Assembly: GCA_009843735.1 (NCBI GenBank)
Contig: VYCW01000045.1
Span: 1 to 32,743, forward strand
Direction of reading: 5' to 3'
Origin: Acidimicrobiaceae bacterium
Lineage (GTDB): Bacteria; Actinomycetota; Acidimicrobiia; Acidimicrobiales; Aldehydirespiratoraceae
DNA length: 32,743 bases
The position numbers and the translations under genes are program-made. Below are positions 1-32,743 of the stretch, one piece after another. A model generated the notes under the pieces. The model was given only the letters and a program-made list of their open reading frames with translations. It made no database searches and was not told where the DNA came from. Each line of letters starts with the position of its first letter. Position 1 is the stretch's first letter.

Positions 1-517
1 CCTCGATGGCGTCGGCCACCCGCAGATGGTCGGGGTTCATGCCGTAGCGCGACGGCAGGTACTGGTACACCAGCGTGGACGAGTGCTGGCGCTCCTCTTC
101 GGTCATGCCCCCGTCGCCGGTGGTGGTGGACGTGCCGGCGGCGCTGGCGCCCCGGCCGAGGGCCTCCTTGGCCTGGGCCGACAGCGAGCCGAAGCTCATG
201 CCCGCGATGGTGACCGGGATCTTCAGGTGCACCGGGCGCTCGGCCCGGTCCTCGCCGATGACCACGTCGGTGCCGCATGCCTCCCGGTAGCCCTCCAGCG
301 GGTAGCGGGACATCGACGCGCCCAGGAACACGAGGTCGTCGAGGGTGGGCAGGTGGCGTTTGGCCCCCCAGCCCCGGATGCGGTAGATGCCGGTGTTGGC
401 GGCCCGGCGGATCTCCGCGATCACGTTGCGGTCGAAGGTGTACGACTCGCGCAGGTGCCAGAAGTCGGGATCGGAGGACTCCGCAGGCTCGACGCCGTCA
501 GGCAGTGGCGCGGTCAT
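1..517 (-). CDS. glxD: FMN-binding glutamate synthase-like subunit (GlxD/MgsC type), partial
   Basis: This is the N-terminal 172 codons of a minus-strand gene whose 3' end lies beyond base 1. The visible protein contains IRGWGAKRHLPTLDDLVFLG and then a stretch ending VTIAGMSFGSLSAQAKEALG. The latter is the start of the glutamate synthase FMN/Fe-S barrel (GltB central domain, here a stand-alone subunit). In the family this domain reduces the imino intermediate made from 2-oxoglutarate and an amine or ammonia. In MgsC-type proteins the product is N-methylglutamate. The ATG at 517 overlaps the stop of the upstream glxC-like gene by 4 bases (ATGA), so the two are translationally coupled. The subunit set argues against a standard GltBD glutamate synthase. 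Whether the substrate is methylamine or ammonia cannot be read from the sequence. Confidence 0.85.
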   Translation of the reverse strand, partial: MTAPLPDGVEPAESSDPDFWHLRESYTFDRNVIAEIRRAANTGIYRIRGWGAKRHLPTLDDLVFLGASMSRYPLEGYREACGTDVVIGEDRAERPVHLKIPVTIAGMSFGSLSAQAKEALGRGASAAGTSTTTGDGGMTEEERQHSSTLVYQYLPSRYGMNPDHLRVADAIE

Positions 518-1212
518 CGGGCCGCCTCCAGAGAATCCACGTCGTCGATGGTGAAGTTGTAGAGATGCCGGGCCGAGCCGTAGCGGCGGAACTGGGACGC
601 CTCCACGCCGTCGGTCGCGGGGGCGGCTGCGGCCAGCAGGCTCCGCAGCGTCTCGAGGTGCTCGGGGCGCATCTCCTTCTCGACGCAGTCGGCGCCCAGC
701 GACTCCACGTCGCCCCGGACGAAGATCCGGGCCTCGTAGATGGAGTCGCCCAGATCGGCGGCCGCGTCGCCGCACACCACCAGGTTCCCGGCCTGGGCCA
801 TGAACGCGCTCATGTGGCCGACATCGCCCCCGACGACGATGTCGACGCCCTTCATGGAGATGCCGCAGCGGGCGCCGGCGTTGCCGCCCACCACCACCAT
901 TCCCCCGCAGCCGGTGGCGCCGGCCGACATGGTGGCGTTGCCGGTGATGTGGACCAGCCCCGACATGATGTTCTCGGCCAGCCCGGTGCCGGCGTTGCCC
1001 TCCACCAGCACCCCGCCCCGCTGGTGCATGCCGGCGCAGTAGTAGCCCACCGAGCCCCGCACCACCACGTCGAGGTCGGCGGTGATCCCGCAGGCCACGG
1101 CGTGGGCGCCCCGGGGGTTGAGGACCTCGAACGACTCCCCGTCGGAGGCGTCGTGAAGCGCCTGGTTGAGCTCGCGCCGGCTGACCTCTGCGAGGTCGAA
1201 GCGACGCTTCAC
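514..1212 (-). CDS. glxC: Glutamate synthase GXGXG-domain subunit (GlxC/MgsB type)
   Basis: The protein has 232 residues. The centre is a run of glycine-rich repeats typical of the beta-helical GXGXG domain of glutamate synthase, for example GGVLVEGNAGTGLAENIMSG and GCGGMVVVGGNAGARCGISM. In the family this domain is structural and links the amidotransferase to the FMN domain. Here the three parts of GltB are separate genes, as in glxBCD/mgsABC. I chose the GTG at 1212 because it overlaps the stop of the upstream amidotransferase gene (GTGA) and gives the sequence VKRRFDLAEVSRRELNQ at the expected family start. The reading frame happens to stay open upstream to 2106, but that part is a GC-rich shadow of the amidotransferase gene. 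The call is sound at family level; the substrate is inferred from neighbours. Confidence 0.88.
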   Translation of the reverse strand: MKRRFDLAEVSRRELNQALHDASDGESFEVLNPRGAHAVACGITADLDVVVRGSVGYYCAGMHQRGGVLVEGNAGTGLAENIMSGLVHITGNATMSAGATGCGGMVVVGGNAGARCGISMKGVDIVVGGDVGHMSAFMAQAGNLVVCGDAAADLGDSIYEARIFVRGDVESLGADCVEKEMRPEHLETLRSLLAAAAPATDGVEASQFRRYGSARHLYNFTIDDVDSLEAAR

Positions 1213-2108
1213 GCGGCCAGGCTCCAGGTGTAGATGCGGGCCGGCTCGGGCTCCCACACCTCGGCGTCGGCCGCGCCGGGCAGGCGGGCGATGGCCCGGT
1301 ACTCCGACGACATGGCCACCCAGTCGTCGGTCTCGGCCACCACCGCCGGCTTGCAGGCGATCCGGTCGCGCAGGATGGCGAAACCGTCGGCCACGCCGAT
1401 GGCGAACGTGTAGAAGCCGTCGAGGTCGTCGAGGGCCCCCTCCAACGCCTGCGAGATGGTGTCGCCGGAGCGGATCCGCCACGCCAGGTAGCCGGCGGCC
1501 ACCTCGGAGTCGTTCTCCGTCTGGAACGATTCGCCGTGACCCTCGAGGAACCGCCGCAGACGGTTGTGGTTGGACAGCGACCCGTTGTGCACCAGGCAGG
1601 TGTCGGCGCCGGTGGCGAACGGGTGCGAGCCGTTGGTGGTGACCGCCGACTCGGTGGCCATGCGGGTGTGGGCCAGGGCGTGAGTGCCGGTTCGGGAGGC
1701 CAGGTCGTAGCGCTCGGCCACCAGGTCGGGGTCGCCGACCGCCTTGTACAGCTCGATCTGGGAGCCGTAGCTCAACACCGTGGCCCCGGCCACGTTGTCG
1801 ATGATCCACTGGCGGGCGGCCCGGCCGTCGCCGTCGGTGGAGAACACGACGTGGTCGTGCACGGCCCGCACGGTCACCTCGGCGCCTAGGACTCCCTCCA
1901 GCGCGGCCGCCACTGGTCCCCAGTCGACCTCGATGCCCTCGGCCAGCACGGTGATGCGGGTGCGGTCGGGCAGGCCCGCGTCGTAGGACGCGAACCCGGC
2001 GCTGTCGGGACCCCGGTCGCGCATCTCGCGCAACATCACCGCAGTCAGCCGGCCCAACTCGTGACGATGGGTCTCGGTCTTGCAGAACAGGCCCACGATC
2101 CCGCACAT
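1209..2108 (-). CDS. glxB: Class II glutamine amidotransferase subunit (GlxB/MgsA type)
   Basis: The protein has 299 residues and starts MCGIVGLFCKTETHRHELG. Met removal would expose Cys2, the N-terminal nucleophile of class II (PurF/GltB-type) glutamine amidotransferases, which release ammonia or an amine from a gamma-glutamyl amide. Further family signatures are RDRGPDSAGFA near residue 40, HTRMATESAVTTNGSHPF and LVHNGSLSNHNRLRR. I moved the start to the ATG at 2108. An in-frame start at 2141 would bury the cysteine behind 11 residues. A purine-rich GGGGGA lies 8 bases upstream of 2108. It is first in a glxB-glxC-glxD run and divergent from the glutamine synthetase-like gene. Together they could hydrolyse gamma-glutamylmethylamide and use the methylamine to make N-methylglutamate; that role is inference. 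Confidence 0.88.
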   Translation of the reverse strand: MCGIVGLFCKTETHRHELGRLTAVMLREMRDRGPDSAGFASYDAGLPDRTRITVLAEGIEVDWGPVAAALEGVLGAEVTVRAVHDHVVFSTDGDGRAARQWIIDNVAGATVLSYGSQIELYKAVGDPDLVAERYDLASRTGTHALAHTRMATESAVTTNGSHPFATGADTCLVHNGSLSNHNRLRRFLEGHGESFQTENDSEVAAGYLAWRIRSGDTISQALEGALDDLDGFYTFAIGVADGFAILRDRIACKPAVVAETDDWVAMSSEYRAIARLPGAADAEVWEPEPARIYTWSLAA

Positions 2109-2182
2109 GCCGCTTGTCCCCCGAAGTGCTCTACCCGGCAAAGTCCGGCCCGCACGGTAGCGCCCGTCGCGCCCCCGACCTC

Positions 2183-2233
2183 ATTCCCGCTCTTGCTCGC
2201 TTCGCTCACGGGCCGCTCGGGCCACGGCCTCGC
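2183..2233 (+). repeat. 51-bp intergenic repeat, copy 1
   Basis: This block lies in the divergent region between glxB and glnT. It matches a second block at 5198-5249 with two substitutions and one inserted base, in the same orientation. It contains the core CGCTCACGGGCCGCTCGGGC and a small GGCC...GGCC hairpin. It is not within any gene. Its function is unknown; it looks like a dispersed REP-like element. The rest of the 246-base gap (2109-2354) holds the promoter candidates for the two divergent genes. Confidence 0.7.
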
Positions 2234-2276
2234 AGGCTCAGCCTCTGGGCCCGGCGCCGCCAATAGGAGGGGCCAA

Positions 2277-2348
2277 TTCCCTCGCAACGGGATCGTTGAC
2301 TACTCTCGGCTGCCGCAACCCAGCCGATGACGGTAAGACCACAGGGGG
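2277..2348 (+). promoter_or_regulatory. Candidate promoter and ribosome binding site of glnT/gmaS
   Basis: A TACTCT hexamer at 2301-2306 fits the actinobacterial TAnnnT -10 consensus. TTCCCT at 2277-2282 is a weak -35 with an 18-base gap. AGGGGG at 2343-2348 sits 6 bases before the ATG at 2355 and fixes that start. This is pattern matching only. Confidence 0.3.
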
Positions 2349-2354
2349 AACCAC

Positions 2355-3722
2355 ATGAGCGCGCTCGACGAGATCCGGAGCCGGGTGGAAGCCGACGGCG
2401 TGGAGTTCATCTACGCCATGTTCGTGGAGATGCACGGCAAGCCGTGCGCCAAGCTCGTGCCCGTCGGCGCCCTCGATCCGCTGATGAGCGACGGGGCCGG
2501 GTTCGCGGGCTTCGCGGCCGGCCCCATGGGACAGGACCCCTCCAGCCCCGACATCCTGGCCCTTCCCGACCCGGCGTCGTACACCCAGCTGCCGTGGCAG
2601 CCCAACGTGGCCGCCATGCAGTGCGACCCCACTGTGGAGGGCGAGCTGTGGCCGTACGCGCCGAGGGTGATCCTGCGCCGGGCGATGGAGGCCGCCGCCG
2701 AGCGCAACATCGTGCTCAAGTGCGGGGTCGAGGCCGAGTACTCGCTGGTGGTTCGCAACGACGACGGCTCCATCTCGGTGGCCGACGACCGCGACGACAT
2801 GTCGCTGCCCTGCTACGACGCAAAGGGCCTCACCCGGATGCTGCCCCACTTGACCGCGGTGTCGAAGAACCTCGACGCCATGGGCTGGGGCAACTACGCC
2901 AACGACCACGAGGACGCCAACGGCCAGTACGAGCAGAACTGGCAGTACTCCGACGCACTGACAACCGCCGACCGGCTCATCCTTTTCCGGCTCATGGTGC
3001 ACACCCTGGCCCAGCGCGACGGCCGCTACGCCACGTTCATGCCCAAGCCGTTCGCCGACAAGACCGGCAACGGGCTGCACATCCACGCGAGCCTGTGGTC
3101 GGCCGACAACGACGAGCCGCTGTTCATCGGCGGCGGCGCCGGCGGGCCCGACACCAAGGGCCTGGGCCTGAGCGACACGGCCTACAAGTTCACCGCAGGG
3201 ATCATCGACCACGCCTCGTCGCTGGTGGCGGTGATGTGCCCCATCGTGAACTCCTACAAGCGCATGGGAGTGGGCGCGCCCACCTCGGGGGCCACCTGGG
3301 CCCCGGCCTACGCGGTGTACGGGGGCAACAACCGCACCCAGATGATCCGGGTGCCCGAACCAGACCGCATCGAGATCCGCCTGGGCGACGGCGCCGCCAA
3401 CCCGTACCTGATGTTCGCGGCGACGCTGGCCTGCGGCCTCGACGGCATCGACAACGACATCGACCCGGGCGAGCCCAACATGGACAACCTGTACACCATG
3501 TCGGCCGAGCAGATCGCAGCCAAGGGAATCAAGGCCCTGCCACCCACGCTGCTGCACGCGGCCGACGAGCTCGCGACCTCGGACGTGATCGGCCGGGGCC
3601 TGGGCGACACCGCCGAGGGCCCCTACCGCGACTACTACGTGAAGGTCAAGCGCCAGGAGTTCCTGGACCACCACCACGAGGTCACCCCGTCAGAGGTCAA
3701 CCAGTACCTCACCCTGTTCTGA
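2355..3722 (+). CDS. glnT: Type III glutamine synthetase-like ligase (GlnT / gamma-glutamylmethylamide synthetase GmaS)
   Basis: The protein has 455 residues, close to the usual 435-450 of the GlnT/GmaS group. It shows the beta-grasp N-terminus with FVEMHGKPCAKLVP, then the catalytic domain with NDHEDANGQYEQNWQYSDAL, KTGNGLHIHASLW and GGNNRTQMIRVPEPDRIEIR. These are ATP, glutamate and metal-binding segments of the glutamine synthetase fold. GmaS ligates methylamine to glutamate with ATP, giving gamma-glutamylmethylamide; GlnT relatives use ammonia. The sequence alone does not separate these. The divergent glxBCD/mgsABC-type genes next door, and soxBDAG/mgdABCD-type genes 22 kb away, favour GmaS. 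A purine-rich AGGGGG lies just upstream of the ATG. The GS fold is certain; the substrate is inferred. Confidence 0.9.
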   Translation: MSALDEIRSRVEADGVEFIYAMFVEMHGKPCAKLVPVGALDPLMSDGAGFAGFAAGPMGQDPSSPDILALPDPASYTQLPWQPNVAAMQCDPTVEGELWPYAPRVILRRAMEAAAERNIVLKCGVEAEYSLVVRNDDGSISVADDRDDMSLPCYDAKGLTRMLPHLTAVSKNLDAMGWGNYANDHEDANGQYEQNWQYSDALTTADRLILFRLMVHTLAQRDGRYATFMPKPFADKTGNGLHIHASLWSADNDEPLFIGGGAGGPDTKGLGLSDTAYKFTAGIIDHASSLVAVMCPIVNSYKRMGVGAPTSGATWAPAYAVYGGNNRTQMIRVPEPDRIEIRLGDGAANPYLMFAATLACGLDGIDNDIDPGEPNMDNLYTMSAEQIAAKGIKALPPTLLHAADELATSDVIGRGLGDTAEGPYRDYYVKVKRQEFLDHHHEVTPSEVNQYLTLF

Positions 3723-3753
3723 CCCGCACCCAAGCGACACGGCCGGGGGTCCT

Positions 3754-3759
3754 TAGACT
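3754..3759 (+). promoter_or_regulatory. Candidate -10 box for a leaderless thioesterase mRNA
   Basis: TAGACT lies 8 bases before the ATG at 3768, where a -10 hexamer would sit if transcription began at or next to the start codon. No Shine-Dalgarno sequence is visible. The same arrangement recurs at several other genes here. Confidence 0.45.
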
Positions 3760-3767
3760 GGCGGCCC

Positions 3768-4250
3768 ATGGTTGACGGCGGGCCGCTGCGCATCTGGCGG
3801 GGGGCCGTGCTCGACGAGTGGATCGACTACAACGGCCACATGAGCGAGGGCTTCTACGGCGTCGTGTTCGGCATGGCCAGCGACGAGTACCTGATCCGCA
3901 TGGGCTTCGGCGAGCGCTACCGGACCACCACCGGCGGGTCGTTCTACACGGTGGAGACCCACATCGTCTTCGCCGACGAGCTCGCCCCGGACACGCCGCT
4001 GGCGGTGGACACCACCGTGGCCGGCGCCGACCCCAAACGGGTGCATCTCTTCCACGAACTGCGCCGGGCCGGCGACGAGGCTCTGGCCGCCACCCAGGAG
4101 TCGATGATGCTTCACGTCGACACCAACATCGACCGGGTGACGCCCATGGGAGCCGACCTGTACGCCGTGCTGCGGGCCGACGCCGACGCCCACGCCGGAC
4201 TGCTGGACCCCGCCACCACCGGCCGGGCCATCAGGGCCGTCGGCGCCTGA
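3768..4250 (+). CDS. Hot-dog fold acyl-CoA thioesterase, betainyl-CoA thioesterase-like
   Basis: The protein has 160 residues and is a single hot-dog domain of the 4HBT family. The segments EWIDYNGHMSEGFYGVVFG, FYTVETHIVFADEL and ADPKRVHLFHELRR closely resemble betainyl-CoA thioesterases (CdhB, or the C-terminal domain fused to some L-carnitine dehydrogenases). There the enzyme hydrolyses betainyl-CoA to glycine betaine and CoA. The D-Y-N-G-H-M motif is the usual active-site region of this fold. No carnitine dehydrogenase or beta-keto acid cleavage enzyme is seen in the window, so the substrate is a family-level guess. It lies 45 bases after glnT, with its own putative -10 box, and 24 bases before the transporter gene. 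If the guess holds, it could feed betaine towards sarcosine and the sox genes. Confidence 0.78.
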   Translation: MVDGGPLRIWRGAVLDEWIDYNGHMSEGFYGVVFGMASDEYLIRMGFGERYRTTTGGSFYTVETHIVFADELAPDTPLAVDTTVAGADPKRVHLFHELRRAGDEALAATQESMMLHVDTNIDRVTPMGADLYAVLRADADAHAGLLDPATTGRAIRAVGA

Positions 4251-4274
4251 TCCTGTTGGAGGGCGGGCAGGACT

Positions 4275-5180
4275 GTGACCGTGTCGTCCCGGGCCACGGA
4301 ATGGCACCCTCTGGGCCTCGTGGCCGTGTCCGGGGCGGTGACCTGCTGGGGCATCGGCAACATCCTGGTGCGCCAGGTGGACCTTCCCGGGCTCGAGCTG
4401 GCCTTCTGGCGGCTGGTGCTGAGCTCGGTCATCTACGTGGGGATCGTGCTGGCCCGGAGGGGCCGGGTGACGTGGGCCCAGTTCCGGGCCTGCCTCCCGC
4501 CGGCGGTAATGGTCGGGCTGTGGCTGATCACCTTCTACGAGTCGATCAAGTCCACGACCGTCACCAATGTGTCCATGATCGTGTCGCTGTCGCCGGTGGT
4601 GCTGCTGTGGGCGGCCGTCCGCCGGTTCGCGGAGCCGGTCTCGCTCAAGCTGCTGGCGCTGGTGGCTGCCGCCCTGGCCGGAACCTCCCTGGTGCTATTC
4701 GGCTCGACCTCGGTTCCCACCTGGAGCCTGCGCGGGGACGGCCTGGCGGTGCTGGCGCTGCTGTGCTTCTCGGCGAATATGGCGCTCTCGAAGGAGGCCC
4801 GCCAGAAGGTCGGCGTGCTGGAGTTCCAGGCGATCGTGTGGTCGGTGGCCATGGTGGTGGTTGCACCGCCGGCGATACTGCTGAGCGACGGGCTGGCCGT
4901 TCCCGACATGGGGACCTGGCTGTGGGTCTTCGTGCTCCTCGCCGTGCCGGGATCGGGTCATCTGCTGATGAACTGGGCCCACAGGCACGTCCGCATCACG
5001 GTCTCGTCGATGGCGCTGTTGGGCGCGCCCCCGATAACGATGGTCGGGGCCGCCCTGTTCCTGGACGAACCGATCAAGATCGCTCAGGTGATCGGCGGGG
5101 CTGTCGTGCTCGCGGCGGTGGCCGCGGTGATCCGCCGCGACCTTCAGATCACCGCCCGCCATGGCACCGGCACGGCCTGA
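4275..5180 (+). CDS. EamA/DMT-family membrane transporter
   Basis: The protein has 301 residues with about ten hydrophobic helices arranged as two EamA repeats, the architecture of drug/metabolite transporters. Segments such as AVTCWGIGNILVRQ near the N-terminus and FLDEPIKIAQVIGGAVVLAA near the C-terminus are typical, the latter being the conserved end of the second repeat. Members move amino acids, nucleotides or other small metabolites across the cytoplasmic membrane, and the substrate cannot be predicted. I keep the GTG at 4275; GGAGGG lies 11 bases upstream, somewhat far. A GTG at 4281 is an alternative. It follows the thioesterase by 24 bases, so the two are probably co-transcribed. Confidence 0.85.
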   Translation: MTVSSRATEWHPLGLVAVSGAVTCWGIGNILVRQVDLPGLELAFWRLVLSSVIYVGIVLARRGRVTWAQFRACLPPAVMVGLWLITFYESIKSTTVTNVSMIVSLSPVVLLWAAVRRFAEPVSLKLLALVAAALAGTSLVLFGSTSVPTWSLRGDGLAVLALLCFSANMALSKEARQKVGVLEFQAIVWSVAMVVVAPPAILLSDGLAVPDMGTWLWVFVLLAVPGSGHLLMNWAHRHVRITVSSMALLGAPPITMVGAALFLDEPIKIAQVIGGAVVLAAVAAVIRRDLQITARHGTGTA

Positions 5181-5197
5181 AGGCGGCGAAGCTCTGT

Positions 5198-5249
5198 ATT
5201 CCCCGCTCTTGTTCGCTGCGCTCACGGGCCGCTCGGGCCACGGCCTCGC
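5198..5249 (+). repeat. 52-bp intergenic repeat, copy 2
   Basis: This is the second copy of the block at 2183-2233, with two substitutions and one extra C. It is in the same orientation and again lies just upstream of a plus-strand gene (proC), in the 122-base gap after the EamA transporter. Nothing else is evident in this gap except the proC -10 box. Confidence 0.7.
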
Positions 5250-5289
5250 CCGTATGAGCCAGAATCGCTCGCCCGCTAGCTCGGCCTCT

Positions 5290-5295
5290 TAGCAT
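5290..5295 (+). promoter_or_regulatory. Candidate -10 box for leaderless proC
   Basis: TAGCAT lies 7 bases before the ATG at 5303. This placement favours 5303 over the in-frame ATG at 5294, which overlaps the box itself. Confidence 0.45.
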
Positions 5296-5302
5296 GAACA
5301 GC

Positions 5303-6091
5303 ATGGCTCGGCTCCAGGTGATCGGTGGAGGCAAGATGGGCGAGGCCCTGCTGGTCGGCCTGGTGTCCAACGGCTGGGCCGAGTCGGGCGAGCTGCATGT
5401 GGTCGAGCCCTATAAGGCCAGGCAACAGGCCGTCAGCGCAGCGTCACCCGGGGTGTCGGTGTCCGGCCGGCCCGTCTACAGGACTGACGCGGTGATCGCG
5501 GTCAAGCCCGACGTGGTTGCCGATGTGCTGCCGGCGCTCGCCGCCGCCGGCGTGAGCCGGGTGCTGTCCATCGCCGCTGGTGTCCGCACCGACGCCATCG
5601 AGGCCGGACTGCCGCCAGGAACGCCGGTAGTGCGGGCCATGCCCAACACGCCCGCACTGGTCGGCCGGGGCGCGGCCGCCATCGCGGCCGGATCGGCCGC
5701 GTCCGGCGACGACCTCAACTGGGCTCGCGGCATCCTCGAGGCGGTGGGCACGGTCGCGGTCGTGAGCGAGGACGACCTCGACGCGGTGACCGGCCTCTCG
5801 GGCAGCGGCCCCGCCTACCTGTTCCGGCTGGCCGAGGCGCTGCGAGCCGCCGGAACGGCCCAGGGCCTCGACCCGGCCACCGCCGACGCCCTCACCCGCC
5901 AGACGCTTCTCGGAGCCGCCACCCTGCTGGCCTCCTCCGGCGAGGATCCGGGCCGCCTGCGCGAGAACGTCACCTCGAAGGGAGGCACCACCGCCGCCGG
6001 TCTCTCGGTGATGGACTCCGCCGACTTCATGGGCCTGATCGACCGGGTGGTGGACGCGGCCACCAGACGCTCCCGGGAGCTGGGCCAGTGA
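5303..6091 (+). CDS. proC: Pyrroline-5-carboxylate reductase
   Basis: The protein has 262 residues, the normal ProC length. It starts MARLQVIGGGKMGEALLVGL, which carries the Rossmann GxGxMG NAD(P)H-binding turn. VVRAMPNTPALVGRGAAAIA marks the end of the nucleotide domain. DAVTGLSGSGPAYLFRLAEA and ENVTSKGGTTAAGL form the C-terminal P5C reductase signature. The enzyme makes proline from pyrroline-5-carboxylate in the cytoplasm. The start at 5303 is chosen because of the -10 box 7 bases upstream; an ATG at 5294 would add three residues. The stop overlaps the GTG of the next gene (GTGA), so proC leads a coupled run with the SAM hydrolase and the microprotein. Confidence 0.95.
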   Translation: MARLQVIGGGKMGEALLVGLVSNGWAESGELHVVEPYKARQQAVSAASPGVSVSGRPVYRTDAVIAVKPDVVADVLPALAAAGVSRVLSIAAGVRTDAIEAGLPPGTPVVRAMPNTPALVGRGAAAIAAGSAASGDDLNWARGILEAVGTVAVVSEDDLDAVTGLSGSGPAYLFRLAEALRAAGTAQGLDPATADALTRQTLLGAATLLASSGEDPGRLRENVTSKGGTTAAGLSVMDSADFMGLIDRVVDAATRRSRELGQ

Positions 6092-7035
6092 CATCGGAGG
6101 CCGCGACCAGCCCGGACGGCGGCTACAACACGATCTCGTTCCTGTCCGACTACGGCCATGACGACGAGTTCGTCGGGGTGGTGCACTCCGTGATCGCCGC
6201 CATCGCGCCCCATGTCCGGGTGGTGGACGTGACCCACGGCGTCGCCCCGTGCGATGTGCGGGCCGGTGGTCTGGCCCTGGCCCGGGCCGCCCAGTACCTC
6301 CTGCCCGGCGTGGTCCTGGCGGTGGTGGACCCCGGCGTGGGAACCAGCCGGCGGCCGGTGGCGGTGGAGGTCGGGGAGGGCGCCTCGGTGCTGGTCGGAC
6401 CGGACAACGGGCTGCTGGCCCCGGCGGTGGCGCTCGTCGGCGGCGCCAGCCGGGCCGTGGAGTTGACCAACGCCGGCTTCCGGCTCGAGGCCCAGCCCGA
6501 GCTGGGATCGACATTCGACGGCCGCGACGTGTTCGCCCCGGCAGCCGCGCACCTCTGCTGCGGCGTGCCCATCAGCGCCCTCGGGCCACCCATCGACCCG
6601 GCCACCCTGATGCCCGGGATGCTGCCGGTGAGCAGCCGCGAGGGTGACGACCTGGTGGCCGAGGTGCTGTGGATCGATCGTTTCGGGAACTGCCAGCTCA
6701 ACCTCGATCCCGCCGAGCTCGACGAGCTGGCTCCGGCCGGGGCTCCGCTGCAGGTCGCGGCCGGCGAAGACCTCCGCACCGCCGAGCGGGTCAGTGCCTA
6801 CGCCGACGTGTCGCCGGGCCGGGTAGGGCTGCTGGTCGATTCGAGCGGGCTGGTGTCGCTGGCGGTGCCCAGACGCTCCGTCGCCGAGGATCTCGGCCTC
6901 CACGAGGGGGCCGAGGTACGGATCGGCGCCACGGCCACCGGAGGCTCGGACCGTGCTGCACCGACGGCGACGCGAGTGGGCCTGGGACGCCGGCCGGCGG
7001 ACCCCGCAAGACAAGAGATCGGAGGCGGACCATGA
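6088..7035 (+). CDS. SAM hydroxide adenosyltransferase (DUF62 / chlorinase-fluorinase family)
   Basis: The protein has 315 residues. The N-terminal domain shows SDYGHDDEFVGVVHSVI, the VVDPGVGTSRRPV loop, the GPDNG motif and STFDGRDVFAPAAAHL. The C-terminal part has VLWIDRFGNCQLNL. These are hallmarks of the DUF62 family, related to fluorinases and chlorinases. Most members split S-adenosylmethionine with water-derived hydroxide into adenosine and methionine. I see nothing that would mark it as a halogenase, and no halometabolite genes are nearby. The GTG start at 6088 overlaps the proC stop. Its own stop overlaps the start of a 29-residue membrane peptide gene. The last 30 residues or so are low in complexity and extend past the usual domain end. 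Confidence 0.88.
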   Translation: MTSEAATSPDGGYNTISFLSDYGHDDEFVGVVHSVIAAIAPHVRVVDVTHGVAPCDVRAGGLALARAAQYLLPGVVLAVVDPGVGTSRRPVAVEVGEGASVLVGPDNGLLAPAVALVGGASRAVELTNAGFRLEAQPELGSTFDGRDVFAPAAAHLCCGVPISALGPPIDPATLMPGMLPVSSREGDDLVAEVLWIDRFGNCQLNLDPAELDELAPAGAPLQVAAGEDLRTAERVSAYADVSPGRVGLLVDSSGLVSLAVPRRSVAEDLGLHEGAEVRIGATATGGSDRAAPTATRVGLGRRPADPARQEIGGGP

Positions 7036-7121
7036 GGCCGGGAACCACCATCGCACTGGCAGTCCTGATGGCGATCATCGTGATCGCCGGGGTGTTGCAG
7101 CTCTTCTTCCTGGCCCGCTGA
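7032..7121 (+). CDS. 29-residue single-pass membrane microprotein
   Basis: This small gene starts with an ATG overlapping the stop of the SAM hydrolase gene (ATGA) and has a near-ideal ribosome binding site, GGAGG at 7021-7025, 6 bases upstream. The peptide is MRPGTTIALA then a continuous hydrophobic helix, ending LFFLAR at a TGA. The single helix spans about residues 6-27, with Arg at both ends. I do not recognise a family. The strong ribosome binding site, stop-start overlap and clean membrane-segment composition support translation. It could be a regulator or assembly partner of a membrane protein, but this is open. Confidence 0.6.
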   Translation: MRPGTTIALAVLMAIIVIAGVLQLFFLAR

Positions 7122-7186
7122 CGGCCAGCCGTCCCCGGCTCGCGAAACGCCTGCAATCCAGGTGCGCTCGCTGCTGGGCGCGGCGA

Positions 7187-7192
7187 TAGCAT
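7187..7192 (+). promoter_or_regulatory. Candidate -10 box for leaderless hemA
   Basis: TAGCAT lies 8 bases before the GTG at 7201. The 79-base gap 7122-7200 has no other clear signal and no ribosome binding site for hemA. This supports GTG 7201 over the upstream in-frame start at 7162. Confidence 0.45.
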
Positions 7193-7200
7193 CGCGCCCA

Positions 7201-8460
7201 GTGTCGCTCGTAGTCGTCGGTTGCAATCACCGGTCCACGCCGCTCGATCTGCTCGAGCGGATGACGGTCGCCCCCGGCGACCTCCCCAAGGCCCTCCACG
7301 AGCTGGCTTCGGCCACTCATCTCAGCGAGGCAGTGCTGCTGTCGACCTGCAACCGCACCGAGGTCTACGCCTACGCCGAGCGCTTCCACGGCGGCTACGC
7401 CGACATCCGCGAGGTGCTCGCCCAGCACTCGGGACTCCCCCCTGAGACCGTCGCCGACGAGCTCTACTCCCTTCACGATGCCGAAGCGGTGCATCACCTC
7501 TTCAGCGTTGCCGCCGGGCTCGACTCGGTGGTGGTGGGCGAGCACGAGGTCCTGGGCCAGGTCCGGGATGCCTGGCAGGCCGCACAGGGCGAGGGCACCG
7601 TGGGCGCGGTGCTCGATCCCCTATTCCGCCGGGCGGTCGAGGCCGGCAAGAAGGTCAGGGCCACCACCGGAATCTCGCATGGCATCGCGTCGCTGTCCCA
7701 TGCCGCGGTGGCGCTGGCCACCGAGCGCCTAGGAACCCTCGCCGACCGGCGAGTGCTGGTGCTGGGTGCCGGGGACGTGGCCACCGGCACCCTTAAGTCG
7801 CTGGCCGGCGCCGGCACCGCGGACATCGCAGTGGCCAACCGCACCCCGGACCGGGCCGCGGCCGCCGCAGAGACATGCGGCGGGCGAGCGGTGAGCCTCG
7901 ACGAGCTGGAGCCGGCACTGGTGGCAGCCGACGTGGTCATCACCACCACCGGCGCCACCGACATCGTGCTGGAACACAGCGACATCAACGCCGTGATGAC
8001 CCGGCGGGGCGGCGCAGATCTGCTGATCGTCGACGTGGCTGTCCCCCGCGACGTGGATCCGGCCGCCCGGGAACTGCCCGGCGTGACGCTGCTCGACATG
8101 GACGACCTGGGCGACTTCGTCCAGCACGGCCGGGCCGGCCGGGAGCGCGAGATCGACGCGGTCCGGGCCATCGTCGACAACGAGGTGGCCCGCTACCTGG
8201 CCGAAGCCTCGGCCAGAGAGGTCGCACCCTTGATCGCAGCTCTCAGGTCCCGAGCCGATCAGGTCACCGCCGCTGAGCTGGACCGTCACACCTCACGGCT
8301 CGCCGACCTCTCCCCGGCCCAGCGGGCCGCGGTCGAGGCGCTGCTGCACGGCGTGGTCAACAAACTGCTGCACGAGCCGACGGTGAGGCTCAAGGACGCG
8401 GCCGGCCACGCCCGGGGCGACCGTCTAGCCGAAGCGCTGCGCGATCTGTTTGATCTCTAA
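7201..8460 (+). CDS. hemA: Glutamyl-tRNA reductase
   Basis: The protein has 419 residues, the typical length. It starts MSLVVVGCNHRSTPLDLLER, as HemA proteins do. Catalytic Cys50 sits in LLSTCNRTEVYAYAE. VGEHEVLGQVRDAW is the substrate-domain signature, and VLVLGAGDVATGTLKSLAGA is the NADPH-binding Rossmann turn. The C-terminal helices after residue 300 match the dimerisation domain. It reduces glutamyl-tRNA to glutamate-1-semialdehyde, the first step of C5 tetrapyrrole synthesis; HemL, encoded downstream, acts next. It heads hemA-hemC-hemD-hemB-hemL. The GTG start follows family alignment and the -10 box. Confidence 0.96.
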   Translation: MSLVVVGCNHRSTPLDLLERMTVAPGDLPKALHELASATHLSEAVLLSTCNRTEVYAYAERFHGGYADIREVLAQHSGLPPETVADELYSLHDAEAVHHLFSVAAGLDSVVVGEHEVLGQVRDAWQAAQGEGTVGAVLDPLFRRAVEAGKKVRATTGISHGIASLSHAAVALATERLGTLADRRVLVLGAGDVATGTLKSLAGAGTADIAVANRTPDRAAAAAETCGGRAVSLDELEPALVAADVVITTTGATDIVLEHSDINAVMTRRGGADLLIVDVAVPRDVDPAARELPGVTLLDMDDLGDFVQHGRAGREREIDAVRAIVDNEVARYLAEASAREVAPLIAALRSRADQVTAAELDRHTSRLADLSPAQRAAVEALLHGVVNKLLHEPTVRLKDAAGHARGDRLAEALRDLFDL

Positions 8461-8481
8461 GAGGCCGAGCCGGCAGGCACA

Positions 8482-9381
8482 GTGACCGCTGTGGTGTTGC
8501 GGGCGGCCACCCGGGCCAGCGCCCTGGCCCGCGCCCAGACCGGCATCGTGGCCGGACTGCTGACCGAGGCCTGCGGGGCCGCGACCGAGCCTGTGGCCGT
8601 GTCCACCACCGGCGACCGGCGAGCCGGCACCCCCATTCACGCCATGGGGGGCAAGGGCGTGTTCGTGAAGGAGGTCCAGGCCGCGGTGCTCGACGGCCGC
8701 GCCGACATCGCGGTGCACTCGGCCAAGGACCTGCCGTCGTCGACACCCGAGGGGCTGGTGCTGGCCGCGGTGCCGCGGCGCGGCGACCCCCGCGACGCGC
8801 TGGTGGGCTGCCGGCTCGCCGATCTGCCCGCAGGGGCAACCGTGGCCACCGGCTCGGTGAGGCGCAGGGCCCAGCTCGCGCATCTGCGGCCCGACCTGAA
8901 CTTCGCGGAACTGCGGGGAAACATCGCCACCCGGCTCGAGCGGGCCGTCGGCTTCGACGCCATCGTCATGGCCGCGGTGGCGCTCCAGCGGCTCGGGCTC
9001 GAACCCGATGTGGTCGACGTGCTCAACCCGGAGGACTTCGTGCCCCAGGCCGGTCAGGGGGCTATCGCGGTGGAGTGCCGGGCCACCGACCGGGAGACGC
9101 TGACGATGCTCGCCGCCATCGAGCACCAGCCCAGCCGGCGGGCCGTCGACGCCGAGAGAGCCTTCCTCGCCGAACTCGGCGGCGACTGCAACCTGCCGGC
9201 GGGCGCCCACGCCACGAATCCGGGCGGCGGGGTGCAGTTGACCGGCCTGCTGGCGTCGATCGACGGCTCGAGGCTGATCCGCGACGGCCGCAGTGGCCGC
9301 GACCCCGAGACGCTGGGCCGTGCCGTCGCCCGGCACCTCCTTGACGAGCGGGGCGGGCGAGGACTGATCGGACCGGCTTGA
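8482..9381 (+). CDS. hemC: Hydroxymethylbilane synthase (porphobilinogen deaminase)
   Basis: The protein has 299 residues. The start VVLRAATRASALARAQTG matches the family N-terminus. HSAKDLPSSTPEGLVLAAVP, LRGNIATRLERAVGFDAIV and PQAGQGAIAVECR are the conserved substrate and cofactor-binding segments. Cys236, in ELGGDCNLPAGAHA, aligns with the cysteine that carries the dipyrromethane cofactor; the surrounding residues differ from the common GGCQVP form. It polymerises four porphobilinogens into hydroxymethylbilane. The GTG at 8482 lies 21 bases after hemA, and its stop overlaps the hemD start (ATGA), so the pair is coupled. Confidence 0.95.
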   Translation: MTAVVLRAATRASALARAQTGIVAGLLTEACGAATEPVAVSTTGDRRAGTPIHAMGGKGVFVKEVQAAVLDGRADIAVHSAKDLPSSTPEGLVLAAVPRRGDPRDALVGCRLADLPAGATVATGSVRRRAQLAHLRPDLNFAELRGNIATRLERAVGFDAIVMAAVALQRLGLEPDVVDVLNPEDFVPQAGQGAIAVECRATDRETLTMLAAIEHQPSRRAVDAERAFLAELGGDCNLPAGAHATNPGGGVQLTGLLASIDGSRLIRDGRSGRDPETLGRAVARHLLDERGGRGLIGPA

Positions 9382-10175
9382 TGAGTCCACCGTCACGGCC
9401 CCGACCCCACGCATCCAAGCCGCTGGCCGGGCTGCGGATCGTGATCTGCCGGCCCCGCGAGCAGGCCAAGCCACTGGCCGACGCGCTGGCCGCAGCCGGG
9501 GCCGCGGTGGTCAGTGCACCGGTCATCGCCATCACCGACCCCGCCGACGGGGGAGCCGCGCTGCGGGATGCGGTGGCGAGGCTGGGAGCCGGCGACTGGC
9601 TGGTGGTCACCAGCCCCAACGGCGCGGCCAGGGTCGCGGCCGCGGGGCCGCTGCCCGACGGCGTGAACGTCGCCGCCATCGGACCGGGCACCGCCGACCG
9701 GGCGATCGCCGCCGGCCTGACGGTGCGAATGGTGCCCGACCGGTCGATCGCCGAAGGACTGGTCGAAGCCTTCCCGACCCCCGATCCCGACAGCGGGCGT
9801 CTGGTGGTGCTGGCCCGGGCCGCGGTGGCCCGTTCGGTGCTGCCCGATGAGCTTCGAGCGGCGGGCTGGGAGGTGCTCGACGTGGCCGCCTACCGCAACG
9901 TCGCCGCGCCGCTGAGCGGCCAGCAGCGACAGGCGGTGGCCGCCTCCGACGGGGTGGTGTTCACCTCGTCGTCCACCGTGAAGCGCCTGGTGGCCGAGGT
10001 CGGCGCCGGCGCTGTCCCGCCCCTGGTGGCGTCCATCGGTCCGGCCACCTCGGCCACCGCAGTCGAGCACGGCCTGGAGGTCACCGTCGAAGCCACCGAG
10101 CACACCATCGACGGGGTGGTGGCCGCGCTGGTCGGTCACGCCCGGTCGTGGCCGGGCTCCGATAGCGCTGGATAG
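9378..10175 (+). CDS. hemD: Uroporphyrinogen-III synthase
   Basis: The protein has 265 residues. This family is poorly conserved, but the fold signatures are present: RIVICRPREQAKPLADALAA at the N-terminus, DWLVVTSPNGAARVAA, a central VLARAAVARSVLPDELRAAG, and DGVVFTSSSTVKRLVAE followed by VASIGPATSATAVEHGLEV. These fit the two alternating HemD subdomains. The enzyme closes and inverts ring D of hydroxymethylbilane. Position between hemC and hemB supports the call. The start ATG overlaps the hemC stop by 4 bases. The stop TAG is part of the putative hemB -10 box. Confidence 0.92.
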   Translation: MMSPPSRPRPHASKPLAGLRIVICRPREQAKPLADALAAAGAAVVSAPVIAITDPADGGAALRDAVARLGAGDWLVVTSPNGAARVAAAGPLPDGVNVAAIGPGTADRAIAAGLTVRMVPDRSIAEGLVEAFPTPDPDSGRLVVLARAAVARSVLPDELRAAGWEVLDVAAYRNVAAPLSGQQRQAVAASDGVVFTSSSTVKRLVAEVGAGAVPPLVASIGPATSATAVEHGLEVTVEATEHTIDGVVAALVGHARSWPGSDSAG

Positions 10176-10178
10176 CCT
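10173..10178 (+). promoter_or_regulatory. Candidate -10 box for leaderless hemB
   Basis: TAGCCT overlaps the hemD stop codon and lies 6 bases before the hemB GTG at 10185. If used, hemB-hemL-yceI can be transcribed separately from hemA-C-D. Confidence 0.4.
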
Positions 10179-10184
10179 CGCAGG

Positions 10185-11165
10185 GTGAACTTCCCGCAGC
10201 GGCGTATGCGTCGGCTGCGCCGCACCCGTTCCCTGCGGCGGCTGGTGGCCGAGCACCGGCTGCATCCGGCGGATTTCATCGTGCCGCTGTTCGTACGCGA
10301 GGGCATCGACGAGCCCCAGCCCATCGTCTCGATGCCGGGGCAGTTCCAGCACACCCGCTCGTCGCTGCGGGCCGAGGTCAAGGAGTTGCATTCCCTCGGG
10401 ATCAGCGCGGTGGTGCTGTTCGGCGTGCCCGAGCGCAAGGACCACATCGGCTCCGAGGCCTGGAACCCCGACGGGATCGTGCAGGTGGCCCTGGCCGACC
10501 TGCGGTCGGACTTCGGCGACGAGATGGTGCTGATCGCCGACCTGTGCATGGACGAGTACACCGACCACGGCCACTGCGGCCTGCTCGACGGCCGCGGCGA
10601 CGTCGAGAACGACGCCACCCTCGAGGTGTACGCCCGCATCGCGCTGGCCCAGGCCGCCGCGGGCGCCGACATCGTGGCTCCCTCGGGGATGATGGACGGC
10701 CAGGTGGGCGCCATCCGCGCTGCCCTGGACGGCTCCGGGTTCGAGCAGACCGCCATCCTCGCCTACTCCGCCAAGTACGCCACTGCCCTGTACGGCCCGT
10801 TCCGCGATGCGGTGGACGTGACCATCGCGGGCGGCGGCGACCGTCGCTCCTACCAGCAGGACGTGGCCGGCGCACGGGAGGCCCTCGAGGAGATCCGCCT
10901 CGATGTGGCCGAGGGCGCCGACATGGTGATGGTGAAGCCGGCGCTGGCGTTCCTGGATGTGATCGCGGCGGCTCGGCGCGCCTTCGATCTGCCGCTAGCC
11001 GCCTATCACGTGTCCGGCGAGTACGCGATGGTGTGCGCCGCGGCCGAGCGGGGGTGGCTCGACCTCGACGCGGTCGCGCACGAGCACGTGCTGGCCATCC
11101 GCCGGGCCGGAGCCGACGTGGTGCTCACCTATTTCGCTAAGCGGCTGGCCGAGGCCATGCAATGA
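10185..11165 (+). CDS. hemB: Delta-aminolevulinic acid dehydratase (porphobilinogen synthase)
   Basis: The protein has 326 residues, the standard length. It starts MNFPQRRMRRLRRTRSLRRL. Schiff-base lysines are Lys197 in YSAKYATALYGPFRDA and Lys251 in MVMVKPALAFLDVI. The metal loop DLCMDEYTDHGHCGLL keeps Cys121 and Cys131 but has Asp123 where three-cysteine zinc enzymes have the middle cysteine. From memory, other actinobacterial HemB proteins share this. The enzyme condenses two aminolevulinates to porphobilinogen. The GTG start is set by family alignment and the -10 box. The stop overlaps the hemL start (ATGA). Confidence 0.96.
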   Translation: MNFPQRRMRRLRRTRSLRRLVAEHRLHPADFIVPLFVREGIDEPQPIVSMPGQFQHTRSSLRAEVKELHSLGISAVVLFGVPERKDHIGSEAWNPDGIVQVALADLRSDFGDEMVLIADLCMDEYTDHGHCGLLDGRGDVENDATLEVYARIALAQAAAGADIVAPSGMMDGQVGAIRAALDGSGFEQTAILAYSAKYATALYGPFRDAVDVTIAGGGDRRSYQQDVAGAREALEEIRLDVAEGADMVMVKPALAFLDVIAAARRAFDLPLAAYHVSGEYAMVCAAAERGWLDLDAVAHEHVLAIRRAGADVVLTYFAKRLAEAMQ

Positions 11166-12478
11166 GCGCCGGCGGGCGCGGCACCGGCGGGGGCGGCGCC
11201 AGCAGCACTGACACCAACGAGTCGCTCTTCGATAGGGCCCAGCGGGTGATCCCCGGCGGGGTGAACTCCCCGGTGCGGGCCTTCCGGTCGGTGGGGGGCA
11301 CGCCCTACTTCGTGGCTGAGGCGTCCGGACCCTTCGTGTTCGACGTGGAGGGGCGCCGCTACATCGACTACGTGCAGAGCTACGGGCCGGGAATCTGCGG
11401 CCACGCCCACCCTGCGGTGGTCGAGGCGGTGCAGGGGGCCGCGGGGCGGGGCACCAGTTACGGCGCGCCCACCCGCAACGAGGTGCTGATGGCCGAGGAG
11501 ATGTCGGCCCGGGTGGAGGGTCTGGAGATGGTGCGGCTGACCAACAGCGGCACCGAGGCGGTGATGTCGGCGGTGCGGCTGGCCCGGGGCGTGACCGGCC
11601 GCCCAACGGTGGTGAAGTTCGCCGGCTGCTACCACGGTCACAGCGACGCGCTGCTGGTGGCGGGAGGCTCGGGCGTGGCCCAGCAGGGTCTGGCCGGATC
11701 CGAGGGCGTGACGTTGGGCGCGGTGGCCGACACCATCGTGGCCCCCTACAACGTGGTCCCCGAACTCGACGAGTCGGTAGCGGTGGTGTGCGTCGAGCCG
11801 GTGGCGGCCAACATGGGCTTGGTGGCGCCACAGCCAGGATTCCTGCAGGGTTTGCGGGAGGCCTGCGACGCGGTCGGTGCCCTGCTGCTGTTCGACGAGG
11901 TGATAACTGGTTTCCGCCTGTGCCGGGGCGGGGCGGCGCAGTGGTTCGGTGTGCAGCCCGACGTCTGGTGCTTCGGCAAAGTCATCGGCGGTGGGCTGCC
12001 CATCGGCGCCTTCGGTGCGTCCACCGGGATCATGTCCGGGCTCGCTCCCCTGGGGGGCGTGTACCAGGCCGGCACCCTGTCGGGCAATCCCCTGGCCACC
12101 GCGGCCGGCCTGGCCACGCTGGGTTTGCTCGACGACGATGCCTACCGGCAGCTGGAGGCCACCGCGGTGGCGCTGCAGGAGGGGCTGGAGGGCGCCTTCT
12201 CGGCGGCGGGGGTGACCGCGGTGGTGCCGAGGGTGGGCCCGCTGCTGGGCCTGTTCTTCGCCGAGGATGCCCCGTCCGACTTCGACGAGGCCCGCAAGGC
12301 TGCCGATAACGGCTGTTATCGGCAGTTCTTCCACGGGATGCTGCGCCGGGACGTGGCCTTCGCGCCGGGCGCCTACGAGGCGATCTTCCCCTCCCTAGCC
12401 CACACCGAAGCCGAGATCGAGACCACTGTGGCCGCCGCCGCCGAAACCGCAATGGAGATGAGAGACGGCTCAGGATGA
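11162..12478 (+). CDS. hemL: Glutamate-1-semialdehyde 2,1-aminomutase
   Basis: The protein has 438 residues. RVIPGGVNSPVRAFRSVGGT is the classic HemL N-terminal motif. RLTNSGTEAVMSAVRLARG and FAGCYHGHSDALLVAGGSG bind the PLP phosphate. LLLFDEVITGFRL carries the Asp that contacts the PLP ring nitrogen, and Lys273 in CFGKVIGGGLPIGAFG is the Schiff-base lysine. It converts glutamate-1-semialdehyde to 5-aminolevulinate, completing the C5 route begun by HemA. The first 20 residues are Gly/Ser-rich and poorly conserved. The start overlaps the hemB stop and the end overlaps the yceI-type gene, so the run is translationally coupled. Confidence 0.96.
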   Translation: MSAGGRGTGGGGASSTDTNESLFDRAQRVIPGGVNSPVRAFRSVGGTPYFVAEASGPFVFDVEGRRYIDYVQSYGPGICGHAHPAVVEAVQGAAGRGTSYGAPTRNEVLMAEEMSARVEGLEMVRLTNSGTEAVMSAVRLARGVTGRPTVVKFAGCYHGHSDALLVAGGSGVAQQGLAGSEGVTLGAVADTIVAPYNVVPELDESVAVVCVEPVAANMGLVAPQPGFLQGLREACDAVGALLLFDEVITGFRLCRGGAAQWFGVQPDVWCFGKVIGGGLPIGAFGASTGIMSGLAPLGGVYQAGTLSGNPLATAAGLATLGLLDDDAYRQLEATAVALQEGLEGAFSAAGVTAVVPRVGPLLGLFFAEDAPSDFDEARKAADNGCYRQFFHGMLRRDVAFAPGAYEAIFPSLAHTEAEIETTVAAAAETAMEMRDGSG

Positions 12479-13407
12479 TGCGGCGCGTGAAGATCATCAT
12501 CGGGGCGATTGTCGCCGTGGTCGTGCTGGCTGTGGCGGCAGTGGCGGTGTATCTCCTGACCCGGGGCGAGGCTCCAGAGGCTGTCGATCTGGAGACGACG
12601 GTGGCCCGGATCGAAGCGGCCGAGACCACTGGTGACAGCCTCGATGAGCCGGCGGACACGGACTCCGCGGGCGACGGCACCTCCGAGCCGGCAACCGGCG
12701 CATCCACTGACGATGCCGGGGACGTGGACGTCGCATCGAGCGACTCGCCGGACGAGGCCGTCACCACATCGAACATCGTCGTGGATGAGGGCACGACATC
12801 AACCGACGAAGGGACGGCAGCGGCGGACCAGACGGTTGACGGCGCGGCGGACCTTGCCGGAGTATGGAACGTGGAGGTAGCCGAGAACCCCGGTGACCTG
12901 CAGGGTGAGCCCACCGTGAGCTTCGCCGGCTTCCGGGTGGACGAGGTGCTCAATAACATCGGCGACTTCACGGCGGTGGGCCGCACCGCGAGGGTTTCGG
13001 GCTCGATCGAGCTGAGCGACACCGCGCTAGTGGCCGCGACCGTCGAGGTGCAGATGGGCACGCTCCAGACCGACAGCAGCTTCCGTGACGGCAGGATCTA
13101 CCAGGCTCTCAACACCAGCGAGTTTCCGCTGGCCACCTTCACGCTGGCCGAACCGGTGGAGTTGCCCGCGGGGATGGCGGACGGCGAGGCGTTCTCAGGA
13201 TCGGCCGAGGGGGATCTCACCATCAAGGGCGTCACCAACCGGGTCGCGTTCGACCTGCAGGCTCAGCTGGTCGGCGACCGGATCGTGGCCGTCGGATCCA
13301 GCGCGGTTGTCTTCAGCGACTACGGCGTCACCGCCCCGACCGCCCCGATCGTCGTCTCGGTCGAGGACAACGGCATCATGGAGTTCCAGCTGCTGTTCAC
13401 CCGCTGA
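12475..13407 (+). CDS. Membrane-anchored YceI-family protein
   Basis: The protein has 310 residues. An N-terminal transmembrane segment spans about residues 6-28 after MMRRVK. An acidic Ser/Thr/Asp-rich linker follows to about residue 125. A YceI-like lipocalin-type domain fills the rest: GVWNVEVAENPGDL, FAGFRVDEVLNNIGDFTAVG, a DSSFRDGRIYQALNTSEFP segment, and the LTIKGVTNRVAFDLQAQLVG signature. YceI domains bind isoprenoid-type or other lipids, and the actual role varies. The topology puts the domain outside the membrane. ATGATG gives two possible starts, at 12475 and 12478; the gene overlaps the hemL stop, so it ends the haem operon. Whether it serves haem or quinone handling is unknown. 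Confidence 0.88.
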   Translation: MMRRVKIIIGAIVAVVVLAVAAVAVYLLTRGEAPEAVDLETTVARIEAAETTGDSLDEPADTDSAGDGTSEPATGASTDDAGDVDVASSDSPDEAVTTSNIVVDEGTTSTDEGTAAADQTVDGAADLAGVWNVEVAENPGDLQGEPTVSFAGFRVDEVLNNIGDFTAVGRTARVSGSIELSDTALVAATVEVQMGTLQTDSSFRDGRIYQALNTSEFPLATFTLAEPVELPAGMADGEAFSGSAEGDLTIKGVTNRVAFDLQAQLVGDRIVAVGSSAVVFSDYGVTAPTAPIVVSVEDNGIMEFQLLFTR

Positions 13408-13434
13408 TGACGGGAGTTAGCGGCGATCAGCGGG
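13400..13434. terminator. Convergent hairpin between the yceI-type and binding-protein genes
   Basis: A perfect 9-bp inverted repeat, CCCGCTGAT at 13400-13408 and ATCAGCGGG at 13426-13434, has a 17-base loop. It spans the stop codons of both converging genes. No T tract follows on either side, so it may be a bidirectional terminator or an mRNA-end stabiliser. Confidence 0.4.
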
Positions 13435-14509
13435 CGGGTGGGGCGTAGATGAGCCCGCCGTCGCGCCAGCTGGCGTTGGGAGAGCCCTCCCTTGTCAACC
13501 CGACCGGTACGAGGTGGCGTTCGAAGATCTCGTCGTAGTTGCCGACCTGGCGAATCGCTTGATGGAAGGCGTCGGGAGCCAACCCCATCCCGGTCTGCAG
13601 CTCGCCCTCGCCGCCCAGCAGCCGTTGAGCCTCCGCGTCGGGCGGGTCGGCGGCCATCCCGTCGACGTTGGCCGAGGTGATGCCCTTCTCGTCGGCGATG
13701 ATGGTGGCGTACACGACCCAGTCGATCACGTCGCCCCAGGCCGGGTCGCCTTGTGCGTACACCGGGGCCAGCGGCTCCTTGGAGATGGGAGCGGGCGGGA
13801 AGATCACCCACTCCTGATCATCGGGCTGGACGGTGTTCTTGCGGGCCGCCAGACCCGAGCCGTCGCCGGTGACGACGTCGCAGGCCTTCGCCACGAAGTT
13901 CTCTATCACGATGTCGTGATTCTCGAAGGTGTTGAGGGTGATCTCCGCTCCAGCCGCCACAGCGGCATCGGCGATGTTGCGTTCGGTGGTGGTGCCCGCA
14001 TTCGCACAGACCACCGCCCCGTCGACGTCGGCCACCGTCGACGACGGGGTGTAGCCGTCTTCGGCCCGGGCCATCAGTCGCTGGCCGTCGTAGTAGATGA
14101 CCGGACCGAAGTCCACGCCGAGGTGGGTGTCGCGGGTCTGGGTGTGGGTGGCGGTGCGGAACAGCACGTCCACTGCGCCCGTCTGCACGGCGGCAATGCG
14201 CTCGGCGGAGGTCAGCGTCACGAACTCGACCGCGTCGGCGTCACCGAGAACCGCTGCGGCCACCGCCCGGCAGTAGTCGGCGTCGAACCCCCGCTGGGAT
14301 CCGTCGGCCTGGGTGTACGAGAACCCGACAGCGGTGCCCGACACTCCACAGACCAGGTGCCCCCGGTCGCGGACCGTCTCGAGCAGTCCGACACCGGATT
14401 CAGACTCGTCGACCGTGCCCGCGGAGCCGCTGCACGCCGACACCGCCACGGCCACAGCAGCAACCGCCACCAGCACAGGCCGCACCGCTCGATCATTCCA
14501 TCGTCTCAC
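13427..14509 (-). CDS. Amino-acid ABC transporter substrate-binding lipoprotein (AapJ-type), orphan
   Basis: The protein has 360 residues. The N-terminus is VRRWNDRAVRPVLVAVAAVA followed by a lipobox ending VSAC, so it is a lipid-anchored extracellular protein. The mature part begins GVGLLETVRDRGHLVCGVSG and continues GSQRGFDADYCRAVAAAVLG, TLTSAERIAAVQTGAVDVLF and DFGPVIYYDGQRLMA. This is the pattern of polar amino-acid binding proteins of the AapJ/BztA group. The GTG at 14509 is chosen because TAGCGT lies 7 bases upstream; an ATG at 14551 is the longer alternative. No permease or ATPase gene is in the window, so the partner transporter must lie elsewhere. Confidence 0.87.
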   Translation of the reverse strand: MRRWNDRAVRPVLVAVAAVAVAVSACSGSAGTVDESESGVGLLETVRDRGHLVCGVSGTAVGFSYTQADGSQRGFDADYCRAVAAAVLGDADAVEFVTLTSAERIAAVQTGAVDVLFRTATHTQTRDTHLGVDFGPVIYYDGQRLMARAEDGYTPSSTVADVDGAVVCANAGTTTERNIADAAVAAGAEITLNTFENHDIVIENFVAKACDVVTGDGSGLAARKNTVQPDDQEWVIFPPAPISKEPLAPVYAQGDPAWGDVIDWVVYATIIADEKGITSANVDGMAADPPDAEAQRLLGGEGELQTGMGLAPDAFHQAIRQVGNYDEIFERHLVPVGLTREGSPNASWRDGGLIYAPPAR

Positions 14510-14516
14510 GAAGACC

Positions 14517-14522
14517 ACGCTA
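14517..14522 (-). promoter_or_regulatory. Candidate -10 box for the binding-protein gene
   Basis: On the minus strand this reads TAGCGT, 7 bases before the GTG at 14509, again consistent with a leaderless mRNA. Confidence 0.4.
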
Positions 14523-14551
14523 GTGAGATGTCCGCTAGCGAGGCGATTCAT

Positions 14552-15787
14552 TCAGGTCCGCAGGATCGGGTTGCGCTGTGACTGGACTCGAGCATCAGAC
14601 TGTGAGCGGCTGTTATGCCCGTTCGGGCGGTTGGCGACAGGCCGGAATCGGGGTTGTGTCGACGGGCGCGAGGGCGGGCGGAGGCTGAGTTTGCCGCCAT
14701 CGGAGTGCAGTTGCCAGCCGTCGTCGTGGACGAGGTGGTGGCAGGCCTCGCACAGCAGGCACAGGTTGTCGATGTCGGTGGGACCGCCGCTGGCGAACCA
14801 TTCGATGTGGTGGGGTTCGCCCCCTTCGGCGGGAGCCGCGCAGTTGACGCAGCCGCCGTCACGGGCGGCCAGCACCGTCCGCTGGCCGGCGCTTGCGTGG
14901 CGTTGGGCTCGTCCGAGCCACAGGGGGTCGCCGTCGGTGTTGAAGACAGCGGGCAGGATCTTGGCTTCTGCGGCCAGGTGGGCGATCTGGTCGGCGGCGA
15001 CGGGCAGGCCGTCGTCGTAGCGCAGGTTGCGCAGCTCGCAGGACACCGTGTCGTAGTCGGCGATGACCAGCAGCGTGACGTCGGGACGGCGGTGGGGGCC
15101 TTCGCCGGTGATTAGGTTGGCCAGCGCATCGGCTCGGCGCTGCTGTGAGGTCACCCGCTCGTGGGCTTGTTCGCCGTTGCGGTAGTTGCGCACCATGGCG
15201 TTGAAGGCCAGGCTGACACGCTTGCCGTTGTCGGCGTCGAAGTAGGCCGACAGCCGCCACGACCCGTCGGGATCCTGAACCATCGACGCCCACCGGTTCT
15301 CGTGCTGGCGATTGCGTTCCTCCGATGAGGTGCCGGGCTTCATGTAGTGGCGGGTCATGCGGGCGAACATGTCGACGGGGTAGCCGCGGGCCATCTCCAG
15401 CAGCGCCGGCTCGTCGACGTGGTCGGGGTCCGCGCCCACCCGGGCGATAACCCGGGCGTGACCGGCGGTGACCTCGCCGGCGCGCCAAGCCCTCAGCGTC
15501 GACGGGAAGTCTGACAGAGAGGCGGCCAGCGCGACCTCCGCGGTGGCCTGGCGGGACGACACATGCAGCCGCTCGCGCATCATCGCGGCCGTGGCCCGCC
15601 CACCCGAGCGCCGCTGCATCTCCGCGGCGGTCTCCGCCAGCATCGCGTCCACCCGAGACCGCTCCCGACCCAGCAACGTCATCCGCTCCACCAACTCACC
15701 ATCGCTGAGCCCTGAGACCTCGACATCGCCAGCACACCCCACACATCCGGCGTCGGTGACCTCAGCTGATTCGATCCTCGATTCCAT
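14552..15787 (-). CDS. DUF222 / HNH endonuclease (13E12-repeat family)
   Basis: The protein has 411 residues. The N-terminal 250 or so match the DUF222 helical region (ELVERMTLLGRERSRVDAML, RLHVSSRQATAEVALAASL, WRAGEVTAGHARVIARV). The C-terminal HNH nuclease core reads CVNCAAPAEGGEPHHIEWFA and then IDNLCLLCEACHHLVHDDGW, giving the zinc-binding CxxC pairs and the H-H-I catalytic region. These genes are common, often multicopy, in actinobacteria, and their function is uncertain. The ATG at 15787 is preferred because TAGTGT lies 7 bases upstream; an in-frame GTG at 15796 is possible but overlaps that box. The region is divergent from the DUF6361 operon. The promoter sits inside a 9-bp inverted repeat. 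Confidence 0.9.
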   Translation of the reverse strand: MESRIESAEVTDAGCVGCAGDVEVSGLSDGELVERMTLLGRERSRVDAMLAETAAEMQRRSGGRATAAMMRERLHVSSRQATAEVALAASLSDFPSTLRAWRAGEVTAGHARVIARVGADPDHVDEPALLEMARGYPVDMFARMTRHYMKPGTSSEERNRQHENRWASMVQDPDGSWRLSAYFDADNGKRVSLAFNAMVRNYRNGEQAHERVTSQQRRADALANLITGEGPHRRPDVTLLVIADYDTVSCELRNLRYDDGLPVAADQIAHLAAEAKILPAVFNTDGDPLWLGRAQRHASAGQRTVLAARDGGCVNCAAPAEGGEPHHIEWFASGGPTDIDNLCLLCEACHHLVHDDGWQLHSDGGKLSLRPPSRPSTQPRFRPVANRPNGHNSRSQSDARVQSQRNPILRT

Positions 15788-15789
15788 GC

Positions 15790-15817
15790 CTGTCACACTA
15801 GACAGGGGGTGTGACAG
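15790..15817. promoter_or_regulatory. 9-bp perfect inverted repeat over the HNH-gene -10 box
   Basis: CTGTCACAC at 15790-15798 and GTGTGACAG at 15809-15817 are exact inverted repeats with a 10-base spacer. The minus-strand -10 box TAGTGT (15795-15800) lies within the left arm and the spacer. The position fits an operator that would block transcription of the HNH gene, or an RNA hairpin. Confidence 0.55.
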
Positions 15818-15908
15818 ACTCCTATGAACAGGGATGAAACATCATAATAACAACTATTCTTGGCAGTTCCTGCCCCGCGTGTCGCATGTCAGTGCTTGAC
15901 TCGAGCCG
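15818..15908 (+). promoter_or_regulatory. AT-rich leader of the DUF6361-PLD-helicase operon
   Basis: The gap upstream of 15909 contains an AT-rich patch around 15838-15862 that contrasts with its GC-rich surroundings. TATTCT at 15855-15860 fits a -10 box and would give a leader of about 40 bases. TTGACT at 15896-15901 stands at the leaderless -10 position but is a poor match. No Shine-Dalgarno sequence is seen before the ATG at 15909. Confidence 0.35.
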
Positions 15909-17138
15909 ATGAACGACTACGCCCCGGCCTCATCGCTGGGCTGGCTCGACCTCGACACCGCCGCCAGTGAGCGGGTGGCTTCTCTGCTGCGCTCGCTTGA
16001 GGAGCCAGGCACCATAGACGCTCTGGGCCTCGGGTCAATTCGCGACACCTTCTCAGACATGCTCACCCCGGGGACCTCGACCGTGCAGACCAGGCTGCGC
16101 TACTTCATCTTCCTGCCGTGGATCTTCCAACGTCTGGAGACCGAGGGTGTTCCGCCCGCCAGCTTCGCCCGCAAGCTCCGCGACTACGAGGCCAAACTCA
16201 TCGACTGCCTCCGTCACCTAGGGCCGAACCAGGGTGTCATCGGCCGGATCGCCGGCCGCAGTCTCCGGCGGATGCCGAGCGACGTCTACTGGGGCAGCAT
16301 GACGGCCTGGGGCATTAGGCGACTCGACCTGAGCATTGCTGAGTACGGCCAGCAGGCGAGAGCGCGGGGCCGGTTCCGGCCCGAACGCGACGACGACGGA
16401 AACGCGACCGAACCGGCAGGATCGATATGGGCCTCTGTTCCTGAAGCGCCCGAGAACTTTCTGACCGGTCAAGTCACCTTCGAACTCGAACCGGATGAGG
16501 CCCAGACGCTGACCGATGGCATCCGACGGCGCCACCCCGACACGCTTATCGCGGCCTTAACGACAGTGAGGGGGTTGTCGCTTGACAACATCGACTACCC
16601 GTGGTTCGTGCCGGTGCCACGACTCCCAGGCCGTCTCGTCGAGATGCTGCACCATGCCCGCTGCTTCTCGGAGCTAACGCACGGGCCACAGTTGGTCTAC
16701 AACCTGCTGCTGGCCCGGGCGGCCAGAAGGGAACTCGGCTGGGACACGGAAGAACTCGAAGAGAACCAGAAGCGGCACCTCGACGGCTGGAGCGACCAGG
16801 TGGGTGGGCGCCATGAGGAACTGCGGGCCTGGGTGGAAGCGCCCCATGAGTTCCGGCAGGTGCTCGCCGGTTACGGCGTCGCCCAGAGCACCCTCCACTA
16901 CTGGGACGCGATGGCCCAACACGCGGTGGATGATCCGGCACGGTTCGCGGAACGCCCCGAGGTACACCGACTCATCCGCGACCGAGAACGGCGGCTCAAG
17001 TCGAAACGGGCTCGACTGTCGCACCGGGCCGCGCTGGAGACTTGGAACCAGATGCCGTTCGGAGGTCAACTCGACTATCGGTGGGGCATCACCAAGACCT
17101 ACCTCCGGGACCTGGCAGCGGCCGGAGTGGGGGGCTGA
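15909..17138 (+). CDS. DUF6361-family protein, first gene of a putative defence operon
   Basis: The protein has 409 residues. The start LGWLDLDTAASERVASLLRS, then GLGSIRDTFSDMLTPGTSTV and QTRLRYFIFLPWIFQRLE, match what I recall of DUF6361 proteins, a family of unknown function. I see no membrane helix, signal peptide or Walker motif. The C-terminus is rich in Arg/Lys (residues about 355-380, RDRERRLKSKRARLSHRAAL), which could contact nucleic acid. The ATG at 15909 gives the expected family start. Its stop TGA shares a base with the ATG of the PLD gene. The context of a PLD-type nuclease and a helicase suggests a DNA-acting complex, possibly with this protein as a sensor or scaffold; that role is inference. 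Confidence 0.75.
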   Translation: MNDYAPASSLGWLDLDTAASERVASLLRSLEEPGTIDALGLGSIRDTFSDMLTPGTSTVQTRLRYFIFLPWIFQRLETEGVPPASFARKLRDYEAKLIDCLRHLGPNQGVIGRIAGRSLRRMPSDVYWGSMTAWGIRRLDLSIAEYGQQARARGRFRPERDDDGNATEPAGSIWASVPEAPENFLTGQVTFELEPDEAQTLTDGIRRRHPDTLIAALTTVRGLSLDNIDYPWFVPVPRLPGRLVEMLHHARCFSELTHGPQLVYNLLLARAARRELGWDTEELEENQKRHLDGWSDQVGGRHEELRAWVEAPHEFRQVLAGYGVAQSTLHYWDAMAQHAVDDPARFAERPEVHRLIRDRERRLKSKRARLSHRAALETWNQMPFGGQLDYRWGITKTYLRDLAAAGVGG

Positions 17139-18949
17139 TGCTGCAACCTGCCAACCGTCTGACCTTGATCGACTCCATGCGGCCCCCGGCGGGGTTCCGC
17201 TTCGAATCGGCCATGGCCGTGACATACACCCTCGACCTGCGGGCCTTGCTGGCCGCGCCCGCGGCCCTGGCGCTCGCGGGTCGTGGCACCGCCTCTGAGG
17301 ACGACCGCGACGCCTACCAGCCCATCGAGTTGATCCATGCCCTGCGGGCTCACGCGGACAGAATGACGGTGTTCAGTCAGGTCGGTGAGATCGCCCTAGC
17401 GCCATCGCGCCGGGCGTTCGCCTTCCTGGAACGCACCGTTCTACCGGTGTCGGCGCCGAGAGGTGGCATCGTGCATCCCAAAGTGTGGGTGATTCGCTAC
17501 GAGACGGCCGGAGATCCGGCGGACGGGCAGGCAGTCGAGCAGCGGCTCCGGGTGCTTATCGCCAGCCGCAACCTCACCTTCGATGCGAGCTGGGACACGA
17601 TGGTGCGCCTCGACGAGACCAACAGATCGGGCGGAGCGACCCTGCGACCAGTAGGCGAGCTGTTCACAACTCTTCTCAGCCGTTGCGCGGTAGACGCCCC
17701 AGAGGACCACCTTGCGCGAGTCCAATCACTGGCCACCGCTCTCCAAGACGCTCTGTTCGCCCTGCCTGCGGGCGTGGACGATCTCGAGGTCCATGTCCTC
17801 GGTCTGGAACCCAAGCCGTCGCCTCTGCCGAGCGATGCCGAGCGATCGCTGATCATCTCGCCATTCGTCAGCGACAACTTCTTCACCAGTGCGCACCCGT
17901 TCAAGATCGACGAGTTGGTCAGCAGCCCGGAGTGGCTCGACCGCCTCGACGAGGACTCACTGGCCAAGGTGGGCAAGGCACACGCATTCGACGACGGGAG
18001 TGCCACGGACATCGACTCCGAAAGCGACAAGCGGTCGCCCTTCGACCCTGGTCGGCCGCTCGTTGGGCTTCATGCCAAGGTCTTCGCCTTCGAGGACAAG
18101 GGCCGGGCCCGGCTGTATCTCGGGTCGGCCAACGCCACCGGCCCCGCGTTCGGCAGCAATGTCGAGATCCTCGTGGAGTTGACCGGGTCAACCGATGTGC
18201 TCGGGATCGACCGGTTGTGCCAGGGCAGCGATGACGAGCCGGGTTTGCGCGACCTCTTCTACGATTACCGCAGGTCGTGCACTGACGATGGATCCTCCAG
18301 CGAACCATCGATCGACCACTGGCGACAGATCATCGCACGGCTCCCTCTTGAGGGCCGTGTCACCGAGAGCAGTGAAGGCTGGGCAGTTACCTACCGGACG
18401 ACCGAGCCGATGCCCAAGCCCAACGACGCGACCATTCACTGCTGGCCGCTCACCGTCGCGGGGAACCGGCGGCAGGTAGTCCCAGGAAGGTCGCTCGAGG
18501 AGCGCTTTGAGACCAGCCTGGAGAACCTCAGCGGTTTCCTCGCCTTCGAGCTGACGCACACCGACGGCGAACTGAGCCGTTTCGTGGTCCCGGTCCCGCT
18601 CACCGGCGTGCCCGAGCAGCGCGACCGGGAGCTATTGAGATCCCTGATCGGGAACGCGGAGCGGTTCTTCCGCTACCTCATGGCGCTGCTGGAAGAGGAC
18701 GCCGGCGAGTCCAGCGTGATCAACACTGTCGAGCGGATAAGCGGCGGCGACCAGAAGGAGGGAGACGGGCCGATCAGTCTTCCGGTGCTGGAGAGGCTGT
18801 TGCGAACCATGCGACGTGAACCCAGCAGGCTGGCAGAACTCCATCCGCTCGTGTCGGACCTGGCCGCCGACGACGCGCTGCCACCGGGCTTCGCCGAGCT
18901 GTGGAAAATGATCCACCAGGTGGCAACCACAGGTGGACCGACGCAGTGA
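17138..18949 (+). CDS. Phospholipase-D-like (two HKD motifs) protein of the putative defence operon
   Basis: The protein has 603 residues. Two HxK half-sites are visible. The first is H113-P-K115 in GGIVHPKVWVIRY, followed by IASRNLTFDASWDTMVRLD with Asn145. The second is H312-A-K314 in GLHAKVFAFEDKGRARLYLG, followed by G329-S-A-N332. Together they give the bilobal PLD active site, used by phosphodiesterases and by nucleases in restriction-type systems. The C-terminal 270 residues have no motif I know. There is no signal peptide, so it is likely cytoplasmic and more likely a nuclease than a lipase. The ATG at 17138 (MLQPANRLTLIDSMRPP) overlaps the upstream stop by one base. A longer frame from 17042 is a shadow of the DUF6361 gene. 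The stop overlaps the helicase GTG by 4 bases. Confidence 0.85.
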   Translation: MLQPANRLTLIDSMRPPAGFRFESAMAVTYTLDLRALLAAPAALALAGRGTASEDDRDAYQPIELIHALRAHADRMTVFSQVGEIALAPSRRAFAFLERTVLPVSAPRGGIVHPKVWVIRYETAGDPADGQAVEQRLRVLIASRNLTFDASWDTMVRLDETNRSGGATLRPVGELFTTLLSRCAVDAPEDHLARVQSLATALQDALFALPAGVDDLEVHVLGLEPKPSPLPSDAERSLIISPFVSDNFFTSAHPFKIDELVSSPEWLDRLDEDSLAKVGKAHAFDDGSATDIDSESDKRSPFDPGRPLVGLHAKVFAFEDKGRARLYLGSANATGPAFGSNVEILVELTGSTDVLGIDRLCQGSDDEPGLRDLFYDYRRSCTDDGSSSEPSIDHWRQIIARLPLEGRVTESSEGWAVTYRTTEPMPKPNDATIHCWPLTVAGNRRQVVPGRSLEERFETSLENLSGFLAFELTHTDGELSRFVVPVPLTGVPEQRDRELLRSLIGNAERFFRYLMALLEEDAGESSVINTVERISGGDQKEGDGPISLPVLERLLRTMRREPSRLAELHPLVSDLAADDALPPGFAELWKMIHQVATTGGPTQ

Positions 18950-21900
18950 GCGGACAGGCCATCAACGCCGAGGCGGTACTCGCCGATCTGAAGGACTTCC
19001 AGCGACGAACCGCTCGCTGGGCCTTCGAGCGGATGTTCGCCGACGACGACCCGGCGATCCGGTTCCTGGTGGCCGACGAGGTCGGCCTAGGCAAGACACA
19101 CGTTGCCAAGGGCGTGATTGCCCAGGTCATCGAACACCTCGGGCGCACCGGCGACGAGCGTCACGACATCGTCTACGTCTGCTCCAACGGGGCCATCGCC
19201 CGGCAGAACCTCCGCAAGCTCGCCCCCAGGGGAATCGAGCCGGTAGCGAGGGTCGATCGGCTCACGATGCTGCCGCTGGCCGAGCTCGACGACGGAGACG
19301 AGACGCGCACCGGCATCAACCTGCTGGCGATCACGCCGGGCACGTCCTTGAAGTTCGGCCGCAGTACAGGCACGTTCCCCGAGCGATGTCTGGCCTACAC
19401 ATTCCTGCGAGGCCATTGGGGGGCGAACGCAATGAGCCGATCGCCGGCCAAGCGCATCTTCTGGGAGGGCCTCCGGTCCGGCAGCCGACGCGACCGGAAC
19501 AGGTGGGTAAGGGAATGGGAAGGGTGGTATCGCCCCCAGATCGAAGGATCGCTCGGGCACTTCGGCATGCGGCTCGAGCAAGCGGACCGAGCCCGGATAG
19601 CAGAAGGCCGACCCTGTCTCCAGACCCTGTTCGAGGAACTCGTCGACGGGCTGGCGTACAAGCGGAGAATCCCTTACAAACTGCATCGACGTCGCCAGGA
19701 ATTCGTGGGCGAAGTCCGTCGCGTGATGGCACTGGTGGGCATCGACGCGCTCTGTCCTGACCTAGTGGTGCTCGACGAGTTCCAGCGGTTCAAGGACTTG
19801 CTGCAGCCCGAGCCCGAGAATCTGGCGGCAGAACTGGCCCAGCGACTCTTCGACTACCGAGATCCTGACACCGGGCGGCCAACGCGGACGCTGCTACTGT
19901 CGGCGACCCCGTACCGCATGTACACCACCTCGGGTGAGCTCGAGGGCGATCACTACAAGGACTTCCTCGACACCTGCTCGTTCCTGTTCGGGAACCCGGC
20001 CCGGGTCGAGCGGCTCCAAGATCGGTTCAGGCAGCTGCGTACCGCGCTCACGGCACGGGACTCGCTCGACCGGGCCACCGAGATCTGCGGCGCAATCGGG
20101 TCTGATCTGCGCGCCGTGATGGCCCGGACCGAACGGCTGGCGGCGACCCCGGACCGCGACGGCATGCTCAACGAGACGGAGACCTACGCGGCGGTGAGCT
20201 CTGAAGACCTATGCGCCTACGTGCGCATCGGCGGCCTGGCCGAAGCGGTGGCGCACCACGAACCGACGGAGTACTGGAAGTCGGCGCCCTACCTCGTCAA
20301 CTTCATGGAGGCGTACAAGCTGAAGCAAGCCGTGGCGGAGGCGGCGGAGCACGGGCTTCTCGACGGCGAGGAGCTCGATCCCGGCCCCGGCCTGCTGAGC
20401 TGGGACGACGTCGAGGCCTACCGGCAGATCGACCCCCAAAACGCACGGCTGCGCTGGCTGCTGGGCGACCTGGAGCGTCGGCGCGCCTTCGAGCTCCTGT
20501 GGGTGCCCGCGTCAATGAGGTACTACGACGCCGGGTCGGTGTACGAGTCGCCCGAGGCCGCAGGGTTTACGAAGCGGCTCATCTTCTCAGGCTGGACGGT
20601 CGTGCCCAAAGTCGTCTCCTCGCTGGTGAGCTTCGAGGCCGAGCGCCATGCCTTCATCGATCGCGATCACAACTACACGGCCGACTACGCGCGCCGGGGC
20701 GGCGGCCGGCTGGATCTTCGGACAGCTGCACGCGCAAGTGACGAGGCCCGGGCGGGTGAAGCGCCAGAGGCCCGACGGGCGGCGGCGATGACAGCATTCA
20801 TCCTTACCTGGCCGAGCCCGCTCCTGGCCGAACTCGGCGACCCCAGGCCCAGGACACCCGACCAATCAACCCACGCGCCGCTCGCCGCAGCTTCGCGGCT
20901 ACCGGTTCAGCCGACCGGGACGCGGGTCCGAGCCCCTGAGCTCTTGACCATGGTCAAGACCCGGGTGGCCGCGGCGCTTGAGCGGATCATGGAGTCGGCA
21001 CCAACCGCCGGTGTCATCGACCATCGTTGGTACTGGGCCGCGCCCGTACTCCTCGACAAAGAGTTCCACCCGACGGCCATCGAGATCCTGCTTGGCCCCG
21101 ACGGCGCGTACTACCTAGGCGGCGGCAGCCCCGACGGACAAGGACTGAACGCCCACATGGCTGAGGCGCAAGCGATGCTCGACAGCGGCGTAGAGGCTCT
21201 CGGCCGTCCACCCGACGACCTCATCGAGGTGCTCGCCGAACTCGCCGTGGGCGGGCCGGCGCAATGCGCGCTCCGAGCCATTAGCTCGGTAGTGGGTCTC
21301 CCAATCTCCCACGATGGCGTTCTAGCCAACGCGGCATGGGCGGGTGCAGCGTTCCGCGACTTCTTCAATGCCCCCGAGACGACCGCGGTCGTCGTGCGCG
21401 GCGCGCCCGACGCTGATGGGCACGAGGGCGCCGCCCGCTACTGGCAGGAGGTGCTGCGGCACTGCATCGACGGCAATTTGCAGTCAGTGCTCGACGAGCA
21501 CAGCCATGTGCTGCGCGACTGGCTCGGATTCCTGAGCCTGGACACCGAGGACCAGCGGCAAGCGGCCGCGGACGACATCGCGTACAGGCTCGCTGACGCC
21601 CTGGACCTGCGCACCTCGTCGTATCGCGTGGACATCCCCGGTCGAGAGCGCGACGGTCGGGGCGTCGAACTGCACCCACACCGGATGCGGTCACGATTCG
21701 CGGTCGCCTTCGGCCACCAGAGCCTCGACGAGGGCGGCGAGGCCCGGATCGAGGCCGTTTCGAAGGCGTTCAACTCGCCATTCTGGCCCTTTGTGCTGAC
21801 CTCGACGTCGATCGGGCAGGAAGGACTGGACTTCCACCTCTGGTGCCACGCGATCGTCCATTGGAACCTGCCCTCCAACCCGGTCGACCTTGAGCAGCGC

Positions 21901-22299
21901 GAGGGCAGGGTCCACCGCTACAAGGGCCACGCGGTGCGGCGCAACATCGCCGCGACCCTGGGGCCGGACCTGCTTGCCGGAGGACTAGACGCCGATGCCG
22001 ACCCCTGGACTGTTCTTCATGACCTTGCGGTCGCCACACGAGACGCTGACGACGACGAGATGGTGCCCTACTGGGTGTTCCACCAGGGTCCCGCGAGGAT
22101 CGAGCGCCATGTGCCGGTCATGCCGTTCAGCCAGGAGGCGGCAGCTCTGCCGAAGCTGCGAAGGACCCTCGCCGCGTATCGCCTCGCCTTCGGTCAACCC
22201 CGCCAGGAGGAGTTGGTCGAGTTGTTGGGCGAGCTCGCGTCCGACGAACAGTTGCAGCAGCTCCGCATCGACCTGTCGCCTCCGAGCTCGAAGAGCTGA
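18946..22299 (+). CDS. SF2 (DEAD/SNF2-like) helicase of the putative defence operon
   Basis: The protein has 1117 residues. Motif I (Walker A) is VADEVGLGKTH at residues 43-52, motif II LDEFQRF around 276-282 and motif III LLLSATPYRM around 316-325. The second RecA lobe has LTSTSIGQEGLDFHLWCHA at 951-969 and motif VI, QREGRVHR, at 984-991. Over 600 residues separate the two lobes, a large insertion for substrate contacts or partners. The DEFQ box and SNF2-like GLGKT suggest a translocase. The GTG at 18946 is chosen because it overlaps the PLD stop (GTGA); an in-frame GTG at 18901 is less likely. It ends the three-gene run, convergent with pgi. Confidence 0.88.
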   Translation: MSGQAINAEAVLADLKDFQRRTARWAFERMFADDDPAIRFLVADEVGLGKTHVAKGVIAQVIEHLGRTGDERHDIVYVCSNGAIARQNLRKLAPRGIEPVARVDRLTMLPLAELDDGDETRTGINLLAITPGTSLKFGRSTGTFPERCLAYTFLRGHWGANAMSRSPAKRIFWEGLRSGSRRDRNRWVREWEGWYRPQIEGSLGHFGMRLEQADRARIAEGRPCLQTLFEELVDGLAYKRRIPYKLHRRRQEFVGEVRRVMALVGIDALCPDLVVLDEFQRFKDLLQPEPENLAAELAQRLFDYRDPDTGRPTRTLLLSATPYRMYTTSGELEGDHYKDFLDTCSFLFGNPARVERLQDRFRQLRTALTARDSLDRATEICGAIGSDLRAVMARTERLAATPDRDGMLNETETYAAVSSEDLCAYVRIGGLAEAVAHHEPTEYWKSAPYLVNFMEAYKLKQAVAEAAEHGLLDGEELDPGPGLLSWDDVEAYRQIDPQNARLRWLLGDLERRRAFELLWVPASMRYYDAGSVYESPEAAGFTKRLIFSGWTVVPKVVSSLVSFEAERHAFIDRDHNYTADYARRGGGRLDLRTAARASDEARAGEAPEARRAAAMTAFILTWPSPLLAELGDPRPRTPDQSTHAPLAAASRLPVQPTGTRVRAPELLTMVKTRVAAALERIMESAPTAGVIDHRWYWAAPVLLDKEFHPTAIEILLGPDGAYYLGGGSPDGQGLNAHMAEAQAMLDSGVEALGRPPDDLIEVLAELAVGGPAQCALRAISSVVGLPISHDGVLANAAWAGAAFRDFFNAPETTAVVVRGAPDADGHEGAARYWQEVLRHCIDGNLQSVLDEHSHVLRDWLGFLSLDTEDQRQAAADDIAYRLADALDLRTSSYRVDIPGRERDGRGVELHPHRMRSRFAVAFGHQSLDEGGEARIEAVSKAFNSPFWPFVLTSTSIGQEGLDFHLWCHAIVHWNLPSNPVDLEQREGRVHRYKGHAVRRNIAATLGPDLLAGGLDADADPWTVLHDLAVATRDADDDEMVPYWVFHQGPARIERHVPVMPFSQEAAALPKLRRTLAAYRLAFGQPRQEELVELLGELASDEQLQQLRIDLSPPSSKS

Positions 22300-22313
22300 C
22301 GGCGGGACGTCAG
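22296..22313. terminator. Convergent hairpin between helicase and pgi genes
   Basis: CTGACG (22296-22301) and CGTCAG (22308-22313) form a 6-bp perfect inverted repeat with a 6-base loop. It includes both converging stop codons. No T tract is present. Confidence 0.35.
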
Positions 22314-23941
22314 TCGTTGGTGGCCCGCAGGCGGTGGTAGTGGGCGATCAGGGACTCGGTGGCGGGGTCGTGTTCGCTCGCTGACCGCGACGAGCCCTCG
22401 CTTAGGTCCCCGGTTATGGCGTCGGCGAGGGTCTTTCCGTGCTCCACGCCGAACTGGTCGAAGCTGTTGATGCCCCACAGCGCGCCCTGCACCAGCACCT
22501 CGTGCTCGTAGAGGGCCACCAGCTGACCCAGCACTGACGGCGTCAGCTCGGGAGCCATGATCACCGTGGACGGGCGATTGCCGGGGAGCTCACGATGAGG
22601 ATCGTCCGACGGCATCCCGAAGGCCAGCGCGGCCGCCTGGGCGAAGCAGTTGGCAACCAGTGACTCGTGCTGGCGCCCAGCCTCCGGGAGATGGGCGGTA
22701 TCGACGTCGGGACGGGCGAACACGATGAAGTCGGCTGGAACCACCGTCGTGCCCTGGTGCAGGAACTGGTGAAAGGAGTGCTGGCTGTCGGTACCGGTGC
22801 CGCCCCATACGACCTCACCGGTGTCGCAGCCAACCGGGTTGCCGTCGAGCCGGACCCGCTTGCCGTTGGACTCCATCACCACCTGCTGCAGCCAGCTCCC
22901 GAAGCTTCGCAGCCGGTGCGAGTACGGCACCACCGCCCGCGACTGCAGACCCCAGAAGTTGCGATACCACACCCCCAACAACCCCATCAACACCGGGGCG
23001 TTGGCCACCGGCGGCTGCTGGACAAGATGCTCGTCGACGGCCCGCATCCCGGCCAGCATCTCGCCGAACCGTTCCTCACCGATGGCGAGCATGAGCGACA
23101 GTCCCGCCGCCGAGCCCAGCGAGTACCGGCCACCCACCCAGTCCCACACCCTGAAGACGTCGCCGGCCCGCACACCGAACTCAGTCGCCGCGGCGGCATT
23201 CGCGGTCGCCGCGGCGAAGTGGTGATCCGCCGCGTCCGGCCCCAGCGCCGCGCTCAGCCAGGCCCGGGCCGCCCGGGCGTTGGCCAGCGTCTCAGGAGTG
23301 CCGAAGCTCTTGGACACCACCACGAAGAGCGTCTCCGCCGGGTCCAGCCCGTCATCCAGCACCGTCGCCAAGTCGGCCGGGTCGACATTGGACACGAAGC
23401 GGCACTCGACGCCCGGGCGCCGGAAGGCGGCCAACGCCTCATGGGCCATGGCCAGGCCCAGATATGACCCGCCGATCCCGAGGTTCACCACAGTGCGGAT
23501 CGGCCGGCCCGTCGCGCCCCGCCGCTCACCGGACAGCACGGCACGAGCGAAGCCGGCCATGCGGTTCAGTTCTGCGCTCACCGCGGTCGTCACATCGACA
23601 TCACCAACCACCACCGAGGCGCCGGGACCGGCCCGGAGTGCGGTGTGCAACGCGGGCCGGCCCTCGGTGGCGTTCACCGGATCGCCCGCCATCGTGGCCG
23701 CGATCCGCTCGCTCACCCCCGCACGGTCGGCCAGAGCCAGCAGCAACTCGACTGTCTCGGCGGTCACAAGGTGACGGGAACAGTCGATCACCAAGTCGCC
23801 CGCGGTCAACGCGAGACGCCCAACCCGACCCGGATCAACCGAAAACAGCTCCCGCAGGTGCACACCACCCGCTTGCAGCTCGCGGGCGTGACGGGCCAGC
23901 GCGGTCCACTCCGCGGCGGCGGTGATGTCGGTAGAGGCCAC
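22310..23941 (-). CDS. pgi: Glucose-6-phosphate isomerase
   Basis: The protein has 543 residues, normal for bacterial PGI. VVNLGIGGSYLGLAMAHEAL binds the sugar phosphate and FVVVSKSFGTPETLANARAA is the SIS-type Ser/Thr loop. VVPYSHRLRSFGSWLQQVVM followed by ESNGK is PGI signature 1, and GALWGINSFDQFGVEHGK is signature 2 with the catalytic region. It interconverts glucose-6- and fructose-6-phosphate in the cytoplasm. The start is a GTG at 23941, 29 bases after the cytochrome gene stop, so it may be co-transcribed with that gene. Nothing links it functionally to the sox genes. Confidence 0.95.
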   Translation of the reverse strand: MASTDITAAAEWTALARHARELQAGGVHLRELFSVDPGRVGRLALTAGDLVIDCSRHLVTAETVELLLALADRAGVSERIAATMAGDPVNATEGRPALHTALRAGPGASVVVGDVDVTTAVSAELNRMAGFARAVLSGERRGATGRPIRTVVNLGIGGSYLGLAMAHEALAAFRRPGVECRFVSNVDPADLATVLDDGLDPAETLFVVVSKSFGTPETLANARAARAWLSAALGPDAADHHFAAATANAAAATEFGVRAGDVFRVWDWVGGRYSLGSAAGLSLMLAIGEERFGEMLAGMRAVDEHLVQQPPVANAPVLMGLLGVWYRNFWGLQSRAVVPYSHRLRSFGSWLQQVVMESNGKRVRLDGNPVGCDTGEVVWGGTGTDSQHSFHQFLHQGTTVVPADFIVFARPDVDTAHLPEAGRQHESLVANCFAQAAALAFGMPSDDPHRELPGNRPSTVIMAPELTPSVLGQLVALYEHEVLVQGALWGINSFDQFGVEHGKTLADAITGDLSEGSSRSASEHDPATESLIAHYHRLRATND

Positions 23942-23970
23942 CGGCCTCGGGCCCTTCCCGGCCCGGCCGG

Positions 23971-24795
23971 CTACTCGCCGGCGGCGAGATCTATGCCGTG
24001 ACCCAGGGCGGACTCTGTCAACAGAGCGCTGATCTCGTCGGGCGAGCCGGTCTCGAAGGGCGGGGCGTCGGCCACCAGGGCCAGCAGCATCTCCTCCTCG
24101 AGCGCAGCCGTCGCAGCATCAATACCGCCGTGGACGACCCGCTCGTAGTACACCACCGACACCAGGTCCTCCAGGCTGAGGTTGGCGAAGCCGCTCATGC
24201 CGCTGGCGAAGCTGTCGACCTCCCGCGGGCCGTCGGGCCGGTCCGGGTTACCGTAGATGTCGAGCCCCAGGCGCTTGGTGCCGGCGGTGCCGAGGTACAC
24301 CCAGGACAGATGGTGGGCCAGGCCGTCGAAACCGGGGGCGGGGCCGAACGTCAGCAGCAGCTCGCCGTCGTTGAGCTGGCGGCCGGTGGCCGTGCCGGAG
24401 CCGTCGGCGCCGTGGCATGAGGCGCAGGTGCTGTAGACGGCCGCGCCGTTGTCGGCCAGCACGAGCTCGGTGCTGTCGGGAGGCTCCAGCATCCCCACAT
24501 AGAAGATGGCCCAGACGGGCAGGAACACCATCACCGATGCGGCCCAGTACGGCATCCGCTTGCGCCGGTGGGCCGCCTCGACGTAGGGCGGGTCCGGTTC
24601 GGGGGGCGGCGGTGGTGCCGCCTCCGGAATAGGGGCCGGCGCTGCGGGCACCGGCGCCGCCGCAGCAGGCGAGGGTGCCGCCGACGGAGCTTCAGCCTCG
24701 GCGGCCGGAGCGTCGCCACCCTCTGGTGCGGCACCGGTCAGCTCGGCTCGCCGCTGGCGCGAGCGCTCGAGCAGATACTCGGGTACCTCGACCAC
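23971..24795 (-). CDS. Membrane-anchored monohaem cytochrome c with Pro/Ala-rich N-terminus
   Basis: The protein has 274 residues. Residues 1-20 (MVEVPEYLLERSRQRRAELT) are charged. About 21-70 is an Ala/Pro/Glu-rich low-complexity stretch. A transmembrane helix covers about 82-103 (YWAASVMVFLPVWAIFYVGM). The haem motif is C124-A-S-C127-H128, and Met200 in FASGMSGFANLSLED is the likely axial ligand of the class I fold. The haem domain should lie outside the membrane. The GTG at 24795 has GGAGA at 24802-24806 on the minus strand, 6 bases upstream. It lies 129 bases after soxG on the same strand; that gap has a possible -10 box (TATCCT, minus, 24862-24867) and no other signal. It could take electrons from the sox-type flavoenzyme or serve the main respiratory chain. 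Confidence 0.83.
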   Translation of the reverse strand: MVEVPEYLLERSRQRRAELTGAAPEGGDAPAAEAEAPSAAPSPAAAAPVPAAPAPIPEAAPPPPPEPDPPYVEAAHRRKRMPYWAASVMVFLPVWAIFYVGMLEPPDSTELVLADNGAAVYSTCASCHGADGSGTATGRQLNDGELLLTFGPAPGFDGLAHHLSWVYLGTAGTKRLGLDIYGNPDRPDGPREVDSFASGMSGFANLSLEDLVSVVYYERVVHGGIDAATAALEEEMLLALVADAPPFETGSPDEISALLTESALGHGIDLAAGE

Positions 24796-24924
24796 TTAAC
24801 GTCTCCATCAGCGGTTGGGGGTGGACCGGACGACGCCGGAGCAACGAGCCCCGGCGCCATGAGGATAGGCGCTCAGGCCGCGCTTGGCGTCCCCGGAGGC
24901 CGAAACCGACGCACCATGCCCCAG

Positions 24925-25506
24925 CTAGCCGCCCGCAGGCCCCACGACGAGGCCGAATTCGTCGCCAGCGTCGATCAGCGCGTCGAACAAGTACTGGCCG
25001 AAGGAGCGGTCGCAGAAGACCAGGTAGGAGGGCGTTCCGTCGACGTCGTTGCGGGCGACATCGCAGGTGACCTTGGCCACCGACGCGGAGGCCACCGCGC
25101 CGTCGGGCGTCATCGGGTCCGACCAGTCCAGGCTGCACACCTTCTCGAGCATCCGGGCGGCCTCGTTCCCGGTGACGCGGAACAGCGCCCGGCCGTGGGT
25201 CCAGTCCAGGCACGAGACGAGGTCCGAGGAGTCCAGCCCCTCAAGGCCCTCGACCGCCCCGGCCGCCTCGGCGGCGGTGCCGAGCACGATCCACTCCCCC
25301 GGCCTGGACCCCAGCACCGTGGCTCCCGAAGCGGCCGCGCTCGACGAGCCGAACGACGCGCCGAGCTGATCGGCGACCGCGCCGTCGGGCGAGGCCCGGA
25401 CCAGCCACTTGATGGTGGCGCTGACGTCGGTGAGCAAGAGATCGCCGTCCTCGGAGGTCTCGTAGCTCCGCACCACCGGGCTCTCGAAGGCGGGCGAGTC
25501 AGCCAC
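24925..25506 (-). CDS. soxG: Sarcosine oxidase gamma subunit / N-methylglutamate dehydrogenase subunit MgdD
   Basis: The protein has 193 residues, the usual SoxG size. The family is weakly conserved. VLGSRPGEWIVLGTAAEAAG, CLDWTHGRALFRVTGNEAAR and LEKVCSLDWSD match the GcvT-like gamma subunit, and VFCDRSFGQYLFDALIDAG is the typical C-terminal segment. The gamma subunit is structural in the alpha-beta-gamma-delta complex. The GTG start overlaps the soxA stop by 8 bases. The order beta-delta-alpha-gamma is canonical for both sarcosine oxidase and the mgdABCD complex. Confidence 0.9.
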   Translation of the reverse strand: MADSPAFESPVVRSYETSEDGDLLLTDVSATIKWLVRASPDGAVADQLGASFGSSSAAASGATVLGSRPGEWIVLGTAAEAAGAVEGLEGLDSSDLVSCLDWTHGRALFRVTGNEAARMLEKVCSLDWSDPMTPDGAVASASVAKVTCDVARNDVDGTPSYLVFCDRSFGQYLFDALIDAGDEFGLVVGPAGG

Positions 25507-28348
25507 GGAGACGCTCCCCGTCCGGGTCGAAATGGGCGTGATGGTCCATCACGGTGGCGCTGATGCGCTCACCGGAGACGAGGAGCACGGTCACCTTGGT
25601 CCCGCCCGCGGCCAGCTCGGGCTCGACCTGGCCGAGGCAGATGGCACGGCCCAGCATGGGCGACATCCGCGACGAGGTGATCCGGCCCAGTATCTCGTTG
25701 GTGTCGCCCCGAACGATCTGGGCTGCCTCCTCGGGCACCACATTGGGGTCGTCGGGCTGGATGGCCACGATCATGGGCAGCTTCCGGTCGGCGGCCCAGG
25801 CCAGCTCGGGCAGGCCCGCGAAGTCGTCCTTGTCCAGCTTGATCAGGGGGCTCAGACCGGTGCTGGGCCCCAGGGTCAGGCCGTCGGTGTCCTGACCCAC
25901 GATGAAGTGGCCCTTCTCTAGGCGCATGATGCGCTGGCCCTCCAGGCCGAACGGCCCGACGCCGAGGTCGGCGCCGGCCTCCATCAGGGCCTCCCACACG
26001 TGCATGCCGTGGCCTGCGGGAACGTGCAGCTCGAAGGACAGCTCGCCGGTGAAGCCGATCCGCCACATGAAGCATCCGGCCACGCCGGCCACGGTGGCCG
26101 TGCGCACCTCCATGTACTTGAAGGCCTCCGGCGAAAGGTCCACGCCCTCGACCACCCGGCTCACCAGCTCCCGGGACTTGGGTCCGGCCACGTTGATGCT
26201 GGAATAGGCGGTAGTCACCGGGGTGACGTGCACCCGCCAGTGGGGACGCTCGGTCTGCAGCCAGTTCTCGACCCACTCCCACACGCCGGCCGCGCCCGAG
26301 CTGGTGGTGGTCATCAGGTAGTGGTCCTCGCCCAGCCGTCCGGTCACGCCGTCGTCGAGCACGACGCCGTCCTCGGCGCACATCATCCCGTAGCGGACCT
26401 TGCCCACCGGCAGCTTCGACCACTTGTTGGTGTAGAGCAGGTTGAGCAGCTTGGGAATGTCGGGGCCGCGCAGGTCGAGCTTGCCCAGCGGGGTGACATC
26501 GATGAGCCCGACGTTGGCGCGCACGTTGCGCACCTCGGCGGCGGGGTCGCCGTAGTGGTCGGGGCGGATCCACTGGCCGGCGAGGATGGTGCGCACGCCG
26601 TTGGCCTCGTGCCACGGGTGGATGGACGACACCCGCACCGGCTCGAACACCCGCCCGGCGAGCGCGCCCAGGGTGAGCGGGGCGTACGGCGGCCGCCAGA
26701 CGGTGGTGCCGACCTGCGCGATGGTCTCGCCCCGGGCCTCGGCGATGGCGGCCACCGTGTTGACCGTTTCGAGCTTGCCCTGGGCCGACCCCATGGTGGC
26801 GGTCGTGTAGCGCTTGGCCAGCTCCACCGAGTCGTAGCCCTCCCGGGCCGCGGCCACAAGATCCTTGGAGCCGACGTCCTCGGAGAAGTCGATCATGCCG
26901 TGAGTGTCGGACCGGTGCAGCTCCGGGTGGTGGGTGCGTCGCAGGGGCACCCGCAAGTCGGCCACCCAGGCCGGCTCGTCGCCGGTGACCGGAAGCGCCC
27001 GGGCGGTGCGGGCCTGGTAGCGGTGAGCCACCGCCGCGGCCCGCTCGGCGGCCAGCTGCCCGGTGGCCGCGCCGTGGGCCCGCAGCTCGTCGAGACTGCC
27101 GTCGCCGGCGAGTCCGCCGGTGGCCAGCACATTGCCGGGCGGATCCGACGGGAAGAACCGGGCTGCGTTGGGGTCGTAGACGGGCCGGTCGCCTGACATG
27201 TTGAGCAGCGATGTGGGGGCGGTCCAGCCCGCGGCCACAACCAGCAGGTCGGCCTCGGTGCGGGTGCCGCCGGCCAGGACCGCCTCCAGTGCCTTCGACG
27301 AGCCCTGGGCGGCGCTGACGCGCCGGCCGTCGCGCCCGTCGATGACCGCCGCGACTTCAACGCCGACCCGGTCGAGATCGGCCGCGGCTGCGTCACCGTC
27401 AGAGTTGGCGGTGAACACGACGGCACGCTCGCCGGGCTTGACTCCCCACAGGTTGATCAGGCGGCGAGCCGCTCCCGAGGTGATCACGCCGGGACGGTCG
27501 TTGCCCGAGAACACGAAGGGCCGCTCGATCAGACCGGGCGCCACCACCAGCACCTTGGCCCGGGCCTTGATGAGGCGCTCGACCGCGATGGGGTGGTTGC
27601 GCTGCACGATCCCGAGCCAGTTGTCCTCGTAGCGGCCGGTGACGGTGGAGTCGGTCAGCACCTCGACATCGGAGGCGTCGAGAGCGGCCCGCAACTCGGA
27701 CAGTGCGGCCCGGGCCGGCTCCGGATGTGCGTAGCGAAGATGGCCGCCGACGGCGTGCTCGTGCTCCACGAGCAAGACCCGGGCACCGGCCGCGGCCGCG
27801 GCCAGGGCGGCCTCGATGCCGGCCGGCCCGGCCCCGGCCACCACCACGTCGGGATGGGTGTAGCGCTTGTCGTGGTAGCGGTGAGGGGTGTCGGGATCGA
27901 CCTTGCCACCGGGCGCGAACGTGGCCAGGACCCGTTCGTAGGCGGGCCACAGCTTCTGCGGGCGCATGAAGGTCTTGTAGTAGAAGCCGGCGGTGAGGAA
28001 CCGCGAGACCAGCCCGTTGGCCGCCTTGATGTCGTGGCGCAGTGACGGCCACACGTTCTGGGCCTGCACGTCCATGCCCGCTTCCAGCAGGCGGTGGCCG
28101 GCCCGCACGTTGGGATCGTCGCCGACCTGCACCAGCAGGTTGGGGTCCCAGTAGTCGGCGGTGAGGATGCCGCGGGGCCGGTGGTACTTCATGGAGCGCG
28201 AGAACACGTGCTCGCCCGCGGCGGCCAGCGCCGAGGCGATGGTGTCGCCCTCGAAGCCGCTGAACCGCTTGCCGTTCCAGCGGAACCGCTGCGTCGTGGA
28301 GCGGTCGATCACCTCGGTGGGCTGGGCCTCCAGCCGGCTCATGGTCAT
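25499..28348 (-). CDS. soxA: Sarcosine oxidase alpha subunit / N-methylglutamate dehydrogenase subunit MgdC
   Basis: The protein has 949 residues. The N-terminal segment FRWNGKRFSGFEGDTIASAL and SMKYHRPRGILTADYW form the Fer2-like domain typical of this subunit. VVVAGAGPAGIEAALAAAAA at 168-187 is the dinucleotide-binding fold (NAD+ in characterised enzymes). The last 400 residues or so are a GcvT-like domain that binds tetrahydrofolate and captures the released C1 unit as methylene-THF. The complex oxidatively demethylates sarcosine or N-methylglutamate. I use the ATG at 28348 (MTMSRLEAQP), 31 bases after soxD; the ATG at 28342 is equally possible. The frame stays open up to 28582 but that region overlaps soxD and has no family match. 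Confidence 0.93.
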   Translation of the reverse strand: MTMSRLEAQPTEVIDRSTTQRFRWNGKRFSGFEGDTIASALAAAGEHVFSRSMKYHRPRGILTADYWDPNLLVQVGDDPNVRAGHRLLEAGMDVQAQNVWPSLRHDIKAANGLVSRFLTAGFYYKTFMRPQKLWPAYERVLATFAPGGKVDPDTPHRYHDKRYTHPDVVVAGAGPAGIEAALAAAAAGARVLLVEHEHAVGGHLRYAHPEPARAALSELRAALDASDVEVLTDSTVTGRYEDNWLGIVQRNHPIAVERLIKARAKVLVVAPGLIERPFVFSGNDRPGVITSGAARRLINLWGVKPGERAVVFTANSDGDAAAADLDRVGVEVAAVIDGRDGRRVSAAQGSSKALEAVLAGGTRTEADLLVVAAGWTAPTSLLNMSGDRPVYDPNAARFFPSDPPGNVLATGGLAGDGSLDELRAHGAATGQLAAERAAAVAHRYQARTARALPVTGDEPAWVADLRVPLRRTHHPELHRSDTHGMIDFSEDVGSKDLVAAAREGYDSVELAKRYTTATMGSAQGKLETVNTVAAIAEARGETIAQVGTTVWRPPYAPLTLGALAGRVFEPVRVSSIHPWHEANGVRTILAGQWIRPDHYGDPAAEVRNVRANVGLIDVTPLGKLDLRGPDIPKLLNLLYTNKWSKLPVGKVRYGMMCAEDGVVLDDGVTGRLGEDHYLMTTTSSGAAGVWEWVENWLQTERPHWRVHVTPVTTAYSSINVAGPKSRELVSRVVEGVDLSPEAFKYMEVRTATVAGVAGCFMWRIGFTGELSFELHVPAGHGMHVWEALMEAGADLGVGPFGLEGQRIMRLEKGHFIVGQDTDGLTLGPSTGLSPLIKLDKDDFAGLPELAWAADRKLPMIVAIQPDDPNVVPEEAAQIVRGDTNEILGRITSSRMSPMLGRAICLGQVEPELAAGGTKVTVLLVSGERISATVMDHHAHFDPDGERLRG

Positions 28349-28379
28349 AGCGAGCGTCCCCGCGAACCCGGTGCCCGGC

Positions 28380-28652
28380 TCATGCCTTGGCTCCCCGCTT
28401 GTCGCCCGGTTGGGGCGGGTCACGGAACTCGTTGGTCGCCGTGTTGCGCTCCAGCGTGAACCAGCGGCGACACCCGGACCGGCAGTACCAGGTCTCGCGC
28501 AGCCAGCCCGCGGGGTTGTCGCGCAGGTAGAGATAGCCCCGCCACTGCAGGGGGGCAGCAGTGGCGGGGTCGGGACGAGCATGAGACTCGCCGCCGTATC
28601 GCAGATCCGCGGAATTCCGCGGCCCGCAGTTCGGACAGGGCACCAGCAGCAT
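28380..28652 (-). CDS. soxD: Sarcosine oxidase delta subunit / MgdB, with a four-cysteine zinc site
   Basis: The protein has 90 residues, the standard size. It starts MLLVPCPNCGPRN and has RGYLYLRDNPAGW and ETWYCRSGCRRWFTLERNT. In characterised delta subunits zinc is bound by Cys6, Cys9, a His about 50 residues on, and a Cys four residues later. Here Cys6, Cys9 and Cys61 are kept, but the His position is Cys57, giving a four-cysteine site. The start ATG shares a base with the soxB stop. The subunit is structural and may sit where THF product leaves the alpha subunit. Confidence 0.92.
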   Translation of the reverse strand: MLLVPCPNCGPRNSADLRYGGESHARPDPATAAPLQWRGYLYLRDNPAGWLRETWYCRSGCRRWFTLERNTATNEFRDPPQPGDKRGAKA

Positions 28653-29941
28653 CAGTGTCCCACCGCCGCGGCGCCCTTCTCGCCCACCAGTTCGCCGGTA
28701 TCGAAACGGCTGAGAGCGAACGGCGCTATCAGCTCGGGGGTGCGGCCGGTAGCGGCCGCCTCAGCGATCTGCTCGCCGGACACCGGGGCGGCCTTGAAGC
28801 CGTAGGTGCCCCAGCCCACGTCGACCAGGAAGCCGTCGACCGGGGTGAATCCCATGACCGGCGAGTAGTCGGGAGTCATGTCGCACAGTCCGGACCACTG
28901 ACGCAGCAGCCGCATCCGCGACACGGACGGCATCAGCTCCAGGACGTGGCCGGCCAGCTCCTCGGTGAACTCCAGCGAGCCCCGGATCGAGTAGGTGGCC
29001 ACCGCATCCACCGCGGCTCCGAACACGAGCTCGCCACGGTCGGTCTGGCTGATGTAGACGTGCAAGGAGCCGGACACCACCACCGTGGGCAGGAAGACCT
29101 TGACCGGCTCGGTCACCGCGGCCTGCAGCGGATGAGTGGTGATGGGCAAGCGCACGCCGGCCATAGCCGAGATGAGGCCGGCCCAACCGGCGGTGCAGTT
29201 GATCACTATCGGGGTCGAGATGTCGCCCCGGTTGGTGCGCACCCCGGTGACCCGGCCTCCGGCTCCCTTGCCGTCGGCGCCGTCGCCGCCGGTGCACAGG
29301 ATGTCGAGGACCTCGGTCTTCTGGTGCATCTCGACGCCCATGTGGTCGGCCGCCCGGGCATAGCCCCACACCACCGCGTCGTGGCGCACGATGCCGCCGG
29401 GCGGGTGGTACAACGCGCCGAGGATCGGGTAGCGGGGATGGTCGGAGGTGTCGAGGCTGGACGCGACCTCCTTGATCTCGTCGGGGCCGATGACGCTGGA
29501 GTTGACCCCCTGGAGCTTGTTGACCTCGGCCCTCCAGTGCATGGTGCGCAGAGCGGCGTCGCTGTGGGCCAGGGTCAGGTGGCCACGCTCGCTGAACATC
29601 ACATTGATGTTCAAGTCCAGCGCCATGGAGTTGTAGAGCTGCAACGACCGGTCGTAGAAGGCCACGCCCTCGGGGGTGAGGTAGTTGGCTCGCACGATGG
29701 CGGTGTTGCGGCCCGAGGCGCCGCTGCCCAGGTAGGCCTTGTCGAGCACGGCCACGTTGGTCATGCCGTGGTTGCGGGCCAGGTAGTAGGCGGTGGCCAG
29801 ACCGTGCACGCCCCCGCCGATCACCACCGCGTCGTAGGAGCGCTTCAGGTCGGTGTCACGCCAGACCCGGGGCCAGTAGTCGCCCTTGAGGCCGCGCCAG
29901 GCCAGCGTTGCTGCCGAGTACTTCGGCGGTCGGCGCCGCAT
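28652..29941 (-). CDS. soxB: Sarcosine oxidase beta subunit / N-methylglutamate dehydrogenase subunit MgdA
   Basis: The protein has 429 residues in the D-amino-acid-oxidase-like FAD family. YDAVVIGGGVHGLATAYYLA at about 36-55 binds FAD. His187 in GGIVRHDAVVWGYARAAD aligns with the histidine that covalently binds FMN in heterotetrameric sarcosine oxidases. YSPVMGFTPVDGFLVDVGWG is near the C-terminus. It oxidises the N-methyl substrate; electrons pass from FAD to FMN and then to oxygen (oxidase) or a respiratory carrier (dehydrogenase). Several in-frame starts exist (30007, 29962, 29941). I chose 29941 because MRRRPPKYSAATLAWRG fits the family N-terminus. It leads the soxBDAG run and diverges from a LysR gene. 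Confidence 0.92.
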   Translation of the reverse strand: MRRRPPKYSAATLAWRGLKGDYWPRVWRDTDLKRSYDAVVIGGGVHGLATAYYLARNHGMTNVAVLDKAYLGSGASGRNTAIVRANYLTPEGVAFYDRSLQLYNSMALDLNINVMFSERGHLTLAHSDAALRTMHWRAEVNKLQGVNSSVIGPDEIKEVASSLDTSDHPRYPILGALYHPPGGIVRHDAVVWGYARAADHMGVEMHQKTEVLDILCTGGDGADGKGAGGRVTGVRTNRGDISTPIVINCTAGWAGLISAMAGVRLPITTHPLQAAVTEPVKVFLPTVVVSGSLHVYISQTDRGELVFGAAVDAVATYSIRGSLEFTEELAGHVLELMPSVSRMRLLRQWSGLCDMTPDYSPVMGFTPVDGFLVDVGWGTYGFKAAPVSGEQIAEAAATGRTPELIAPFALSRFDTGELVGEKGAAAVGH

Positions 29942-30002
29942 CCCCCCTGCGATTCCCCTCATCACCCATGAACCATACGGGCACTGGTCGGTGACAGGAA
30001 GT

Positions 30003-30019
30003 ATCAATATCGGATTGAT
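30003..30019. promoter_or_regulatory. Candidate LysR operator between soxB and the lysR gene
   Basis: ATCAAT (30003-30008) and ATTGAT (30014-30019) form a 6-bp perfect inverted repeat with a 5-base spacer. This T-N11-A type dyad lies in the short divergent region, as LysR-type operators usually do. A regulator-plus-operon arrangement implies control of soxBDAG by an N-methyl substrate or its product. The ligand is unknown. Confidence 0.5.
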
Positions 30020-30033
30020 TCAGACGTGTTCGA

Positions 30034-30039
30034 TATCAT
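30034..30039 (+). promoter_or_regulatory. Candidate -10 box for leaderless lysR
   Basis: TATCAT lies 6 bases before the GTG at 30046, ideal for a leaderless mRNA, and directly abuts the ATG at 30040. It therefore favours the GTG start. Confidence 0.4.
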
Positions 30040-30045
30040 ATGGCG

Positions 30046-30933
30046 GTGAACTTCCAGCGGCTGCGCTACTTCGTGGCCGTCGCCGACGAACTCCACTTCG
30101 GGCGGGCGGCCGAACAACTCAACATGTCCCAGCCGCCGTTGAGCCAGCAGATCCGGCTGCTGGAGCGCGAGATGGACACCACTCTCTTCGACCGCAGCAC
30201 CCGGAGGGTGACGCTCACCGACGCCGGTACGTTCCTCTACCCGGAGGCGGTCCGGCTGCTGGCCGCGGCCGACGGCGTCGACCGGCTGATGGACCAGCAC
30301 CGCCATGGCCAGGCCGGCACGCTGCGGGTGGGATTCGTGGACTCGGCCGCCTACGAGGTGATGCCCCGGGTGCTCAGCGAGTACCGGCGCCGCTGGCCCC
30401 GGGTCGGCTACGAGCTGCACTCAATGAGCTCCGACGAGCAGGTCCAGGCCCTGAGAGCCGGCCAGATCGACCTGGGCATCGGCCGGGCCGCGGCCGACGC
30501 CCGCAACGTGGAGGCCACCCTGGTGATGCACGAGCCGCTGCTGGTGGCGGCCGGCGCGGCCCACCGGCTGGCCGCAGCGGCGCAAGCCCGGCTGGCAGAC
30601 CTCGCCGACGAGCCGATCATCGGATTCGACCGCGGCGTCTCACCCAGCCTGCACGCCGTGCTGGCCTCGATGCTCGCCACCGAGGGCGTCGCCTACGACC
30701 CGATCATCGAGGCCACCGAGTACGCCACGATCCTCGGGTTCGTGGCCGCGGGCGAGGGCGTGGCCATCGTCCCGTCCAGCGTGCAGACCTTCCGCCCCCC
30801 CGGCCTCCGCTACCTGCGGCTTCGCGACGAGCGGGCCACGGTGCCGCTACTGCTGCTCACCCGAGCGGGCGAGCCGCCGCCCCTGGTAGTTCAAGCCCTG
30901 GACGTCGTGGCCGAGCTCTACGCCGCGAGCTGA
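30046..30933 (+). CDS. LysR-family transcriptional regulator
   Basis: The protein has 295 residues. The winged helix-turn-helix at about 1-60 reads FQRLRYFVAVADELHFGRAA, then NMSQPPLSQQIRLLEREM and TTLFDRSTRRVTLTDAG, the standard LysR N-terminus. The effector domain begins GTLRVGFVDSAAYEVMPRVL and ends with FVAAGEGVAIVPSSVQTFR. The GTG at 30046 gives the common start MNFQRLRYF and has the -10 box at the right distance; the ATG at 30040 adds two residues. It diverges from soxB with a dyad in between, so it probably controls soxBDAG and itself. The inducer cannot be read. Confidence 0.93.
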   Translation: MNFQRLRYFVAVADELHFGRAAEQLNMSQPPLSQQIRLLEREMDTTLFDRSTRRVTLTDAGTFLYPEAVRLLAAADGVDRLMDQHRHGQAGTLRVGFVDSAAYEVMPRVLSEYRRRWPRVGYELHSMSSDEQVQALRAGQIDLGIGRAAADARNVEATLVMHEPLLVAAGAAHRLAAAAQARLADLADEPIIGFDRGVSPSLHAVLASMLATEGVAYDPIIEATEYATILGFVAAGEGVAIVPSSVQTFRPPGLRYLRLRDERATVPLLLLTRAGEPPPLVVQALDVVAELYAAS

Positions 30934-30947
30934 GTGGAGTCACTCGC
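30925..30947. terminator. Small convergent hairpin after lysR
   Basis: GCGAG (30925-30929) pairs with CTCGC (30943-30947), and alternatively GAGTG (30932-30936) pairs with CACTC (30941-30945). Both lie across the converging stops of lysR and the DDN-like gene. Stems are only 5 bp and there is no T tract, so this is weak. Confidence 0.25.
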
Positions 30948-31356
30948 AGATGACGAGGGGGAGGTCGCGCTCGGTGCGGGCCTGGTAGTCCTCGTAGTCG
31001 GGCCACTGGCTCACCGCGATGGGCCACAGCTCGGCCTTCTCGGACACCGTGGCCGTGCGGGCCCGGAGCCGGTGGAGCTCGCCCCGGTCCTGGATGGTCA
31101 CGTCGGGATCGGCGACCAGGTTGAGATACCAGCTGGGATGTCGGGGCGCGCCGCCCATGGAGGCGACCAGCAGGTAGCGCCGGCCGTCACGGATCCGGAT
31201 CAGCGGCGTGCGGCGCAAGCTGCCGGTCTTGCGCCCGACGGTGGTGAGGATCACGCACTGGGCGCCCTCCCACTCGAACCCGTCAGCGCCGTCGGTGGCC
31301 AGATACCGGTCGACGTGGTCGGCGATCGGCTGCCACGGGCTCGGCTCGTAGCTCAC
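30940..31356 (-). CDS. Deazaflavin (F420)-dependent nitroreductase-family protein
   Basis: The protein has 138 residues, one split-barrel domain. VILTTVGRKTGSLRRTPLIR, RYLLVASMGGAPRHPSWYLN and LVADPDVTIQ are the conserved DDN/DUF385 segments, which bind coenzyme F420 or the related flavin in actinobacteria. The substrate is unknown. The GTG at 31356 (VSYEPSPWQPIADHVDRYL) follows the amidohydrolase stop by 13 bases and has AAGGA just upstream. The frame is open to 31539 but overlaps the amidohydrolase gene. It is probably co-transcribed with that gene. Confidence 0.88.
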   Translation of the reverse strand: MSYEPSPWQPIADHVDRYLATDGADGFEWEGAQCVILTTVGRKTGSLRRTPLIRIRDGRRYLLVASMGGAPRHPSWYLNLVADPDVTIQDRGELHRLRARTATVSEKAELWPIAVSQWPDYEDYQARTERDLPLVICE

Positions 31357-31369
31357 AGCGGGATCCTTG

Positions 31370-32662
31370 TCAGTACTGGAGTTCGCAGCCGTACTCGTCG
31401 ATCCACCACCGGGCAGTGCGCTTGGCGTCGGGCGGGGTGCGCAGGCCGGGATCCTGGTGGAGCCGCTCGGGTGTCGGGCCGACCCGCGCCGCGATCTCGG
31501 TGAGCGAATCGAGGTCGAGGTGGTAGCACTCCACCGCATTGAGTCCGAGCAACAGCCGGGTGTCCTCGATGGACACGTCGCGGAAGTCGCTCTCGAGGCG
31601 CTGGGCGGTGTGGGGCCACGAGCCCTCGGGGTGGGGGTAATCGGTGCCCCACATCAGGGCGTCAACGCCGTTGACATGGCGGCGGCGGATCTCCTCCTTG
31701 CTCATCGTGGAGGCCCCGATGAACACGTTGGTGCCGAAGTACTCCGACGGCAGGCGCGAGATCAGGCCCTTCATGCGGGAGCCCATCTTCTTGACCTTGG
31801 CGCTGGCCCCGAAGTTCACATCGGCCTTCCACAGGATGTCGCCGATCCAGAACGAGCCGCACTCCACCACCGCGTAGCGCAGGCCCGGAAACCTGTCGAA
31901 CTTGCCCGAGAACAGCAGCTGCCACAGCGCCCGATGGGTCCAGAAGGGCACCTCGGCCATGTACATGGCCACGTTGTCGCCGTAGGAGGAGAAGTCGGCC
32001 TCACCGGAATGGGTGTGCACCACCAGGCCAGTCTCCGCGCAGGCGGCCCAGACCCGGTCATAGTGATCGGATCCGTAGGGCGGGAACCCGTGCCACATCG
32101 TCGGGATCATGATCCCGGCGATCCCGGGCCTGCCCGCCAGCCACTCGATCTCGGCCACCGACTCGTCGATGTCGTGGGTTATCGGCACCAGGCCAACCCC
32201 GGCCCGGCGGGGCGGGTTGGTGGCGCAGAACTCGACCAGCCAGCGGTTGTGGGCCCTGGCGCCGCCGAAGGCCTGGCGGGAGTCGGTGATCTGGCCTGCG
32301 GCCAGCCCGGCGCCGAACGGCGGCGACTCCTGACCGGTCACCGCGTCGCCGTCGGCGAAGATCACCTCGCCGGCGATGCCGTCGGCGTCGAGTTCCTTGT
32401 CGCGAACCTCCGGGTCGTAGGCGCCCCGCAGACCCTCTTCGTTCTCGCCCTCCCACTCGGCCAGGAACTCGGCGTTGACCTCCTCCTGGACCCGCCGGTG
32501 CTCATGGCGCCCGGCCACATAGGTGTCGAACTCGTCGTGCAGGGCGGAGTCGAGGTACGGGCGGTACTCCTCGCACTGCAGCCCAGCATGGGTGTCGCTC
32601 GACACGATCACGTAGGGGGCGTTCGATGTGTCGACGCCCTTGGTGGGGTTGGCAAGGCTCAT
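31370..32662 (-). CDS. Amidohydrolase-2 family (TIM-barrel) metal-dependent hydrolase
   Basis: The protein has 430 residues. VIVSSDTHAGLQCEEYRPYL has the usual N-terminal metal-site region, in the D-x-H form. Further matches are GIMIPTMWHGFPPYG, TGLVVHTHSGEADFSSYGDN (histidines), GKFDRFPGLRYAVVECGSFW and ALMWGTDYPHPEGSWPHT, the last carrying the conserved Asp near the barrel end. Members are hydrolases or non-oxidative decarboxylases; the substrate is unknown. The ATG at 32662 is set by GGAGG at 32671-32675 on the minus strand, 8 bases upstream; a start at 32704 is less likely. The 81 bases to the window end show no further gene. Confidence 0.87.
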   Translation of the reverse strand: MSLANPTKGVDTSNAPYVIVSSDTHAGLQCEEYRPYLDSALHDEFDTYVAGRHEHRRVQEEVNAEFLAEWEGENEEGLRGAYDPEVRDKELDADGIAGEVIFADGDAVTGQESPPFGAGLAAGQITDSRQAFGGARAHNRWLVEFCATNPPRRAGVGLVPITHDIDESVAEIEWLAGRPGIAGIMIPTMWHGFPPYGSDHYDRVWAACAETGLVVHTHSGEADFSSYGDNVAMYMAEVPFWTHRALWQLLFSGKFDRFPGLRYAVVECGSFWIGDILWKADVNFGASAKVKKMGSRMKGLISRLPSEYFGTNVFIGASTMSKEEIRRRHVNGVDALMWGTDYPHPEGSWPHTAQRLESDFRDVSIEDTRLLLGLNAVECYHLDLDSLTEIAARVGPTPERLHQDPGLRTPPDAKRTARWWIDEYGCELQY

Positions 32663-32743
32663 CAGCGGCACCTCCGTGCATTCTCGCCGCCGGCGGGCTG
32701 CCAACTGTATCCGGCGGTGGCGGGGGTCTACAGGGCGTAGGCG

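Follow-up and report, generated by a model that had tools for sequence, protein, structure and literature searches.

What do three tightly packed genes in the genome of an Acidimicrobiaceae bacterium encode, and is the system that they form new? The genes lie in the window (i.e., the whole analyzed stretch of 32,743 nucleotides of contig VYCW01000045.1), and a first-pass annotation had read them as a candidate undescribed defense system comprising a DUF6361 protein, a phospholipase D (PLD)-type protein, and an SF2 helicase. The three reading frames, named according to the identification below, are as follows.

15909..17138, plus strand: zacA (DUF6361), 409 amino acids; uninterrupted reading frame
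17138..18949, plus strand: zacB, PLD/HKD nuclease, 603 amino acids; uninterrupted reading frame
18946..22299, plus strand: zacC, Swi2/Snf2-like SF2 ATPase, 1,117 amino acids, GTG start; uninterrupted reading frame

Checks of the reading frames and coordinates confirmed that the genes, all on the plus strand, overlap by 1 and 4 bases, and the assignment of the first gene to DUF6361 was reproduced with Pfam PF19888 (165.5 bits). The proposed novelty did not survive comparison with PADLOC-DB 2.0.0, whose models for ZacABC (PDLC03828, PDLC03829, and PDLC03830) matched the three proteins in order and over nearly the full profiles (ZacA, 343.4 bits, residues 8 to 405, profile positions 3 to 393 of 396; ZacB, 480.5 bits, residues 1 to 597, profile positions 1 to 582 of 586; ZacC, 1,008 bits, residues 7 to 1112, profile positions 5 to 1016 of 1,019). 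No difference from ZacABC was detected, and the genes are adjacent on one strand, as ZacABC demands on our reading of that system. Given these near full-length matches, the trio is not undescribed; identity with a named system, the outcome that the annotation had itself listed as counting against its proposal, is what we found. Judged by its sequence, the trio is a real and intact chromosomal copy of the candidate defense system ZacABC. Apart from DUF6361, Pfam recognized Helicase_C (27.9 bits) and, below the cut-off, PLDc_2 (19.8 bits) and DEAD (22.5 bits), and no NCBIfam family scored above its cut-off for ZacA, ZacB, or ZacC. We found no publication on ZacABC or DUF6361 among open-license PMC papers, although one may be in print elsewhere; the source of the name Zac was not traced in that literature, and "zac" occurs zero times in the main text of an archaeal survey (PMC12988326).

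Several named systems use related parts. DISARM, like ZacABC, has an HKD nuclease and a Swi2/Snf2-type helicase, and the C-terminal lobe of ZacC resembles DrmD (43.1 bits). However, ZacB scored only 14.8 bits against DrmC (versus 480.5 bits against the ZacB model), ZacC matched DrmA over the C-terminal lobe alone (33.5 bits), and, in line with the annotation's remark that DISARM parts are lacking, the trio and the six neighbors scanned contained no DrmB-type (DUF1998/MZB) match. DISARM, which calls for DrmA together with a DUF1998 DrmB, was rejected on this basis. Mokosh was likewise rejected, as the complete lists of PADLOC families that the three proteins matched at an E value of ≤0.01 (1, 2, and 24 families) contained no Mko model. 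The large helicase of Druantia (DruE) and the HKD-plus-SF2 logic of PbeA and BREX-related type 2, the latter two being proposed HKD/SF2 systems in the portions of PMC10853773 and PMC12839542 available to us, are reminiscent of ZacABC, but the defining proteins of these systems were not matched by the window trio.

The residues expected of an ATP-driven nuclease are present and conserved, at the following positions.

17474..17572, plus strand: ZacB first half-site (H113, K115, N145), invariant in 61 sequences
18071..18133, plus strand: ZacB second half-site (H312, K314, S330, N332), invariant in 61 sequences
19075..19098, plus strand: ZacC Walker A motif (DEVGLGKT), invariant in 54 sequences
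19774..19785, plus strand: ZacC motif II (DEFQ), invariant in 54 sequences
20656..21747, plus strand: ZacC lobe-2 insertion (residues ~571 to 934), mostly helical, placed by spacing and model
21805..21918, plus strand: ZacC motifs V to VI (TSIGQEGLDF ... EQREGRVHR), core residues invariant in 54 sequences

Both HxK...N sites that the annotation had seen in ZacB are thus conserved in the 61 aligned sequences, in which R144 and G329 are invariant as well and S143 occurs in 91%. When the ZacB profile was compared with PDB sequences, SauUSI (7clg) was the best match (E value, 6.2e-07 over 57 positions), and BfiI (2c1l) gave 0.029. The sequence therefore points to an HKD (i.e., phospholipase D-type) endonuclease with two half-sites per chain, whose substrate would be DNA. 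According to the sections of PMC7913695 available to us, which contain the 7CLG entry, the type IV enzyme SauUSI fuses an HKD nuclease, an ATPase, and a recognition (SRA) domain in one 953-residue chain and builds its active site from the HxK motifs of two protomers, while NgoAVII and CglI carry the HKD nuclease and the SF2 ATPase on separate subunits; on that account, restriction by an HKD nuclease combined with a Swi2/Snf2 or SF2 motor is an established principle. ZacABC shares the nuclease and SF2 motor with SauUSI, but it is encoded by three genes, both half-sites lie in a single ZacB chain, and Pfam detected no SRA domain in the trio at an E value of ≤0.01, so that it is not a SauUSI-type single-chain enzyme. 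The division of labor between ZacB and ZacC resembles that of NgoAVII and CglI.

ZacC is an SF2 helicase by its motifs, as had been annotated; in addition to those listed above, the SAT motif is invariant in the 54 sequences. A large insertion is also present, but not between the lobes, where it had been placed. The spacings are 226 residues from Walker A to DEFQ, 221 from SAT (motif III) to motif IV, and 404 from motif IV to motif V (550 to 954), with motif IV being our own assignment to a conserved strand (residues 543 to 547) of the predicted model. Since the widest spacing falls between motifs IV and V, the largest insertion lies inside lobe 2. A Foldseek search with the model (pLDDT, 83.8) retrieved Rad54 (2.2e-05) and RapA (9.0e-04), the TM-scores being low (0.20 to 0.34), and the ZacC profile matched RapA at 2.3e-06. 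Against the three nearest relatives, residues 601 to 720 are the least conserved (47 to 57%); over 149 near pairs, residues 661 to 760 are the lowest (50.3%), closely followed by residues 141 to 270 (57.1%) and 871 to 934 (59.4%). ZacA is predicted to be an all-helical protein (AlphaFold2 with 72 sequences; pLDDT, 89.0; pTM, 0.85) without a counterpart among PDB folds: Foldseek gave no match at an E value of ≤0.001 (best E value, 0.48; TM, 0.10), and its profile matched no PDB sequence up to an E value of 1.

The surroundings of the trio show how it is inherited. The features that flank it in the window are as follows.

12475..13407, plus strand: yceI-like gene, bordering the variable site on one side
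13427..14551, minus strand: gene for a solute-binding protein, carried as cargo at this variable site (domain match)
14552..15796, minus strand: DUF222-HNH gene, neighboring cargo (domain match)
15797..15908, plus strand: AT-rich leader of zacABC, 112 bases, 50.9% G+C
22310..23941, minus strand: pgi gene, bordering the variable site on the other side

The AT-rich leader described in the annotation was recovered (50.9% G+C versus a window value of 69.7%; a content this low occurs in 0.3% of 112-base stretches), and a promoter scan found no sigma-70-type match on its plus strand. The convergent hairpin said to end the operon proved to be a 6-base-pair stem (positions ~22295 to 22312). Stems of this type occur 4.55 times per kb in the window, and a terminator scan returned nothing at the end of zacC; the hairpin is therefore no evidence of a terminator. 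The adjacent nuclease gene is indeed of the HNH type, with a domain search identifying DUF222-HNH. It adjoins zac in some of the zac-bearing members of the genus and is missing there in G011 and G015. We rejected it as a fourth component because it is not constant at the site, and it is probably separate variable cargo rather than part of the system.

ZacA was found in 11 of the 100 genomes searched, i.e., that of the window, 8 of the 15 other members of the genus, 2 of the 35 other members of the family, and none of the 49 other members of the order. The zac genes of the window, G001, G003, G007, G011, and G012 lie between the yceI-like gene and pgi on one contig, and in G002, G013, and G015 the site is split or cut by contig ends. 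Among the seven zac-less members of the genus, three (G006, G009, and G014) have the yceI-like gene and pgi with no gene called between them, three (G005, G008, and G010) have other cargo, which in G010 is a solute-binding protein gene alone, and G004 has no pgi match. A zac-free version of the same site in six of these seven genomes speaks against the alternative considered in the annotation (i.e., that these are conserved core genes at this locus). Seven proteins scanned from the additional cargo at this site in G001 are of biosynthetic or transport type (two ABC transporters, one of which carries a C39 peptidase, a desaturase, a polyprenyl synthetase, a GlnD-like protein, a YcaO protein, and an FAD protein); the mad3 and mad8 matches among them are to ABC-type ATPases, which we counted as generic.

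Two genomes that are the nearest to the window by pgi (G008, 85%; G010, 84%) lack zac. G015, by comparison, is only 70% identical in pgi and 67% in yceI but 91% identical in ZacA, 88% in ZacB, and 79% in ZacC. At the nucleotide level (blastn), G015 aligned with positions 15910 to 17274 at 92.2% and 17319 to 20655 at 92.5%; when positions 15901 to 20700 were divided into sixteen 300-base blocks, fourteen were 89.3 to 96.0% identical and the other two were 77.5 and 81.0% identical. Identity fell to 57 to 66% over positions 20701 to 21600 and was 75 to 78% over 21601 to 22200. Because the zac DNA is ~92% identical over its first three quarters in a genome whose pgi protein is ~70% identical, horizontal movement is indicated, and we read the pattern in G015 as a likely transfer combined with a mosaic 3' part of zacC.

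The trio also occurs elsewhere. Among 84,980 GTDB species genomes, 490 of 534 stretches found by pattern were confirmed by tblastn as ZacA relatives, and 80 loci were kept. Three full-length genes were called in 63 of these; 10 were cut by contig ends, including L071, where the gene called after a shortened zacB lies on the opposite strand; and in 7 (L045, L047, L072, L073, L077, L083, and L089) a call was short or absent, although tblastn located B and C in all 7, in unchanged order and on one strand. A ZacA relative was present in 45 of 72,556 plasmid records, one of them archaeal. Among 50,697 phage records, the trio occurred in one, an unverified fecal contig in which it adjoins a type I restriction subunit, and 5 pattern matches in the viral_contigs scan (pattern A4) included 0 true relatives; viral carriage was therefore rejected. 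All six plasmid and phage loci that were fetched hold A, B, and C. A 3,996-base piece of the Cronobacter homolog had no blastn match in Escherichia coli, where diverged copies may exist. The pairwise identities of ZacA, ZacB, and ZacC are correlated (r = 0.955 to 0.982; 70 sets), while their nearest neighbors agree in just 26, 33, and 35 of the 70 sets, which argues against strict co-inheritance at a fine scale. By the measure of gene content and order, zacABC is a unit that travels together across bacteria and archaea.

Does this unit keep the company of defense genes? In the window itself, the six flanking genes contained no defense island and one stray PADLOC match of 11 bits (~19 further genes lay outside the scan). 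For the family, we considered 64 of 86 loci, setting aside most of the Acidimicrobiia loci that resemble the window, along with three plasmid loci of the AddAB type; eligible neighbors (at least 200 amino acids, within 5 kb) existed at 61 of the 64. The nearest neighbor on each side was taken, and a single representative was kept for each of the recurring AddB-, UvrD-, and DruE-like proteins (n = 100). These 100 neighbors matched 180 PADLOC models at an E value of 1e-10, counted as model matches rather than proteins, as a single helicase can match several models. Among the 25 models listed are those for type I restriction and methyltransferase (no more than 3 proteins each), type IV enzymes (3), PbeA (3), HNH (3), DpdF (2), DruE (2), PsyrT (2), and TmtA (2), and the Pfam matches listed include ResIII (5), PDDEXK_1 (4), N6_Mtase (3), phage integrase (3), ArdC N-terminal (2), and RepB (2). 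The control, 98 pgi neighbors from 27 of 28 of the same genomes (38,650 versus 49,782 residues), matched 48 models, with no restriction enzyme among the 25 listed; those listed include RtcR-type regulators (3 proteins), mad2, mad3, and mad6, and single proteins matched many PD-T4-6 models (to 4.3e-75), mad6 (1.1e-63), and MkoA (2.7e-38). We take most of the control matches to be generic kinases, regulators, and ATPases. Since the two sets differ in residues and are compared by model matches from 25 listed rows, the contrast is qualitative.

Two kinds of partner recur directly upstream of zacA. An AddB-like gene and a UvrD-like gene form a pair there in 9 of 86 loci (gaps of 4 to 115 bases), all from alphaproteobacteria (L034, L035, L036, L074, L080, L082, L083, L095, and L100; the AddB-like call of L083 is short). 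Additionally, L092, at a contig start, shows only the UvrD-like gene; in L115, 1.3 kb separate the pair from a cut zacA downstream of it; a pair occupies the opposite strand in L090; and comparable pairs neighbor zac in L064, L069, and L075. Pfam was run on the pair genes of L035, L064, and L075 and on the first genes of L069 and L090, and the four AddB-like proteins tested had no PADLOC match. A DruE-like helicase (1,550 to 1,786 residues; best DruE model, 417 to 606 bits) directly precedes zacA in 3 of 86 loci, with gaps of 11 (L066), 50 (L069), and 14 (L118) bases. These joins are in methanogen, Anaerolineae, and Clostridiales genomes and, by tree topology alone, on separate branches. The gene upstream of the DruE-like gene has TPR-type PDB matches in L069 and none in L066. 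The DruE model also matches in 12 of 14 control genomes, so that presence alone is uninformative and we relied on adjacency and high whole-protein scores. The portions of a preprint on the YprA family (PMC12458937) available to us, section 5 included, do not mention a join of zac and DruE.

Taken together, the conserved motifs, the constant three-gene unit, the patchy distribution with empty sites, the transfer within the genus, and the restriction genes among the neighbors sampled elsewhere support the annotated idea of a nuclease and a helicase acting on foreign DNA; the word "undescribed" has to be struck from it. That ZacABC serves in defense is very probable, and it is likely to be an ATP-dependent HKD nuclease. 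The explanation that we favor, with reasonable though not strong confidence, is a mobile module encoding a split ATP-dependent HKD nuclease directed against foreign DNA in the manner of SauUSI or NgoAVII/CglI; by analogy, it looks like a split HKD/SF2 enzyme with an extra helical subunit. In this scheme, the Swi2/Snf2-like ATPase ZacC would move along duplex DNA, ZacB would cut it, and ZacA would bind both and serve as an adaptor or sensor, with ATP-dependent destruction of the foreign DNA as the outcome. Complex formation, translocation, cleavage, the recognized target, and phage protection are all inferred. No methyltransferase is a constant partner, so that self and nonself would probably be told apart by how the incoming DNA is marked or by its state, without a protective mark dedicated to the purpose; targeting that depends on modification or state is a plausible but tentative refinement.

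The methyltransferase genes bear directly on the first rival explanation, strict restriction-modification, in which ZacABC restricts and a linked or unlinked host methyltransferase protects self, as for NgoAVII and CglI. A D12-class gene lies directly upstream of zacA in G007 and G015, a type III-like gene lies directly downstream of zacC in L035, type I methyltransferase models are matched by 3 of the 100 nearest neighbors, and the sections of PMC7913695 available to us describe NgoAVII and CglI as combining HKD nuclease and SF2 ATPase subunits. Classical restriction-modification is thus possible in part of the family, but with N6_Mtase in only 3 of 100 neighbors and no methyltransferase among the six window neighbors scanned, we consider it unlikely as a general account. 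A methyltransferase motif screen picked out 10 of the 86 loci, but it overlooked the D12 genes in L039 and L052 and also flagged probable cytochrome genes in L040 to L042, so we regard it as unreliable in both directions and do not use it as a count.

The missing constant self-protection gene would also suit an abortive or suicide mechanism, in which ZacA frees ZacBC upon infection, host and phage DNA are degraded, and the cell dies. Such a mechanism has been proposed for HKD-plus-SF2 effectors in the portions of PMC10853773 available to us, but pairing with AddAB-like genes fits DNA degradation at least equally well, and we judge the suicide mechanism improbable. That same pairing, with the Rad54 and RapA structural matches of ZacC, is what a DNA repair or genome maintenance complex, related to RapA/Rad54-like remodeling and mobile by chance, would have in its favor. 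The AddAB-like helicase-nuclease family also serves in repair. A maintenance role is nevertheless very unlikely, given that the system is patchily distributed, has empty sites, is carried on plasmids, moves horizontally, and is broken in some relatives, and that restriction genes occur among the sampled neighbors.

The split HKD nuclease directed against foreign DNA thus remains our preferred reading, and the window trio leaves the list of undescribed systems with an exact identity. ZacABC, which is catalogued but apparently uncharacterized, gains a testable anatomy, consisting of conserved active sites, a variable motor insert, and a helper protein (ZacA) without a PDB fold match. What goes beyond existing knowledge, our data suggest, is the set of composite zac operons. 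The direct adjacency of zacABC to an AddAB-like pair or a DruE-like helicase suggests a modular core. A more speculative idea, which we hold to be rather doubtful as a whole, is that the three Zac subunits form a portable nuclease core, repeatedly plugged into AddAB-like or DruE-like machines to give composites of undescribed types, in which ZacA would be the common subunit for docking or sensing and the variable lobe-2 insert of ZacC would recognize the target. As recurrent partners of zacABC, the AddAB-like and DruE-like proteins could connect separate families of defense systems.

AddB-like PD-(D/E)XK and UvrD-like helicase genes directly adjoin zacABC on its upstream side at nine loci (L034, L035, L036, L074, L080, L082, L083, L095, and L100); none of the four AddB-like proteins examined (L035, L036, L069, and L075) had a PADLOC match. 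In three genomes, one from a methanogen, one from the Anaerolineae, and one from the Clostridiales, zacA starts 11 to 50 bases past the end of a DruE-like helicase gene. In two members of the window's genus it is directly preceded by a D12-class DNA methyltransferase gene. At the other end, zacC is closely trailed in several relatives by an AAA_14/DUF4143 ATPase gene.

Genes flanking zacABC at related loci
L066:2507-7867, DruE-like helicase, before zacA
L069:3065-8365, DruE-like helicase, before zacA
L118:85-4737, DruE-like helicase, before zacA
L018:10786-11622, D12 methyltransferase, directly upstream of zacA (Pfam)
L026:1910-2746, D12 methyltransferase, directly upstream of zacA (tblastn, as L039:9028-9861)
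L018:2579-3727, ATPase, just downstream of zacC (Pfam)
L043:6983-8128, ATPase, just downstream of zacC (tblastn)
L054:16749-17888, ATPase, just downstream of zacC (tblastn)
L028:10758-12011, ATPase (PADLOC candidate PDC-S01), just downstream of zacC (Pfam)

The zac site of genus member G001 also carries genes for YcaO, an ABC transporter with a C39 peptidase, a desaturase, and a polyprenyl synthetase (L013:10010-18510 and L014:711-4338), perhaps a modified-peptide cluster.

The window's zacC is mosaic: its 5' half is near-identical to that of genus member G015, while strong divergence sets in from the lobe-2 insert onward (window 20656-22299, compared with L026). Short or broken zacB or zacC calls (L071, L077, L083, and L089) match what a dispensable accessory system would be expected to show.
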